Assembly: GCA_020444065.1 (NCBI GenBank)
Contig: JAHLLQ010000002.1
Location: 496,001-560,000, forward strand
Origin: a bacterium
GTDB lineage: Bacteria > Sumerlaeota > Sumerlaeia > SLMS01 > JAHLLQ01
Reading direction: 5' to 3'
Length of the DNA: 64,000 nucleotides
Shown here: positions 1-64,000 of the stretch, in pieces
Position numbering within the stretch: the first letter of the stretch is position 1
How the letters are laid out: every line of letters starts with the position of its first letter
Position numbers and translations under genes: made by a program
The notes under the pieces: model-generated
The model's input: the letters and a program-made list of their open reading frames with translations, nothing else
What the model was told of the DNA's origin: nothing
Databases searched by the model: none

Positions 1-102
1 GAAGCCGACAAGTCCGCAGTTCGCGACCAGGAAGCAACCCTCCTGGAATCCGTCAACTACATCGAGACAAAGCTGGACGAACTGTTCAAAGATAAGTTCT
101 AG
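1..102 (+). CDS. C-terminal fragment of an unknown protein
   Basis: The window opens inside a reading frame that runs from base 1 to a TAG at 100-102. It encodes 33 residues that are charged and probably helical (ends ...KLDELFKDKF). No family can be recognised from this tail. A strong intrinsic terminator follows 50 bases later, so it is the last gene of its transcript. It reads in the same direction as the pilM-like operon but is separated from it by terminator and leader. Confidence 0.6.
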   Translation, partial: EADKSAVRDQEATLLESVNYIETKLDELFKDKF

Positions 103-150
103 CGTCGAAATCCTGAATCCCCACCGTTCCCACGGTTTTTCAACACTTGT

Positions 151-187
151 GCCCCTTGGAAAGGCCCTTTCCAGGGGGCTTTTTTTG
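151..187 (+). terminator. Rho-independent terminator after the first gene
   Basis: Arms 151-164 and 166-179 pair over 14 bp with one G-T wobble, followed by a T run at 180-186. It ends the transcript of the truncated gene and insulates the downstream operon. Confidence 0.8.
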
Positions 188-629
188 GGGCACGGAACAC
201 CCCCTCTCGGGCGGGTCAATCCTTTTCTTGCCAGAATGCTGCGAGCCGAATTCAGTGCATCTGAAGTGCACAATCCGCATTGACCCTCCCTAAACCTTCC
301 GGCAACTTGGCTCAACCGACTGGATGCAGGCCCGCGCGAGTGAGTTTTGCTCGTGTATTGCGGACCGGATTCCGTCGTGGATCGAAGTCCCGTTGCTTAG
401 AGCGCTGGCAAGTTTGTGGTTGACCCCTTTGGGGGGGCTTTTTACCCGTCAACGGAGCAGCCTCAATAAGGACCGCAAGCCGCATCGGAAACCGATTCAC
501 AGGACAGGCTGGAGAGCCTCTGGGGGAGAGCGCCATAAGCGCTGTTGGACGAATGTCCATGTCGAGACGATTCTCCAGCCCGGGCCACCCGTTTAGGGGA
601 CACCACGAACGACGAAAGTTCATCTGTAG
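188..629 (+). other. Gene-free leader with a candidate structured RNA
   Basis: No convincing gene lies between the terminator and the pilM-like start at 630. The last 150 bases can fold into a branched structure. A 9-bp outer stem pairs 507-515 with 572-580 (ggctggaga/tctccagcc, perfect). It encloses hairpins at 529-543 (agcgc-cataa-gcgct) and 546-559 (tggac-gaat-gtcca), and a further hairpin lies upstream at 484-496 (atcgg-aaa-ccgat). The outer stem closes 49 bases before the start codon. It does not match a riboswitch class I can recall. A short frame at 324-596 lacks a ribosome site and family resemblance and is not called. Confidence 0.45.
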
Positions 630-2453
630 ATGGCGACGCTGAAAAAGTGTTTGGGTGTTGATCTGGGAACCAGCGCGGTCAAGGTCGTGGAACTGGCCGT
701 TGACCGCACGGGCGTGAAGGTCGTTAAGGCCGCGTCCATGGAGACCAATATCGATCCGTCCGCTCCTGCCGAGGAGCGCCGGACCGCTGTTGCCAAAACC
801 CTCCGCGATCTCATCCGCAAGAACAAGATCAGCACGAAAAACGCTGTCTTTGCGATTCCCGGACAGAAAGTCTTCATTCGGCGGTTCCGCCTGCCGGAGA
901 CGACCGAGGAGCGCCTTGAGCGCATCGTGACCTACGAAGCGCGCCAGCAGATCCCCTTCCCGCTCGATAAGACAGACCTTCAATGGCAGTTCTTCCCCGT
1001 TCCCGAAGACAAGGAAGTGGAAGTTCTGCTTGTTGCCGTTCGGCACGACGAAGTGACGGATTTCATGTCGCTTGTCGGCAAGACCGGCCTGAAGCCGATT
1101 TTCATCGCGGTCAGCTCGTTCGCGATCTTCAACACACAGGCTTTCCTTACGAAGCCTGCCGCGGCGATCCTCGAAATCCTCGCGCCAAAGAAGAAGGCGA
1201 AGCCCAAGAAGGAAAAGAAGCCGAAGAAGGCAAAGAAGAAGAAGGGCGAAGCCGAGGCTCCCGAAGAGGAAGTCGTCGCCGAGGAACCGATGGACGACGA
1301 CATGTCGGCCGACGAGTTCGTCTATGAAGAGGTGAAGGGCTACGTCAATATCGGCGCGGCGGCCATGGATCTGGCGATCGCCCGCGAGGGCAAGAAGGCC
1401 CTGCTTGGCTTCTCCCGCTCCGTTCCGACGGCTGGCAACGAGATTACCCGCTCGGTCATGGAGGCTTGCCAGATTTCCAGCTTCCACGACGCAGAGCGCA
1501 TCAAGCGCCATCAGACGCGCCTGATGACCTTCGATTTCGAATTCGAAGAAGATCCGAATATCAATCACGACGCTTGCAGTGCAGCGACGCACAGCGCAGA
1601 CCGAATGATCTCGGAACTGCGGCGATCGATCGATTTCTACATTTCCCAGCCCGACGGCATGGCTGTCGACTCGCTGGTGCTGTCCGGCGGCCAGGCATTG
1701 CTGCCCGGCATGGATACGTACATTGAAGAGAAGCTGACGCTTCCGACGGAGACGCTCAAGGAGCCTCCCGAGGATTCAGCCCTGACTTGGCCAGATCCCT
1801 CAACGCCGATCACTTCCTACGTGGTGGCCATGGGTCTGGCGCTCCAGGGCGTCGGCATGAGCAGTCTCGATGTCGACTTCCTGCCGGAAGATCGCAAGAT
1901 CACGCGTGACTTCCCCTACAAGAGCGTCGCCATCATGGTGGTTCTCCTTCTCGGCATCATTGCGATGGCCTCCCGGGCTGGCTTGAATTACACGAGCCAG
2001 TACCAGGCGGAAGCCCAATCGCTGGAGACGCTCATCAAGGAGCGCAGCAAGCAGGATACGCTGGCCAACCAGGTGCAGGCGCAACACACAGAGATAGCTG
2101 GCCTCTACAAGACCTTCGACAAGGGCGTCGTCGATCGCGAGTATTGGCTGAAGTTCCTCGCCGAGGTGGCCGAGGTGAAGCCCCCGGAAGTGCTGCTCGA
2201 TCGCGTGTCTCTCAGCAGTCTGGGGCAGGTCACGATCGTCGGCCTGAGCGAGACGCAGCGTTCCGCAGCGGATTTCACCGAAGCGCTTCGTAAAAAGATT
2301 CAGAACCCCCTGCAGGCTCCGACTCTGGAAGCCGTCCAGGCGACGCGTGATGCGCGCTATGAGCAGCCTGTGTATCGGTTCCAGATCTCGCTGCAGACCA
2401 GTGACAAGATTAACATCCTGGATGTCGTACCACAGGGTGAAGTAGCAGAGTAA
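630..2453 (+). CDS. pilM: PilM-PilN fusion, inner-membrane platform of a type IV pilus/type II secretion-like machine
   Basis: 607 residues, far longer than PilM (about 350). Residues 1-410 are an actin-like PilM fold: GVDLGTSAVKVVEL at the N terminus, then a lysine-rich insertion (about 187-208) and an acidic stretch (210-230) placed just before the strand YVNIGAA. Around residue 414 comes VDFLPEDRK, resembling the PilM-binding IN(L/F)LP motif that opens PilN. A single membrane segment (about 431-449), a coiled coil and a PilN/GspL-like periplasmic domain follow. The fusion thus joins cytoplasmic and membrane partners in one chain, as GspL does in type II secretion. There is no clear Shine-Dalgarno before ATG 630. 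First gene of a three-gene operon ending in a secretin; the system type (pilus or secretion) is inferred. Confidence 0.85.
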   Translation: MATLKKCLGVDLGTSAVKVVELAVDRTGVKVVKAASMETNIDPSAPAEERRTAVAKTLRDLIRKNKISTKNAVFAIPGQKVFIRRFRLPETTEERLERIVTYEARQQIPFPLDKTDLQWQFFPVPEDKEVEVLLVAVRHDEVTDFMSLVGKTGLKPIFIAVSSFAIFNTQAFLTKPAAAILEILAPKKKAKPKKEKKPKKAKKKKGEAEAPEEEVVAEEPMDDDMSADEFVYEEVKGYVNIGAAAMDLAIAREGKKALLGFSRSVPTAGNEITRSVMEACQISSFHDAERIKRHQTRLMTFDFEFEEDPNINHDACSAATHSADRMISELRRSIDFYISQPDGMAVDSLVLSGGQALLPGMDTYIEEKLTLPTETLKEPPEDSALTWPDPSTPITSYVVAMGLALQGVGMSSLDVDFLPEDRKITRDFPYKSVAIMVVLLLGIIAMASRAGLNYTSQYQAEAQSLETLIKERSKQDTLANQVQAQHTEIAGLYKTFDKGVVDREYWLKFLAEVAEVKPPEVLLDRVSLSSLGQVTIVGLSETQRSAADFTEALRKKIQNPLQAPTLEAVQATRDARYEQPVYRFQISLQTSDKINILDVVPQGEVAE

Positions 2454-2495
2454 GAGCACGTATAGTGGCACGGCCTGGCCGTGGGAGCACAAGGA

Positions 2496-3029
2496 ATGGA
2501 TAAGGAAAAACTCATACTTCTTGGCAAGAAGTTGATGAAGCGGGCCGATCGCGTCGCGATCGTCCTGTTTCTTGCGCTCCTGCTCGCGACCGGCTACATC
2601 TGGTTCCGTGAGACGAACACGACGATCCCGCCCCCAGAGCCGACCCAGTTGAAGCCTTGGAACCAGGCCATCCCGAGCCCCGAATACGAGAATGTCGTCG
2701 ATCAATTGATGCAGGACCAGACCGACATCACTCAGGACCCGGATGTTCGGATTATCGTTCAGAATAATATGTTCGACTTGAAATCGGTCCGGAGTCAGGC
2801 CGAGCAGGAACGGCAGATTCGCCAGGACTATCAGGAAGCGGAACGGATGTTCTTGAGTTCGGACTACGATGGAGCTCTTGAGCGTCTGAACACCATCCTG
2901 CAGCAGAATCCGAATCACACGAAGGCGTTGGAGTTGAAGCAACGGATTGAAGATGCGTTGGCGCCCCCGTCCGAAGGCGAAGCCGAGGGCACGGAAGGCG
3001 GCGACGCAGCAGCACCTCCCGAGGGCTGA
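2496..3029 (+). CDS. Single-pass membrane protein with TPR-like tail, secretin operon
   Basis: 177 residues. A basic cytoplasmic start (KKLMKRADR) is followed by one membrane segment at about 19-36, a proline-rich stretch, and a C-terminal region resembling a tetratricopeptide unit (NPNHTKALELKQRIEDAL), then a Glu/Gly/Ala-rich tail. Start ATG 2496 is chosen over an upstream in-frame GTG (2481) because GGGAG lies 8 bases before it. It sits between the PilM-PilN fusion and the secretin, where pilO and pilP would lie in standard pilus operons. It is not recognisably homologous to them, but its topology would suit a PilP/GspC-like link to the secretin. Function is inferred from position only. Confidence 0.65.
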   Translation: MDKEKLILLGKKLMKRADRVAIVLFLALLLATGYIWFRETNTTIPPPEPTQLKPWNQAIPSPEYENVVDQLMQDQTDITQDPDVRIIVQNNMFDLKSVRSQAEQERQIRQDYQEAERMFLSSDYDGALERLNTILQQNPNHTKALELKQRIEDALAPPSEGEAEGTEGGDAAAPPEG

Positions 3030-3177
3030 TTTCGGCCCGCTGGAGCATTGAAAACGGGGTCTGATGACCCCAATGTCCCCTGACTGTCAGCTTGACACCC
3101 TCTGACCGGAGGGGGATGCGTTCCTGTAAGCCTTACTGTTGTCAGGAGCGACCTATCTCAGGAGAGCGACAGATCCT
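3030..3177 (+). other. Intercistronic gap with two small hairpins
   Basis: Short stems are visible at 3056-3071 (ggggtc-tgat-gacccc) and 3098-3113 (ccctc...gaggg). Neither is followed by a T run, so these are not ordinary terminators. They may tune expression of the secretin relative to the two upstream genes. Confidence 0.3.
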
Positions 3178-6100
3178 ATGAGTCGGCACGTATCCAAAAG
3201 GTCTCTGATCACCCTCGGCCAGGGCGCTTGCGTGGCGCTGCTGGCGGCGGGCCTGGCTTGTTCCAGCGCCCAGAAGTCCACGTCCAGCGGCAAGGCTGAG
3301 CGGCCCGCGTCCCAAGCGGCGCTGGCCCAGTTGCCACCCGCGGCACAGCTCGAAGCCAAGCTCGATGCGGCCATGGAAGAGCTCAAGAAAGAGCACTTCG
3401 ATGCCGCCCGTGAGCTGGTTCGACAGGCCGAGGCGCTGAAGCCGGGAGATTCGAAGATCAAAGAACTGAAGGCTCGCATCGATCGCGAGGAGAAGGAATT
3501 CCGCATCGAGCAGCGCCAGGACGAGATCGACGATGCCCTTTCCAACGCGAAGAAGGCGTTGAAGGCCAACGATTTCGACCAGGCCGAGCGCTATGTCCGT
3601 CAGGCCCTCGAGCTTGACCAGGGCAACAAGAAAGCATCCAAGCTGCTGGCCGATATTAAAGATGAACGTGCCGAGTATCAGGCCGAGCGGCTCGAAGATG
3701 CCGTCGAAGAGCGCATCGACATGGCCGAAGAGGCCATCGACGCCAAGAAATTCGACGTCGCCCTTAAGCACTACGAAAAGGCGGTCGAGCTCTCCCAGGG
3801 CAATGCCGCGTTCAAGGATGACTTGAACGATCTGCGGGCCGACATTCAGAAGGAACAGGCCGAGTACGAAAGCGCCAAGGTCGCCGACAAAGTCGACGCT
3901 CTCCTGGAAAAGGCCGAGGCGGAACTGAAAGCGAACAATTTCGAGCGCGCTCGCACTGCCGTGCAGGAAGCATACGCCCTCGACAAGAATAACAAAGACG
4001 TCGTCGATCTGCGTGGCGACATCGACGAAGCCGAGAAGCAGTTTAAGATGGAGGCGATCGATCGCCGCATCGACCAGGCCCTTGACCGCGCCGTCTCCCT
4101 CTACAAAGCCGACAAGTACGAAGAATCCATCGCCGCGTTCGAAGACGTTCTGAAGATCGACTCCGGCAACGCCGAAGCCAAGAAGTACATCGATCGGGCG
4201 AAGAAGAACATCGCCGCGATGAAGGCCGATGCCGCCGGCGAGAAGGTCGATGGTGCACTTGCCAAGGCTGAGCGTCTCTATGATGCCGGCAAGTATGAAG
4301 AAGCCATCGCTGCCTACGAAGACGTGCTGGCGATTGACAAGGGCAATTCCGACGCGCGCAAGATGATTGCCCGCGCCAAGAACGCGATCGCCGAACGCCA
4401 GTCCGAGAAGGCTGACGAACTGGTGACCAGCGCCGAACGCCTGATGAAGCGCGGCGATTATGAAGCTGCCCTCAGCCAGTTGGAAGAAGCCAAGAAGCTG
4501 GATCCGGAATCGAAGAAGGTCTCTTCGACCATGAACGATGTACGCAAGGCCATGGCCGAAGCGGAGAAGAAGGCTGCCAAGCCGGTTGCAACGCCGAAGC
4601 CGGTCGAAGTGGCCCAGGCCGTCAAGACTCCGAAGCCGACTCCCGCTCCAACCCCCGAGCCGACCGTCGCCCGGACACCGAAGCCGACTCCCGAACCCAC
4701 CCCGGCGCCGACCGCGAAGCCCGAGCGCAAGCCGACTCGCCCGGAGAAGACCCCGACCGCTCGCGCGAACGAGACAAGCGCTGCCGACAAGGCTGCAGAG
4801 GCTGCCGCCAAGAAGGCTCGTGAAGAGAAGCAGCGCATGTTCGACGATCGGTTGGAGAAGGCCGAAGATCTGATCAAAGACGGCGAGTTCGCTCAGGCCG
4901 AGTCAGTGTTGAACGAAGCCCGCGCCATGGATGTGGATGCAGGCGAAGTTGCCAAGATGGAGCGCGAACTCGAATCGTCCCGCAAGCGCGCCCAATCCCA
5001 GGCCTTCGATAAGGCTCTGGACCGTGCACAGAAGCTTGCTGAGAATGAAAACTACGACGAGGCCCTTGCGGCTCTCGCCGAAATCGAAGCGACCTATCCC
5101 GATCGCGCCGCCGCCATTCAGGGCGTGCGCAAGAGCGTCGAAAACGACCGCGAGCGGGCGATGGCCGCCATGCGCGAGCGTGAAATGCGTGAACAGCGTG
5201 CCGAAGCCCGCCAGATGTTCGAGGAAGGCGTTCGAATCTACGAGCGCGACCAGGAGGATCTGGAGAATCTCGAGAACGCTCGCCAGAAGTGGATCGGTGC
5301 TCTTGAAATCGATCCCGATTATCGTCAGCCTGCCGTTTACCTTGAGCAGACTGAGAAGGCATTCAACGAGATGATGGCCGAGCGTCAGGCTCAGCGCGAC
5401 TTCCAGGAGCGCGAAGCCGCAGCCATCGAGAAGATGAACACGCAGATTCCGATCAGTACCCTCGAACCGACTCCGCTTGCAGACTTCTTGCATCACCTTC
5501 GTCTGCTTTCCGGAATCGATTTCGTGCTGGCCGGCGGTGTGGATGCCCGCATCCAGGCCGCGTTCACCGACAAGCCACTTCATGAAGTGCTCGATGCCGT
5601 CCTACTGCCTATCGGTCTGAAGTGGGAACGCCGTCCGGGCGAAGACGTTGTCGTTATCACCCCGGACCTGCGCACGCAGATCTTCAAGGTCACGCCGGAG
5701 CAGGTGAAGACCATCGACTCGCTGCTGGATCGCGGTACGCTGCAGAATCTCCTCTACGGCGAGGGCGGTCAGCCCGTCCTTGAAGGCCAGGAAATCTACA
5801 CCGACCAGCGCCAGAACGTCGTCGTCATCACCGACTCCTCGAAGAATATTGAGAAGTTCAGTCAGTTGATCACGGAGTTGGAGTCCCAGGACACCGTCGG
5901 CCTCGTCTTCAAGAGCTACATCATCAAGGAAGACAAGGCTGCCCAGGTGAAGGCGCTGCTGGAAGCGATCCTTCGCGCCGACGACCAGGCTCCTTACAAC
6001 CCCGAGCGCAAGCTGATCGTCGAGGGCGGCGAGCTGATCATCAAGGACACGCCCGAGAACATTCGCAAGGTCGAGGAGATCCTTCAGGATCGCCAGTTCC

Positions 6101-7809
6101 TGCGCCAGATCTACAGCAACAAGCTGAGCGTGGCGACATTCAACCTGACTCCGATTCTCGACATCCAGGAGAACCCCGATCTGGCCCGTCAGTTCGGCGA
6201 GAACGTCAGAATCGTCGTCGAGACGCTCCTGTACGCGCAGGAAGGTCGCAGCAAGGCCATGCGCGAAGGCCGTCGCCTGTGGTATGACGAAGCGACGTTG
6301 CAGTTGACCATCACCGACTATCCGGACCGTCTTCAGATGGTCGAGGAGTTCATCGAGAGCCTGCCGCAGATCGAACGGAAGTCTCGTTCGAAGATCATCT
6401 TCTTGAACTGGGCGACAGCTTCGGAGCTCTCCACCCAGATCCAGACGTTCCTCGGCGGCGTTGCTACCACGGCTTCAGAAACAGGTGGCAACTCGATCAC
6501 CAAGACAATGCGTGTGGAAGGCGAGCTTGAGTTCCAGGGCGCTTACTTCCGCGTCACCCGCGTCAATGAGAACGATGAAGCCGACGATAATGACGACTCC
6601 GTCGAACTCGTCGTCCGCACTGGCACCACCAGCCAGGACGTCACAATCGACGAGTTCCGTTCGGACTTCATCGAGGACTTTGAAATCGTCGCTGAAGACG
6701 TTGATCCTTCGGGCACGCCTGGTGAAGGCCGCGCCAAGCTGACCATTCGGTACGTGCCCGGCGGTGAGTCCAGTGCGAGCAATGAACCGACTCCGACGCC
6801 GGTCCCCGCTCCCGAGCGTACTGAAGATCAGGGCATCAGCATCGAGCCCATCGATAATCTCAATGCCCTTTGGCTGCAGTACCAGAGCGCGAGCGATCTG
6901 AAGGAAGTCGAGTTCTGGATCCAGACTCTCGACGTTCCGACACTGCAGGTCTCTCTCGAAATCAAGTTCGTCGAAGTCGTCGAGAACAAGGCCAAGCAGT
7001 TGAAGTCCGACTTCACGATTGGCAACCTGGCCGATGGCGTGTCGCTCTCCGACAGCATCGTGCGCAGTCGCTTTGCCCAGGACATGGACGAGTTCATGAA
7101 CCCGTTCGAGCCGTTCCTGGAGACCGCGGGTAGCGCCAACTTGCTGAAGGGTGCCACGGTGACCAGTTGGATCATCAACAACGGCAAGTCGCCCATCTCT
7201 CTGACCCTGAGTGCCCTCGAAGCCCAGGGCGTGATCAACGTGGTCAACGCGCCGTCGATCACCGTGATCACCGGCGAGACGGCCACCTTCGACATCACGC
7301 GCGAGTTCGCAGGCGCCGGCACAACGACAGCCGGAGGTACCACCACTGGCGGTACCACAAACGACAACGACAATACCGATCAGATCGACACAGTGCAGCT
7401 CGAGGTCAGCCCGACAGTCACCCAGGCCGGCAATATTACTCTCGACCCGATCTCTGTCGAAATCGTCGACCTCGATCAGAACCTTGCTGGATTGCAGAGT
7501 CTAACCGATGCACTCGGTGGCAATGAAGAAGATGTAACCGGCGGCTTCTCCGACATCTACACCGCGGCGATCACGAGCGGTGGCATTGGCACGATCCGGA
7601 AGGAAATCGAGACCATCGCCCGCATCCGCGACGGAGGCACGGTGGTCCTCGGTGGCTGGCGCAACGAGCGCATCCAGAAGCAGGATTCTGGCGTGCCCAT
7701 CCTGCGCGACATCCCGTGGGTCGGCAAGATCCTGTTCAACCGCAACCAGGAGACCAGCGACCGCATCACGCTGCTTGTCTTCCTCACCGGCTCGGTTGTT
7801 CGCGACTAA
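3178..7809 (+). CDS. Giant TPR-secretin outer-membrane lipoprotein
   Basis: 1543 residues (secretins are usually 600-900). A lipoprotein signal ends at LLAAGLAC with Cys28. Residues 55-455 hold about six helical TPR-like units of 55-63 residues. A Pro/Thr-rich linker (480-530) and more TPR-like helices (540-740) follow. From about 757 the chain becomes a secretin: an STN-type domain (DFLHHLRLLSGIDFVLAG), N-type modules, then the secretin core from about 1255, with GGTVVLGG at 1486 and VPILRDIPWVGKILF at about 1506. A Gly/Thr/Asn/Asp-rich insertion interrupts the core near 1377-1404. It should form the outer-membrane gate, with the TPR part acting as a built-in pilotin or assembly factor (inference). 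ATG 3178 is chosen because it gives a proper signal peptide and has AGGAG 13 bases upstream; an in-frame TTG at 3139 does not. Confidence 0.92.
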   Translation: MSRHVSKRSLITLGQGACVALLAAGLACSSAQKSTSSGKAERPASQAALAQLPPAAQLEAKLDAAMEELKKEHFDAARELVRQAEALKPGDSKIKELKARIDREEKEFRIEQRQDEIDDALSNAKKALKANDFDQAERYVRQALELDQGNKKASKLLADIKDERAEYQAERLEDAVEERIDMAEEAIDAKKFDVALKHYEKAVELSQGNAAFKDDLNDLRADIQKEQAEYESAKVADKVDALLEKAEAELKANNFERARTAVQEAYALDKNNKDVVDLRGDIDEAEKQFKMEAIDRRIDQALDRAVSLYKADKYEESIAAFEDVLKIDSGNAEAKKYIDRAKKNIAAMKADAAGEKVDGALAKAERLYDAGKYEEAIAAYEDVLAIDKGNSDARKMIARAKNAIAERQSEKADELVTSAERLMKRGDYEAALSQLEEAKKLDPESKKVSSTMNDVRKAMAEAEKKAAKPVATPKPVEVAQAVKTPKPTPAPTPEPTVARTPKPTPEPTPAPTAKPERKPTRPEKTPTARANETSAADKAAEAAAKKAREEKQRMFDDRLEKAEDLIKDGEFAQAESVLNEARAMDVDAGEVAKMERELESSRKRAQSQAFDKALDRAQKLAENENYDEALAALAEIEATYPDRAAAIQGVRKSVENDRERAMAAMREREMREQRAEARQMFEEGVRIYERDQEDLENLENARQKWIGALEIDPDYRQPAVYLEQTEKAFNEMMAERQAQRDFQEREAAAIEKMNTQIPISTLEPTPLADFLHHLRLLSGIDFVLAGGVDARIQAAFTDKPLHEVLDAVLLPIGLKWERRPGEDVVVITPDLRTQIFKVTPEQVKTIDSLLDRGTLQNLLYGEGGQPVLEGQEIYTDQRQNVVVITDSSKNIEKFSQLITELESQDTVGLVFKSYIIKEDKAAQVKALLEAILRADDQAPYNPERKLIVEGGELIIKDTPENIRKVEEILQDRQFLRQIYSNKLSVATFNLTPILDIQENPDLARQFGENVRIVVETLLYAQEGRSKAMREGRRLWYDEATLQLTITDYPDRLQMVEEFIESLPQIERKSRSKIIFLNWATASELSTQIQTFLGGVATTASETGGNSITKTMRVEGELEFQGAYFRVTRVNENDEADDNDDSVELVVRTGTTSQDVTIDEFRSDFIEDFEIVAEDVDPSGTPGEGRAKLTIRYVPGGESSASNEPTPTPVPAPERTEDQGISIEPIDNLNALWLQYQSASDLKEVEFWIQTLDVPTLQVSLEIKFVEVVENKAKQLKSDFTIGNLADGVSLSDSIVRSRFAQDMDEFMNPFEPFLETAGSANLLKGATVTSWIINNGKSPISLTLSALEAQGVINVVNAPSITVITGETATFDITREFAGAGTTTAGGTTTGGTTNDNDNTDQIDTVQLEVSPTVTQAGNITLDPISVEIVDLDQNLAGLQSLTDALGGNEEDVTGGFSDIYTAAITSGGIGTIRKEIETIARIRDGGTVVLGGWRNERIQKQDSGVPILRDIPWVGKILFNRNQETSDRITLLVFLTGSVVRD
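3550..4530 (+). repeat. Tandem TPR-coding repeats, period 162-189 bp
   Basis: Six related units begin near 3556, 3739, 3928, 4105, 4282 and 4444. Two adjacent ones are very alike: DKYEESIAAFEDVLKID and GKYEEAIAAYEDVLAID, 177-180 bp apart. The period of about 59 residues is longer than the 34 of a simple TPR, so each unit is a TPR plus an extra helix. Confidence 0.7.
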
Positions 7810-7838
7810 CCACTCGCCCAGCAGTTAGCCTTGAATCC

Positions 7839-7877
7839 GCGCCCCGGCCTTCTAACCATGGCCGGGGCGCATTGTTT
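7839..7877 (+). terminator. Terminator of the secretin operon
   Basis: A perfect 11-bp stem, 7839-7849 with 7860-7870 (gcgccccggcc/ggccggggcgc), 10-base loop, followed by a weak T-rich stretch (attgttt). It lies 29 bases after the secretin stop. Confidence 0.7.
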
Positions 7878-7906
7878 CATCCAACACCCTTCCAAGGAAA
7901 TCTCAG

Positions 7907-10579
7907 GTGACAAAGCGGAAGCTCTTCCTCCTCGACGGCCACTCCCTGGTCTACAAGGCCTACCACGCCATCACGGCCCTCACCACATCGAAGGGAGAGC
8001 CAACCGGGGCCATCTTCGGCTTCCTGCAGATCTTCCATCGCCTTCATCGAGACCACCAGCTGGAGCACATTGCCGTCGTCTTCGATCCCCCGGGAAAGAC
8101 CTTCCGGGCTGACGTGTTTCCTGAGTACAAAGCCAATCGTCCGCCCCAACCGCCGGAGTTGACTCAGCAGTTCACCGTACTCCGCGAACTTCTGCAGATC
8201 ATGAATGTGCCGATGTACGAGATTTCGCCTTACGAGGCAGACGACGTCATCGCCACCCTGGCCAACTGGGCCGTTCAGAACGGCGGCGAGGCCTGCGTCG
8301 TGTCCGTTGACAAGGACCTGCTTCAGATCGTCCAGCCCGGTGTCACCGTCTTGCGCGAGCACCTCAAGAACATCGAACTCCTCGACGAGGAGGGGGTGCT
8401 GCAGAAGATGGGTGTCCGCCCTTCGCAGATTCCAGATTACCTCGGCCTTCTGGGCGACTCCTCGGACAACATCCCGGGCGTCCCCGGGGTAGGGAAGAAG
8501 CGCGCCACCGATCTGCTGACAGAGTTCGGCGACATGGAGACGATCCTGGCCGCCGCGGAGGGCAGAACGAAGCCGAAATTCTGGGCTTCTCTGGCAGAGA
8601 ACGCCGAGGCCGCCCGCAAGTCCCGCGAGTTGGCGACGGTGAAATCCGATATCGATTTGGACGCTTCGTGGGATGCCATGGTGTGGACGTACAAGGGCTC
8701 CCCGGCTCTGCGAGAGATGCTCAGTCGCCTCGAATTCCGCAGCCTTCTCGATGAGTTGGGCGGCCAATCCATTGAGGATCGAACTACCGACTACGCCGTC
8801 ATTCGCACGCCCGATCAACTGCGTCACGTTGCCGAAGGCATCCGCAAGGCCGGCCGCGCCTCTGTCGATACCGAAACGACAGGCCTCGATCCCTTCACGG
8901 ACGACCTCGTTGGGATCTCCCTGTCCTGGGCCGACAATCAGGGTGTCTACATCCCCGTCAGCCTCTCGGAAAGCGACGGTCTCTTGTCGAACAAGGCTAT
9001 TTGGGAAGCTCTGAATCCCGTGCTCAGCGAGCCCGCTATCCGCTGGGTCGCGCACAACTGGCGCTTCGACTACAAGGTGCTCCGCAAGGCCGGCTACGAC
9101 GTCGACCAGATCGATTGCGACACGATGCTGGCCTCCTACCTGATCCACCCGGAGCGCGCCTCAAACGGCCTCAAGAACCTTTCCATGGAGATCCTCGGCA
9201 TCCAGATGACCGCAATCTCGACGCTGATCGGCTCCGGCGACGACATGGTGACGATGGCAAGTGCGGACGTCGACGCGGTCGGGGAGTACGCCTGCCAGGA
9301 TTCGGATGTGACGCTTAAGCTCTGGCGCACATTCTCGCCGCAGATTGACGAAGCCGGACTGCGCGAAGTCCACGATCAGATCGAAGTGCCTCTCGCGGCA
9401 GTGCTCGCGCGCATGGAACTGGAGGGCATTCGGCTCGATCGCCCTCACTTCAAACGCCTCTCTGCCGAAACGGAAAAGAAGCTCATCGAACTGACCACCG
9501 AAATTCATGAAATGGCCGGTCGCCCATTCAATATCAATTCGACGAAGCAACTGGCGGAGATCCTGTTCGAAGACCTCGGCCTTCCGACGCAGAAGAAGAC
9601 CACGACCGGGTACAGCACCGACGTTACGGTGCTCGAGGCGCTTTCCAAGCTTCACCCCATGCCCGCGAAGCTGCTCGAATACCGCCAGTTGGAGAAGTTG
9701 AAAGGGACCTATCTCGACCCTCTGCCGCGCCTCGTTCACCCAAAAACAGGTCGCGTCCATACGTCCTTTCACCAGACTGTCGCGGCGACCGGCCGCCTTT
9801 CCAGCAGCGATCCCAACCTGCAGAATATTCCCGTGCGCACCGAGGCAGGTCGTGAAATACGTGCCGGCTTCATTCCGCGCGAAGACGGCTGGGTCCTTCT
9901 TTCCGCGGACTATTCGCAGATCGAACTGCGCATTCTGGCGCACATGTCCAGGGATGCATCGCTCTGCGAGGCTTTCCGCTCGGGCCAGGACATTCACGCA
10001 CTGACTGCCAGCAAGGTCTTCAAGGTTGACCTCGACGCCGTGACCAAGGAAATGCGCACGCAGGCCAAGGCGATCAACTTTGGAATCATCTACGGCATGT
10101 CGGCCTTCCGGCTCGCGCGCGATCTGGAGATTCCCCGCCACACGGCAGAGCAATTCATCGACAACTACTTCGAGGTCTACGCAGGTGTTCGCGAGTTCAT
10201 CGACACGACCTTGGAGGACTGCCGAAAGAATGGGTTTGTCACGACTCTCAAGGGGCGGCGTCGCTATGTGGGCGACATCAACGCCTCCAACGGCAATCGA
10301 CGCCAGCAGGCCGAACGCATCGCGGTCAATTCGCCGATCCAAGGCACCTCGGCGGACATGATCAAGCTGGCGATGATTCGGATCGATCGCGAGATTCGCC
10401 AGCGCGGCCTCGAGGCGCGGATGATCCTGCAGGTCCACGACGAGTTGATCTTCGACGTTCCGCAGGATGAACTCGAGGCCTTGAAGCCGATCGTTGTCCA
10501 GGAAATGCAGGCTGCTCTTCCGCTCGACGTGCCGATCCAGGTGGATGTTTCATCCGGTCCGAACTGGGCGGATGTGTAG
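7907..10579 (+). CDS. polA: DNA polymerase I
   Basis: 890 residues in three domains. An N-terminal 5' nuclease (MTKRKLFLLDGHSLVYKA, later GLLGDSSDNIPGVPGVGKK) removes RNA primers and flaps. A DnaQ-like 3'-5' exonuclease begins near 317 and keeps its acidic motif (ASVDTETTG), so proofreading is probably active, unlike in several bacterial Pol I enzymes. The family A polymerase holds motif A (SADYSQIELRIL, about 664), motif B (RTQAKAINFGIIYG, about 717) and motif C (VHDELIFDV, about 843). The start is GTG at 7907 with AAGGA 8 bases upstream. It heads polA-coaE-rho. Confidence 0.98.
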   Translation: MTKRKLFLLDGHSLVYKAYHAITALTTSKGEPTGAIFGFLQIFHRLHRDHQLEHIAVVFDPPGKTFRADVFPEYKANRPPQPPELTQQFTVLRELLQIMNVPMYEISPYEADDVIATLANWAVQNGGEACVVSVDKDLLQIVQPGVTVLREHLKNIELLDEEGVLQKMGVRPSQIPDYLGLLGDSSDNIPGVPGVGKKRATDLLTEFGDMETILAAAEGRTKPKFWASLAENAEAARKSRELATVKSDIDLDASWDAMVWTYKGSPALREMLSRLEFRSLLDELGGQSIEDRTTDYAVIRTPDQLRHVAEGIRKAGRASVDTETTGLDPFTDDLVGISLSWADNQGVYIPVSLSESDGLLSNKAIWEALNPVLSEPAIRWVAHNWRFDYKVLRKAGYDVDQIDCDTMLASYLIHPERASNGLKNLSMEILGIQMTAISTLIGSGDDMVTMASADVDAVGEYACQDSDVTLKLWRTFSPQIDEAGLREVHDQIEVPLAAVLARMELEGIRLDRPHFKRLSAETEKKLIELTTEIHEMAGRPFNINSTKQLAEILFEDLGLPTQKKTTTGYSTDVTVLEALSKLHPMPAKLLEYRQLEKLKGTYLDPLPRLVHPKTGRVHTSFHQTVAATGRLSSSDPNLQNIPVRTEAGREIRAGFIPREDGWVLLSADYSQIELRILAHMSRDASLCEAFRSGQDIHALTASKVFKVDLDAVTKEMRTQAKAINFGIIYGMSAFRLARDLEIPRHTAEQFIDNYFEVYAGVREFIDTTLEDCRKNGFVTTLKGRRRYVGDINASNGNRRQQAERIAVNSPIQGTSADMIKLAMIRIDREIRQRGLEARMILQVHDELIFDVPQDELEALKPIVVQEMQAALPLDVPIQVDVSSGPNWADV

Positions 10580-10660
10580 TTCCTGTACCGATTCTTTCGG
10601 GGGCGCACAAAAAAGCGCAAACCAACCCCAAAACTGTCCCGGTTTTTGCAAGGAGAAGCG

Positions 10661-11251
10661 ATGATTCTGGGCTTGACGGGCTCAATCGGGAGCGGAAAAA
10701 CTTCTGTCGCAACGATATTGCAGCAATGCGGCGCCGTCATTATTCGGGCGGATGTGATTGCCCGCGAAGTCGTTGCTCCCGGAACCCCTGCTCTCCAGGA
10801 AATTTCCCGCCGGTTCGGTCCCGAGGTCGTCACGAAGGACGGCAGCTTGGACCGTCAGAGAATGGCGGACATTGTATTCCGCGATCCCACCCGCAGAAAA
10901 GAGTTGGAAGAAATCATCCACCCAAGGGTGCGTGAACGCGAAGAAGAATTGATCCGCCGGTATGGCGATCAACCGATGGTGGTCCTGGAAATCCCCCTTT
11001 TGTACGAAACCGGCGCGGAAGAGATGTGCGATGCCGTGGCGGTGGTGACCGTGAATGAACGGGAACGCGTGCGGAGGCTGGTGGAAGACCGGGGAATGAG
11101 CGAGGAAGAGGTACGGCGACGGTTACAGGCCCAACTCCCACAAGAGGAGAAGGCTCGACGAGCCGACCACGTGATCGACAACAGCGGATCGCCCGAAGCG
11201 ACTCGCCGCCAGGTCGAAGAACTCTACAAAAAGCTGACAAGCTCGCTCTAA
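10661..11251 (+). CDS. coaE: Dephospho-CoA kinase
   Basis: 196 residues, the usual size. It catalyses the last step of coenzyme A synthesis, ATP-dependent phosphorylation of the 3'-hydroxyl of dephospho-CoA, in the cytoplasm. The chain opens MILGLTGSIGSGKTSVA, a Walker A P-loop, followed by the family's RADVIAREVV segment and VLEIPLLYETG. ATG 10661 is preceded by AAGGAGA at ideal distance; an in-frame TTG 15 bases earlier is rejected. It lies between polA and rho, as in Chlamydia. Confidence 0.96.
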   Translation: MILGLTGSIGSGKTSVATILQQCGAVIIRADVIAREVVAPGTPALQEISRRFGPEVVTKDGSLDRQRMADIVFRDPTRRKELEEIIHPRVREREEELIRRYGDQPMVVLEIPLLYETGAEEMCDAVAVVTVNERERVRRLVEDRGMSEEEVRRRLQAQLPQEEKARRADHVIDNSGSPEATRRQVEELYKKLTSSL

Positions 11252-11438
11252 GGCCCTATCCTTTGTAAGAGGACGAGAGACAGTAAACCGCAAATCCATC
11301 TTCCCCTTCCAATCGGCATCCGGGCATCGCCTGTCGGCCGTGGCATCCTGCCACCGAATCCAACCTGCATTTTAGCGCATTCCTTGAAGCGCACCATTCC
11401 ATAACACGTAATCAAGCACTTCGGAGGAGATATTCCGA

Positions 11439-12917
<1,479 letters not shown>

Positions 12918-12933
12918 TCGAACCAATCGGTCG

Positions 12934-12966
12934 GGAAGGCCGCCGTCCGGCGGCCTTCCTTCTTTT
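12934..12966 (+). terminator. Terminator after rho
   Basis: Perfect 11-bp stem 12934-12944/12949-12959 (ggaaggccgcc/ggcggccttcc) with a 4-base loop, followed by the T-rich run ttcttttc. It separates rho from aroA. Confidence 0.8.
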
Positions 12967-12988
12967 CTCCCCTTCGGAACGAGGTTGA

Positions 12989-14446
12989 ATGAAAGCGCGC
13001 ATCCATCCCCCGCAGAGTCCTCTCGGCGGAGTCGTCGATCCGCCCTCCTCGAAGAATTATACCACGCGTTGCATCCTCGTCAGTTGCCTCAGCCACGGGC
13101 GCAGCATCGTTCATAAGCCCGCCGTGCAGGACGACGCCGTGGCCATGGTGCGTTGTTGCCGACAGCTTGGCGCGGACATTCGCGCTGAGGAATCGGATGG
13201 CCGCGAGATTGACTTTACGGTCGAGAACGCTGCAAAGATCGACCGATTGATCATCAATGGATTCGGCGCGCATCCGCTTCCGCCTCCACCCGGTCTCCCG
13301 ATCGACCCGATGAACGCGGGCACCGTGCTGCGGCTTCTTCTCGCCGTCGCTGCGTTGGCCGAAGGCGCGGTCAGCTTCGACACCGCCGAACACAAAGAAT
13401 CCCTGGGGAAACGCCCCAACCGCGATCTGCTCGATGCCCTCGAGCAACTCGGCGTTCAGGTCGAAGCGCGCACCGATGAAGGCTGCCTGCCGATTTCACT
13501 GCGCGGCGGCGATCGAATCGGGCGCGAACTGCACCGGCGTCGCATGCACGAGAAGCTACCGGAACACGAGCCTGTTCCGGTCAAGGTCTCCGGCGCGGTC
13601 AGCAGTCAGTTCCTTTCGGCCCTGCTGTTCATGGTGCCGTTGCTTAATCAGAACATTGCGATCGAAGTCACCGGCGAGCTTCGCAGCAAGCCGCTGATCC
13701 GAACGACATTGTCCGTGCTGCAAGAGGCCGGCATCGCCGTGGAGTCCAGTGGCGACTTGATGCGCCACGTGATCTACAAGGACCAGCAATACACCGCGCG
13801 CGAGTGGCACGTTGCGGGCGATTGGCCGGGCTCATCGGCGATTCTCGCTGCCGCGGCCGTGGTCCCGGGTTCAAAGATTGGTGTGCGCCGCTTGCGTGAA
13901 GATGAACAAGGCGAACGCGCCAGCGCAGGCTTCTACCAGGCGATGGGCTGTACGATCGAAAGCGCCGACGATGTTCTGACGATCGCTGCGCCGCAGGACG
14001 CACCCCTTCAGGCTGCGGAGATCGATGGCGACAAGTGCACCGATGCCGTTCTCGCGATGATCGGCGCGGCTTGTCTTGCAGAGGGCGAATCGCGCCTCAC
14101 AGGCATCGGCAACTTGCAGTTCAAAGAATGCGACCGCGTCCGCGAACCCATTCATGAACTGCGGCGGATCTTCAAGGAATCGGGGATCGAAAACTCAGCA
14201 GATCGCCTGCGCTGGTCGCCGGATGAAGATCCGGACACGATTTCGATCGAGGGCAATCCCGATGGGTTTGTCGGAGGTATCGAAGTCGATGGTCGCGGCG
14301 ATCATCGCGTGATCATGTTGCTGTCGATCGTTGCCCTGCGCTGCAAAGAGGGCCTCACGATCCGCGGCGCCGAACACGTCTCCAAATCGTTTCCGCAATG
14401 GTTTGAGGTTTTGCGTCAGCTTGGTGTGCAGGTCGACGAAGACTGA
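12989..14446 (+). CDS. aroA: 3-phosphoshikimate 1-carboxyvinyltransferase (EPSP synthase)
   Basis: 485 residues, about 50 longer than usual. It transfers the enolpyruvyl group of PEP to shikimate 3-phosphate in aromatic amino acid synthesis. Recognisable segments in order are VDPPSSKNYTTRCILVSCLS (shikimate/PEP site, normally PGSKS..R), DPMNAGTVLRLLLA (normally GNAGT..R), SSQFLSALLFMVPL, FKECDRVREPIHELRRI, and DHRVIMLLSIVAL with SKSFPQWFEVL at the end. The substitutions in the first two motifs are unusual, although the Lys and Arg remain. Only 22 bases separate its stop from the convergent gene at 14469. Confidence 0.93.
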   Translation: MKARIHPPQSPLGGVVDPPSSKNYTTRCILVSCLSHGRSIVHKPAVQDDAVAMVRCCRQLGADIRAEESDGREIDFTVENAAKIDRLIINGFGAHPLPPPPGLPIDPMNAGTVLRLLLAVAALAEGAVSFDTAEHKESLGKRPNRDLLDALEQLGVQVEARTDEGCLPISLRGGDRIGRELHRRRMHEKLPEHEPVPVKVSGAVSSQFLSALLFMVPLLNQNIAIEVTGELRSKPLIRTTLSVLQEAGIAVESSGDLMRHVIYKDQQYTAREWHVAGDWPGSSAILAAAAVVPGSKIGVRRLREDEQGERASAGFYQAMGCTIESADDVLTIAAPQDAPLQAAEIDGDKCTDAVLAMIGAACLAEGESRLTGIGNLQFKECDRVREPIHELRRIFKESGIENSADRLRWSPDEDPDTISIEGNPDGFVGGIEVDGRGDHRVIMLLSIVALRCKEGLTIRGAEHVSKSFPQWFEVLRQLGVQVDED

Positions 14447-14468
14447 ACAGCCTCAATTCGCTCCGCGA

Positions 14469-16793
14469 TCACTGCATCGCGCGCCACGTTTCCACGCGAT
14501 AGCGGAATGTCACCGGACGCAGCGCCCGGTTGTGCGGCGAGCGTGGGCTGAGCCCACCGAAGAGCATCGCTTCCATTAGCGATCCCGGCGCCAGCACAAC
14601 ATACGACGAACGCTCGAACACACGATCCGACTCCAGGCGATACCGAGGCGCGGTGTCAGCCGTTCCGTAGAGCGTCATCATCATGTGCAACTCGCCGTCA
14701 TCCCCTCGAACAGCCGGCGCGACGACATGACTGCGATTCAGCAAGTACCGCGAGAGCAACGTCGGCGAAAAGGAATCGGGCCTGAGTTGCGCTTCAACAC
14801 GTACATGATCGCCATTCACTGCGAACGGGCTTGCCAGGCGAATGAACGTCTTGTTCGTATTCATCCGCGGCAGAAGATCCCCACGATACCACGTCCGGGC
14901 GCGCAGCCCGCTCTCATCGAAGAATGACAGTTCCATTTCCGAACGCGCAGGCCACGACGCCACATCTGCGCGGAACTCGATGCCCGTGATTGTCATCCCC
15001 GGCGATGTCTTCATGTCGCGGGCCCAGACCTCGCCCCGATACAAGCCAACGACGCCATCCATCTCTTCTTCTGCAGTTATTGGTTCGCTGACCCAGCCTG
15101 CCACGACCGGCGGAACCACGCGCGAGCCCCAGTGGTTCTCGTGGGAGAAGACCAGGAATAGGTCCTCGGGCTTCATCTCCGGCTGCGACTGGAACGGCTC
15201 GAACTGAACCTTCTCTGCAATGCCCGAAGTGCGGAAGAACGCCGCCGTCTGAACCCAGGGCTCCTCGAAGTGATTCGTGTAGAGCACACACGGGCCCGCT
15301 TCGCTCTCCGCCAGATGCCTGCCGGCCTCCAGCAATTGCGATGTCGCCTGTTCGCACGCCGTGTACTGCTCGGCATTCTGATGCGCGTAGGCCACGAGGC
15401 AGATTCCATGGATGAGTTCGAGGCCGAAAAACAGCCCGATGACGATCGCCAGCAGGGGAGCGGCGCGCCGGGGCTGCTTGCGCCACAGAAGCCATCCGAG
15501 AAGAGCGGCCGAACCTACGCCACCCACGCCCATCATCGGTACGTGACGCAGTAACGTCGGACGCTGCCACAAGATAATCGGAACGCACGCCAGGGCCAGG
15601 ACAACGGCGCCGATCGCAGCGGCCAGCACAAGAGTCCCGTTCGGCCGTGCAAAACGCGTTCTCACCTGCTGGACGGCGGTGCGCCACAGATCTTCGCAGA
15701 ACACCCCCGCCAGCACCGCGACGAATGGCGTGTAGATCACCATGTAGCGCTGCAGCGTGATGCTCCACATTGTCAGCAGACAGAATGCCGCGCTGCCCAT
15801 CCCGAGCGTGATTGCGTAGAACTCGAAATCGCGAAGGTTCGTTCGGCCCAGCAACCCCCGCAAGAACTGCCAGGCTGCCACAGGGATCGCGACAAAGACC
15901 AGCGGGCCCCAGGCCTCCAGGAACGTCATCGAAGCGTAACCGATCGATCCGCTGATCACGTTCCAACTGAAGGAGAGCTCACCATCATACCAGTAGATTT
16001 CGCGTGTCGCCCACGGTTTGAAGTACATCAGCCCCGGAATCGAGACGACGATCAGTACCGCGGCCAGCCATAGCGTTCCGGCCGGCCATCGTTTGCCCGA
16101 TCGGCTCCGCCACGCGATCAAAGCAAGCGCCACGACCGCTCCGCCGAGATGCGCCACCGCGCTGATCTTTGTCAGGGCGGCGATCGCCATGCAGAGGGCG
16201 GCCACGACTCCCCACACGATGCGACGCACGCCGCAGGAGCGAAGGAAGTGCAGCAGCGCAACCGCCATCCAGGCGACTACCCATGCGAAGTATGAATCGG
16301 TTGTGTGAAGGCGCTGCCAATTGGCGAAGTGCGTCTGGAAGTCCGGGAACAGCGAGGGTCTTGCCAGCAGCGTGAAGACAAGGGCGGCGGCGGCACCTGC
16401 CCACGGCCCGCGCCTGCCGAGTCGGACAAGCTCCATGATACCGCCCACGGCCACGGCGAAGAACAGGATCTTGATTCCATGCAGCAGAGCGGGATCCAGC
16501 CCTCCGAAGCCGTGATACAGGAGCAGTTGCAAAAAAAGCCCCGGACCGAACCGATTGTCGGAGGGCGTCCAGAAGAGATCCCAGAACGCGCCGAACTGGC
16601 CACTGCCCAGCGCGGCAAACATCTTCTGCGCCCGCTCGTAAAACAGCCCATCATCGATCAATGACATCGGCAGGAAGAGCGTGTGTCCATAGAAGGCCAG
16701 CGCCAGTGCCACGGGAAAGAGCACGCGGAACCAGACCGGCCAGCGTGGCCGTTCGTGGAAGAGATCAGGGATGGCGCGTTCGTTTCTCATCAT
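14469..16793 (-). CDS. Multi-pass membrane protein, GT-C glycosyltransferase-like
   Basis: 774 residues with around ten hydrophobic segments in the first 470, then a soluble region of about 300 residues. After the first membrane segment comes SLIDDGLFYERAQKM, an acidic pair typical of the first periplasmic loop of GT-C enzymes (dolichyl- or polyprenyl-phosphate sugar dependent). Later loops contain TDSYFAWVVAW. The predicted role is transfer of a lipid-linked sugar at the outer face of the inner membrane, but the family cannot be named more closely. The C-terminal part is beta-rich and unassigned. The start is one of two adjacent ATGs at 16793. Divergent from the rhomboid gene across about 100 bases. 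Confidence 0.7.
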   Translation of the reverse strand: MMRNERAIPDLFHERPRWPVWFRVLFPVALALAFYGHTLFLPMSLIDDGLFYERAQKMFAALGSGQFGAFWDLFWTPSDNRFGPGLFLQLLLYHGFGGLDPALLHGIKILFFAVAVGGIMELVRLGRRGPWAGAAAALVFTLLARPSLFPDFQTHFANWQRLHTTDSYFAWVVAWMAVALLHFLRSCGVRRIVWGVVAALCMAIAALTKISAVAHLGGAVVALALIAWRSRSGKRWPAGTLWLAAVLIVVSIPGLMYFKPWATREIYWYDGELSFSWNVISGSIGYASMTFLEAWGPLVFVAIPVAAWQFLRGLLGRTNLRDFEFYAITLGMGSAAFCLLTMWSITLQRYMVIYTPFVAVLAGVFCEDLWRTAVQQVRTRFARPNGTLVLAAAIGAVVLALACVPIILWQRPTLLRHVPMMGVGGVGSAALLGWLLWRKQPRRAAPLLAIVIGLFFGLELIHGICLVAYAHQNAEQYTACEQATSQLLEAGRHLAESEAGPCVLYTNHFEEPWVQTAAFFRTSGIAEKVQFEPFQSQPEMKPEDLFLVFSHENHWGSRVVPPVVAGWVSEPITAEEEMDGVVGLYRGEVWARDMKTSPGMTITGIEFRADVASWPARSEMELSFFDESGLRARTWYRGDLLPRMNTNKTFIRLASPFAVNGDHVRVEAQLRPDSFSPTLLSRYLLNRSHVVAPAVRGDDGELHMMMTLYGTADTAPRYRLESDRVFERSSYVVLAPGSLMEAMLFGGLSPRSPHNRALRPVTFRYRVETWRAMQ

Positions 16794-16894
16794 TCCGGAG
16801 TGCTAACGTGTTGCCGCAGGCCGGACCGGGTCAATGGCAAGCAATCCCGCGAATTGGCCTGATTCTGGAATAGGAGCATGAAGAAATCAGGTCC

Positions 16895-17740
16895 ATGCAG
16901 GGCCTCAGATTGCGCAGAGAAGGGTCGTCAAACATCGTCATGTTGCGTAAGGTTGACCAGATACTGTCCTTTTACCTCCCTCCCGTCACGAGGAGAATCT
17001 TCCTGGCCCTCTGGGGAATCTGGCTCTGCCAGGCCCTTCTGGAGGCCGTTCTGCCGGGTGTTGCAAACTTCCTTTATGGAATCCTCGTCCTTCAACCCAT
17101 CGACATTTTCCCGCGATTCATGCTGTGGCAGTTTGCCACATACGGATTCCTACACGGCGGGTTCTTTCACATTCTGATGAACTCGATCGCGCTGTTCTTC
17201 TTTGGCGGCCTGGTCGAGCGTGCCATGGGTGGCAGGCGGTACACCTGGTTCATCCTGCTCGCGATCATCGCGGGCGGAATTGCCCATGCCGCGATCTATG
17301 GGATCTCCGGCATCATCGACAACGCGAGCTATGCCCACATCGGGCTAGTGGGATTCTCCGGAGCAGTCTTCGCCATTCTGGTCGCCTGCTACTTTATCGT
17401 TCCGAATGCAACCGTCTATGTGTACGCCGTGATCCCGATGAAGCTGAAACACATGGTCATCATCTTCCTTGTCCTGGAAGCCTTCTGGGCCCTTTCATCC
17501 GGCCTGAATTCCGGGATCAGCCACATTGGCCACCTGGCCGGCGCCGCCTCGGGATTCCTATTGGTCAAGAATCCAGGAATCCTGAACTGGCTTGCGAATC
17601 GCCGCTGGCGCGGTGGCGGCGGGGGAGGAGGACGCGGCGGAGGGAAGCGCGTCTCCTCGCGCCTGTCCTATGGGCATCCCGGCCGCAGCGCCAATGCCAG
17701 CGAACTCTACGACGATCCCCATTGGCGGCTGGACCAGTAG
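16895..17740 (+). CDS. Rhomboid family intramembrane serine protease
   Basis: 281 residues with six to seven membrane segments. The rhomboid signatures are complete: HGGFFHILMNSIALFFFG (the HxxxxHxxxN oxyanion region), GFSGAVFA (nucleophile Ser in GxSG) and HIGHLAGAASG (catalytic His). It should cleave membrane protein segments within the bilayer. The C-terminal tail is cytoplasmic, Gly/Arg-rich (RWRGGGGGGGRGGGKR) and probably disordered. ATG 16895 or ATG 16940 could be the start; neither has a strong ribosome site. Substrates cannot be inferred from neighbours. Confidence 0.92.
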   Translation: MQGLRLRREGSSNIVMLRKVDQILSFYLPPVTRRIFLALWGIWLCQALLEAVLPGVANFLYGILVLQPIDIFPRFMLWQFATYGFLHGGFFHILMNSIALFFFGGLVERAMGGRRYTWFILLAIIAGGIAHAAIYGISGIIDNASYAHIGLVGFSGAVFAILVACYFIVPNATVYVYAVIPMKLKHMVIIFLVLEAFWALSSGLNSGISHIGHLAGAASGFLLVKNPGILNWLANRRWRGGGGGGGRGGGKRVSSRLSYGHPGRSANASELYDDPHWRLDQ

Positions 17741-17850
17741 AATCCTTCCGCCGAGTGCTGCTCTCGCTTGACCCTTTCCGTGGTCTCGCCGACCATCCAA
17801 TGTGATCCAGAAATCTGTCTGTACGATCCTTGGATGGAGGGCATCTACCC

Positions 17851-19398
17851 ATGCATTCGAACCGCTATTGGCGCGCGGTCCTGCCGCTCGCCGCTATTCT
17901 GCTCATGCTGCTGGCCGGATCTGCTCCGGGCCAGAGCGCCGATGACCTGATCAAGCAAGCCAACAACACCTATCGCCAGGCCGAGAGAAACTTCCACAAC
18001 GGCAAGCACCCGGAAGCCCTTAAGCTCGTCGAGGAAGCCGCCGCCCTTCTGAACCAGGCGAAGGAAGCGGACTCCGCAAACACGAAGATTCCCTCGCTGG
18101 ACACGAAAATCACCCGACTGGCGGAGAACATTCGCAAGCGTCTCCCGAAAGAGGAAGAGCCCGCTGCGGCATCCTCGGGAGGGGACGAGGCACCGGCTTC
18201 ATCTGCCGCCGGCCCCGGCGACAAGTTGCCAAGCGGCGTCTCGTATCGGTTGCGGGAAGTCGATCGTTTCCTGAAGCAGGGTGAGCGCGCCGCCGATCCT
18301 TCCAGTGAAGGACGCGATTCAGAATGGCGGTCCAAGACAGCGCGATACGGCGCCGAGCAGGGACGGAGTGCACTGGCGGAAATCGAAAGCAAGTTCTCCG
18401 GTCAGTACGATCCCAATCACCCCGATATCGTTGCGATGATGAAGCGCATCGAAGCGCTCGAGGCCGCGGCCGACAAGATTGAAGCGGATGCCGCCGTTGC
18501 CGGCCAGGCTGCCGAAGCGGCCAAGGCAGAATGCGACGCGTGGGTGACGAAGCTGAGTCCCTACATCACGAGTCGAGGCGGCGCAGACTATGATCCCGAG
18601 AAGTACTTCATTCCTTCGGCAACGCAGGACATGAAGGAGATGCAGGAGCGCCTGATGCATTACGCGGCCGCCGCCGAGGCCTATGCGGAATACAAGAAGG
18701 TCGCCCCGAAGGAAAAGACTGACCAACTCGCCCAAGTCGAACGCGACTTCGAGTATGCGCTGAAGTCCTTTGAGGAAGGCGTCGTCAGCAATGCCGAGTA
18801 TAACCTCAGCGAAGCGGCCAGGGACCTCGAGTACACGCTGCAGTTCCTGCAGACGAACAAGGCAAAGGCCGACAAGGGCGAGGACTTCAACATTATGCGA
18901 AAGGACCAGCTCGAGGTTCCGACGAAAAATCTGGAACGTGGTGCTGCCCTCCTTGAACCCAACAACGCCGAGGTCAAGCGGCTGCGCAAGATGATCGAGG
19001 ATATAAACAAACTTGATTCCGAACTGCGGCAGAAGCGCGTCGCCGATGCACGCATGATCCCGGACAAATTCAAGGGCAACGAGACCAAGGACATCAAGAA
19101 GATGGCGGAGAAGGTCGTCGCCAAGGACCGCCCAGGGGCAAAGATCAAGCGGATCACGATCGTCAGCGAAGACTGGAGCACCGAGAACGTGATTGAATTC
19201 ACCGATACGACGCGCTCGGCCCTGCAGCACCGCGTCACACGCAGCGTTTCCGCACAGGTTGGCGCTGTTCTCGACGGCGATGGGCACATCTACACAGTCT
19301 ACGTCGGCTCCGACCGCCAGCCCAATGGCAAGTGGGGACCGCTGAAGGGCCACATCATGTTCGACGATCCGATTCTCGAGAAGAACATCGACAAGTAG
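17851..19398 (+). CDS. Secreted coiled-coil/helical protein of unknown function
   Basis: 515 residues. ATG 17851 is chosen because GGAGGG lies 9 bases upstream and a clean signal peptide follows (WRAVLPLAAILLMLLAGSAPG). The mature chain is mostly long charged helices with TPR-like pieces (residues 25-75: NTYRQAERNFHNGKHPEALKL) and an Ala/Ser/Gly-rich break near 110-130. The last 100 residues look like an alpha/beta domain (KRITIVSEDWSTENVIEFTD). Its helical style resembles the TPR part of the secretin, so a periplasmic scaffold role is possible. A strong terminator follows its stop. Confidence 0.7.
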   Translation: MHSNRYWRAVLPLAAILLMLLAGSAPGQSADDLIKQANNTYRQAERNFHNGKHPEALKLVEEAAALLNQAKEADSANTKIPSLDTKITRLAENIRKRLPKEEEPAAASSGGDEAPASSAAGPGDKLPSGVSYRLREVDRFLKQGERAADPSSEGRDSEWRSKTARYGAEQGRSALAEIESKFSGQYDPNHPDIVAMMKRIEALEAAADKIEADAAVAGQAAEAAKAECDAWVTKLSPYITSRGGADYDPEKYFIPSATQDMKEMQERLMHYAAAAEAYAEYKKVAPKEKTDQLAQVERDFEYALKSFEEGVVSNAEYNLSEAARDLEYTLQFLQTNKAKADKGEDFNIMRKDQLEVPTKNLERGAALLEPNNAEVKRLRKMIEDINKLDSELRQKRVADARMIPDKFKGNETKDIKKMAEKVVAKDRPGAKIKRITIVSEDWSTENVIEFTDTTRSALQHRVTRSVSAQVGAVLDGDGHIYTVYVGSDRQPNGKWGPLKGHIMFDDPILEKNIDK

Positions 19399-19414
19399 CA
19401 AAGACGCGCTGTTC

Positions 19415-19460
19415 AAAAAGGAGACGGGGTACTGCCGATCAGCAGTACCCCGTCCTTTCT
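19415..19460. terminator. Bidirectional terminator between convergent genes
   Basis: Perfect 13-bp stem 19423-19435/19442-19454 (gacggggtactgc/gcagtaccccgtc) with a 6-base loop. It is followed by ctttcttt on the plus strand and, on the minus strand, by ctccttttt. It serves both the secreted helical protein and the Hsp70-kinase gene. Confidence 0.88.
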
Positions 19461-19482
19461 TTCATCCTTGTCAGGCGAACAA

Positions 19483-22400
19483 TCAGCCCTTCGCCTTCAC
19501 CTCGGGCAACAACTCTTCGATCGACTGGAAGCGATCTTCGGGGCGCTTCGAAATCATGCGCATGATCGTGTCGCGCAGGTGTTTCGAGATGCGCTCCGAG
19601 AGTGGCGGCGGTGCGGTGTGAATGTGATGGTATTCGATGTTGCCCAGATAGAACGGCGGATTCCCCGACAATGTCTCGTACAGCATGATGCCGAGCGAGT
19701 AAATGTCGGTACGTTGATCGACCGGCTCGCCGATGATCTGCTCCGGCGCCATGTAGAGTGGCGTGCCGATCACGGCCGTCCCGCTCTTGGTGGATTCTTC
19801 GCCGCGCAGAATCTTTGCGATTCCGAAGTCGGTGATCTTCACCGCATTGGAATTCGTGATCATAATGTTCGCCGGCTTGATGTCGCGGTGGACGATCCCT
19901 AGCCGGTGCGCGTAGCTGAGCGCGTCGCAGATCTGTAGGAAGTAGTAGAGGATCATTTCCTCGGTCAGCGACGTGCGCTCGGCCAAGATACGTTTCAGAT
20001 CCGTTCCCTCGATGTACTCCATGCTCAGGAAACGCTTGTTATCGCTTTCGAACAGATCATGGATGCGGACAATGTACGGGTGCGAGAGCTTCTTCGCGGC
20101 ACGCGCCTCGCTCTTGAAGCGCTCGACGGCTTGCGGATCGCTGCAGAGATAATCATTGAGCACCTTCAGCGCAACGATCTCATTGAGCATCTTGTCTTTT
20201 GCTTTGTAGATGATGCCCATACTACCGCGATTAATCTCTTCAAGAATCACGAAGCGACTGTCCTTGCTCAGGACCGGCAGCCCGCGACTGTCATCTTCTT
20301 CCTCCTGCTGCAGCTTCAGGCGGTACTTCAACTTGCGAAGTCGAGCTTCCACGTCGCGATAGCCCGGAGTGCGCTCGTTCAAGTGCTCGAGCACCGCGAC
20401 CGCCACTTGCAATTGGTCGGATGCGTCCAGATCCGCTGCCAGACGATACAGAATGTCGCGGAGATCCTCGTCGACCGGCAGTTGCTTGAAGTTCTGCCAC
20501 GCCATGTAGTGCATGTTCTTCTGCCAGTGGCAGAGACCAAGAATCTTCATCGCGCGGGTTTCGTAATTCTTGTGGTGCTGCAGGTCCTGGAGAATCTCGA
20601 TCGCTTCATCCACAACGTTGTTTTTCAGCAGCAGCTTCACCAGCTTGAACTTCGCCTGCGGGTCGTTCTCCTGTTCGACGCGCAAATTATACAGACGGCG
20701 AAGGACATCGACATCGCCTTCGCTTGGTGCCTGTCGCATGGCTTGCTCGAAATCAGCGCTGGCCTTCGCCAGGTTGCCGAGCTGTTCGTGTAACTCACCG
20801 CGATCGCGTAGCAGAGCGACGTGCCCGAAGCGATCCACCGCACGATCGTGCAAGTCGATCACATCCTGGCGGTACTTCCCGGTGTGTTTCTCACGACAGG
20901 TAGCCAGTGCTTCACGTGTCCCCTCCATCTGGCCGTGCATTAGATTCAGAAGCGCGCGTGCCCGCGTGATAGCAAACGTCTGAATGTGTGTGAAAGGCTC
21001 GCCCTGCAAAGCCTCGATGGCTTGCGTGTAGAGGTGAATTGCGCGTTCGTCTTCTACGCCATCCTCCGCAAGCCCAATCGCTTCCCGGACATGCTCAGGG
21101 ATATCGATCTGCATGGAGTCCTCGAAGCTTTGTTCCGGCGGCGCCTCGAGCTGCGTGTCGTCGAGTCGACGATTTCCAGTGCTAGATTCCTCGCGGGGAA
21201 CATGGTGCGTCGAAGCGCGCGACGAGTCCGGGGCCGTAGGAATCGGAACCTCTCCGCTCGGCGAGGACTGCCGCATTTCAGGACTTTCCTGCGCGTGCGT
21301 GTACATCGGCGGAGCCTTCGAGTAGTCCACCGGAGACATCGATTGGTTCATGTCTCCCGACAGATGGGCTCTCACGCCAATGCCTTGCCGTTCACCGGGA
21401 CGCGTGTCGCCGAGGACGGCGAATTGTTGCGGCGGGGCAAAGGTATCTTCCGGATCTGGTTCGCGCGGCGGACGAATGCCGCTGCTCGATGCCGAAGCCG
21501 GCAGCGGCGCCCCTTCCGGCGACGGGCGTGATTCTTCTTCGACTCCGCTGCGACGCCGCTTGTCGATCCGCCCGCGACGAGGCTTTGCACTGGTCCCCGT
21601 TCCGCCGGCCTTGCGACCTCCGCGCCGGCTGCGTCGCTGGCGTCTGCGCGATCGCCGACCACGCTCTTCTTCGGTCAGGTTCGTGTGCACGATCGTGATT
21701 GCTTCCGCCTGGCCGGTCTTCATGTCCTCTGCCGAAATCTCCATCACGCCGTCGGCGTTGATGAAGAACGTGACACGAATTCTGGGAACGCCTGCGGAGG
21801 CGGGCGGGATTCCGGTCAGCATGAACTTGCCAAGGCTGCGGCACTCCACCGCATCGTCGCTTTCGCCCTGGAGCACGTGAATGATCACGAACTCCTGGTT
21901 CTCCTCGGTCGTCGTGAAGGTCTTCGCCGCCTTGATCGGAATCGTCGAGTTCTTCTCGATGATGCGCGAGAACTTCTCGCCTTCGACTTCGATTCCGAGC
22001 GAATGCGGGGTGACGTCAAGAAGTGTCACTTCCTGGACTTTGCCTTCGAAGACGCCCGCCTGCGTCGCTGCACCCAGCGCAACAACCTCGTCCGGATTCA
22101 CGCCGCGGAAAGCCTGCTGATCGAAGAACTCTTCGACGGCATCCATTACCAGCGGAATGCGCGTCGTCCCGCCAACCAGGATGACTTTCGAAATCTGATT
22201 CTTCTTCAGGTTCGCCTCATCCAATGCATGTTTGCAGCACCGGATGGTGCTGCGCACGAAATCTTCGATCAGATCCTCGAATTCATCGCGAGTGATCATG
22301 CGTTCGAGGTGAAGCGGCTGACTGTCGCGGTAGGCAATGAACGGAAGAGCCATCGTTGTTTGCGTCGTTCCGGAGAGCTCGCACTTCGCGCGCTCTGCGA

Positions 22401-23184
22401 CTTCCTTTAAGCGACGCAACGTCACCGGATCGCGAGTCAGATCGACGCCGTGCTCGTCTATGAATTCCTCGACGATCACTGAGACAATCGCGTTATCCAG
22501 ATCGTCGCCGCCAAGGCGCGAATCGCCAGTAGACGTTAGGACTTCGAACGTCTTTCCGTTAATCTCGAGGAGCGAAATATCAAACGTGCCGCCACCGAAG
22601 TCGTACACGGCAACAATCTCATCGTTGTCTTCGGAACGTCCGATGCCATAAGCCATCGCCGCGGCCGTCGGCTCGTTGATCAGGCGCAGCACTTCGAGCC
22701 CCGCCATCTCGGCGGCCTGAATCGTCGCCTGACGCTGTAGGTCATCGAAATACGCGGGGACCGTGATCACTGCGCGCACGATCTCCTCGCCTAGGTACTC
22801 CTCGGCGCCTTCCTTCATCTTCTTCAGGACCAGCGCGGAAATCTGCTCGGGGCGGTAGCCCATCCCGTTAATATCGATCAGCAGTTCGCTGTCGTGCGAG
22901 ACAATCTGGAAGGGGAAGAGCTCGCCGGATTCCTCGACTTCCTCGAAGGAGCGCCCCATCAGACGCTTGATGCTTGAAATGGTGCACAGCGGATTAGTTG
23001 CCGCCTGACGTCTGGCGATCTCGCCGACGACCACGTCGCCACTTTCCAGGAAGGCGACGACGGATGGCGTTTTGTTGCTCCCCTCCGAGTTGGGGATGAC
23101 CTCCGGCTCATTGCCCAGCACGATGGCCGCAACCGAGTTCGTCGTGCCGAGATCGATACCGATAATCTTATTGTTTGAATCCAT
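19483..23184 (-). CDS. Hsp70 (DnaK)-TPR-Ser/Thr protein kinase fusion
   Basis: 1233 residues with three parts. Residues 1-380 are an Hsp70 ATPase with all signatures: GIDLGTTNSVAAI, YDFGGGTFDIS and ILVGGTTRIP. Residues 384-500 form the beta-sandwich substrate-binding domain, starting LLDVTPHSLGIEVEG. The helical lid is absent; an Arg-rich block (about 505-526) and a disordered Pro/Ser/Glu-rich region (to about 690) take its place. TPR-like helices span 695-965. A Hanks-type kinase closes the chain (about 978-1230): RGSMGIIYKA loop whose first Gly is Asn, VALKVL lysine, HRDIKPANI, DFGIAK, YMAPEQ, all catalytic residues kept. No dnaJ or grpE lies nearby. It may couple unfolded-protein binding to phosphorylation (inference). 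No membrane segment is seen, so it is probably cytosolic. Confidence 0.95.
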   Translation of the reverse strand: MDSNNKIIGIDLGTTNSVAAIVLGNEPEVIPNSEGSNKTPSVVAFLESGDVVVGEIARRQAATNPLCTISSIKRLMGRSFEEVEESGELFPFQIVSHDSELLIDINGMGYRPEQISALVLKKMKEGAEEYLGEEIVRAVITVPAYFDDLQRQATIQAAEMAGLEVLRLINEPTAAAMAYGIGRSEDNDEIVAVYDFGGGTFDISLLEINGKTFEVLTSTGDSRLGGDDLDNAIVSVIVEEFIDEHGVDLTRDPVTLRRLKEVAERAKCELSGTTQTTMALPFIAYRDSQPLHLERMITRDEFEDLIEDFVRSTIRCCKHALDEANLKKNQISKVILVGGTTRIPLVMDAVEEFFDQQAFRGVNPDEVVALGAATQAGVFEGKVQEVTLLDVTPHSLGIEVEGEKFSRIIEKNSTIPIKAAKTFTTTEENQEFVIIHVLQGESDDAVECRSLGKFMLTGIPPASAGVPRIRVTFFINADGVMEISAEDMKTGQAEAITIVHTNLTEEERGRRSRRRQRRSRRGGRKAGGTGTSAKPRRGRIDKRRRSGVEEESRPSPEGAPLPASASSSGIRPPREPDPEDTFAPPQQFAVLGDTRPGERQGIGVRAHLSGDMNQSMSPVDYSKAPPMYTHAQESPEMRQSSPSGEVPIPTAPDSSRASTHHVPREESSTGNRRLDDTQLEAPPEQSFEDSMQIDIPEHVREAIGLAEDGVEDERAIHLYTQAIEALQGEPFTHIQTFAITRARALLNLMHGQMEGTREALATCREKHTGKYRQDVIDLHDRAVDRFGHVALLRDRGELHEQLGNLAKASADFEQAMRQAPSEGDVDVLRRLYNLRVEQENDPQAKFKLVKLLLKNNVVDEAIEILQDLQHHKNYETRAMKILGLCHWQKNMHYMAWQNFKQLPVDEDLRDILYRLAADLDASDQLQVAVAVLEHLNERTPGYRDVEARLRKLKYRLKLQQEEEDDSRGLPVLSKDSRFVILEEINRGSMGIIYKAKDKMLNEIVALKVLNDYLCSDPQAVERFKSEARAAKKLSHPYIVRIHDLFESDNKRFLSMEYIEGTDLKRILAERTSLTEEMILYYFLQICDALSYAHRLGIVHRDIKPANIMITNSNAVKITDFGIAKILRGEESTKSGTAVIGTPLYMAPEQIIGEPVDQRTDIYSLGIMLYETLSGNPPFYLGNIEYHHIHTAPPPLSERISKHLRDTIMRMISKRPEDRFQSIEELLPEVKAKG

Positions 23185-23292
23185 GGAGCGTACGATCCGT
23201 GGTGGATGATTTCCCCCGCATAGCCAGTCCCGACACCCCTCGGTTCTCCGAGGAATCGGACTCTATCCGAGACAACTTGCGGACTAAGTGCA

Positions 23293-23321
23293 ATACCAAC
23301 TCACCCGCATGTTGGCGTCAA
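23293..23321 (-). promoter_or_regulatory. Weak sigma-70-like promoter candidate for the Hsp70-kinase gene
   Basis: On the minus strand TTGACG (23316-23321), 17-base spacer, TGGTAT (23293-23298). The -10 box is poor. No CIRCE heat-shock operator is present in the leader; two small hairpins lie at 23238-23253 and 23256-23270. Confidence 0.25.
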
Positions 23322-23354
23322 GTCCGCTCCCCCCGATTCCCCGCTGCCCAGTGA

Positions 23355-23447
23355 TAAAAAGCAGAGCGCCGCCGGCTTCTCCGCTCGCCCCAAAGAACCT
23401 GCACCCAATTCGGATGCCTGCGGCGGGTCAAGAAGCCGACGGCGCTT
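23355..23447 (-). terminator. Long-stem terminator candidate after the dockerin gene
   Basis: 23366-23380 pairs with 23431-23445 in 14 of 15 positions (gcgccgccggcttct against the complement of agaagccgacggcgc), extended by one A-T pair. On the minus strand the hairpin is followed by tctgcttttt. The 50-base loop is unusually long. Confidence 0.5.
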
Positions 23448-23476
23448 GTAGATCTCAAGTGCCGGTTCGTCGGAAC

Positions 23477-24349
23477 TCAGTTCTCGACGATCTGCATGGC
23501 CAGCGTCTGCCAGTCACTGGCGCCAACCGAGCCATCGCCATCGATGTCCGCGTTGAAGGCCAGGATCGGATCCAGGCTGCTGCCAAGCTCCACGTACTCC
23601 ACCAGACGAACGATATCCGCAGCGTCTACGGAGGCATCGCCATTTGCATCGCCCCGAATCGGGATCACCACACGGAAGGCATCGAATCCTGTCGCTGTCT
23701 CAGACAGGTTACGGAAGCCATTCAGCGTCGTCACGTTGTCCCGGAATCCCAGATCGCTGGCGTTCTTCTTGGCGTTATCCACGTAGCAATCCCATGTCTG
23801 CGCGGCGAAGTCCAAGTAGACCGTGATCTTATACCAGGTGGAGGCATTTCCTGCGCCGAGCGGGACATTGGCGCTCACGACCGAGGAGAGGCCGCCGCTG
23901 CCATCGCCATTGAAAAGCTCAATGCCGTTGCCCGAGCTGAAATGCACGATCGCCGAAGCCGACTGATCCGTCGGATACGTCGCTTCGGAGAGCGTCAGAG
24001 AACTGCCTTCACCGCGGAAGTAACCCTCGATGAAGATTCCGTCGGCGGGCGGAGTTGTGATCAGGCTGGAGAAGTCCCGATCGAACTGGGCACTCTGAGA
24101 CAGCGTTACCAACTGGTCACTGCCGTCAGGCGTTGTGCCCGTCTCCACCGTGGCGGTTCCAGCAACGAGATTCCAGCTTCCGACCGTATCCGGAGCATTG
24201 TAGGTGCCCGCGACGTAGTCTTCCGCGCCGCTGCTGCCGGAGTCTTCGAAACTGGTATCATAAACTACCTGATTGGCGAAAAGCGCCGCCGGCAGAGCCG
24301 CTGCCGCGAGGATCGCTTTCCACTTGAGTGAGGGATGTCGTTGCATCAT
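23477..24349 (-). CDS. Secreted protein with C-terminal dockerin-like repeats
   Basis: 290 residues. A signal peptide (LKWKAILAAAALPAALFA) is followed by a beta-rich region of about 200 residues resembling a LamG/concanavalin-like sandwich (VVYDTSFEDSGSSG..., IFIEGYFRGEGSSLTL). The last 60 residues contain two EF-hand-like calcium loops, GDANGDASVDAADIV and ADIDGDGSVGASDW, the dockerin type I pattern. Similar tails close the protein at 25448, so this is probably a general calcium-binding surface module here rather than a cellulosome anchor. GGAGAAGG precedes the start. Confidence 0.75.
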   Translation of the reverse strand: MMQRHPSLKWKAILAAAALPAALFANQVVYDTSFEDSGSSGAEDYVAGTYNAPDTVGSWNLVAGTATVETGTTPDGSDQLVTLSQSAQFDRDFSSLITTPPADGIFIEGYFRGEGSSLTLSEATYPTDQSASAIVHFSSGNGIELFNGDGSGGLSSVVSANVPLGAGNASTWYKITVYLDFAAQTWDCYVDNAKKNASDLGFRDNVTTLNGFRNLSETATGFDAFRVVIPIRGDANGDASVDAADIVRLVEYVELGSSLDPILAFNADIDGDGSVGASDWQTLAMQIVEN

Positions 24350-24491
24350 GTACCTTCTCCACTGAATTGGAAGGCCTTATAGACCACATACTACAAGGCA
24401 TTGTGCAACCCGATCCGTCGTCCGTCAATACAAACGACACGGATTTGACAGGAAAAATTGACATCTGTCACCAAGAATGCCGGAATCGCAA

Positions 24492-25379
24492 TCAAGCGCG
24501 CTCGAGGCGGAACATTGTCAGCTCCGGCCGCACATTGAAGCGCACCTTCCGCAGATAGCCCAGGCCAGTGTTAATGTACACTGTCCGTCCCGGCGCCAAT
24601 GGGATCTCCCCACGCGTGTACAGCTTGTTCTTCACCGGAAGCATCGGAGGCGGCAGGAACGGGGGCTTGCACTGGCCACCATGCGTGTGACCGGCCAGAA
24701 TCCAGCATCGGAAATCCCCCCAGAAACCCATGTCGCAAACGTCGGGATTGTGGACCAGCGCCAACGTCGGGCGAGAAGGGTTCAGCAGCGACATCGCGTA
24801 CGGGCCGTCCAATTGCCGCGCCCACAAGTCGTCCAGCCCCATGATCTGGAGCCCTTCGACTTCACCGACCTGATTCCGCAGCACCTCCACGTCATTCTCA
24901 ACGAGCAGGTCGGCCACGGCATCTGCCATTTCCTTGTGCCGCCAGCCCGGACCGTAGTCGTGGTTTCCCATGATCGAAAACGCCCCCAGCGGCGGCCGAG
25001 GCAAGTGCGCCAGCACTCGGCGCGCGGCTTCCATTGCGCCTTGGGACTTCGTTTCGACGATATCACCGGTCAAGACCATCAGGTCCGGCTTCAGGTCCTG
25101 AGCCATCTTGAGCGCACGGATCAGGTAGTCAGATTCGACATGCGGGCGGCCCGTGTGCAGATCGCTCAACTGCAGCATCGTCTTGCCGACCAGGCGATCA
25201 GGCAGGTTCTCAATCGGGAGCGATCGTTGGACTGTCTGCAGCCAATGTGGCTCCACGAGCGCCGTGTAGCCCAACAGCCCGGATGCAGTCAGAGCGCACC
25301 CGCCCAGTCCCATCAGGAACCGGCGCCGAGTCAGGAGTCGCTTCTTCGGTTGAGGTGTTTCTTCGGATTGCTGATCCAT
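24492..25379 (-). CDS. Tat-exported metallophosphoesterase (YkuE-like)
   Basis: 295 residues. An N-terminal KKRLLTRRRFLMGLGG twin-arginine stretch and hydrophobic core suggest Tat export or membrane anchoring. The calcineurin-like metal sites are all present in order: SDLHTG, TGDIVE, GNHDYG, ALVHNPD and AGHTHGGQ. The family hydrolyses phosphodiesters or phosphomonoesters, often on envelope lipids or nucleotides; the substrate is unknown. ATG 25379 is preferred over an upstream in-frame start because a G-rich ribosome site precedes it and the twin-arginine motif then lies near the N terminus. Confidence 0.88.
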   Translation of the reverse strand: MDQQSEETPQPKKRLLTRRRFLMGLGGCALTASGLLGYTALVEPHWLQTVQRSLPIENLPDRLVGKTMLQLSDLHTGRPHVESDYLIRALKMAQDLKPDLMVLTGDIVETKSQGAMEAARRVLAHLPRPPLGAFSIMGNHDYGPGWRHKEMADAVADLLVENDVEVLRNQVGEVEGLQIMGLDDLWARQLDGPYAMSLLNPSRPTLALVHNPDVCDMGFWGDFRCWILAGHTHGGQCKPPFLPPPMLPVKNKLYTRGEIPLAPGRTVYINTGLGYLRKVRFNVRPELTMFRLERA

Positions 25380-25447
25380 CGCCAATCCCCCGTGTGCAAC
25401 CTTCCCCCACGACCTGAATGGGCGTAAACGCAATTGGTCAACGAGAA

Positions 25448-27436
25448 TCAGATGTTCGTTCGATACGCGATCACGACGGCGTTCATCTCCGCGATGGAGA
25501 GAATCGTGTCGTGATCGGTATCCGCCGAAGGCGGCACGGGTCCGATGCCCCGGAATCCGAGAATCGCGGCATTCAATTCAAACAGCGTCACTTGCCCATC
25601 GCCGTTCTCGTCCCCTGGAACCGGAGGAGGAACCGGCGTTGGCGTCGGCGAAGCCGTCGGGCTGGGCGTCGGAGTCGGAGCACCGGGCACGAAGGAATAC
25701 TGCAGGCACCAGTCGAACAGCACACCCGTATCCTTGGAGACGTGATCGGAGACGTTCAGAGTCCAGACTCCGAAAACATCCTCCCCATCGAATGCAGCGA
25801 GCGCCTCATTGGGCCGGAACTCGCCGGCCATCGCCAGCCCGGACGGTTGGCATTCGTCCTCCGCCAGCGTTTGCGCCTCGTCCGACAGAATAACATCCAG
25901 GCCATCGCCCGGACATCCCCAATTGTCGATACCCGGAACTCCGGGACGATCCAGCAGCGTGATCTCCCGGCCCGTTTCCTCGTGGCGCAGCGTCACAACC
26001 AGGTCGCCGACAAATGAATGATCCACCATCAACATGACATCCAAGTCCAGGATTGCACCTGAATCCGGCACCAGGAAGGAATCCGCAACGCCGGCCGGCA
26101 AATTGTCCGGAATGTCGATGGGTGCGGGTGGCCATGCGCAAAGCAAGATCGGCGGAGGAGTCGGGCTTGGTGTAGGAGTCGGCGTCGGTGGCACGGTCTC
26201 CGGGATCAGGCACCACTCCGTTACATAGCCCGCTTCGCCCGTCGCGCGATCTGAGACGGCAAGTGTCCAATCTCCACCGATCGTCTCACCCGCAAAGCTC
26301 CCGAGGTTACCCCAAGGAGAGAGAATGCCGGAGATCGCCGGTGGCGCGAGGTTGCACATGAACTGGGCGGGCTGCAGGGCGCTGTCATCCAGGATCACAT
26401 CGATGTCGTCGCCCTCGCAGTAATACGGGGCTCCCGGCCGATCCAAGAGCGTAATCGATGTGCCTGTATCTTCGTGCCGCAATGAAATCACCAGGTCGCC
26501 AACACGCCCATGGTAGGCGGTCAAAGACACTGCCAATCCCACGATCACATCGCTACTGACAATGCTGAGACTATCCATCGCCCCTGCTGGATCATTGTCC
26601 GGTATTGCCAATGTGCCCGGCGGAATTTCGCACGCGAAGTGATTGAGGCGCGAGATATCCAGCTCGAGCGCATCGATCTCCGCGCTCGTTGCGAGACCGA
26701 GTTGAGAATCCGTATAGATTGGTTCGGAAGAGATCGTTCCCGTGGAAGGATCGTATTCAAGGATGACGTCGCTCCCAGCGGATGCCGGCAGGAACTGGGT
26801 CAGCGAATCGAATCCCAGTGCCCACATTCCGTCATCGCTGACACTCATTGCATTGAGATTCACATTGGGCGAAATCCCCTTGGCAGTGCCATCGAATGAG
26901 ACTTCCACGAACCCCGATCCCGCCTCAAACTTCACTACGTCTTCGTCGGCGACATCCTCGTCTCCGCTAGGGAGAGAGAGTCTCACGGTGCTGTCGGTAG
27001 AGAAGTAGAACTTCAGAGGAGACTCGCTCATGACATAGAGCGCATCCAGATCGGCTCCGCGTGGAAGGCCATTCGCAGAGCCATCCCAGAACATGCTGTA
27101 CGTCGAGCCGCTCCACAGGATGACATCCTCATCCGCGTACGGTATTCCGGCCAACCACGCATCGGCATCGAGCGAGAAGGCGATTTCTCCCGTCGCAAGA
27201 AAGGCGATCGCATCGATGTCTGCTCCCAATGGGAGATCATCGGACAATTCATCAAGCGCCGGGCCCCAGAATCCAGAGGCATTCCACGCTGCGGCCTGAT
27301 GATCCATTCTCGGAACAGCGCCGAACGATCCATCGGCATCCGAGGATGCAACCAACAGGACGACAGTCGCTGAGACCGGCGCACACACCAGCGCAACGGC
27401 AGCAACGACACAACAAACGCCGCGCGATGCAATCAT
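25448..27436 (-). CDS. Secreted protein with beta repeats, two P-domains and a dockerin-like tail
   Basis: 662 residues. AAGGAG 8 bases upstream fixes the start at 27436, followed by a signal peptide (VCCVVAAVALVCAPVSA). Residues 30-255 hold about three copies of a 70-residue beta repeat recognisable by LDADAWLAG...DEDVILW...FWDGSANGLPRGADLDAL. Two proprotein-convertase-type P domains follow (about 265-412 and 435-582), each with IPDN.PAG, VGDL.(V/I)(T/S)LRHE and ITLLDRPG. They are joined by Pro/Thr linkers. The end (604-662) has two calcium loops, GDENGDGQVTLFEL and ADTDHDTILSIAEM. No catalytic domain is visible. Probably a surface or matrix protein, cotranscribed with the beta-helix gene 28 bases upstream. 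Confidence 0.8.
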   Translation of the reverse strand: MIASRGVCCVVAAVALVCAPVSATVVLLVASSDADGSFGAVPRMDHQAAAWNASGFWGPALDELSDDLPLGADIDAIAFLATGEIAFSLDADAWLAGIPYADEDVILWSGSTYSMFWDGSANGLPRGADLDALYVMSESPLKFYFSTDSTVRLSLPSGDEDVADEDVVKFEAGSGFVEVSFDGTAKGISPNVNLNAMSVSDDGMWALGFDSLTQFLPASAGSDVILEYDPSTGTISSEPIYTDSQLGLATSAEIDALELDISRLNHFACEIPPGTLAIPDNDPAGAMDSLSIVSSDVIVGLAVSLTAYHGRVGDLVISLRHEDTGTSITLLDRPGAPYYCEGDDIDVILDDSALQPAQFMCNLAPPAISGILSPWGNLGSFAGETIGGDWTLAVSDRATGEAGYVTEWCLIPETVPPTPTPTPSPTPPPILLCAWPPAPIDIPDNLPAGVADSFLVPDSGAILDLDVMLMVDHSFVGDLVVTLRHEETGREITLLDRPGVPGIDNWGCPGDGLDVILSDEAQTLAEDECQPSGLAMAGEFRPNEALAAFDGEDVFGVWTLNVSDHVSKDTGVLFDWCLQYSFVPGAPTPTPSPTASPTPTPVPPPVPGDENGDGQVTLFELNAAILGFRGIGPVPPSADTDHDTILSIAEMNAVVIAYRTNI

Positions 27437-27464
27437 CGCAGGCTCCTTATCGAAATTCGAGTGA

Positions 27465-28724
27465 TCAGAAATTTGTGTCCGCACCGCCAGGCACCGTGCC
27501 CGCCGTGCCGCCGGCCGCGCCATCCGTCGTCAGGTTCCCTGCGCGATAGCAATTCGTGCTGACTTGAATACCGCTGGTTGCATTCGAGTGCGTTCGGTTT
27601 CGGATCACGGAAACATCGTCAACGCTGCTTGGGGCATAGATTCCAAAAGAACCCAGGGTTGGGCCGCCCGTAACATATCCCCATGCGAGGTAGCAGTAGT
27701 TCTCCTCGATGTGACATCCGTTCCCATATGCATAAATGCACGCGGCGATCGAAGTAGATTCTGTTCCGTCGGAAAGCACCTGGTAGACTGTATTTCCCCG
27801 AACCACCGCTGCTCTGTCGGCCCGAATCCCGATGGCGGTCGAAGCGTAATCTGCCGCCGTGATTCCGTAGACAGAGTTTCCCGTGATCTGCGTGTATTGG
27901 CCCGCGCGAATACCGATCGCTTCGCTAAGCGAACCTCCCACTTCGACCACGTTCACCTGGCAATTGCGGACCACGGTCGTATCACCGGTGTGAATGCCGA
28001 CGACGATGACGCTGTCCAACGAACTGGAGACTGTTGAGACTCGCGTGTTCTCGACAACTCCGCCATCAACATCCACTCCGTATGCGGTCCCGGTTCCCGA
28101 ATTGTTCCGGTGATTCTCGACGACACAGTCGCTGATTATTGCCCCAAGTCCGGCCTGAATCCCAACGACGTTGCCGCTGCTGTAATTGCTGCTGAGCAGA
28201 CACCGCCGAATCTGTGACGTGCTCGACACCTTGATCCCGCCATCGCCGCCGTCCTTGTTATTTCCTTCGATGATGCAGTCTTCGATGATCGCCTGGCTGG
28301 CTGCGTAGATTCCCCAGCCGCCGTTTCCACTCACCTCCAAATCGGAGATTCGACAGTTCGCCCCAAGCTCCAATCCTCGATCCCCAAAATTCTCAATCCG
28401 GCCATTGCGAACAACAGTACTTGAAACGGCAGTGATATTGATGCCATCGGCATTTCCGCTGAAGCCCGATCCAGTCAGGGTAAATCCGTGCAAATCGATC
28501 GTGACATCGGAAGCCGCGATCGTGATCGCCGGCACATCTGCCGTCATCGTCACTCCATCGACCAGGATGTAACTGCCCGACGTATTGATCGTTGTTGTCG
28601 CGGTTGGGTCCAGCAGCAGATCGATCTGCCCATCGGCTGCCATCGCCGGACGAGCCTGGAGCAACGCAACGAGCGCAATCAGCGCCGCCGCCCAACACAA
28701 ATTAGAAAACCATGCAGGTTTCAT
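27465..28724 (-). CDS. Secreted right-handed parallel beta-helix protein
   Basis: 419 residues. It starts at ATG 28724 with GAGG 7-8 bases upstream and a signal peptide (LIALVALLQARPAMA). The remainder repeats short strands typical of NosD/pectate-lyase-like beta-helices, such as ITIAASDVTIDLHGFTL, GINITAVSSTVVRNGRIE and GIYAASQAIIEDCIIEGN. Members bind or cleave polysaccharides or act as surface adhesins; no catalytic residues can be pointed to here. Upstream lies a 265-base region divergent from the gene at 28990, with tandem hairpins in the leader. Confidence 0.8.
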   Translation of the reverse strand: MKPAWFSNLCWAAALIALVALLQARPAMAADGQIDLLLDPTATTTINTSGSYILVDGVTMTADVPAITIAASDVTIDLHGFTLTGSGFSGNADGINITAVSSTVVRNGRIENFGDRGLELGANCRISDLEVSGNGGWGIYAASQAIIEDCIIEGNNKDGGDGGIKVSSTSQIRRCLLSSNYSSGNVVGIQAGLGAIISDCVVENHRNNSGTGTAYGVDVDGGVVENTRVSTVSSSLDSVIVVGIHTGDTTVVRNCQVNVVEVGGSLSEAIGIRAGQYTQITGNSVYGITAADYASTAIGIRADRAAVVRGNTVYQVLSDGTESTSIAACIYAYGNGCHIEENYCYLAWGYVTGGPTLGSFGIYAPSSVDDVSVIRNRTHSNATSGIQVSTNCYRAGNLTTDGAAGGTAGTVPGGADTNF

Positions 28725-28758
28725 GGAGAGACCTCGCCCTCCTCCAAAATGATGACCA

Positions 28759-28824
28759 CCGGGTCGGGACAAGCCCTGTCTCGACCCTCCTCTATATCGC
28801 GACACCTCTTCTCCGTGCGAGAAG
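28759..28824 (-). promoter_or_regulatory. Tandem hairpins in the beta-helix gene leader
   Basis: An 11-bp stem with one G-T wobble pairs 28759-28769 with 28775-28785. A perfect 6-bp stem pairs 28808-28813 with 28819-28824. Both precede the start at 28724, with no T run after either. Confidence 0.3.
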
Positions 28825-28989
28825 GGCGGCATCGCGACGCCTCGTTTGATTGATACAGAACTCCATAGGCCATTCCTGTCGCTCTGTCAACACGTGGGAA
28901 ACGTTCGAGGACATTCGCAACTTGCGTCTTGCGACCTGTTCCCGGGCAACGTTCAATGCCGTGCATTCTCGCTTAGGGGCTGGAGAGAA

Positions 28990-29487
28990 ATGACATCCGA
29001 ACCACGGACGACTTATCTGGCAGGGGCGATCGAGTACGCCGCCGATGGGGGCATTGCCTGGCGGCGCGAGATCGCCGAGTGGCTCGATCATGAACTCGGT
29101 CACAAGGTACACGACCCAACCGAACACGACTTCCAGCAGTTGACAGATGAGGAGAAAGAGAATCTCCGAATCTGGAAGGAAACCAATTTGCCGCGCTTCC
29201 GCCAGGCGATTCGCAAGATCATTCACCACGATCTTCGACTCCTGCTCGAGCACACCGACTACGTGATCTGTCGTTGGTGCCCGGGAACGTCCAAAGGCGG
29301 AGGAACACACGGCGAACTCACGATGGCGTACTGGCACCAGATCCCCGTGTACCTGCTTCTGGACGCGCCGCGCTCGGAGGTCAGTAGTTGGATCCTTGGC
29401 TGTGCCACAGCAGTCTTCGAAAACTGGGATGATCTTAAGGCAGAACTGAAGCAACTCTACGATACGCCCTCCGAGGGGACGACATGA
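28990..29487 (+). CDS. Nucleoside 2-deoxyribosyltransferase-like protein
   Basis: 165 residues. It opens TTYLAGAIEYAADGG, the nucleotide-sugar-binding first strand of this family, and contains GGGTHGELTMAYWHQIPVYL. There the Glu matches the family's catalytic or ribose-contacting residue and the last segment is a typical Rossmann-like strand. Members move or hydrolyse deoxyribose between bases. The true substrate is uncertain and it could be a hydrolase of damaged nucleotides. ATG 28990 has GGAG just upstream. The stop overlaps the next start (ATGA), so it is coupled to the LD-carboxypeptidase. Confidence 0.7.
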   Translation: MTSEPRTTYLAGAIEYAADGGIAWRREIAEWLDHELGHKVHDPTEHDFQQLTDEEKENLRIWKETNLPRFRQAIRKIIHHDLRLLLEHTDYVICRWCPGTSKGGGTHGELTMAYWHQIPVYLLLDAPRSEVSSWILGCATAVFENWDDLKAELKQLYDTPSEGTT

Positions 29488-30431
29488 CTTGGACGCGCCC
29501 TCCCGCGCTGCAATCCGGCGACCGCGTCGCCCTGGTTTCTCCCGCCGGACCCCTGCAGTCAGAGGACGAACTGCAGAAGTGCATCGCTGCTATTGAAAAC
29601 CTTGGCTTCGAGGTCGAGTGCGGCGCGCACGTGCGTGGCCGCATCGATTATCTCGCAGGCTCCGATGATGAGCGGGGGGGCGATCTTCAGCAGGCATTCG
29701 ATTCGCCCGACATCCGCGGAATCTTCTGTGTGCGAGGCGGTTACGGCTCCGGGCGTCTGCTCTCGAAGCTCGATTTCAGCGTTCTCCAGAAGCAGCCGAA
29801 GATCTTTGCCGGCTTCAGCGACCTGACGTCGCTGCATGGCGCACTCGGACGCAAAGCACGCATGGCAACGTTGCACACACCGACGATTGCAACGGCTCTT
29901 GTGAATGAACCGCTCGATGAGCGCTCCCGCGACCTCATGGTGCGCATTTTGACTTCACCCGAGCCGGTGGGATCGTTGGCCGATGCGATGGAATGGCGGG
30001 AGCCATGGGTGATCCGCGGCGGCCACGCGGAAGGGACTCTCATCGGCGGCAATCTGACCGTCTTTACGACACTGCTGGGGACGCCGTACATCCCCTCGCC
30101 CGAAGGCAAGATCCTGTTCCTCGAAGACGTCGGCGAAGAACCCTATCGCCTTGATCGCGCAATCAACCATCTCGTGCAGAGCGGGTACCTGAGTCGCGTT
30201 CGCGGAATCGTGCTTGGCCAGTTCACAAATTGCGAATCGGAACACGCCACGCGTGACAAACCTGAGGTCGTCCTGGAGCGATGCCTCGCGCCGTTGGGCA
30301 TTCCCGTGCTCGGTGGAGTCCCCTGTGGTCACGGACGCCCATGCGCAAGCCTGCCATTCGGTTGTCGAGTGGTTATGGAAGCAACACGCGGAGACTTGTT
30401 GTTGAAAGAAGCGCTGGTTACTTCGCCCTGA
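29484..30431 (+). CDS. ldcA: Muramoyltetrapeptide (LD-) carboxypeptidase, peptidase S66
   Basis: 315 residues, the normal length. It removes the terminal D-Ala from murein tetrapeptide during cell-wall recycling. Seen are the N-terminal GDRVALVSPAGPL, VRGGYGSGRLL, the nucleophile region FAGFSDLTSLH, the Glu segment FLEDVGEEPYRLDRAI, and the His segment GVPCGHGRPCASLPFG, together the Ser-Glu-His triad of S66. No signal peptide, so cytoplasmic. It overlaps the upstream gene by 4 bases and converges with the lipoprotein gene 3 bases away. Microcin-immunity (MccF) homologues share this fold, but the housekeeping role is more likely. Confidence 0.92.
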   Translation: MTWTRPPALQSGDRVALVSPAGPLQSEDELQKCIAAIENLGFEVECGAHVRGRIDYLAGSDDERGGDLQQAFDSPDIRGIFCVRGGYGSGRLLSKLDFSVLQKQPKIFAGFSDLTSLHGALGRKARMATLHTPTIATALVNEPLDERSRDLMVRILTSPEPVGSLADAMEWREPWVIRGGHAEGTLIGGNLTVFTTLLGTPYIPSPEGKILFLEDVGEEPYRLDRAINHLVQSGYLSRVRGIVLGQFTNCESEHATRDKPEVVLERCLAPLGIPVLGGVPCGHGRPCASLPFGCRVVMEATRGDLLLKEALVTSP

Positions 30432-30434
30432 CGC

Positions 30435-30938
30435 TCATTCCCAACTGGATCCACTTTGGACGGGTTCGATCTGGACCCGCATCAGAATTCCAGCCGGCGG
30501 GTAATTGAATACAAGGGGCAATCCGTCCACGCTGGGAAGGCCTCCCACCGCGACCGTAAAGACATCACGCTGACCGGACTCAAGCTCCTTCACGGGGAAC
30601 CCCGACAGGTCGTTGCGTTCTTTCGTGAAAGAGTACTGGCGATGATCGGGAAGTAGAATCCGAAACTGCTCCGGCCCGACAATGATCGCTTCGCTCGATT
30701 GATTATGTACTGAGATGGCCAGCAGGCGACCACGCGTCGTTGCACGCAGACCGACGCTCTTCTGGCTTTCGAGCGGCTCGTTGTATCCGAGAATTCCCTG
30801 GCCGGGGCCGGGGATGGATTGCTCTGGCTTCTGCGAGAGCAGCATCTCTGCAGCCGAAGGTTCCTCCTTGCCGCATCCAAACAGGCAGACCGTTATTGCT
30901 GCAAGTAACAGGGCATTGAGAAGGTAGCGCGTCTTCAT
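30435..30938 (-). CDS. Small lipoprotein coupled to the Ser/Thr kinase
   Basis: 167 residues. The signal peptide LLLAAITVCLFGCGKEE has a lipobox with Cys near residue 22. The rest is a compact beta-rich domain (LLAISVHNQSSEAIIVGPEQ, RDVFTVAVGGLPSV) resembling an Ig-like extracytoplasmic fold, with no recognised family. Its ATG (30938) overlaps the stop of the upstream kinase in a TGATG, so both proteins are made together. A sensor or partner of the kinase's extracytoplasmic tail is a reasonable guess. Confidence 0.75.
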   Translation of the reverse strand: MKTRYLLNALLLAAITVCLFGCGKEEPSAAEMLLSQKPEQSIPGPGQGILGYNEPLESQKSVGLRATTRGRLLAISVHNQSSEAIIVGPEQFRILLPDHRQYSFTKERNDLSGFPVKELESGQRDVFTVAVGGLPSVDGLPLVFNYPPAGILMRVQIEPVQSGSSWE

Positions 30939-32410
30939 CACGAACCAGTGGGGGAGTCTTCTTCCGCAGGTGTCGGAATCTCGTCCGGCACAACCTCAGA
31001 CGGCGGCTGGACTTCCGGAGTCTGGACCTGATCTTCCTGATCTTTCCGGCTTTCGAGGATCTCGCGGATCTTGCGCTCGCGTTCCTCGGATACCGCTTCG
31101 GGAATCTCTCCAGGCCTTAGCTCGGTCCGCGGTGCCTCGTTTGTAGAGGTCACCAGATAGATCACGACCACCAGAAGAATGATGGCCAAGCCGCCCGCTG
31201 CGAGGGCGATCATCTTCCAGCCGGAACTTGATTCTTCCGCAGGCGCGGGAGTCTTCTTCTCGCCTGATTTCCGTTTCACGGGAGCAGGCGTTCCGGCTGG
31301 TTTCTTGACCTGCTTCGACGAGGCTTTGGACTTCTTGATCTCGACCGAAGAATCCTGCTTCTGCCTCTGTTTCTTCTCTTCCTTCTTCTTCTCCTTCGGC
31401 TTTTCTTTCTCTTTATCCTTCTGAGCGGCTTGTGCTCGCGCGGCCGGAGGAGGTGTCAGGAAGTCCTTGCCGGTATACAGTGCCGAACCGGTGCGTGCAT
31501 TCCGATAGTCCAGCACGGACGTAATACTGACAGTCTGTTCCTTCAGCGCTTTGCTGAGATCGTCGCAGAATTCACGCACTGTCTGATAGCGATCGTCGCG
31601 ATCCGGGCACATGGACTTGAAGATGACTTCATCCACGGCCACCGGCACGTTGTGATTCGCTTCCGATGGTGATGGGAACGCGCCAACAGGAAGCATGCGC
31701 GTCAGCATCTTGTAGAACGTCACGCCCAGCGAGTAAATATCCGCACGGTGATCGACGTTCGAAGGATCCGCAGTCTGCTCCGGCGCCATGTAATTCGCTG
31801 TGCCGACAGCGCGGGCGGGAGCGGTGATTTGGGCCGCCTCACCCTCGTCGCCACCCAGGATGTGTGCGATTCCGAAGTCGCTGATTTTGACGTGGCCCTG
31901 CTTATCGATCAGGATATTCGACGGCTTGATATCGCGGTGAACAACGCCGCGTTTGTGCACGTAATCGAGAGACTCTTCACATGCCGTGACGACTGCGCGC
32001 CATTCAGGGAAAGACAAGCGATCCTCGACGATCTTTTTGTCGAGCGTCTCGCCCTCCACGTATTCCATCACGAAGAAGTACCGGCCGCTATCATGCCCGC
32101 GATCGATGATGTTCACGATGTTCGGATGCTGCAGACTCGCGAGGGCACCCGCCTCCGCCTCAAAACGGCTGACGAACTCCGGGTCTCGCACGAATCGTGA
32201 ATGGAGGACCTTGATCGCGACCGTTCGGTTCAGGCTCTTCTGCAGGGCTTTGTAGACCGTGGCCATACCGCCTTCGCCGGCGATCTCGCCCACGACAAAT
32301 CCACCCGACAGCACTTCTCCTTCGTTCAGAAGCGCTTCAGTTCTCGATTGGCGAGAGGGAGGCGAGGCAACATCATTGCTGGCGCCGGAGGGCTTTTTGT
32401 TCTCGGTCAT
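30938..32410 (-). CDS. Membrane-anchored Hanks-type Ser/Thr protein kinase
   Basis: 490 residues. The kinase domain (about 37-300) is intact: AGEGGMATVYKA, VAIKVL, HRDIKPSNILI, SDFGIAHIL and YMAPEQT. A low-complexity Lys/Glu-rich juxtamembrane region (KEKEKPKEKKKEEKK and following, about 330-395) precedes one membrane segment (about 400-421) and an acidic, proline-rich extracytoplasmic tail of about 70 residues. PASTA repeats, common in Gram-positive homologues, are absent. It phosphorylates Ser/Thr of unknown proteins in response to unknown envelope cues. It is distinct from the kinase in the Hsp70 fusion. Confidence 0.95.
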   Translation of the reverse strand: MTENKKPSGASNDVASPPSRQSRTEALLNEGEVLSGGFVVGEIAGEGGMATVYKALQKSLNRTVAIKVLHSRFVRDPEFVSRFEAEAGALASLQHPNIVNIIDRGHDSGRYFFVMEYVEGETLDKKIVEDRLSFPEWRAVVTACEESLDYVHKRGVVHRDIKPSNILIDKQGHVKISDFGIAHILGGDEGEAAQITAPARAVGTANYMAPEQTADPSNVDHRADIYSLGVTFYKMLTRMLPVGAFPSPSEANHNVPVAVDEVIFKSMCPDRDDRYQTVREFCDDLSKALKEQTVSITSVLDYRNARTGSALYTGKDFLTPPPAARAQAAQKDKEKEKPKEKKKEEKKQRQKQDSSVEIKKSKASSKQVKKPAGTPAPVKRKSGEKKTPAPAEESSSGWKMIALAAGGLAIILLVVVIYLVTSTNEAPRTELRPGEIPEAVSEERERKIREILESRKDQEDQVQTPEVQPPSEVVPDEIPTPAEEDSPTGS

Positions 32411-32630
32411 GCAAACCGCCTTGGCCCTTCTTCTTCATGCGTCAATTCTGAATAGGGGCCCATTTGGCCCCGGGCAACCCGAATCTCCTGTCATTCGGCC
32501 CGTGGGGAAACAAAATTCTAACTCCACGTTCGCCGCATGACGCGCAGACTCATGCCACCCCAAGCAGACCATGACTTCTTGGCGAAACGCAACCCGCTTC
32601 TGACCTTTTCGCAAGCCCGGTTTCCCGCTC

Positions 32631-33608
32631 TCACCGGACGCGGAATGCCAGCCCGACAAGGAAGGAATGCAGGATCAGGGACGCCAGGCGAGCCGTCTGA
32701 TTATCTCTATCCAACGGCGGCGCAACCTCCACGATATCAAGGCTTCGCACGGACTTGTTTTCTCCCGCCAGGAGGCCGCCCATCACGAGGTCGAAGCCCG
32801 TCAGCCCGATTGGCTGAGCCGCGCTTGTCCCGGGAGCGAACGACGAGGAAACCGCATCCATGTCGAAAGTGACCAGAATATCGTGGTTTCGATAGGATGC
32901 GAGAGCGCTCCCAAAAGGCGCCGATAAACCGAGCCGGCGCAACTCGTCCAACCAGTGGATGCGCCCGCCCTGCGCCTTCACCCACTCCGTGTACTTCTTT
33001 GAATTCGCGTGTGGGTGCGCTCCAAGGCACGTGTAGCGCCCACCGAGCGCACCGCTCGGGTGTTGCAGTGCCATTCGGAAAGACGTGCCACTGGTTGGTT
33101 GACCGTCTTTGGGCTCTCGAACATCCAGGTGAGCATCCACATTCACGATTCCCAGCCGACGAACATCTTCCACGTACCCGAGAAAATGCCCATAGGTCGT
33201 TTCATGTCCTCCGCCCAGCACTACCGGCACGATGTCCATCTTCAACAGGCGGGCAACAATCGCCCCCAGGTGCTCCTGCTCTTCCTCCAGCCGTCCGTTG
33301 ATCTTGATGTCGCCGATATCGACGATCTTCATCGACGACAGATCCAGATCGCGCTCTGCATCGTAGGCGTTCAGTCTGTAGAACGCTTCGCGGATGGCCT
33401 TGGGACCGAAAGCTGCCCCGACTCGGCCATGGTTGCGGGCCACGCCCTGGTCCGTGGGGAACCCCAGGATCACCGCATCCGCCCCCTGGACATCGCCCTC
33501 CGATGTCCCGGCGCGAACCACTTGGCCCATCTTCACATCTTGGACGTCATGCCCGCCGACGAAGTACGCCCCGTCCGGCGGAACCAGCCTCTCTCCCCAG
33601 AGTTTCAT
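32631..33608 (-). CDS. hutG: Formimidoylglutamase (arginase/ureohydrolase family)
   Basis: 325 residues. It cleaves N-formimino-L-glutamate to glutamate and formamide, the last step of one histidine degradation route. The binuclear manganese ligands are visible: GGGHETTYG, NVDAHLDVR and FDMDAVSS. Agmatinases and arginases share these, but the 4-base overlap (ATGA, 33605-33608) with hutI makes formimidoylglutamase the best call. hutH and hutU are not in this window. Confidence 0.88.
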   Translation of the reverse strand: MKLWGERLVPPDGAYFVGGHDVQDVKMGQVVRAGTSEGDVQGADAVILGFPTDQGVARNHGRVGAAFGPKAIREAFYRLNAYDAERDLDLSSMKIVDIGDIKINGRLEEEQEHLGAIVARLLKMDIVPVVLGGGHETTYGHFLGYVEDVRRLGIVNVDAHLDVREPKDGQPTSGTSFRMALQHPSGALGGRYTCLGAHPHANSKKYTEWVKAQGGRIHWLDELRRLGLSAPFGSALASYRNHDILVTFDMDAVSSSFAPGTSAAQPIGLTGFDLVMGGLLAGENKSVRSLDIVEVAPPLDRDNQTARLASLILHSFLVGLAFRVR

Positions 33609-34810
33609 GTCAGCATCCTCCCCTTCTTGTAGGAGTGCATCACCAGGTTCTCACCTAACCCGTAGGGAATCGCTGCCAATGACCTGCAATTCCACACGCA
33701 GAGATCCGCTTCCAGGCCTTCCTCGATTCTCCCGAGCCGTTCATCGAGTCCGAGCGCCTTGGCTGCATTGTGCGTGACGGAGAGCATGATTTCCTCAGCC
33801 GTCATGCCCAGCATGATCGCCCCCAGGCTCATCATCAGATGCAGATTTGTGGTGTGGCTCGAGCCGGGGTTGCAGTCCGTTGAAATGGCAATAGGAACGC
33901 CGGCCGCACGCAACTTCTCGACAGGAGGCCGTTGCGTTCCAAGCGTCAGCATAGCTCCCGGCAGCAGCACGGCCACCGACCGACCCTGGCGCATGGCTTC
34001 GACGCCCGCATCATCCAGATGTTCCAGGTGATCCGCCGAAAGGGCTCCCATTTCGCCGGCCAGTTGCGCCGCCCCCGTATGCGTCAACTGCTCGGCGTGG
34101 ACCTTGAAGTGGAACCCGGAATGGTGCGCTGCCTCAAAGATCCGGCGTGTTTCCTCCAATGTGAATGCTCCGCGCTCGCAGAACACATCCACAGCCATCG
34201 CCAGACCGCGTCCCTCGGCCTCCGGGATCATCTTCTCGCAAACCAGATCCACATATGCCCCGCGGTTGGACTTGAACTCGGGTGGCACTGCATGAGCACC
34301 AAGGAGCGTCGGCACGAGTTCGATCGAGGACTTTTCATCCAGGTCGCGGATGACTTCGAGAATCTTCATTTCGTCCTCAAACGTCAGGCCATACCCGCTC
34401 TTGGCTTCGATCGTCGTGACGCCCTGCTGGCGGAATTGCTCGAGGCGGGGGAGAGCGTTTTCGAAGAGCTCGCCTGCATCGGCTCGACGCGTCTCGCGCA
34501 CTGTCGAAAGTATGCCGCCGCCCTGCCTCAGAATTTCCTCGTAGCTCGCCCCGGCCGCGCGGCGAACGAACTCCTCCTCGCGCGTCCCTCCCCAGACGAT
34601 GTGCGTGTGGCAATCGATCAGGCCGGGAGTCAGCAAATGGCCGCCAAGATCCCGCCGCTCGGGCTTATTCAGGCGATCCTGCGGAATGGCCTCCTGCTGC
34701 CCCACCCAGGCAATGATGCCATCCTCGACAAGCACCGCCATGTCCTCCTCGACGGTCGGGTGATCCGGATTGGCCCGGAAGAGACGAGTGTTTTCAAAAA
34801 GGGTTTGCAT
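33605..34810 (-). CDS. hutI: Imidazolonepropionase
   Basis: 401 residues, matching the family (about 405). This amidohydrolase opens imidazolone-5-propionate to N-formimino-glutamate, the third step of histidine degradation. Motifs in order: LTPGLIDCHTHIVWGG (metal-binding HxH), EAKSGYGLTFEDE, FKVHAEQLTH (metal His) and AISTDCNPGSSHT (metal Asp). The frame is open further upstream, but ATG 34810 gives the standard N terminus and has AGGA 10 bases before it. It is the first gene of a two-gene operon with hutG. Confidence 0.95.
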   Translation of the reverse strand: MQTLFENTRLFRANPDHPTVEEDMAVLVEDGIIAWVGQQEAIPQDRLNKPERRDLGGHLLTPGLIDCHTHIVWGGTREEEFVRRAAGASYEEILRQGGGILSTVRETRRADAGELFENALPRLEQFRQQGVTTIEAKSGYGLTFEDEMKILEVIRDLDEKSSIELVPTLLGAHAVPPEFKSNRGAYVDLVCEKMIPEAEGRGLAMAVDVFCERGAFTLEETRRIFEAAHHSGFHFKVHAEQLTHTGAAQLAGEMGALSADHLEHLDDAGVEAMRQGRSVAVLLPGAMLTLGTQRPPVEKLRAAGVPIAISTDCNPGSSHTTNLHLMMSLGAIMLGMTAEEIMLSVTHNAAKALGLDERLGRIEEGLEADLCVWNCRSLAAIPYGLGENLVMHSYKKGRMLT

Positions 34811-34868
34811 GTTCACTATCCTGGAAGTCTCACATTCTCTATCGATGTCAAGGGACCATGACACGATA

Positions 34869-34883
34869 TGCCCACGGTGGGCA
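34869..34883. promoter_or_regulatory. 15-bp palindrome upstream of hutI
   Basis: TGCCCA-cgg-TGGGCA is a perfect 6+3+6 inverted repeat 59-73 bases upstream of the hutI start, in the 256-base region divergent from the prepilin gene. It is a candidate operator for either gene. Confidence 0.35.
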
Positions 34884-35066
34884 ATTGGATTCCGGATTTT
34901 GCGTTGGAACGAAACACGAGCGTATTCGGTCAGGAATTCCTTGACGGGAGAATGGCCGTCCCCCTCACATGGAAGGTTGTTCGAGGTCTCTAGTCTGCGT
35001 GCCAAGGCTCAATGAGCCCGATGCCCGCAGTCTAGGGGCCGAACCCCGAGCCAGGATTATGGTACT

Positions 35067-35741
35067 ATGAGGACACTTCCGAAACCTATCGATCGCAGGG
35101 GATTCACCCTGATCGAACTGCTGATCGTGGTGGCGATCATCGCCATCCTAGCCGCCATCGCCGTGCCGAACTTCCTTTGTGCACAGACCCGCTCCAAGCA
35201 CTCCCGCGTGCTCTCCGATCTCCGCACATTGCGGACGGGCATCGAAAGCTACGCAGTCGACTGGAACAAGCCGCCTCGCATGTCGTGGGGAACTTACATC
35301 GCTGGACTCAATAATACCCCGGGCGACAGGTACAATGGTGAGCCGATTTACCAGACGCTGGGGTATTGGTTGACCACCCCCGTATCGTACGTTTCGCGAT
35401 TCGACTACCCCGATCCATTCGTGAAGGGCAAAGACGCGATTCGCGTCGACTACCACTTCTACACGTACCAGGACTACCATTCGACCGCTGTCTACGCCGC
35501 TGGAGCGTCAGGAGGTGTCATTAACATCTCTTCAAGTGCGCTTGGCCAGTTCGACAGAAACCTCGGCGCCTACTACCTGATGTCCATCGGACCGATGGCG
35601 ACAGAAGTGAAGACGACAGAGCTGTTCTGGACCCAGTATGATCCCAGCAACGGCTGCGTGAGCGAAGGCTCGATCTTCGTCAGCCAGAAGCACACCGATC
35701 CTGTTGTGTATGATATGAGCGGAACCAGCATTCTGAGGTAA
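35067..35741 (+). CDS. Type IV prepilin/type II pseudopilin-like protein
   Basis: 224 residues. The class III signal is clear: a basic leader MRTLPKPIDRRG, processing site after Gly12, mature start FTLIELLIVVAIIAILAAI with Glu at +5. The globular domain (SDLRTLRTGIESYAVDWNKPP...) resembles the major-pseudopilin-like proteins common in Planctomycetes and related phyla. Prepilin peptidase is not in the window. The pilM-secretin operon 27 kb away is a plausible partner machine. AGGA lies 10 bases before ATG. A terminator follows. Confidence 0.92.
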   Translation: MRTLPKPIDRRGFTLIELLIVVAIIAILAAIAVPNFLCAQTRSKHSRVLSDLRTLRTGIESYAVDWNKPPRMSWGTYIAGLNNTPGDRYNGEPIYQTLGYWLTTPVSYVSRFDYPDPFVKGKDAIRVDYHFYTYQDYHSTAVYAAGASGGVINISSSALGQFDRNLGAYYLMSIGPMATEVKTTELFWTQYDPSNGCVSEGSIFVSQKHTDPVVYDMSGTSILR

Positions 35742-35768
35742 ACTTCGCCACAATTGATCAGGATGGCA

Positions 35769-35816
35769 ACCCGGGCGAATCGCCAAGAGCGCATTTGCCC
35801 GGGTTTTCCTTTTTGA
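35769..35816 (+). terminator. Terminator after the prepilin gene
   Basis: 9-bp stem 35769-35777/35798-35806 (aacccgggc/gcccgggtt) followed by a T-rich run (ttcctttttg). There is no T run on the other side, so it serves only the plus strand. Confidence 0.8.
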
Positions 35817-35822
35817 TTATGC

Positions 35823-38711
35823 CTACTCAAAAACCGCGTGCGGAACCGTCCGTTCGAGCGTGAAATACAGCGGAATGTCGTGCCAGCGAATCTCGACGTC
35901 TGCGCTCAGGTGACCGTTGCGCGAGGGATCGTCGGCTTTGATCTCCCACTGGGCCAGAGCGCGATTCTCCGTCTCGCTTCCTTCGAGCGTCCGATTCGCC
36001 ACACCTTCGATTTGCCAATGATCCGGCGGCTGCAGCGTGATCTTGCCGATCAGGCGTGGGCTCGTGCGCAGGATAACTTCCGCGCGCGCGGTCGCCTTCG
36101 GCTCCGGTTCTTCAGAGCGCTCGATTGAAAGGTGACCCGTCAGGGCAACGAGTTGGGCCAGCGCGCGGCTGCGCGTCGGTGTGCTGACGTCGTCATCGTC
36201 CACCAGCGCCTGCACCATCTCGACGCGCATTTTCTCCATCGGCCCCAGGACCGGCTGCATGCGATCGGGAAGCGCCCGGATGCTGCGAATGTCCTTTAGC
36301 GTTTGCAGAACCATCTGGTGAGACTTGGATTCGGGCGCCTCGCGAGCCAGCACGTCTTCCGCGCGTCGATACGATGCGATGTCCGCGCGATAGCCTCGCA
36401 CAAAGCCATCCGCGCGACGGCTCTGCGGAATCACCGTGACGACGGTCTTCTTTCGCAAGTCGATCTCGCCCAGCCGCACGACCGTCTCGATGGCTTCCGC
36501 GTCGTAGTACCATGTGCGAACCGGCGCCATGATCGAACCATCGTACTCGATGCGCGATCCGTCTAGCAACACGACCACCGGAAGAAAAGTTCCTGGCAGA
36601 CGGATTTCGATCTCGCGTTTGTCGACAGCGCCGGAGAACTTGCCGGTCATCGGTCCGATGGAGATTTGATGGCGAGCATCCGCTTCGAAATGATGCTCGA
36701 TTGGCAGTTGTGTGAATTCGCCGTTCATGTAGCTATTCGTCAGGCCGTCGTCTTCGTACAGCGTGAACTCTCCGCGGTCTCCGGGGAAGATCTTGATCGC
36801 AAGCGGCGCAGTCTTCGTCGCCTCCGAACGCATCGGTTTGCCCAATGCCAGCGGGACAATACCGCCGTCGCGGACGAAGATCGGAATCTCGTCCAGCGCC
36901 GCCGGCACGCGGAAGATGCGCGGGCCCTGGAAGATCTCGCCCGTATACCACTCGGTCCAGATGCCATCAGGAACCCAAACGATCTTCTCGGCCATTCCAT
37001 TCACGTCGCGCACGGGCGAATCGATCGGCGCGACAAACATCTGATCGCCGAAGAAGTACTGGCCGCCGAAGTTGTACGCCGAATCGTACTCTGGGAATTC
37101 GTAGTACATCGGCCGCAGCAGCCCGACGCCAGTCTCGTAGGCCTCGTGGGCGAAGGTGTAAACGTAGGGCAGCAGCGCGTAGCGCAGACGATACGCCTCG
37201 CGCAGTGCATCCGGATACGGTTCTTTGAAGGCCCAGGGACGACGTTCTGCATCGTCGGCCAGATTCGCGTGAGTCCGCAGGATCGGACTCATCGCGCCCC
37301 ACTGCACCCACCGAGTGAAGAGCTCTCCATTCACCGCACCGGGGAAGTACCCGCCGATGTCGTGGGACCAGTAAGCAAACCCAACATTGGACGCCGTCGC
37401 CGTCATGTACGGCTGGAACGAGAGCGCTTCCCACGTGCTGTACGTGTCACCGGAAAACCCGATCGGATAGCGATGGTCCCCCAGGCCGCCCCAGCGGCTG
37501 AAGTTCAGCGGACGCTGCTTGGGACGAGCCTGAACCTGGTCGCGCCAGTGCTGAAAATCCAGCCACCACTGCGGGTCCAGGCGCGGGACAGAGGAGTCTT
37601 TTCCCTGCTGCCAGTCGAGCCAGAAGAAATCCACGCCTGCCTCTTCGAGTGGTCGATAGAGATACTTGAAAGCAGCGGCGATGTACTTTGGATCGAGCAG
37701 TTGGAATGGAATCTCGTCGGCCTTCTGAGGATCGACTCCCAAGGCTTTCGCGACGTTCTCAAATCCCGCCTCGTGCTTCTTCACGCCCTCGTGCGGATGG
37801 ATGTTCAGCGCCACCCGCAGGCCTTCCTTCTCCGTCCAACCCAGGAACTCCTTCGGATCTGGAAAGCGATCCGTATCCCACGTGTAACCCGTCCAGCCCG
37901 GCAGGTGCCAGTCCGTATCGATCACCAGCACATCCAGTGGAATGCGATGCTCCTCAAACCCCGCGACCAACTCGCGCAACTCCGCATCGGTGTACGGCCA
38001 GTAACGCGACCACCACGCGCCAAAGACATAGCGTGGGGGCATCGGAATCGGGCCGGCGAGCTTTCGATAGTCCGCCAGTGCGGCCTTGTAGTCATGCCCA
38101 TGACCGAAGAAGTACCAGTCGAGGTTACCGTCTTTCGGACGCCCCTCCACGCGGGGCGGATCCAATTGCGCGAATACCGGCGTGAACGAATCGTCCACCA
38201 GGGCCCATCCGTCGCGCGAGAGCAGTCCCTGATCCAGCGGCACATCGCCATCCGTCCCGTCCAGGCTTCGAACCGTCCCCAGGAGATTCTCCGTCGCCGG
38301 GTCGCCGGGGTGCCAGACCCTTGGTTCTCCATCTACGACGTATTCGATTTCCAGGTTTTCCGCAGAGAAACGCCCATCATGGATCGAGTAGCGAACCGTC
38401 AGATCTTCTGTCGAAATGACGTGCCACTCGCCCTCGACTTCCTGAGTGAACTCCGGCACCTCGACCGCCCGGTTGGTGAACACCAAGGTTGGACGATCCT
38501 CAAAGCGACCGGACTCGTTCCATTCCAATCGGACCAGGAATCGGCTGAGAACTGTGATGCGCGCATTGCCGACGCGGATCATGGCATCGGCGTTCGCCTT
38601 GCCCTGTCCCGGCAGCGGAGCCGGTTGGGCGTGAAGGGTGGCAGTGGCGAGAGCCATCAGCAGACAAAGGCTGAGGCACTTGATGGGAAGAAGGGCAGTC
38701 CTTGGTGACAA
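35823..38711 (-). CDS. Secreted glycoside hydrolase family 31
   Basis: 962 residues. The start is inferred as TTG 38711, with GGAG 9 bases upstream and a signal peptide (LPIKCLSLCLLMALATATLHA) directly after it. The frame is open further upstream but that part does not look coding. GH31 features: FGAWWSRYWPYTDAEL, LVIDTDWH, the nucleophile region FFWLDWQQG (about 361) and FSGDTYSTW (about 420) with the acid/base Asp. YWSHDIGGYFP, a beta-sandwich C-terminal domain and a roughly 250-residue unassigned tail follow. Members release alpha-glucosyl or alpha-xylosyl units; specificity cannot be read. Two 13-bp direct repeats lie 130-175 bases upstream. Confidence 0.93.
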   Translation of the reverse strand: MSPRTALLPIKCLSLCLLMALATATLHAQPAPLPGQGKANADAMIRVGNARITVLSRFLVRLEWNESGRFEDRPTLVFTNRAVEVPEFTQEVEGEWHVISTEDLTVRYSIHDGRFSAENLEIEYVVDGEPRVWHPGDPATENLLGTVRSLDGTDGDVPLDQGLLSRDGWALVDDSFTPVFAQLDPPRVEGRPKDGNLDWYFFGHGHDYKAALADYRKLAGPIPMPPRYVFGAWWSRYWPYTDAELRELVAGFEEHRIPLDVLVIDTDWHLPGWTGYTWDTDRFPDPKEFLGWTEKEGLRVALNIHPHEGVKKHEAGFENVAKALGVDPQKADEIPFQLLDPKYIAAAFKYLYRPLEEAGVDFFWLDWQQGKDSSVPRLDPQWWLDFQHWRDQVQARPKQRPLNFSRWGGLGDHRYPIGFSGDTYSTWEALSFQPYMTATASNVGFAYWSHDIGGYFPGAVNGELFTRWVQWGAMSPILRTHANLADDAERRPWAFKEPYPDALREAYRLRYALLPYVYTFAHEAYETGVGLLRPMYYEFPEYDSAYNFGGQYFFGDQMFVAPIDSPVRDVNGMAEKIVWVPDGIWTEWYTGEIFQGPRIFRVPAALDEIPIFVRDGGIVPLALGKPMRSEATKTAPLAIKIFPGDRGEFTLYEDDGLTNSYMNGEFTQLPIEHHFEADARHQISIGPMTGKFSGAVDKREIEIRLPGTFLPVVVLLDGSRIEYDGSIMAPVRTWYYDAEAIETVVRLGEIDLRKKTVVTVIPQSRRADGFVRGYRADIASYRRAEDVLAREAPESKSHQMVLQTLKDIRSIRALPDRMQPVLGPMEKMRVEMVQALVDDDDVSTPTRSRALAQLVALTGHLSIERSEEPEPKATARAEVILRTSPRLIGKITLQPPDHWQIEGVANRTLEGSETENRALAQWEIKADDPSRNGHLSADVEIRWHDIPLYFTLERTVPHAVFE

Positions 38712-38839
38712 GTCTCGTTGCTCCACGCAGATCGAATCGCTCCAACCCCAATCTCCCGTCGGATTGATCCGATGTGAGGGAAGAGTGCGGCACGCTTTGC
38801 GCAGTGACAACCTGCAACAGCGATAAGTAGGAGGAAAAT

Positions 38840-38886
38840 CACTAAAACGTACAATAAAAGGGGTGCGCAGCAGCACCAAAACGTAC
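38840..38886. repeat. Two 13-bp direct repeats, candidate operator pair
   Basis: cactaaaacgtac at 38840-38852 and caccaaaacgtac at 38874-38886 differ at one base and are 34 bases apart, about three helical turns. The second continues into the palindrome aacgtacgtt. The position suggests control of the GH31 gene. Confidence 0.5.
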
Positions 38887-39129
38887 GTTCATATTGATGC
38901 ACGGGGGCATCATGCGACGGGGGTGCAACGCAAGAAGTCGCTCCAAAGGGGAGCCAGGAACAGGGGCATTCGGGCCAATTGCCCGGATAGGACACAGAAA
39001 AGCCGAGCGACAAACGCACTCAGGAATCAGGATGGTTGGGCAGTCAGCCAGCCGGCTGGCAGCCAGGCCCGTTGATTCGGCCGCCGATTGAAGCGCAATC
39101 GCCGATTGAATTCCAGATGGCGATGGACC

Positions 39130-39160
39130 TTGACCCCGGAACTGCATCGAGCAATATTAG
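39130..39160 (+). promoter_or_regulatory. Promoter candidate for the VTC operon
   Basis: TTGACC (39130-39135), 19-base spacer, TATTAG (39155-39160), or ATATTA with 18 bases. It lies about 30 bases before ATG 39192, supporting that start. Confidence 0.4.
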
Positions 39161-39191
39161 ATTCTGGTTAGGGCCTAGCGGGTGCGAAACT

Positions 39192-39974
39192 ATGGTCGGG
39201 GACAAACTCTTCACTTCGAGATTTGAGATCAAGTATCTGATCTCAGCCTTTCAGGCGGAAGAAATCCGCCGCGTCCTGTCCTTTCACATGACCATGGACC
39301 CCTACTGCGAGCTTTGCCCCGGCTTTTCTTACCTGAACACCAGCCTCTACTTCGACTCTCCCGACCATCATTGCTACAAAAGTACCGCCATGGGGCAGAA
39401 GAACCGCTTCAAGGTGCGCTTGCGGTGGTACGACGATGAGCCCGACACACCGATTTTCCTCGAGGAGAAGCGTCGCACGACCGACGCGATCTCGAAACTG
39501 CGCGCGAAGCTCGACCGCCCCGCCCTCGCACAATTGATGGGCAGCCAGATTGTGGCTCCCGCGCACGTGCTCAGCACTTCTTCCCGCGCGCAGGCTCGCC
39601 TTCGGCTCTTGCTGGACACGATGCAGAGCCTGAATCTGCAGCCCGCCTGCCACGTGCGCTACATGCGCGAGGCATGGGCCGGTCCGGAGCACGAGTACCT
39701 TCGGGTCACCTTCGATACCCAGGTCCAGGGACATGTTGTGACTGGAAACGATTTCGCCCGGCGAGAGTCGCCCGGCTGGAAGAACATCGGCGAGCAACGC
39801 ACGATCCTCGAGATCAAGTTCGAGAGTACGATACCACCATGGCTGCAGTCGCTTGTGCATGACTTCGGACTGCATCGCCAGTCCGTCCCCAAATACCTGC
39901 TTTGCATGGATACGATTCACGGCGTTGGGCACGGAGTCCGCCAGTTCGCCATGACGCCGGGAGGCATTCGATGA
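39192..39974 (+). CDS. VTC-domain protein, polyphosphate polymerase-like
   Basis: 260 residues from ATG 39192; longer in-frame starts (39036, 39117) exist but lie upstream of the promoter-like pair. The VTC tunnel fold is recognisable: TSRFEIKYLIS (basic residues near the N terminus), SLYFDSPDHHCY, FKVRLRWY, FLEEKRRTTD, and ILEIKFESTIPPWLQ with KYLLCMD at the end. In yeast Vtc4 this domain makes polyphosphate from ATP. Bacterial copies are commonly next to DUF4956 proteins, as here (4-base overlap). A CotH-like partner is missing. Substrate is inferred from family only. Confidence 0.85.
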   Translation: MVGDKLFTSRFEIKYLISAFQAEEIRRVLSFHMTMDPYCELCPGFSYLNTSLYFDSPDHHCYKSTAMGQKNRFKVRLRWYDDEPDTPIFLEEKRRTTDAISKLRAKLDRPALAQLMGSQIVAPAHVLSTSSRAQARLRLLLDTMQSLNLQPACHVRYMREAWAGPEHEYLRVTFDTQVQGHVVTGNDFARRESPGWKNIGEQRTILEIKFESTIPPWLQSLVHDFGLHRQSVPKYLLCMDTIHGVGHGVRQFAMTPGGIR

Positions 39975-40660
39975 ACGAGTTGACGAACTTCTTTGCCGGC
40001 ATCCAGGCCATGACCAATGCCCCTTCCTTGGGGATGATCCTGGCATCTCTCGCCTTTGCCTTCCTGGCCGGGCAGGCAGTCGCATGGATCTACATGTGGA
40101 CCCATTCCGGGGTCTCCTACAGCCGCTCGTTTGTGCAGAGCCTTGTCCTTCTCGCTATCATCATGGCCCTCGTTATGATGGTGGTGGGCAGCAACGTCGT
40201 TGTCGCGTTCGGCCTGATCGGCGCCTTGACCGTGATTCGTTTCAGGAATGTGCTGAAGGACACACGCGACACGACCTACGTTTTCATGGAGATCGTCGTT
40301 GGCCTCGGGGCAGGGACGACGAATTTCCTCGCAATCACAGTCGGCGTCGTCTTCTTCGCACTCGTCATGATGTACCTGAAGACGACCGGCTTCGGCACCC
40401 GCCATGGGCACGATGCCCTGCTGCGCTTTGAGGCGCTGACGGAAGGTTCCGATTCCTTTATCGACGTCTTGGCGCGGCACTGCCGTCGCAGCGACATCGT
40501 CAGCCAGCGGGCCGACAGCGTCCGCGGCGTGATGGACTATTCGTACCGGCTGCTGCTGCGCGACCCGCAGCGCACCGATGAGTTGGTCCGAGAACTGACG
40601 GCGACGGAAGGCGTTTCCGGCGTCTCGCTTCTGAGGCAGGAGGATCAGTCGGAGGTCTGA
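39971..40660 (+). CDS. DUF4956 membrane protein
   Basis: 229 residues with about four membrane segments in the first 130 (LASLAFAFLAGQAVAWIYM, LVLLAIIMALVMMVVGSN, NFLAITVGVVFFALVMMYL). The conserved GALTVIRFRNVLKDTRDTTYVF loop marks the DUF4956 family. The remaining 90 residues form a cytoplasmic alpha/beta domain. The ATG overlaps the VTC stop (ATGA), so the two are translationally coupled and probably act together, perhaps as a membrane channel or anchor for the VTC catalytic domain. Confidence 0.88.
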   Translation: MNELTNFFAGIQAMTNAPSLGMILASLAFAFLAGQAVAWIYMWTHSGVSYSRSFVQSLVLLAIIMALVMMVVGSNVVVAFGLIGALTVIRFRNVLKDTRDTTYVFMEIVVGLGAGTTNFLAITVGVVFFALVMMYLKTTGFGTRHGHDALLRFEALTEGSDSFIDVLARHCRRSDIVSQRADSVRGVMDYSYRLLLRDPQRTDELVRELTATEGVSGVSLLRQEDQSEV

Positions 40661-40690
40661 CCTTCGACAGATATTTGGAGAGATCGAGCA

Positions 40691-41848
40691 ATGACGAAAC
40701 CAGTTTCGAAAGGCAAGATCCCAATTCCGGTTTCCCGGCGTCTGCGCATCCTGCAGACCACCCTGTTGCCTTTTGCGATCTGGGTCGTGGCCGCGGGAAT
40801 CTGTGTGATCCTCTACAATCGCCAGTCGGGTAGCGTCACCGTTTCGGGCCTGGTTGAAGGACGTCAATCCAACCTTGCGCCGCTCGTGGATGCTCGTCTC
40901 GTTACGCTTCCCGTCGGCATTCTCGACGACGTGCAATCCGGCGATGTGTTGGCCACTTTCGACGATTCGGAAGTCCGCGCCGAGCTCTCCGTCTTGGAAG
41001 CCCAGGCACAGACCCTCCAGGCGCAGGTCACCGCTGAGCAGGCTCGTCTCGCCAAAGAAGCGAAGCTGGCGGACGAATCGCGCCAACTGGATTTGCGCCG
41101 CCTCCAGGTGGACGTCGAAAACGCCCGTCTCGAAATCGTCAATCGACGCATTCAGATCGAAACCAGTCGCGTGGACCTGAATCGCCTGCATGTCGAGCGC
41201 CAGTACTCCGAGCGTCTGATCGATGCCGGCGTCAGCGAGCAGATGGACTATGATATCGCCAGCGTCCAGGCCGAGGCCCTCGAGCAGGCAATCGCCGAAG
41301 GACAGAAGGCCCTGGAAGAAGCCGAAGGCCAATTGAAGGAGTCCAAGGACCGGCTCCAGAAGTTCGAGGAAGTCACCGGCCTGGAGTCCGAAGTCGATGT
41401 GGCCGTTGCGCCTCTTCGCCAGCAGCTTGATGTGCTGGCGGCCGAAGTGGACCTTGCCCGCACGCATCTGCCCTCGCTGGTACTGCGCAGTCCGATTGAC
41501 GGTGTGATTACCCAGGTTGCTGCGACGCCGGGCGAGAACATCGTCGCCGGAACGCCAATCCTGACGGTCACAGAGCGCCGTGCCGAGACAATCGTCGCCT
41601 ACCTGCCGGAAAACGCCCGAATGGAGCCGAATCCCGGCGACATCGCCGAGGTTCGCTCCGCGCAGCCCGGCGGGGGAGTCCTGGCTGAGGCAAAGGTCGT
41701 TTCCGTCAGCCCCGCCGTCCAGGTGGTGCCGGCGCGTCTATTCCGGGATCCGAATCGCCCCGAGTTTGGCCGGGCCATTCTGCTCACACTGGGCAGCGCC
41801 AGCAACCTGCTGCCCGGCGAACGCGCTACGATTACCTTCCACCAGTAG
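40691..41848 (+). CDS. HlyD-type membrane fusion (periplasmic adaptor) protein
   Basis: 385 residues. One N-terminal membrane segment (LPFAIWVVAAGICVILY) is followed by a half lipoyl domain (VDARLVTLPVGILDDVQSGDVLATFDD) and a long coiled-coil hairpin (about 100-240). The second lipoyl half (LRSPIDGVITQVAATPGENIVAGTPIL) and a beta-barrel complete it. Such adaptors link an inner-membrane pump to an outer-membrane duct, but no pump gene is adjacent. It follows DUF4956 by 30 bases with GGAGAG before its ATG, so it is likely in the same operon. Confidence 0.9.
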   Translation: MTKPVSKGKIPIPVSRRLRILQTTLLPFAIWVVAAGICVILYNRQSGSVTVSGLVEGRQSNLAPLVDARLVTLPVGILDDVQSGDVLATFDDSEVRAELSVLEAQAQTLQAQVTAEQARLAKEAKLADESRQLDLRRLQVDVENARLEIVNRRIQIETSRVDLNRLHVERQYSERLIDAGVSEQMDYDIASVQAEALEQAIAEGQKALEEAEGQLKESKDRLQKFEEVTGLESEVDVAVAPLRQQLDVLAAEVDLARTHLPSLVLRSPIDGVITQVAATPGENIVAGTPILTVTERRAETIVAYLPENARMEPNPGDIAEVRSAQPGGGVLAEAKVVSVSPAVQVVPARLFRDPNRPEFGRAILLTLGSASNLLPGERATITFHQ

Positions 41849-41899
41849 GACCCGCGTCGGCTGAACACACGATTTCCCATCGCTTTCCGCAATGACCGT

Positions 41900-41930
41900 T
41901 TGACGCGGTTGGGAGGGTTCTCTGTATTCT
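41900..41930 (+). promoter_or_regulatory. Promoter candidate for cdaA
   Basis: TTGACG (41900-41905) and TATTCT (41925-41930, spacer 19) or TGTATT (spacer 17), about 48 bases before the cdaA ATG. Confidence 0.35.
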
Positions 41931-41977
41931 GGGGAGACGTCTTCAAGACTCCTCAAACCCTCTGAAGCCAGCAGCCC

Positions 41978-42796
41978 ATGCAGAAGCTGATCTCCATCTT
42001 CAACAGCATCGTGTCCCTGACGACGAACATGGGCGTTCGCGACGTGATCGATATACTGATGGTCGCGCTCGTTTTCTTTCTGGCTTTCAGCCTGCTCCGA
42101 GAATCCCGCAGTCAGGTCGCCTTGCGGGGACTGATCATCGTCCTGTTTGTCGCGTTCGTGCTCTACCTCATCACGATCTTTGCCGAACTGACGACGATGA
42201 GCCGCCTGTTCGAGCGATTATGGGTCGTGATCACGCTGGTGTTCCTCATCAGTTTCCAGAACGAGTTCAAGAAGGCTCTGACCGAGTACGGCCGATTACC
42301 GATCTTCCGTGCCCTGTTCAAACAGGAAACCGCGGCCATCGACGAGATCATCCGCGCCGTGTCGCGCCTGGCGGAGAAGAAAGTCGGCGCGCTGATCTGC
42401 CTCGAACGCCGCACGCCCCTGCGGCCTTACTCCGAGACCGGATCGCCGATCGATGGCGTGATCACCGTTGAACTGCTGCGGACAATCTTCGCCATGTACA
42501 CGCCGCTGCATGACGGCGCGGTCGTGATTCGCAACAACCGAATCGTCGCCGCCGGTTGCCTGCTTCCGCTGACGAATCAGGAATTGCCGAAGGAACTCGG
42601 CACGCGCCATCGCGCAGCCGTTGGATTGACGGAAGAGACGGACGCCGTGGTCGTTGTGGTTTCTGAAGAGACCGGCACCGTGTCCTTGGCCCACGACGGG
42701 ATGATTCACCGACCGATGACGGCGGAGACTCTACGACACCGACTCCGCGAGCTGTTCGAAATCGACGAGGAGGAGCAAGGTGGCGAAGCAGCCTAG
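41978..42796 (+). CDS. cdaA: Diadenylate cyclase, CdaA type
   Basis: 272 residues. Three N-terminal membrane segments (about 25-90: VIDILMVALVFFLAFSLL, LIIVLFVAFVLYLITIF, LWVVITLVFLISF) precede a DAC domain. It holds the DGA motif in YTPLHDGAVVI and the RHR motif in LGTRHRAAVGL, both needed to make c-di-AMP from two ATP. It overlaps the CdaR gene by 17 bases, the standard pairing, though glmM is not next to it. It would set c-di-AMP levels that control osmolyte and envelope homeostasis. Confidence 0.96.
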   Translation: MQKLISIFNSIVSLTTNMGVRDVIDILMVALVFFLAFSLLRESRSQVALRGLIIVLFVAFVLYLITIFAELTTMSRLFERLWVVITLVFLISFQNEFKKALTEYGRLPIFRALFKQETAAIDEIIRAVSRLAEKKVGALICLERRTPLRPYSETGSPIDGVITVELLRTIFAMYTPLHDGAVVIRNNRIVAAGCLLPLTNQELPKELGTRHRAAVGLTEETDAVVVVVSEETGTVSLAHDGMIHRPMTAETLRHRLRELFEIDEEEQGGEAA

Positions 42797-43985
42797 GCGC
42801 CCAGTCAGCGACATTTTCCTGATCCTCTTCTCGCTCTTTCTCGCATTCATCGTCTGGGTGATTGTCAAGCAGCAGGAGAGCAGCATCCGCACGCTCTCCG
42901 TGCCGGTAACATACTCGAATCTGCCGGAGTTCGTGGAACTCAGCGGCTATGAGCCCGAGTCTATCAGCGTCGAGTTCAGCGTTCCAAAGGCCGAGGAAAG
43001 CTACGCGCGCGGCGAGAACTTCAGAATCGACGTCGATCTTTCGAATATTGCCACATTCGCCGGCACAGAGAGCTTCAACGAGTACACCGCCGACCTGACG
43101 CCAAGCCTTGTCGCAGCCAACGATCCCGGTACGCAGATTCACCCCGTCCTGATCGTTGGAGAGCCGATCGTGACGTTCATGGCGCGACTTCGCCTCGCCT
43201 CCGTACCGGTTGTTCCGAATCTCCAGGGCCAGCCCGCAGAAGGCTTCCAACTGGAATCCGACGACATCACGATGGAGCCGCCGGAGATCAAGGTCGCCCT
43301 CAATGCCACACGCTATCGCGAGCACCTGGAAGGACGGCTCCAACTTCTGACCGAGCCGATCGATTTGGCCGGTGAGCGCGATGTCGTCAGCGGTCTCTAC
43401 AGCGTGCCGCTGAACTCGCGCGATGGCCTCAACCAGGGCATCTTCTCGATCCCCGGCGCCCCAGTACAGAAGATCGAAGTCACGATCCCGTTGCCGGAAG
43501 TGGAAACGACCAAGGTCTTCGAGGACGTCGCAGTGACCTACGAGCCATTGCGTGTCGACGTCGTCGCCGAAGTCAAACCTTCTGCCGTCGATGTGACTAT
43601 CACAGGCCCGCGCAGCGCAGTGAATCGCGTCACCCCGGAAATGCTGCATCTTTCGACGCTGGCCCTGATCGATGATCGGCCGGGGACCGTCGTTGAAACG
43701 GTGATCGATGTGACCCTGGAGACGGCCGACACGGGCCTTCGCGCACGCATCAAGTCCATCGAGACCGATCCGCGAACGGTTGAGATCCGAATCGTGGCGA
43801 AGGAACAACCGACGCCCACTCCGTCGCCGACGCCATCGCCATCCCCCACACCAAGTCCGACGCCCGAGCCGTCGCCGACGATCGTCCCGCTCTCGATCGA
43901 CAATATCACGACGTCGAGCCTGGAACCGTTGACCGAGGACGTGGAGACTTCGCCTCGCCCGGCGCTGCAAACTCCCAACCCCTGA
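42780..43985 (+). CDS. cdaR: CdaR-like YbbR-domain regulator of diadenylate cyclase
   Basis: 401 residues. GTG start with AGGAG inside the end of cdaA. One membrane segment (IFLILFSLFLAFIVWVIV) is followed by extracytoplasmic YbbR-like repeats, recognisable in SVPVTYSNLPEFVEL, EVTIPLPEVETTKVFEDV and VDVTITGPRSAVNRV. A Pro/Thr/Ser-rich stretch (about 340-370) and a short tail end the chain. In Gram-positives CdaR binds CdaA and modulates it. The proline-rich tail is extra and might reach toward the cell wall. Confidence 0.9.
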   Translation: MAKQPRRPVSDIFLILFSLFLAFIVWVIVKQQESSIRTLSVPVTYSNLPEFVELSGYEPESISVEFSVPKAEESYARGENFRIDVDLSNIATFAGTESFNEYTADLTPSLVAANDPGTQIHPVLIVGEPIVTFMARLRLASVPVVPNLQGQPAEGFQLESDDITMEPPEIKVALNATRYREHLEGRLQLLTEPIDLAGERDVVSGLYSVPLNSRDGLNQGIFSIPGAPVQKIEVTIPLPEVETTKVFEDVAVTYEPLRVDVVAEVKPSAVDVTITGPRSAVNRVTPEMLHLSTLALIDDRPGTVVETVIDVTLETADTGLRARIKSIETDPRTVEIRIVAKEQPTPTPSPTPSPSPTPSPTPEPSPTIVPLSIDNITTSSLEPLTEDVETSPRPALQTPNP

Positions 43986-43992
43986 TTTTCCC

Positions 43993-45159
43993 ATGCGAAT
44001 TCTCTACATCTCAGGCGATCACGGCATTCCCGCCTTCGGGCGCAAAGGCGCATCTACGCACCTGCGCGAGATGATCGCAGCCTTCCGGCGCGCGGGATGC
44101 AAGGTCGCACTTGCTGCGTCGGACTTGTCTGGCGATCGGCGGGAGGATGAGGACTTTCCGACCCACAAACTGCCTCGGCCGACAGCGAAGATCCTCGGCA
44201 GCGATGGACGCTATTGGCTGGCGGATCGAGGCGCAAACGGCGTCCTCCGCAACGCTGCCGTTCGCTTTCGTCCCGACGCCATTTTCGAACGGAGCGCGTT
44301 GTATTTCCGCGCAGGCGAACGCCTCGCCGGGTCCTTCAGGATTCCACGTCTGCTCGAGGTCAACACCTTACTCTCCGAAGAGCTCCGCAATCGGTTGCAT
44401 TGGCCGAAGGCGGCTGCCCGTGCCGAGGAGCAAACCATTCGCGCCGCGAGCGGCATCTGCGCCATCTCCGATGTCATGCGGGACCGACTGGTCTCTGAGT
44501 TCAATCTCCCCGCAGAAGGCGTTCGGACCTTCACGATGGCCGTCGATCCTGGGCGATTCAAGCCGCGTGGCCGAGCCGCCATCGTCCGCAAAAAACTCGA
44601 CATCGACCTCGACACGCCGCTGATTGGATTCGTCGGCTCGATGAATCACTACCACAAGCCCGCGTGGTTCATGGACCTCGTGGAGCGCCTCGCCACGGAG
44701 CAACGCAACGTCCAGTTCGCGCTCGTTGGGGGTTCGGATGCGAAGGTCAGTAAGTACCGCAGCCGCGCCGCGCAGATTGAGGGCGCGCGAGTGCACTTCG
44801 AAGGTACGGTGCCGCAGGATGAACTGGCCGACTGGATCGAAGCGATGGATCTTGTCGTCATCCCCGGCGCCGCACCGCAGTCCACACCGACCAAGATTTT
44901 CGAAGTCGCGGCGATCGGTACATCGCTCGTGCTTCCCGCGACCGTGCCCATCTCAAAACTCTGCAAGGGTGCCGCGGAAGACCTGCTCTTCCCCGAGGAA
45001 GACTTCGACGCCCTGGTCCAACGCGTGTCGGGCTGGTTGGACAATCGCGAGGCTCTCACGGATGCAACGAAAGCACTGCGCGAAACGGTCCTTGCCGAAT
45101 ACACCTGGGATCACCACGCAAAGGAGATTATCGCGTGGTTCGAGTCCTTGCGTGCCTAA
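43993..45159 (+). CDS. Glycosyltransferase, GT4-like (GT-B fold)
   Basis: 388 residues. The N-terminal acceptor domain opens MRILYISGDHGIPAFGRKGA, where the Gly-rich loop is typical of GT4. The donor domain shows LIGFVGSMNHYHKPAW, VQFALVGGSD, VHFEGTVPQDELADW and PQSTPTKIFEVAAIG, with the family's E-x7-E region shortened. It probably adds a sugar to an envelope polysaccharide or a small molecule. It begins 7 bases after cdaR, so it may share that transcript. Confidence 0.85.
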   Translation: MRILYISGDHGIPAFGRKGASTHLREMIAAFRRAGCKVALAASDLSGDRREDEDFPTHKLPRPTAKILGSDGRYWLADRGANGVLRNAAVRFRPDAIFERSALYFRAGERLAGSFRIPRLLEVNTLLSEELRNRLHWPKAAARAEEQTIRAASGICAISDVMRDRLVSEFNLPAEGVRTFTMAVDPGRFKPRGRAAIVRKKLDIDLDTPLIGFVGSMNHYHKPAWFMDLVERLATEQRNVQFALVGGSDAKVSKYRSRAAQIEGARVHFEGTVPQDELADWIEAMDLVVIPGAAPQSTPTKIFEVAAIGTSLVLPATVPISKLCKGAAEDLLFPEEDFDALVQRVSGWLDNREALTDATKALRETVLAEYTWDHHAKEIIAWFESLRA

Positions 45160-45178
45160 CCCCCTCTGCGATGCCAAC

Positions 45179-45208
45179 TTGACTCTGCCGGGCCCCATCG
45201 GGTGTAAA
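45179..45208 (+). promoter_or_regulatory. Promoter candidate for zwf-opcA-pgl
   Basis: TTGACT (45179-45184), 18-base spacer, TGTAAA (45203-45208), 44 bases before the zwf ATG. Confidence 0.3.
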
Positions 45209-45251
45209 GGCGATACGCTGGGCGACTGGCGGAATTCCCGGGAGTGACTCG

Positions 45252-46796
45252 ATGGCTGCCAAACGAACGAATCCTCTGCGGGAGGGAATGCACTCGCGCC
45301 GAAATCCGGAGCCCTTCCTGGTGGTTGTCTTCGGCGCGACGGGGGACCTGACAAAACGGAAACTGATCCCCGCGTTGTTCAATCTCGCGCGGGATGGGCA
45401 CCTGCCGCAGCGCTTCGGAATCCTCGGCTATGCCCGCCGCGATGTGCGCGACGAGTTCCGAGAGATCACACGCAAGGCCCTGCAGGATCATTCGCGCGCG
45501 CGTCCTGAATCGTCCCAGGAGGAAGACGACTTCCTCCAGCGCGTGCACTATCATCCTGGGCACTTCGATCGCCTCGAGGACTACGAGGCTCTCGCGAAGC
45601 GCATCGAGGAACTGGAAGGCGAACTCGGCCTCCCCGGGAACCGGCTCTTCTACCTCGCCGTCGATCCGCAGTACTTCGAATCGATCGCGGATGGACTCAG
45701 CCACGCGGGGCTCGTTCACCCGCCCTCCGAGGACGGGCCGTGGTCACGCGTCGTCGTCGAGAAACCCTTCGGGCACGACCTCGAATCGGCGCGGACTCTC
45801 AACCGTCATCTGCAATCGACGATCCACGAATCACAGATCCTTCGCATCGATCATTACCTCGGCAAAGAGACGGTGCAGAACCTTCTGACTTTTCGATTTG
45901 CGAACTCGATCTTCGAGCCCCTCTGGAACTCGCGATTCGTCGAATCCGTCCAGATCATGGTGGCCGAGGATCAGGGCATGCCGGGCCGCCGAGGACAGTA
46001 CTACGATCGCGCCGGCGCGATGCGTGACGTCGTGCAGAATCACTCGTTGCAGTTGCTCTGCCTGACCGCGATGGAACCGCCGGCGAGCCTCGATGCCGAG
46101 TCCGTTCGCGACGAGAAGGTTCGTCTGCTCCGAGCGATTCAGCCCATGACCCAGGAACAGGTCGCACAGAACACAGTGCGCGGCCAGTACGATGCCGGTT
46201 CCATCGGAGGGAAGGCCCAGCAGGCCTACCGCGACGAGGAACGCGTCGATCCGCAATCGACCACCGAGACCTACGTCGCGATGCGTCTGGCGATTCGCAA
46301 CTGGCGCTGGGCCGGCGTTCCGTTTCTGCTTCGCACTGGGAAGGCGCTGCCGAAACGCGTCACGGAAATCGCCGTCACTTTCAAGGCGCCTCCGCACCAG
46401 GTCTTCGAGACGCCCGACTCCGGACCGATACGCCAGAATACGCTCGTCCTCCGAATCCAGCCCGACGAGGGCATCTCATTGGCCTTCGAAGCCAAGCAGC
46501 CCGGCCTTTCGACTCGCCTGCAGAACGTGAAGATGGACTTCCACTACGGCTCGTCCTTTGGCCAGCCCACTCCCGAGGCTTACGAGCGCCTTCTGCTGGA
46601 TGCGCTTGTCGGGGATGCGACGCTCTACACGCGATCGGATGAGGTCGAACTCGCGTGGCGCCTCATCACCTCCATCCACGAAGCATGGGCCGATCAGCCG
46701 GCGCCGGATTTCCCGAACTACAGCGCAGGAACCTGGGGGCCGGACGAAGCCGATCGGCTTGTCGAAGACTTGCCAACCGGTTGGAGGAGGCTCTAG
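45252..46796 (+). CDS. zwf: Glucose-6-phosphate 1-dehydrogenase
   Basis: 514 residues. It oxidises glucose 6-phosphate to 6-phosphogluconolactone with reduction of NADP+, the entry to the oxidative pentose phosphate pathway. Motifs: [18 protein letters not shown] (dinucleotide binding), [13 protein letters not shown], and the active-site [13 protein letters not shown] (about 197-209) with its catalytic His. GGGAG lies 9 bases upstream of ATG 45252. It is 3 bases from opcA, so enzyme and assembly factor are coupled. Confidence 0.98.
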
Positions 46797-46799
46797 CCG

Positions 46800-47939
46800 A
46801 TGTCCTCCGCCGAACATCAGCTTTGCCGCGGGATCCCCGTTGAACTTGGTGCGACGGCAATCGAGCACCAGTTGGCGCTACTCTGGGATGTGCGCGGCGA
46901 GGAAGGCGCCACCGGACAGGAAGGCTACAGCCGCGTCATTCTCGGCAACGTGTTGTGGTTGGGCTCCACACGGCATCTGCCCCGCGTCCGGCGAATCCTC
47001 GACGAACTCGTTCGCAATTATCCCTGCAGGCTGTTCCTTCTCGAATGCGTCGACGATCCGGATCACGCGCTGTGCGCGCACGTGAACACGCACTGTTACA
47101 TTCCCCGCGGCGGCAGCGGACGGATCTGCTGCGAGGAGATCCACCTTCGCTTCGGTAAAAACGCCCTCGAGCACCTGCCCAGCGCTGTTTTGTCGCTGCT
47201 GATTCCCGACGTGTCTGTGCACTTGTGGTACTTCTCCGAGAGGCCCGCGCGCTATGACGCGATTCTCCCGGACCTGATTGGACTGGCGGATCGGACGATC
47301 TGCGAAGTCGCTTTTCAATCTGATCCGGCGGCCGGGTTGCGCTCCCTCGCCGAGGCCGACCAGGAACTCTACAACTTCTCCTGGTTCCGCGACTCGCCGA
47401 TGCGAGAACAACTGGCGGCCCTCTTCGACGACGAGGAAACGCTGCCCATTCTCGACCGCATCGCTGGCGTGAGGATCCGTTGGGCCGGCCCTCCCGGGGA
47501 CCGCTCCGCGCTCGTTTCGGCCTCTCTTGTGGCCGGCTGGCTGGCATCTCGCCTGGGGTGGAAGGTCTCGGATGCGAATGCCGACGAGGACTTCTGCTAT
47601 CAGGCCCCTGCGGGCAAGATAGTTGTTCACATCGAACGGGAGGATGGCACCGAATACCTCGAACGGGTGCAAATCATCCATCTGCAGATTGACAGCACAC
47701 GGGGGGAAGGCGTGATTCTGGACGTCGGAGAACGCTCGGGGCAAATGGAGCGTTGCGTCCGTGGACCTTCGGGGGAATGGTCTTGTGCGCCGCTGTACGT
47801 GCAGTCCGGCGGGCTGAGTGACGCAACCGCCTTGGGAAGTGCCTTTCGGGCTCGTTCACGAATCAGCCCATTCCGCGATGCTGCGGCCATGGCGTGGCCG
47901 CTCCTCGCGCATCTTCTGGCCGACGGGGGACGCCGGTGA
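46800..47939 (+). CDS. opcA: OpcA-like glucose-6-phosphate dehydrogenase assembly factor
   Basis: 379 residues. OpcA proteins of cyanobacteria and actinobacteria bind and activate or assemble G6PDH. Family-like segments: GYSRVILGNVLWLGSTRHL, HVNTHCYIPRGGSGRICCEE, HLPSAVLSLLIPDVSVHLWY and FSWFRDSPMREQLAALFDD. It lies directly between zwf and pgl, the classical context. It has no membrane segments. The C-terminal sandwich domain ends at 47939, where the pgl GTG overlaps its TGA. Confidence 0.9.
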   Translation: MSSAEHQLCRGIPVELGATAIEHQLALLWDVRGEEGATGQEGYSRVILGNVLWLGSTRHLPRVRRILDELVRNYPCRLFLLECVDDPDHALCAHVNTHCYIPRGGSGRICCEEIHLRFGKNALEHLPSAVLSLLIPDVSVHLWYFSERPARYDAILPDLIGLADRTICEVAFQSDPAAGLRSLAEADQELYNFSWFRDSPMREQLAALFDDEETLPILDRIAGVRIRWAGPPGDRSALVSASLVAGWLASRLGWKVSDANADEDFCYQAPAGKIVVHIEREDGTEYLERVQIIHLQIDSTRGEGVILDVGERSGQMERCVRGPSGEWSCAPLYVQSGGLSDATALGSAFRARSRISPFRDAAAMAWPLLAHLLADGGRR

Positions 47940-48700
47940 TCATCTACTGTTACAAGGACGCCAACGAGGTGGCCGCCCAGGCTGCACGCCTGTTTGTCGA
48001 GGCTGCCCTGGATGCCGTAGATCGAGCCGGAATCTTCAATGCCGCGCTCTCCGGCGGAACGACCCCCCTGATGATGTTCGAGAAGCTGGCGTGGCTGGAG
48101 ACATTCAGCGACGACCTGACGCGACGGACCCACCTGTACTGGGGCGACGAGCGCGACGTTCCGAACAACGATGAGGACTCCAACGTCTGCATGGCGCGCC
48201 AGGCGCTGATCAGCCCGCGCCAGTTTCCGCGCACGAATATCCATGCACCAAATGGCGCTGCTGAGAACCTGGAATTGGAAGCGTTGCGCTATGAGATCGA
48301 GATCAAACGCCACGTTCCGCTCGCTGCGAACGGCTTTCCATCTTTCGATCTGATCCTACTTGGCATGGGAGCCGATGGCCACACCGCCTCGCTCTTCCCG
48401 AACACGGCAGCTTTGGACCAGCGGTTCCGCACCTTCGTCGCCAATGATGTTCCGCAACTGGGCGTCCGCCGCCTGACGATGACCGTCCAGACCATCAACA
48501 CCGCCAACTACATCATGATGATCGTCACGGGAGAGCAGAAAGCCGATGTCTTGAAGGATGTCTTCGCTCTGCACAAACGCGAGCCCGAGTACCCGATCGA
48601 CTTGATCAAGGGAAGTGGGTCGAACTTGATCTGGCTGGCGGACGAGGCGGCGATCTCTAAGTTCTCGCCCGAGCAGAGGGAATACTATTCGCTGCAGTGA
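47936..48700 (+). CDS. pgl: 6-phosphogluconolactonase
   Basis: 254 residues from GTG 47936, overlapping the opcA stop (GTGA) with GGGGGA just upstream. It hydrolyses 6-phosphogluconolactone to 6-phosphogluconate. Typical DevB/Pgl motifs are seen: FNAALSGGTTP, HLYWGDERDVPNNDEDSN, FDLILLGMGADGHTASLFP (catalytic His) and LTMTVQTINTANYIM. Together zwf, opcA and pgl form a complete entry cassette for the pathway; gnd is not in the window. Confidence 0.96.
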   Translation: MIIYCYKDANEVAAQAARLFVEAALDAVDRAGIFNAALSGGTTPLMMFEKLAWLETFSDDLTRRTHLYWGDERDVPNNDEDSNVCMARQALISPRQFPRTNIHAPNGAAENLELEALRYEIEIKRHVPLAANGFPSFDLILLGMGADGHTASLFPNTAALDQRFRTFVANDVPQLGVRRLTMTVQTINTANYIMMIVTGEQKADVLKDVFALHKREPEYPIDLIKGSGSNLIWLADEAAISKFSPEQREYYSLQ

Positions 48701-48780
48701 TTCCCGTCTTCCTCATTCGGCGCCCATTCGTTTGAGCGCAGGGACTTCCATCAACAACGGACGGCAGGGGAGTTGAAACC

Positions 48781-49647
48781 ATGCGCCTTGGGCTTCAGAT
48801 TCCGCACGACAGAAAGAACCATGAGCTCCTGAAAGCACTGGGCCTCAGTTGCATTCAATTGCGTATTGGCCCGGGCTTCCCCATCGAAACCGCGGATCCG
48901 AATCTGGAGGAAGCCCGCCGGACGGCTGATGCGTTCAAGGCCGAGGGTATCCAGGTCCTTGCGATGGGATTCTACCGCAACATGCTGGCGACCGACGACA
49001 CCCTGCGTGAAGACGAAACCGCACGCCTCCGAAATGTGATGCGGATGGCGCCGCTGTTCGGCACCGACATTATCGGCGTTTTCGCAGGGCGCGATCCGGA
49101 TAAGAGCATCGAGGACAACATCCCCGCCTTCGTGAATATCTGGAAGCCTCTTGCCCAGGAGGCCGAAGACCTTGGGGTGAAACTCGCATTCGAGAATTGC
49201 ACCATGTTCCGCGGCTATCCAATTCGCGGAATCAACATGAGCCACACGCCGCACTCGTACGACCTGATGTTCGAGGCGCTCGATTCGCCGGCGCTCGGAA
49301 TCGAGTTTGATTCCAGTCACTTGATGAAACAATTCCTCGATCCCGCGAAGTTCCTGCGCCGCTTCCCCGACCGGATCTTCCACATGCACGCCAAGGATCA
49401 CGAAGTGCTTCCCGAGCAGTTGGAACTGCATGGGCGCTTTGACGTTCGCGCTTCGCGCGATCGGTATCCTGGGCGCGGCCAAACAGACTTCGCCGGCATC
49501 TTTCAGGCACTCGCCGAGATCGGCTATTGCGGCGATGTTTCGATCGAGGGCGAACGCGATCCCGACGCGAACACCGAAGAAGAGATCGTGGCCGGCCTGA
49601 GGGCTTCCGTTCAGATGCTTCGACAGTTCATTCCTGCGGACGGGTAA
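48781..49647 (+). CDS. Sugar phosphate isomerase/epimerase family TIM barrel
   Basis: 288 residues, cytoplasmic. The alternating pattern of a xylose-isomerase-like TIM barrel is clear, with metal-site segments KLAFENCTM (Glu), LGIEFDSSHLMKQF (Asp/His), FHMHAKDHEVL (His) and VSIEGERDPD (final Glu). The family isomerises or epimerises keto-sugars or inositol derivatives; the substrate cannot be told. It is 3 bases upstream of the GT2 gene, so a linked role in sugar conversion is possible. Confidence 0.88.
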   Translation: MRLGLQIPHDRKNHELLKALGLSCIQLRIGPGFPIETADPNLEEARRTADAFKAEGIQVLAMGFYRNMLATDDTLREDETARLRNVMRMAPLFGTDIIGVFAGRDPDKSIEDNIPAFVNIWKPLAQEAEDLGVKLAFENCTMFRGYPIRGINMSHTPHSYDLMFEALDSPALGIEFDSSHLMKQFLDPAKFLRRFPDRIFHMHAKDHEVLPEQLELHGRFDVRASRDRYPGRGQTDFAGIFQALAEIGYCGDVSIEGERDPDANTEEEIVAGLRASVQMLRQFIPADG

Positions 49648-49650
49648 CTC

Positions 49651-50634
49651 GTGAAGCGGCCATTCATCAGCATCGTCATTGCGAATTGGGACGGCGAAGA
49701 GTGGATCGACCGCACGCTCTCGTCGCTGCAGCTCTCCGCGAGAGCAAGCAATCTCTCATTTGAGATCATCGTTGTCGACGACGCCAGCAGCGATGGAAGT
49801 GTTCCGCTGATCGAGAGTCGCTTTCCCGATGTGGCGTTGCTACGGAATAAGAAGAACGAAGGCTTTGGCGCGACTACGATGCGCGGCGCGCGTGCAGCTC
49901 GGGGCTCTGTCCTCGTACTCTGCAATAACGATCTCGTGGCCAAGGAACCGTTCATCGCGAATCTCGCCAGATGGTTCAAGGAACCGCGTGTGCAACTTCC
50001 CGGCGGGGAATTATTCGATCGAGCGAGCCTGTTTGCTGTCAGTGCACGAACGATGGCGTGGTGGGATGGAAAGCCGAATCAGTTGTGTATGGGAGCCCTC
50101 TGGCAGGGCGGTCGAATCACGCCGTCGTGGGAAGATCCCAAGCAGGCGCAACGTTGCCTCTTCGCGCAAGCTGGCGCCGCGGCCTACAACCGGAAGCACT
50201 TCCTCCGCCTTGGCGGTCTCCGTCCCTACTTTTCGCCGGGCTATTGGGAAGACTACGACTTGGCCTATCACGCGGCCAAGCAAGGCATGACAACCATCTA
50301 CGATCCCCAGGCCGTTGCGCTGCATGTCGGTGGCGGCTCGATGACCAGACGATTCGGCGATGAAGGCGTTGCGCGAATGAAGGCGCGCAATCATCTGCTG
50401 TTCGAATGGACCAACCTGACAGACCCGGCAATGCTGTTGCGCTACGCGGCACGTTTGCCGATCAGCGTTGCCCGCGAGTGGCTTTCCGGAAAGCCGCCGA
50501 TTCTATCACGCGCGCTCCTCGGAGCCATCCGGCGCGCTCCTGCCGTTCTGGCCGAACGTTCACGTCGATCGCCATCCCGGCAAACCGATAAGGCCCTGCT
50601 GCGTCGATACGGTTCCGGCCGACCATCCTTCTGA
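49651..50634 (+). CDS. Glycosyltransferase family 2
   Basis: 327 residues with a GTG start. The GT-A fold shows ISIVIANWDGEEWIDRTL, FEIIVVDDASSDGSV, VLVLCNNDLVAKEPF (a DxD-like NND) and the acceptor-side YFSPGYWEDYDLAYHAAK with the catalytic ED. The C-terminal tail is basic. Likely an O-antigen or exopolysaccharide sugar transferase, similar to rhamnosyltransferases. Ends 6 bases from a convergent gene. Confidence 0.92.
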   Translation: MKRPFISIVIANWDGEEWIDRTLSSLQLSARASNLSFEIIVVDDASSDGSVPLIESRFPDVALLRNKKNEGFGATTMRGARAARGSVLVLCNNDLVAKEPFIANLARWFKEPRVQLPGGELFDRASLFAVSARTMAWWDGKPNQLCMGALWQGGRITPSWEDPKQAQRCLFAQAGAAAYNRKHFLRLGGLRPYFSPGYWEDYDLAYHAAKQGMTTIYDPQAVALHVGGGSMTRRFGDEGVARMKARNHLLFEWTNLTDPAMLLRYAARLPISVAREWLSGKPPILSRALLGAIRRAPAVLAERSRRSPSRQTDKALLRRYGSGRPSF

Positions 50635-50640
50635 TTCAGG

Positions 50641-52887
50641 CTATTGCGCTGCTTCGGGATCGGGCGGGTTCTGAATCGTCACATCCTGCCAGGTGGTCGT
50701 CTGGTATTCCACGTCCGCGACATTCGAAACATAATCCGTATCCGTCGATGTACCGCCGGGGATGCTATAGTCAGGCGCCAGAATCCACTCGATATCACCG
50801 CTGCCTATCCCACTCAGCGCAACGGTATCCGCGTTCTCGGGACATGAATCGCTCACTGTTCCCTCGGCGCCTTGGGTTCCCAGCCCCCAGACGAATCGGG
50901 GCGGTCCATCGATCGACACCAGGCCGGCAGTGAAGAGATACCCCGAATCCGTTCCCTCTAGATCTTCGACGCTCAGCACCGCGGACAGACTTCCGCCGCC
51001 GGACACACTGCCCGGATCTCCACAGCCACTGACGCGAACCGTCCCTCCAAAGGAGTAATTGACTGAACCGTCCGCCTCTCCACTCGTCAGCAACGATTGG
51101 GTCTCGCTCAGTTCCGCCAACTTGATCAGGAGGATCTGATCGTTGGGATCGTTCGAGTCCAGCATCATCGCATTGTCGGCAATATAGTCCGGGGGCAGAT
51201 CCGGCTTAATCCGCCACGGCATCACGTCATATCGAAACCGGATGTCGGCAGAGCCGGAACCAAACTGCCCGTACTCGTCGGTTTGCACCGTGTAGTCCAG
51301 CGTCGTGGAGTACTCGCTCAGCATGTGCGTATTGCTGCTGATTCCGCGCACCGTGACAAACACCTCACCACTCGAGCCCGAACCGGATTCCGGGATCTTC
51401 ACGACAATCTGGCGTTGGTCCCAAGTCACGATTTCCGCTTTCCGAAAACCGACGTACACACCCGAGTCCTCCTCGTCGGCGGGCCGCGTTCCGAACGTTC
51501 CATAGATATGTAGCAGACTTCCCTTCGTCTCCATCAGCATGGTCCGAATGATGGGACGAAGAATCGAGAACTGCGATTGATCGCCACGCGTCAGGATCAA
51601 CGTCGAGCCATTCCGATCCTGCGTCAGCGGCAGACACGTGCTGTACGGCGCGCCCGCCGGTGGGCACACCTGGTTCTCTTGCATTTCACGGAAGATCAGC
51701 GGCTGCTCGAACGGGCGGACTCGTCCCGTATCCCACTCGGCCCTGTAAGTCTGCGATCCCAGCAGGCGGCCGAAGAAGTGACGCGTGGCCAGTGTGCCCT
51801 CGTGATCCTGAACCTCCTGCGTCCAACCCGCGTACAGGCCCGCTCCTGCATCCAGGAAAGCCTGCTTCCAGGCTGCCTTGTCGGTATTGCAGGCAAACGG
51901 CACGACAAGGCTGTGTTGCGCAAAGCTCAGATACTTGCGAACGAAGTCGTTCGTGATGCCGAGACGTTTGGCGATGATCTCGTCGTCATTCTCATCGAAT
52001 GCGATCACCGCAATCATCGGCACGACTTCGCCACTCTCGATCATGGCGCTGTACTTCGAGAGATTCGCCTCGCTTGCCGGCGAAGCCGTCGCAAACGCCC
52101 AGACCTCGCGGTCGTTTTCCACGATGTCCTTCGAGCCGTCCACGCGCGAGAAATGGCCCTCCATCAGAAGAACTCCCAACTCCGCCGGAAGATCGAGAAA
52201 GCTCTGAACCGTTCCCTCTTGCATCTGTGAACTCCAACCAGCGTCCAGCAAATCCTCCTGCACATTCACGCTGACATAGGCAGAGTTGTAACCCTGGCCG
52301 AGCGTACGAAGCACTCGAGCCTGATTCGATGCAGGCAACTCGTAGTAGTTCAATTCACTGAAGTCAGGCACGGCCGGCCCCGCCGTTCGCAGATCGGAAG
52401 AATTGCTCTTCGCATGCCCAGCGCCCATGACCGGGGGCTCTGAGAGAACACCCACGTCGGTCGGTTCGAAGTTGTTTACCACGACAAACGGAACATCGTC
52501 GCGAAAGACGGCCCAGACGTTGCCGTCGTCTGTCTCTCCCGCGTCCGCAACGTCCGATTGCGACTGAAGCCAACTCACCATCATCGCGTTTTGAGACGCC
52601 GGGTCTGCATCCCGAATGCTTCGGAACTCCGCGATCGCAGTATCCAGGAAGGCAGCGCGCTGGGCTGGTGTCAGGCGTTCTCCCGGCACGACTGCACCTT
52701 GGACGTCCGCGGCGTCCAGCAGCCCATCAGAGTTTCCATCCAACTGAAGGTTGGCAGTCGCCTTGCCCATGACAGCATCACGGACTGACAGCTCTGGCGG
52801 CGGGGCTTGGGCGACAGCTTCGGCAGTCAGGAAGAGGAGCAGAGTCAGGATCGTGTTCCACAAAGCGGACTTGTGGGAAAAACGCAT
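50641..52887 (-). CDS. Large secreted protein with TIG-like and calcium-loop segments
   Basis: 748 residues. GGAGG precedes the ATG, and a signal peptide (TILTLLLFLTAEAVAQA) follows. Near residue 50 there is one dockerin-like calcium loop (DGNSDGLLDAADVQGA). The middle third (about 100-380) is a mixed alpha/beta region with a few Cys and an apparent enzyme-like fold (LLMEGHFSRVDGSKDIVEN, VVPFACNTDKAAWKQAF). A TIG/IPT-like beta domain follows (LLHIYGTFGTRP...VKIPESGSGSSGEVFVTV). The rest is beta-rich. It does not match a family I can name; the middle part vaguely recalls gingipain/caspase-type peptidases. Confidence 0.65.
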   Translation of the reverse strand: MRFSHKSALWNTILTLLLFLTAEAVAQAPPPELSVRDAVMGKATANLQLDGNSDGLLDAADVQGAVVPGERLTPAQRAAFLDTAIAEFRSIRDADPASQNAMMVSWLQSQSDVADAGETDDGNVWAVFRDDVPFVVVNNFEPTDVGVLSEPPVMGAGHAKSNSSDLRTAGPAVPDFSELNYYELPASNQARVLRTLGQGYNSAYVSVNVQEDLLDAGWSSQMQEGTVQSFLDLPAELGVLLMEGHFSRVDGSKDIVENDREVWAFATASPASEANLSKYSAMIESGEVVPMIAVIAFDENDDEIIAKRLGITNDFVRKYLSFAQHSLVVPFACNTDKAAWKQAFLDAGAGLYAGWTQEVQDHEGTLATRHFFGRLLGSQTYRAEWDTGRVRPFEQPLIFREMQENQVCPPAGAPYSTCLPLTQDRNGSTLILTRGDQSQFSILRPIIRTMLMETKGSLLHIYGTFGTRPADEEDSGVYVGFRKAEIVTWDQRQIVVKIPESGSGSSGEVFVTVRGISSNTHMLSEYSTTLDYTVQTDEYGQFGSGSADIRFRYDVMPWRIKPDLPPDYIADNAMMLDSNDPNDQILLIKLAELSETQSLLTSGEADGSVNYSFGGTVRVSGCGDPGSVSGGGSLSAVLSVEDLEGTDSGYLFTAGLVSIDGPPRFVWGLGTQGAEGTVSDSCPENADTVALSGIGSGDIEWILAPDYSIPGGTSTDTDYVSNVADVEYQTTTWQDVTIQNPPDPEAAQ

Positions 52888-52939
52888 GGAAACCTCCAGA
52901 AATCAGGCACTATCTGGAGGCATCAAGATGCATTCCTAC

Positions 52940-53737
52940 CTATTCACGCTGAATCAGAAACGCCGCTGCACGTTTTGAATTCAGTACGCCCAATTGGATG
53001 CAGAAGAGCGCGAATCCTCCGATGGCGAACGGGACAAATCCACCGCGATCAAGCGCGAGCCACGGCGGGACCGCAATCCAGCCCACCAGCAGAGCCGCCG
53101 GCCAATGGCGCACAACGCACGGGTTCCACGCCATGCTCATCGATATCCAAGGGATCGAAAACAACCCGAGCAGCACGAATGGTCCGAGGAACGGCCACAC
53201 GAGAATCGGATGGCCCACAATCGAATCGTCTGTCAGCCCGCAATAGCCGCAAATTGCCTGGTAAACGTAGATCGGCAACAGGGCCCCGAGGAACGATGCT
53301 CCGATCGGTCGGGCCGTCGCGTGTGCCAGCCCCGTCGCGATCTCGCTGGCGGTCAAATTCGTCAGCAGCAGTTCGTCCAAGAAGGAACTGCTTCGCCACG
53401 CCGCGAGTCGTCGCCACATGCTGGCCGAAAGCCAGAACACGTGTGCGCTGACCAACATCGAGGATAGAAAACTGAAATCATGGGCGGAGAAGAACTGGGG
53501 CAGTACAATCGCCAGGATCACGGCGAGCGATGCGAGGCCGAATCCGAACAGCCCGAACTTCAATACAAGCCGCGAGTAGGCAAACCTGCCCACGCGCCGA
53601 TATGCCCCCAGTCGCCACAGCAGCGGATTGCGCTCCGGACAGGAGGGACCCTTCTTGCCGGCGCTCGGATGGCGCAACTCTGCCACCGTCCCCTCGGGGG
53701 GCTTGGTCAGACACTGCGAGTCTTCCATCGAACGCAT
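52940..53737 (-). CDS. Multi-pass membrane protein, possible ABC-2-like permease subunit
   Basis: 265 residues. The start at ATG 53737 is supported by GGAGAG upstream and by a promoter about 32 bases before it; the frame is open 99 bases further. Six or so hydrophobic segments are seen (FGLFGFGLASLAVILAIVLP, ILVWPFLGPFVLLGLFSIPW). Between segments lies SFLDELLLTNLTASEIATGL, reminiscent of the coupling helix region of ABC-2 exporter permeases. No ATPase gene is next to it. Function unknown. Confidence 0.6.
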   Translation of the reverse strand: MRSMEDSQCLTKPPEGTVAELRHPSAGKKGPSCPERNPLLWRLGAYRRVGRFAYSRLVLKFGLFGFGLASLAVILAIVLPQFFSAHDFSFLSSMLVSAHVFWLSASMWRRLAAWRSSSFLDELLLTNLTASEIATGLAHATARPIGASFLGALLPIYVYQAICGYCGLTDDSIVGHPILVWPFLGPFVLLGLFSIPWISMSMAWNPCVVRHWPAALLVGWIAVPPWLALDRGGFVPFAIGGFALFCIQLGVLNSKRAAAFLIQRE

Positions 53738-53769
53738 GATGGGCTTCGCTCTCCCCAGGCAGGCTAAAT

Positions 53770-53799
53770 TTTTTAACAAAGCACGATTCTTGCCGTCAA
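53770..53799 (-). promoter_or_regulatory. Sigma-70-like promoter of the membrane protein gene
   Basis: On the minus strand TTGACG (53794-53799), 18-base spacer, TAAAAA (53770-53775), about 32 bases before the ATG at 53737. Confidence 0.45.
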
Positions 53800-53869
53800 A
53801 AAAGAAGGAGTTCGGTTGATTCTGCCGATCATCCAAGGTACCTCACCGGCGACATGCCTGGAGTGACAG

Positions 53870-54454
53870 ATGACACCTATCGAACCTTACTATCAGCCCT
53901 GCCCCTCAACAGATCACGAACTTCTGCCGGTAGTTGACGAACACGACAATTTCCTTCGCCTTGCCTCCCGACAGGAGATTCACGCCTGTGGATTGCATCA
54001 TCGGGCCATCCATGTGATCCTGCTCGATTTGCAGGGCCGAGTTCTTTTGCAGAAACGCAGCAACGCCAAGGATTCCTACCCCGGACGTTGGGATATTTCG
54101 GTCGGCGGCCACGTCGGTCCGGAAGAAACCTACGGCCAGACAGCACGCCGCGAGATCACCGAGGAGATGGGCTACACAAGCATTCTTCCTCAGCGCATCG
54201 CCATTATCGACCCTGCGCCCGAGAATGGTTGGGAGTTCATCCACCTCTTCTTCGGATACGTGGATGGCAATCCATCCCCCAACCCGGACGAGATCGAGGA
54301 TTATCGCTGGGAAGATCCCCAGGAGGTCGTCGAGCGTGCCGACCCGGATGCGGACGATCCCTACTGGTGCCTCACGCCTTCTTCCATCGCGAGCTTCCGC
54401 CGCTGGTGGCAACTCGGCGCGCCCGGCTTGCCCCGAAGGGCCGCGTACGGATGA
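53870..54454 (+). CDS. Nudix hydrolase (isopentenyl-diphosphate isomerase-like class)
   Basis: 194 residues. The Nudix box is complete: GGHVGPEETYGQTARREI followed by TEEMGY (G-x5-E-x7-REUxEExGU). The N-terminal VVDEHDNFLRLASRQEIH and HVILLDLQGRVLLQKRS resemble the YfcD/Idi-type members. It hydrolyses a nucleoside diphosphate derivative of unknown identity. GGAGTGA lies 6 bases before ATG 53870. It overlaps prmC by 4 bases (ATGA). Confidence 0.9.
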   Translation: MTPIEPYYQPCPSTDHELLPVVDEHDNFLRLASRQEIHACGLHHRAIHVILLDLQGRVLLQKRSNAKDSYPGRWDISVGGHVGPEETYGQTARREITEEMGYTSILPQRIAIIDPAPENGWEFIHLFFGYVDGNPSPNPDEIEDYRWEDPQEVVERADPDADDPYWCLTPSSIASFRRWWQLGAPGLPRRAAYG

Positions 54455-55353
54455 CCTCATCCCGCCGTGGCAAAGAGCCGCCCTTGACCGTCGGCCAGAT
54501 CATCCTGAAGTCCGCCCAGTGGCTCGACCGCAAGGGGATCGACTCGCCGCGTCTGGATGCAGAACTTCTGCTGGCGTATGTGCTCGATTGCTCGCGGCTG
54601 GATTTGTATCTGCAGTGGGAAAAGCCACTGATCGAACTGGAGATGGGGAACTACCGCGAGCTGATTCGCTCCCGTGGCCAGGATCGCACACCTGTTGCGC
54701 GACTCCTCGGCAAGAAGGAATTCTACGGGCGGGATTTCGAAGTCAGCCCCGCGACATTCGTCCCGCGACCGGAGACCGAAGGAGTCGTGGATCGAGCGCT
54801 TGAACTGCTCTCCTCTGACCCTGCGCTACGAGTGGACAAGCCCGTCGTCCTGGAGGTCGGCACGGGCACCGGCGCCATCATCGTCAGCCTCGCTGCGGAG
54901 GACGCTCAGCCGAGGTACATTGCAACGGACATCAGCGCCGACGCGCTTGCCACCGCTCGCAAGAATGCAGCGGCCATTCATGTCGAGAGCCGCATCGACT
55001 TCCGCCATGGGTCCGGTCTCTGTGGTTACGATGGCGCGCTGCATCTGCTCGTTTCCAACCCTCCCTACATTCCGGAGGATCAGATCCCGACATTGCCGCC
55101 CGAAGTCAAAGATCACGACCCGATGGCTGCGCTTCTTGGTCCCGGCTCGGACGGGCTCGATTGCGTGCGCGAGATGCTCGACCAGGCGAAAGGCTGCCTC
55201 GCGCCGGGCGCGTGGGTGGTGCTCGAGATCGGCGAGGACCAGGAAGAACCCGTGCTCGCGGTCTTCGAGAAGGCGGGGATCTTCACGGATGCGCGCGTCG
55301 AACGCGATCTGGCCGGCCAGCCGCGCTATGCCATGGCCCGGCGCAAGGCTTGA
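54451..55353 (+). CDS. prmC: Peptide chain release factor N5-glutamine methyltransferase
   Basis: 300 residues. It methylates the Gln of the GGQ motif in release factors RF1 and RF2. An N-terminal helical domain (LDAELLLAYVLDCSRLDLYL) is followed by SAM binding in VLEVGTGTGAIIVSLA and the diagnostic catalytic NPPYIP in LLVSNPPYIPEDQ. ATG 54451 overlaps the Nudix stop; the frame is open upstream but lies within the Nudix gene. No prfA is nearby. Confidence 0.95.
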   Translation: MTSSRRGKEPPLTVGQIILKSAQWLDRKGIDSPRLDAELLLAYVLDCSRLDLYLQWEKPLIELEMGNYRELIRSRGQDRTPVARLLGKKEFYGRDFEVSPATFVPRPETEGVVDRALELLSSDPALRVDKPVVLEVGTGTGAIIVSLAAEDAQPRYIATDISADALATARKNAAAIHVESRIDFRHGSGLCGYDGALHLLVSNPPYIPEDQIPTLPPEVKDHDPMAALLGPGSDGLDCVREMLDQAKGCLAPGAWVVLEIGEDQEEPVLAVFEKAGIFTDARVERDLAGQPRYAMARRKA

Positions 55354-55443
55354 ACGCTCCCCACAGCCCTCACAATCAATTGACCCCGCCGTTTTCACTG
55401 GGCATTCATAGACACAGCTACCCCCTTCACAAAGGAGATTCTC

Positions 55444-55914
<471 letters not shown>

Positions 55915-55939
55915 CCACGATCAGACGTTGAGCAAAACC

Positions 55940-55975
55940 GCGTGCCCGGGAAATCCACCCGGGCACGCTTTGCGT
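55940..55975 (+). terminator. Terminator after the cyclophilin gene
   Basis: Perfect 11-bp stem 55940-55950/55958-55968 (gcgtgcccggg/cccgggcacgc), 7-base loop, followed by tttgcgttt. Confidence 0.75.
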
Positions 55976-56006
55976 TTGTGACAGTCTTCCTGCGCAGACC
56001 GTCCCC

Positions 56007-57803
56007 TCAGTAAACCACGAAGCTCGTTCCGCCCGATCTCAATCGCAGCCCATATCCATAAGGAAACAGAGGATCATAGGGTTCATCGCCGACGTTCAAT
56101 GGAACCTGGCTCGCATCGCGTGGCCAGGTCATTGGGAGTTTGCCCGTGAAGTCGTAATCGCCAAACAGCACGTCTGCCAGCCCGTCGCCTTCGGTGCCCG
56201 GCAGCCACGCGGCGACGAATGCATCCCACTTGTCAATCTCATCGCTGACAAACAGCGGGCGACCGGAAAGCATCACGACAACCGTCGGAAGCCCCGCATT
56301 CAGAACGCGATTCAGAACATCAAGTTCGGTCGGATCGATCGAGAGTCCGTTCAGATTGTCGCCATAGAACTCCGCGTAAGGCTCCTCCGCCACAACGACA
56401 ACCGCCACGTCTCCGCTGACACCGTAGCCATCGCGATTGTACGTCAGCGTGCCGCTGGTGGCTGCGACCGCATGCTCGAGTGCCTCACGAATCGTAGCGC
56501 CCGGCGTCGCATTTGGATCCGTCGTTCCCTGCCATCCGATCGACCATCCGCCCATCTGGTAGCCAATGCTGTCGGCGCCCTTTCCGGCCAGATAGATGTT
56601 CGCATTCTTGTCCAGTGGCAAAACGCCATCGTTCTTCAGCAGAACCGCCGACTTCCGAACCGCCTCGCGCGCCACCGCGCGATGTGCTGCGCTACCCACC
56701 AGTCCTCCCGTCACGAGATCCTGATCGGCGTACGGGGAATCCATTACGCCCGAGGCGAACTTGACGCGCAGAATCCGAATCACGGCATCGTCGATGCGGT
56801 TCATCGAGACATCGCCGTTGTTCACCGCTTCGGTCAGCGTCGCGATGAATTGCCCATAACGATAAGGCTCCATGAACATATCGATCCCTGCGTTCACGGA
56901 TGCCACAACCTGGTCGTAGTACGACCCAGGCAATTGATCGATCGCGTTCCAGTCCGAGATCACGAACCCATCGAACCCCAGTTCGCCCTTCAGCACCGTC
57001 GTAATCAGGTAACCGTTCCCGTGCATCTTGTCGCCGTTCCAACTGCTGTAGGACGGCATGACGGTGCCCACATTCTGCGAAACGGCCTGGATGAAGCCCT
57101 GCATGTGGATCTGGCGCAGGGCAGTCTCATCCAGAATCGTATTCCCTTGGTCGGTGCCATTGGCCGTGCCGCCGTCGCCGACGTAGTGCTTGGCGCACGC
57201 GATGAGATGCTCGCCACCCATGGTTGAGCCCTGAAGGCCGCTCAGGTACCGGGCGGTCAGCAGATTCTGCAACGCCGGATCCTCGCCGAAGCTCTCGTAG
57301 GTTCTGCCCCAGCGCTGGTCCCGCGCCACCGACACGGCGGGGGCAAAGGTCCATTCCAAGCCCGTCGCAGAAACCTCCAGAGCCGTGATCCGCCCGATCT
57401 CCTCGATGAGTTCCCGATCGCGCGTAGCTCCCAGGCCGATGTTGTGAGGAAAGATCGTCGCGCCAACGACGTTGTTGTGCCCATGGACCGCATCGATGCC
57501 GTACAGGATCGGAATGCCCAATCGCGTCGAGAGCGCCGCCTGTTGATAGGCATCGTGCATCGCAGCCCAGCCCGCCACCGAGCCGTCGGCGGGCGATGAG
57601 CCGCCGCCACTCAGGATCGACCCAAGGAAGAACGTTGCCACGTCGTTCGGAGTGGCCGCGCTGCGTTCGGCCTGGGTCATCTGGCCGATCTTCTCGGCCA
57701 GAGTCATCTGCGCGACAAGATCGTCGACCTCATCGGCCCACGCCCCGGTCATCGACAGAGCTACCACAACTGCAGCGATCAGACTCTTGATCAGCTTCCG
57801 CAT
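56007..57803 (-). CDS. Secreted glycoside hydrolase family 3 (beta-glucosidase/exoglucanase)
   Basis: 598 residues, close to plant ExoI enzymes (about 605). A signal peptide (LIKSLIAAVVVALSMTGAWA) is followed by the GH3 barrel: LTLAEKIGQMTQAE, LYGIDAVHGHNNVVGATIFP, RWGRTYESFGED, CAKHYVGDGGT and the nucleophile region GFVISDWNAID (Asp about 283). A C-terminal alpha/beta domain (LPTVVVMLSGRPLFVSD, LPMTWPRDASQVP) carries the acid/base. No fibronectin III domain. It releases glucose from beta-glucans in the periplasm or medium. A good promoter with a possible operator precedes it. Confidence 0.95.
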   Translation of the reverse strand: MRKLIKSLIAAVVVALSMTGAWADEVDDLVAQMTLAEKIGQMTQAERSAATPNDVATFFLGSILSGGGSSPADGSVAGWAAMHDAYQQAALSTRLGIPILYGIDAVHGHNNVVGATIFPHNIGLGATRDRELIEEIGRITALEVSATGLEWTFAPAVSVARDQRWGRTYESFGEDPALQNLLTARYLSGLQGSTMGGEHLIACAKHYVGDGGTANGTDQGNTILDETALRQIHMQGFIQAVSQNVGTVMPSYSSWNGDKMHGNGYLITTVLKGELGFDGFVISDWNAIDQLPGSYYDQVVASVNAGIDMFMEPYRYGQFIATLTEAVNNGDVSMNRIDDAVIRILRVKFASGVMDSPYADQDLVTGGLVGSAAHRAVAREAVRKSAVLLKNDGVLPLDKNANIYLAGKGADSIGYQMGGWSIGWQGTTDPNATPGATIREALEHAVAATSGTLTYNRDGYGVSGDVAVVVVAEEPYAEFYGDNLNGLSIDPTELDVLNRVLNAGLPTVVVMLSGRPLFVSDEIDKWDAFVAAWLPGTEGDGLADVLFGDYDFTGKLPMTWPRDASQVPLNVGDEPYDPLFPYGYGLRLRSGGTSFVVY

Positions 57804-57836
57804 CGGTCATCAGCCTTTCCAATCCCACATTCCGGG

Positions 57837-57965
57837 TAACGATAACATCGCCGGCGTCAGTGATGTCAATTGAGGTCGAGGCAAGGATGATTATTGAAAT
57901 CGACTAGAAGTGCCGCTCGGGAAACTGAGGAAGCAGGCAGGGGAGAAGTGCGTGTGTTATCGTTA
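57837..57965. repeat. Inverted pair of 11-mers near the GH3 promoter
   Basis: taacgataaca at 57837-57847 is the exact reverse complement of tgttatcgtta at 57955-57965. One copy overlaps the GH3 -10 box and the other covers the end of the HAD gene. The spacing is 118 bases. Confidence 0.35.
57842..57869 (-). promoter_or_regulatory. Promoter of the GH3 gene
   Basis: On the minus strand TTGACA (57864-57869), 16-base spacer, TGTTAT (57842-57847), about 39 bases before the ATG at 57803. The -10 box is part of TGTTATCGTTA, an 11-mer repeated at 57955-57965. Confidence 0.45.
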
Positions 57966-58637
57966 GCTGGCTGCTTGTGCGATCTCGATCAATTCCGCCA
58001 GCGTCCGATCTGCCAGCGATTCCAGCCGCAGATCGCAGGCGTTGAACTTCATCGATCGCGTCAGCGTGTTCGGCACAACCACCGTAAAAAGCCCCGCGGC
58101 CACGGCAGCGCGCGCACCGTTCGGGGAATCTTCGATGGCGATTGCTTCAGATGGAGCCAGTTCCAAAGCCTCCACGGCCTTCAAGTACAGCTCGGGATTG
58201 GGCTTTGTGCGCGCCACGTGGTCCTTGCAGAAGACGCACTCAAAACGATCCCGCAGGTCGAACTGGCGCAAGTGCCCATCTACCCACTGGTAGTCCGAAC
58301 TCGAGGCCAGTCCGATTTGTAGGCCCGCTGCCGCCGCTTCGTTTAGCTTGTCCAGCACGCCGGGCAGAATCTCCTGTCTGGCCAGTCGTTCCCGATAACG
58401 CCGGTCCTTCTCGGCACGGATTGCCTCGCGATCGATCGGGTGCCCGAGTTGGGATTCCAGGGTCTCGTAGGGGTCAAAGGCATCGGACCGGCCAATGACT
58501 TCTTCCCAGAAGTCCAAAGGCAGGCTTCCGCCATTCTCCTGGTAGAGCTCCTGCCACGTTTCAAACAGCGGCAATTCGGTGTCGACGATCAGCCCGTCGA
58601 AGTCGAAGACAATCCCTTTGATCCGTCGCGTCGGCAT
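57963..58637 (-). CDS. HAD-superfamily phosphatase/phosphomutase
   Basis: 224 residues from ATG 58637, with AAGGAG well placed; the frame is open further upstream. Motif I GIVFDFDGLIVDTE, motif II GLASSSDYQWV, motif III FCKDHVARTKPNPELYL and motif IV IAIEDSPNGARAAVAAG are all intact. Subfamily features fit beta-phosphoglucomutase or 2-deoxyglucose-6-phosphatase types. It acts on a small sugar phosphate, consistent with the neighbouring glycosidase. Confidence 0.9.
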   Translation of the reverse strand: MPTRRIKGIVFDFDGLIVDTELPLFETWQELYQENGGSLPLDFWEEVIGRSDAFDPYETLESQLGHPIDREAIRAEKDRRYRERLARQEILPGVLDKLNEAAAAGLQIGLASSSDYQWVDGHLRQFDLRDRFECVFCKDHVARTKPNPELYLKAVEALELAPSEAIAIEDSPNGARAAVAAGLFTVVVPNTLTRSMKFNACDLRLESLADRTLAELIEIAQAAS

Positions 58638-58834
58638 GGCGGAGCTCCTTTGCTGGGCCCCTGTTTGCGGATGTACCCTGACTGCGTCCAGCGAAAAGGG
58701 GCAACCGCTGCCGGGCACAGCCGTTGACAGCACGGGGAAATTCCGTTCTCATCTCTCTTGCATGGGATTGGGGCGTCCGGACCTCTGATTGGGGAAGGCC
58801 CGGCCGCACCGGATTTGACTTTGGACCGGGTAAA

Positions 58835-59764
58835 ATGGGGATTCAGACGCCGGAAAGCCAACATCGGGAGTCGTTCTTGAAGCGGTACGAAGGTGCAATG
58901 ACGCCGGAACAATACGCCGAAATGGCGCGGGCCGTCTCCGACAAGGAGCGGGAACCCGGCTTCCTGGTTGTGCTTGGCCACAAGGACGAATTGCCCTCGC
59001 AAGAGAACCTGAAAACGCTCGCAGACGGCATGGACTGGGACCTTTACTCCACGCGCCAGCGCTTGCTCGCGCGCGCACCGCGCGTTCTGCGCCGGGAGAC
59101 GCGCAAGAACGAAGCCCTGCGCTGGGTCAGTTGGATGTCGGCACTCGATCTGGCCGGTTTCTACATTCCGGAGCAGGATCTCTTCAACCAGCAGGTCTTC
59201 GAAGTTCTTCACTATGAACTCGGCGACGGCCGGCTGCTCTGCTTCGGCAAGGGCGACAAGGAGATTGAAGTCCCCCTCGATGCCGCCGTCTGTTCGGCTT
59301 TTGGCGAGGTCACGACAAAGCAGGTTCGCGAGCAGTCGCACCACGACATCCTGATGGGCGACATCAAGAACACCAAAGAAGTCTTGAGCGTGAAAAGCGA
59401 AGTGATCTTCGACGTCCACATTGTCGCGCCGGCGACCATTCTGCGCTTTCGGCAGAGCAAGCTGCTGTATCCCAAGATCTTCCCCGGCGAGCAGATGGCC
59501 AGTTCCACCCAGATTCGCGAAATCTACCGTCGCATCACCGCCGCAATCCCGGCTGCTCCGGCGTTCAACGAGTTCCACCGTGTCGCCGCCAGCTTGGATC
59601 AGTCCTGGGAGATTCTCTCCCGGTCGACGCACCTGGCGTACAACCCGACCACGCGCGGAATGACTAAATTCAACGTGCGACGCGATACGGTCTCGCGCCA
59701 GAGCGATCGGGCCGCTTTCGAGTTGTACTCCATCCTTTGGCGGTTTCAGACTTTGCGCGGTTAG
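58835..59764 (+). CDS. Unrecognised soluble protein
   Basis: 309 residues from ATG 58835; ATG 58898 with AAGG upstream is an alternative. No signal peptide or membrane segment. The N-terminal third is charged and helical (MTPEQYAEMARAVSDKERE, LVVLGHKDELPSQENL). The middle alternates strands and helices (VFEVLHYELGDGRLLCFG, EVPLDAAVCSAFGEVTT), and the end is helical and basic (REIYRRITAAIPAAPAF, HRVAASLDQSWEI). I recognise no family. Codon use matches its neighbours and it lies 6 bases from the GT9 gene, so it is a real gene probably in one operon with it. Confidence 0.7.
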   Translation: MGIQTPESQHRESFLKRYEGAMTPEQYAEMARAVSDKEREPGFLVVLGHKDELPSQENLKTLADGMDWDLYSTRQRLLARAPRVLRRETRKNEALRWVSWMSALDLAGFYIPEQDLFNQQVFEVLHYELGDGRLLCFGKGDKEIEVPLDAAVCSAFGEVTTKQVREQSHHDILMGDIKNTKEVLSVKSEVIFDVHIVAPATILRFRQSKLLYPKIFPGEQMASSTQIREIYRRITAAIPAAPAFNEFHRVAASLDQSWEILSRSTHLAYNPTTRGMTKFNVRRDTVSRQSDRAAFELYSILWRFQTLRG

Positions 59765-59770
59765 GATAAC

Positions 59771-60874
59771 GTGCCGCCTGCAATGAAGAAGCCCAACTCT
59801 GTCTTGATCGTTCGTCTCTCCGCGATCGGCGATGTCATTCACTCGCTGCCCGTGCTCGATGTGTTGCGCCGCGAACTGCCCGACGCCCGCATCGGTTGGA
59901 TCGTGGAGGAACTCTCCGCACCGCTGCTCCAGAACCACCCTCAACTCGACGAGCTCTACGTGATTCCGAAGAAGCGCTGGCGTGGAAACTTCTGGAAGAT
60001 GTTCTTCCCGGAGATTCGCCCGTTCTTTCGCCAGGTGAAGGCCGACGGCTGGGAGGTTGCGCTCGATCTGCACGGCCTCACCAAGTCCGGCCTCGTGGCA
60101 TGGGCCAGCGGCGCTCCAATCCGCATCGGTTACGGCGACGAAGATGGCCGTGAGATCAACAAGCTGTTTACGAACCGGAAGGTGAAGCCTTCGCCGGAGA
60201 TCAAGCACGTCGTCGCGCGCAATCTCGCCCTTCTGGAGGGACTCGGAATCACGCCGCCCGCAGATGCGGCCGGCAAGCTCGGCATTCTGGAAGAGGAACG
60301 CGAACAGATGCGCGCACGCCTCGAAGAGGCCGGCTGGACTCGCGGCGAACGCATCGCCGCTTTGAACCCCGGCGCGGGCTGGTCGAGCAAACGATGGGAG
60401 CCTGTGCGCTTTGCCGAAACAGGTGCGTTGTTGGCCAAGGATCCCGGGCTGCGTCCGCTCATCCTGTGGGGGCCGCGCGAAGAGCCCATGCGCGACGAAA
60501 TCGCCAACCGTCTGAAGCAGTCCGGCGTCGAGCCAATCATCGCACCGCAGACGCGCATTCGCGACCTGGCCGTCCTGATTTCTCTCTGCGACTTGTTCAT
60601 CGGCGGTGATACCGGCCCAACGCACACTGCGGGCCTTCTTGATGTTCCCGTAGTCTCAATCTTCGGCGCGTCAGATTCGCATCGCAATCGGCCGTGGCCG
60701 ATCAAGTCCGGTCCGGCCCTCCAGCGCGAAGACTTCGACTGCGTCCCCTGCTGGAAGACGAAGTGTCCGCTCGTCGGCGATGAGATACTGAAGTGCTTGC
60801 ATGGAATAGAAGCTTCCCGCGTTGCCGAAGCAGCGCGGGAAGTGTATCGCCAGCATCAATCTGTCAGTTCGTAG
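59771..60874 (+). CDS. Glycosyltransferase family 9 (heptosyltransferase-like)
   Basis: 367 residues. GTG 59771 has AGGA 4 bases upstream; ATG 59783 is the alternative. Family features: VLIVRLSAIGDVIHSLPVL (N-terminal Gly-Asp loop), VALDLHGLTKSGLVAW, RIGYGDEDGRE, ALNPGAGWSSKRW and the donor-site DLFIGGDTGPTHTAGLL. Such enzymes add heptose (WaaC/WaaF/WaaQ) to lipopolysaccharide core, supporting an LPS-type outer membrane. Converges with the SBP gene 6 bases away. Confidence 0.93.
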   Translation: MPPAMKKPNSVLIVRLSAIGDVIHSLPVLDVLRRELPDARIGWIVEELSAPLLQNHPQLDELYVIPKKRWRGNFWKMFFPEIRPFFRQVKADGWEVALDLHGLTKSGLVAWASGAPIRIGYGDEDGREINKLFTNRKVKPSPEIKHVVARNLALLEGLGITPPADAAGKLGILEEEREQMRARLEEAGWTRGERIAALNPGAGWSSKRWEPVRFAETGALLAKDPGLRPLILWGPREEPMRDEIANRLKQSGVEPIIAPQTRIRDLAVLISLCDLFIGGDTGPTHTAGLLDVPVVSIFGASDSHRNRPWPIKSGPALQREDFDCVPCWKTKCPLVGDEILKCLHGIEASRVAEAAREVYRQHQSVSS

Positions 60875-60880
60875 GCGACG

Positions 60881-62287
60881 TTATTCGTCCGAATCATCCG
60901 AATCGAAACGTGCATTGAGCTTCTTGAGCACCTTGTCGTCCAGCGACTTCTCCATGTGCTCGAGCGCTTCCTGCACCGTGATCTTGTCGTTCATCAGAAG
61001 GTCGAACTCGGGGTTTGCGATCTCGTTCTCGAGCGTTCCGTAAAGCGGCATCTGCGGCAGGCGCTTCGCGTACTTCAACTGCTCCATGAACTTCGGAACG
61101 TAGGGGAACTTCTCGGTATTCAGGTTCTCCCAGGCCGCCTGGCGAACCGGAATCTGCCCCAGGGTCTCGGACCAGTAGCGCTGTTCCTTCTCGCTCGTGA
61201 AGTACTCGATGAAGTCGTAGGCCAACTCCGGCTCTTCGCAACTCTCGAAGATCACTCCGATCTGGCCACCGATATTGGAAGAGCTTTGAGCAGGGATTCC
61301 AAGCTCGGCCGCTTCGTCCGCCGGCACTGCCGGAACGAGAGACACGTCGAAGTCCAGACCCGCAGACTCAAACTTCTCCACAAACCACGGGCCCATCAGG
61401 ATCATCGCGTACTTCTCATTCAGGAATCCCTGATCGGGACCCATCGCGCCACGCTTCCAGGCGCCCGCTTCGACTTTGTCCTTCAGGTAAAGGTCGGCGA
61501 TGCGCTGCAGCGCTGCCTTCCCACGCGGATTGTCGATGTCCGGCACGGCGCGGCCGTTCTTCTCGTAGCGCACCCAATTGACGTTGTACTGATTGTAGAT
61601 CGGGAACTGGAACCAGAGGCTGCCCGACATGGCGTAGCCGTAGATTCCCTTCTCCTTGTCTTCCAGCGCACGGGCGTACTCGATCAGTTCGTCCCAGTCG
61701 CGAGGGGCGCGATTCGGATCAAGGCCAGCGGAGCGGAGCTTGTCGGCGCTGTCGCGGAAGATCTTTCGATTCCAGAACATCGCCAGCGTCGTCGTCTGAA
61801 CCGGGATTCCGTAAAGATTCTCTTTGCCGAGACGATTCACGACGCCCATGTCGAAGGAGGCGGTCACGAATTGCTGACGCGCTTCGTCGATCGACTTGTA
61901 ACGAAAATTCTCCAACTCATCGATCGGCTGCAACGTCTGGCCGAACGCGAGATCGGGAACCTTCAGAGCATCGACGAATGCGACATCCGGCGTCTGACTC
62001 GCCAACGCCGCCGTCTTCAGTTTTGTCACCATGTCATCGTAGCTGACTCGCTCGATTTCGATATCGAGGACCTTGCCAGGATTCTTCGCCTCCCACTCCT
62101 CTTTGAAGCGGTCGGCGATTTCCTCCATCACGGTGACTTCTTCGAACTTGAATCCCTGCCACACACGCAGCTTGACCTCATTCTCGGCTGCGAACTTCAC
62201 GCCCCCCTTGGGGAAGAGGACAATGCCCGCCGCCACGATCAGAAAGGCCACTGTGAATAGCAGAGAGGAAAGAACTTGTTTCTGCAT
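60881..62287 (-). CDS. ABC sugar importer solute-binding protein (family 1)
   Basis: 468 residues. An N-terminal signal or anchor (LLFTVAFLIVAAGIVLFP) without lipobox Cys is followed by a MalE-like fold: VKLRVWQGFKFEEVTVM, TPDVAFVDALKVPDL, NLYGIPVQTTTLAMFWN, YAMILMGPWFVEKF and DFIEYFTSEKEQRYW. It captures a sugar or oligosaccharide in the periplasm and hands it to the two permeases encoded just upstream on the same strand. The tail is Asp/Ser-rich. Last gene of the operon seen. Confidence 0.93.
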   Translation of the reverse strand: MQKQVLSSLLFTVAFLIVAAGIVLFPKGGVKFAAENEVKLRVWQGFKFEEVTVMEEIADRFKEEWEAKNPGKVLDIEIERVSYDDMVTKLKTAALASQTPDVAFVDALKVPDLAFGQTLQPIDELENFRYKSIDEARQQFVTASFDMGVVNRLGKENLYGIPVQTTTLAMFWNRKIFRDSADKLRSAGLDPNRAPRDWDELIEYARALEDKEKGIYGYAMSGSLWFQFPIYNQYNVNWVRYEKNGRAVPDIDNPRGKAALQRIADLYLKDKVEAGAWKRGAMGPDQGFLNEKYAMILMGPWFVEKFESAGLDFDVSLVPAVPADEAAELGIPAQSSSNIGGQIGVIFESCEEPELAYDFIEYFTSEKEQRYWSETLGQIPVRQAAWENLNTEKFPYVPKFMEQLKYAKRLPQMPLYGTLENEIANPEFDLLMNDKITVQEALEHMEKSLDDKVLKKLNARFDSDDSDE

Positions 62288-62294
62288 CGTTCGT

Positions 62295-63737
62295 TTACTC
62301 CTTCACCGCGCCGGCCGTCAGGCCCTCGAGGAAGAATCGCTGTGTTGCCAGGAACAGAAGAGCAATCGGGATAATCGAGAAGCAGGCTCCCGCCATGATG
62401 CGTTCCCAGTCCTGTCCGTACTGGCCCTTGAAAGCCTGCAGACCCACCGGCAACGTCGTTACGGCCGAACTGGGCTGCGTGACGATCAACTGCCACAAGA
62501 AGTTCGACCACTGCGTCACGAATACCAGCAGAAAGAGCGTCACCATGATCGGCAGGCAAAGCGGAATCACGATGTTTTGGAAGACTCGCAACTCAGACGC
62601 ACCGTCGATTTCGGCCGCATTGAAGAGGTCGCGTGGCACCTGGCTGATGTACTGCCGCAGCAGGAACAACCCGAAGACGTTCGCCAGGTGGGGGAGAATC
62701 AACCCGCGGTACGTGTCTATCCATCCCAACTGCAATGTTATCGAGAACTGGGGCACCATGTAGATCATGCCCGGTACCAGCATCGACGAGAGCAGCAGGC
62801 CGAAGATCACTTCGCGATAGTGGAATTGCTTCACCGCGAACGCGTACCCGGCCATCGTACAGATGACCACCGTCAGCAGCGCTGCCAAACCCGCGACAAG
62901 CAGCGAGTTGAATCCGTACTTGCCGAACGGGAAGTCCTTGTTCTTCAGAATCGCCATGAAATTGTCGGTCGTGTAGAGAGCGTCGACCGCTTCTCCGAAC
63001 GACCGGTGCGTGACGACCTTGAAATACGGTCCCTCCGGTTCCTCATCCGCGTTCCTGGGTGGAATCGGAGCCGGATCCCACTGCGCGATTGTCCCACGAT
63101 AGGCGCCGTCGGAATAAGCAAGCTGTACTTCATTCCCGCGATGATCAACTGCCGACAGCGTCTGACCTTCCGGCAGGCGCAACACGACTTGCAGACCCTT
63201 ATTGGTCTCCTCAGTCGCGTTCATTGGCGGGCGATTGTAGGCAATCTCGCCCTCTTTGGCCTCGATCACGGAATTGCCGTCGGATGTTGCCCAATCATTG
63301 TCCGGATCGGCCACCCATTCGCTGCCGCTGATGACGAACTTGTAGGCATATACGCCGGGATCAGCGTTCTGGATCTCCCCGACCCAGACCCCGCCGACTG
63401 CCTGGGACAGTGGATTCGCATCCTTATCCCAGCCGTTGAATTCGCCGGCAACGTTCACCGTCACGGCATTTGGGTCAGTGTATTCGAAGTGAAGCGTCGT
63501 TGCTCCTTCCGGCATCGTCTCGACAGCGATCGGCTCGCTTGCCTGAGCCGTGCTGGGCAGGAACTGCAGGCGGAAAGCCGTACCTGGCTGCTTCAGAGCG
63601 GTGATGATCATCCAGATCAACGGCAACTGGACAAAGACCAGCATGCACGACAGCACGATGATCAAGACAGTCAGCTTGATAGCTTTAATTCCTCTGCCCG
63701 GAAGGGGCTTCCATGGTTCGCGCAGGGCTTCAGGCAT
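62295..63737 (-). CDS. ABC sugar importer permease (MalG-like) with CBM48-like insertion
   Basis: 480 residues, nearly twice the normal 280. TM1 (about 19-45: LTVLIIVLSCMLVFVQLPLIW) is followed by some 230 extracytoplasmic residues before TM2 (about 277-302). Within them, residues 77-157 look like a CBM48/AMPK-type glycogen-binding sandwich: LHFEYTDPNAVTVNVAGEFN, then GWDKDANPLSQ, GVWVGEIQ, GVYAYKFVISGSEWVADPDN. The remainder is a normal permease with the ATPase-coupling loop AAEIDGASELRVFQNIVIPL (about 371-390). The insertion could hold sugar near the translocation path (inference). 3 bases from the upstream permease, 7 from the SBP. Confidence 0.93.
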   Translation of the reverse strand: MPEALREPWKPLPGRGIKAIKLTVLIIVLSCMLVFVQLPLIWMIITALKQPGTAFRLQFLPSTAQASEPIAVETMPEGATTLHFEYTDPNAVTVNVAGEFNGWDKDANPLSQAVGGVWVGEIQNADPGVYAYKFVISGSEWVADPDNDWATSDGNSVIEAKEGEIAYNRPPMNATEETNKGLQVVLRLPEGQTLSAVDHRGNEVQLAYSDGAYRGTIAQWDPAPIPPRNADEEPEGPYFKVVTHRSFGEAVDALYTTDNFMAILKNKDFPFGKYGFNSLLVAGLAALLTVVICTMAGYAFAVKQFHYREVIFGLLLSSMLVPGMIYMVPQFSITLQLGWIDTYRGLILPHLANVFGLFLLRQYISQVPRDLFNAAEIDGASELRVFQNIVIPLCLPIMVTLFLLVFVTQWSNFLWQLIVTQPSSAVTTLPVGLQAFKGQYGQDWERIMAGACFSIIPIALLFLATQRFFLEGLTAGAVKE

Positions 63738-63740
63738 GAT

Positions 63741-64000
63741 CTATGATTCCTTCGGGCTGAGAAACTTGAAGTTGAAGTACGCAATGACCAGCGCAATTGC
63801 CAGCAGCACAAAACTGATCGCTGCCGCCTGGCCGTAGTAGGAATCGTCGAATACTCGGAACAGATGATAACCGGAGATGCGGCCACTCTGCAGCGTATGA
63901 CCGGCGATCTGGATACTCGCGCCGCCGGTGTTATCGGTCATGGCGTAGATTTCACTGAACGCGTTCAGCGTACCCACCATACCCGTGATACTCAGGAACA
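63741..64000 (-). CDS. ABC sugar importer permease (MalF-like), 5'-truncated
   Basis: The C-terminal 86 residues of a permease whose start lies beyond the window. The last membrane segment (AAAISFVLLAIALVIAYFNF) and the end KFLSPKES are seen. FLSITGMVGTLNAFSEIYAM with the following NTGGAS is typical of MalF/UgpA-type subunits. It is the first visible gene of the importer operon permease-permease-SBP. No ATPase gene is in the window, so it may share a general MsiK-type ATPase. Confidence 0.85.
   Translation of the reverse strand, partial: FLSITGMVGTLNAFSEIYAMTDNTGGASIQIAGHTLQSGRISGYHLFRVFDDSYYGQAAAISFVLLAIALVIAYFNFKFLSPKES

Follow-up and report, generated by a model that had tools for sequence, protein, structure and literature searches.

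What the N-terminal half of an unusually long secretin does is the question raised by a locus in a 64,000-nucleotide stretch of the genome of an uncultured Sumerlaeota bacterium, hereafter the window. The protein joins TPR-like helices to a secretin in a single chain, and the helices could be a built-in pilotin or a structural part of the machine. An AGGAG at 3160 lies 5' of the start codon, and the open frame bears out the coordinates and length given in the first-pass annotation. The gene, its parts, and its two upstream neighbours are arranged as follows.

630 to 2453, + strand: PilM-PilN fusion protein (PilMN), 607 aa (Pfam PilM_2 and PilN)
2481 to 3029, + strand: small protein P182, probably starting at ATG 2496, with a single TM helix, a motif resembling NMFDxKSV, and a single TPR-like hairpin
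3178 to 7809, + strand: TPR-secretin gene, 1543 aa in one unbroken frame from ATG 3178
3178 to 3261, + strand: signal peptide (residues 1-27) and probable lipidation Cys28 (AGLAC-SS), from the sequence motif
3340 to 4578, + strand: seven 59-residue TPR-like units (residues 55-467), from autocorrelation, Pfam TPR matches, and predicted helices
4579 to 4767, + strand: Pro/Thr/Lys-rich flexible linker (residues ~468-530), from the sequence and a low-confidence coil in the model
4774 to 5436, + strand: predicted second helical region with TPR-like hairpins (residues ~533-753), from the models and a TPR-like match from residue 610
5443 to 5688, + strand: predicted N0-like domain (residues ~756-837), from the predicted strand/helix order
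5695 to 6360, + strand: predicted N1/N2-type ring-building domains (residues ~840-1061), from a Secretin_N match and predicted beta-alpha-beta-beta-alpha units
6385 to 6930, + strand: predicted last N-domain (residues 1070-1251), from the structure model
6493 to 6753, + strand: predicted beta-rich insert in the last N-domain (residues 1106-1192), from the model and a conserved motif
7213 to 7803, + strand: C-terminal secretin domain (residues 1346-1542), Pfam PF00263

The PF00263 match (94.1 bits against a cut-off of 27.5, E 9.7e-27) places the protein in the secretin superfamily. The Pfam scan also found Secretin_N at residues 855-904 and several TPR models, and its layout has no S-domain tail after the C-terminal secretin domain. 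The model of residues 600-1543 (pLDDT 74, pTM 0.31), weaker than that of the N-terminal rod described below, contains N0 and N1-type domains, the insert, and the secretin strands. With Foldseek, this model retrieved T2SS and T3SS secretins first, and PilQ was also significant. Predicted N0-like strands start at about residue 756 (base 5443), in agreement with the boundary near 5.4 kb that had been proposed. The fusion of a TPR half to the secretin also stood, but the single TPR array of about 700 residues gave way to seven units, a linker in which 19 of 60 residues are Pro, and a further helical region. The insert, for which no Pfam family is reported, bears an acidic motif, RVTRVNENDxNDxNDDS, conserved across Sumerlaeota.

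The best matches to this protein in named genomes are from Candidatus Sumerlaeota. A search for the TPR-secretin found matches in 40 of 41 genomes (its own and those of relatives), a few of them only partial. Each of the 18 full-length sequences that were aligned (the window and 17 Sumerlaeota relatives) has the TPRs and the secretin joined in a single frame, and G039, which is more distantly related within the phylum, has a similar frame of 1414 aa. Among the orthologues, the N-terminal part is anywhere between 295 and 1083 residues long, with 16-31% identity, and the secretin part stays within 852-919 residues at 35-63% identity. A free length in the former and a fixed one in the latter are what a spacer or scaffold would be expected to show.

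The N-terminal part itself, the arm, gave no clean register in a scan for the 34-residue TPR motif, and the repeat period was taken from autocorrelation instead. The mean BLOSUM62 score at an offset of 59 was +1.00 over residues 55-467, and 300 shuffles gave nothing above 0.003 at any offset. This period is dominant in the window and in L036, from the same family; other orthologues show other periods or none that is strong. In the AlphaFold model of residues 29-560 (mean pLDDT 84), helices of ~38 and ~14 residues alternate, and the TPR-like repeats are predicted to form an extended rod whose inter-unit geometry is unsure (pTM 0.43). Foldseek returned local matches of the rod to TPR proteins. 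The 50 matches listed have query-normalised TM values no higher than 0.13, and their descriptions include no PilF, PilW, Tgl, or TadD.

The fused layout resembles a published one and is not a new system. Among described proteins, the closest is the Akkermansia PilQ, Amuc_1098. Ottman et al. reported in 2016 (PMC4960237) that it has three N-terminal TPRs fused to its secretin and compared these TPRs with pilotins, so that the idea of the first-pass annotation was already in print. The window secretin shares with Amuc_1098 (NF042912) the N-terminal TPRs, the C-terminal secretin, and a PilM homologue upstream. It differs in its size (1543 aa against 907 aa), its rod of 59-residue repeats, its Pro-rich linker, its lipobox, and the beta insert of the last N-domain. 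The N-terminal part alone has the Amuc_1098 model as its best NCBIfam match (E 3.5e-18, below the cut-off), a score to be read in the light of the resemblance of TPRs to one another. The whole protein scored 89.2 bits against NF042912 (cut-off 750), 105.2 bits against PilQ (TIGR02515, cut-off 284.35), and 138.1 bits, its best NCBIfam match, against GspD (TIGR02517, cut-off 351.35), and membership of all three families was rejected at these curated cut-offs. Four of the five TPR-secretins tested from Verrucomicrobia exceeded the Amuc_1098 cut-off, with 787-872 bits. These proteins are also encoded downstream of a PilM gene, and L073, L090, and L108 have two tandem TPR-secretin genes 3' of it. 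In a first secretin tree, which included the genome's other, long-branched secretins, the TPR groups were split. A tree without long branches placed the Sumerlaeota and PVC-type secretins on one side of a branch with weak support (87/59), so that a shared origin of the two fusions is no more than plausible.

The neighbourhood points to a pilus-type machine. PilMN exceeds the cut-off of the NCBIfam pilM model (149.7 bits, cut-off 133), and its top bit score is with the Amuc_1101 model, under that model's cut-off. The adjoining PilM/PilN platform genes that mark a type IV pilus machine are thus present at 630-2453. The order pilMN, P182, TPR-secretin is conserved in relatives, followed 3' by polA in many families and frequently also by coaE and rho. 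P182 has no Pfam family over the cut-off, and an equivalent ORF occurs in all 19 Sumerlaeota clusters inspected, its TM helix, NMFDxKSV-like motif, and TPR-like hairpin being kept throughout the phylum; it is the probable inner-membrane partner of the arm. Genes for a pilin or an ATPase were not seen next to the cluster. A minus-strand ORF at 312-1592 was rejected as a gene: it has no family match, and in relatives it is only a shadow of pilMN. Another minus-strand ORF of the window (14469-16793, 774 aa) has no Pfam match at E 0.01.

Elsewhere in the same genome there is a separate PilM-PilO-PilQ cluster, and the cluster of the window is therefore an additional system. Several type IV filament or secretion systems are present side by side in this genome, as shown by seven matches to secretins and no fewer than five to large PilB/GspE-type ATPases. 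The PilM/PilN neighbours and the separate PilM-PilO-PilQ cluster, together with the one-frame fusion, the conserved gene order, P182, the free length of the arm, the rod model, and the Amuc_1098 match of the N-terminal part, lead us towards a reading that we consider somewhat probable: the protein would form the outer-membrane channel for a second machine of the type IV pilus type, similar to that of Amuc_1098-1101, and would carry its own periplasmic scaffold. Against it count the lack of any pilin or ATPase gene seen beside the cluster, the unsure inter-unit geometry of both models (pTM 0.43 and 0.31), and the rank of GspD ahead of PilQ among the whole-protein matches, both far under their cut-offs.

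A secretin with its own pilotin, as the first-pass annotation had it, is a contender that we hold unlikely. The lipidated TPR part would replace PilF, PilW, Tgl, or TadD, providing delivery to the outer membrane by Lol as well as assembly. In the window's family, the TPR part and a lipobox do occur together, and the residue after the Cys is S, A, or T, not Asp, which fits sorting to the outer membrane. In E. coli, lipoproteins without Asp after the Cys generally go to that membrane. The cluster has no pilotin gene, the genome has no GspS/AspS-type pilotin (PF16549), and the secretin lacks the S-domain tail for pilotin binding. Besides the comparison made for Amuc_1098, there is a precedent in HxcQ of Pseudomonas aeruginosa, described in PMC4604470 as a lipoprotein secretin. 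The window secretin shares with it a lipoprotein signal, lipidation being only predicted here, and differs in having TPRs, of which the HxcQ passage in PMC4604470 makes no mention.

The lipobox and the arm themselves weigh on the other side. As judged from sequence, the protein has the Cys after the signal peptide of a lipo-secretin: the peptide ends in a lipobox-like AGLA-C28, whose Gly at -3 is permitted by the broad PROSITE-style pattern that was used and departs from the strict L/V/I consensus. Such a lipobox is found in 5/5 N-termini that could be read in the window's family (window, L036, L038, L155, and L156) and in 0/18 readable Sumerlaeota N-termini outside it, including five from the same order, with the start codon uncertain in a few distant members. 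This confinement makes lipidation look like an addition at the level of the family, and not a defining part of the machine. TPR-type helices are common to the arm and to PilF, PilW, Tgl, and TadD, as is a lipobox in the one family that has it. The arm differs from these in being fused, in its extended model, and in its 59-residue units with ~38-residue helices in place of contiguous 34-residue TPRs. Its length and sequence also drift fast. The PilW model (TIGR02521) gave the N-terminal part 14.7 bits (cut-off 154), no more than noise, and Tgl (NF033762) was not listed for it. No protein of the genome exceeds the cut-off of either model, and the window gene is absent from the genome's matches to them. 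A fused PilF or PilW is thus supported neither by sequence nor by the period.

The genome does encode a Tgl/PilW-like TPR lipoprotein (C6:263.5 kb, 207 aa, lipobox-like LLAGC, similarity to Tgl and PilW of 65 and 61 bits). Its gene overlaps that of a different, Tad-like secretin. At L145 (9502-11401), a Tgl/PilW-like TPR lipoprotein gene overlaps a short secretin gene without N-domain matches, likely a pair of the TadD-RcpA type. The pilotin reading is weaker because the anchor is found in one family, the arm is unlike PilF/PilW/Tgl, and such a lipoprotein exists in the genome. Of what the first-pass annotation had claimed, the TPR fusion holds and a lipid anchor is likely in this species, if limited to one family; the likeness to PilF, PilW, and Tgl fails in sequence and in predicted shape. 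A candidate for the separate pilotin that was to speak against it does exist in the genome, which counts in part against the reading, the gene lying beside another secretin.

It is quite improbable, in our view, that the protein is instead the secretin of a type II secretion-like exporter, whose arm would recruit or guide periplasmic substrates, as the TPR parts of BcsC and PgaA may do in polysaccharide export. The whole-protein match to GspD and the T2SS/T3SS secretins at the top of the Foldseek list would fit, and fusions of a periplasmic TPR part to an outer-membrane channel are known from BcsC and PgaA (PMC5638805, PMC9384988). The window secretin likewise has a TPR scaffold and an outer-membrane channel in one chain. 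In BcsC and PgaA, polysaccharide passes through a beta barrel made by one chain, where the window protein would form a secretin ring. An exporter is at odds with neighbours that are PilM/PilN homologues and with a GspD score so far under the cut-off (138 against 351 bits). Finally, a false joining of two genes near 5.4 kb during assembly or annotation, which had been named as fatal to the fusion, has a negligible probability, since the one-frame architecture recurs in 17 other, independent genomes from many families, and nothing was found in its favour.

Returning to the secretin of a second pilus-type machine, its N-terminal half may be a permanently attached periplasmic scaffold, with the 59-residue rod, the flexible linker, and the second helical segment set before the N0 ring. 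Each of the 12-15 subunits of the secretin ring would contribute one arm. The arms may cross the periplasm or line it, and may connect the channel with PilMN at the inner membrane and with P182, which, with its one TM helix, its one TPR-like hairpin, and its presence throughout the phylum, is a plausible partner of the arm. In the window's family, the arm would end in a probable lipid anchor that may help the secretin to reach the outer membrane and to stay there, as described for HxcQ. More speculatively, the secretin subunits of this one family, lipid-anchored at one end and pore-forming at the other, could build from their 12-15 rods a cage or sleeve through the periplasm that replaces pilotin and alignment proteins and docks on P182 by TPR-TPR contacts, which we think distinctly unlikely.

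The TPR-secretin layout described in Akkermansia is hence also found phylum-wide in Sumerlaeota. There the length of the arm varies freely, and this speaks for a scaffold or spacer rather than for a pilotin that has simply been fused to the secretin. With a probably lipidated arm in one family and unlipidated arms in its sisters, comparison can be used to test what a lipid anchor of its own does for a secretin.
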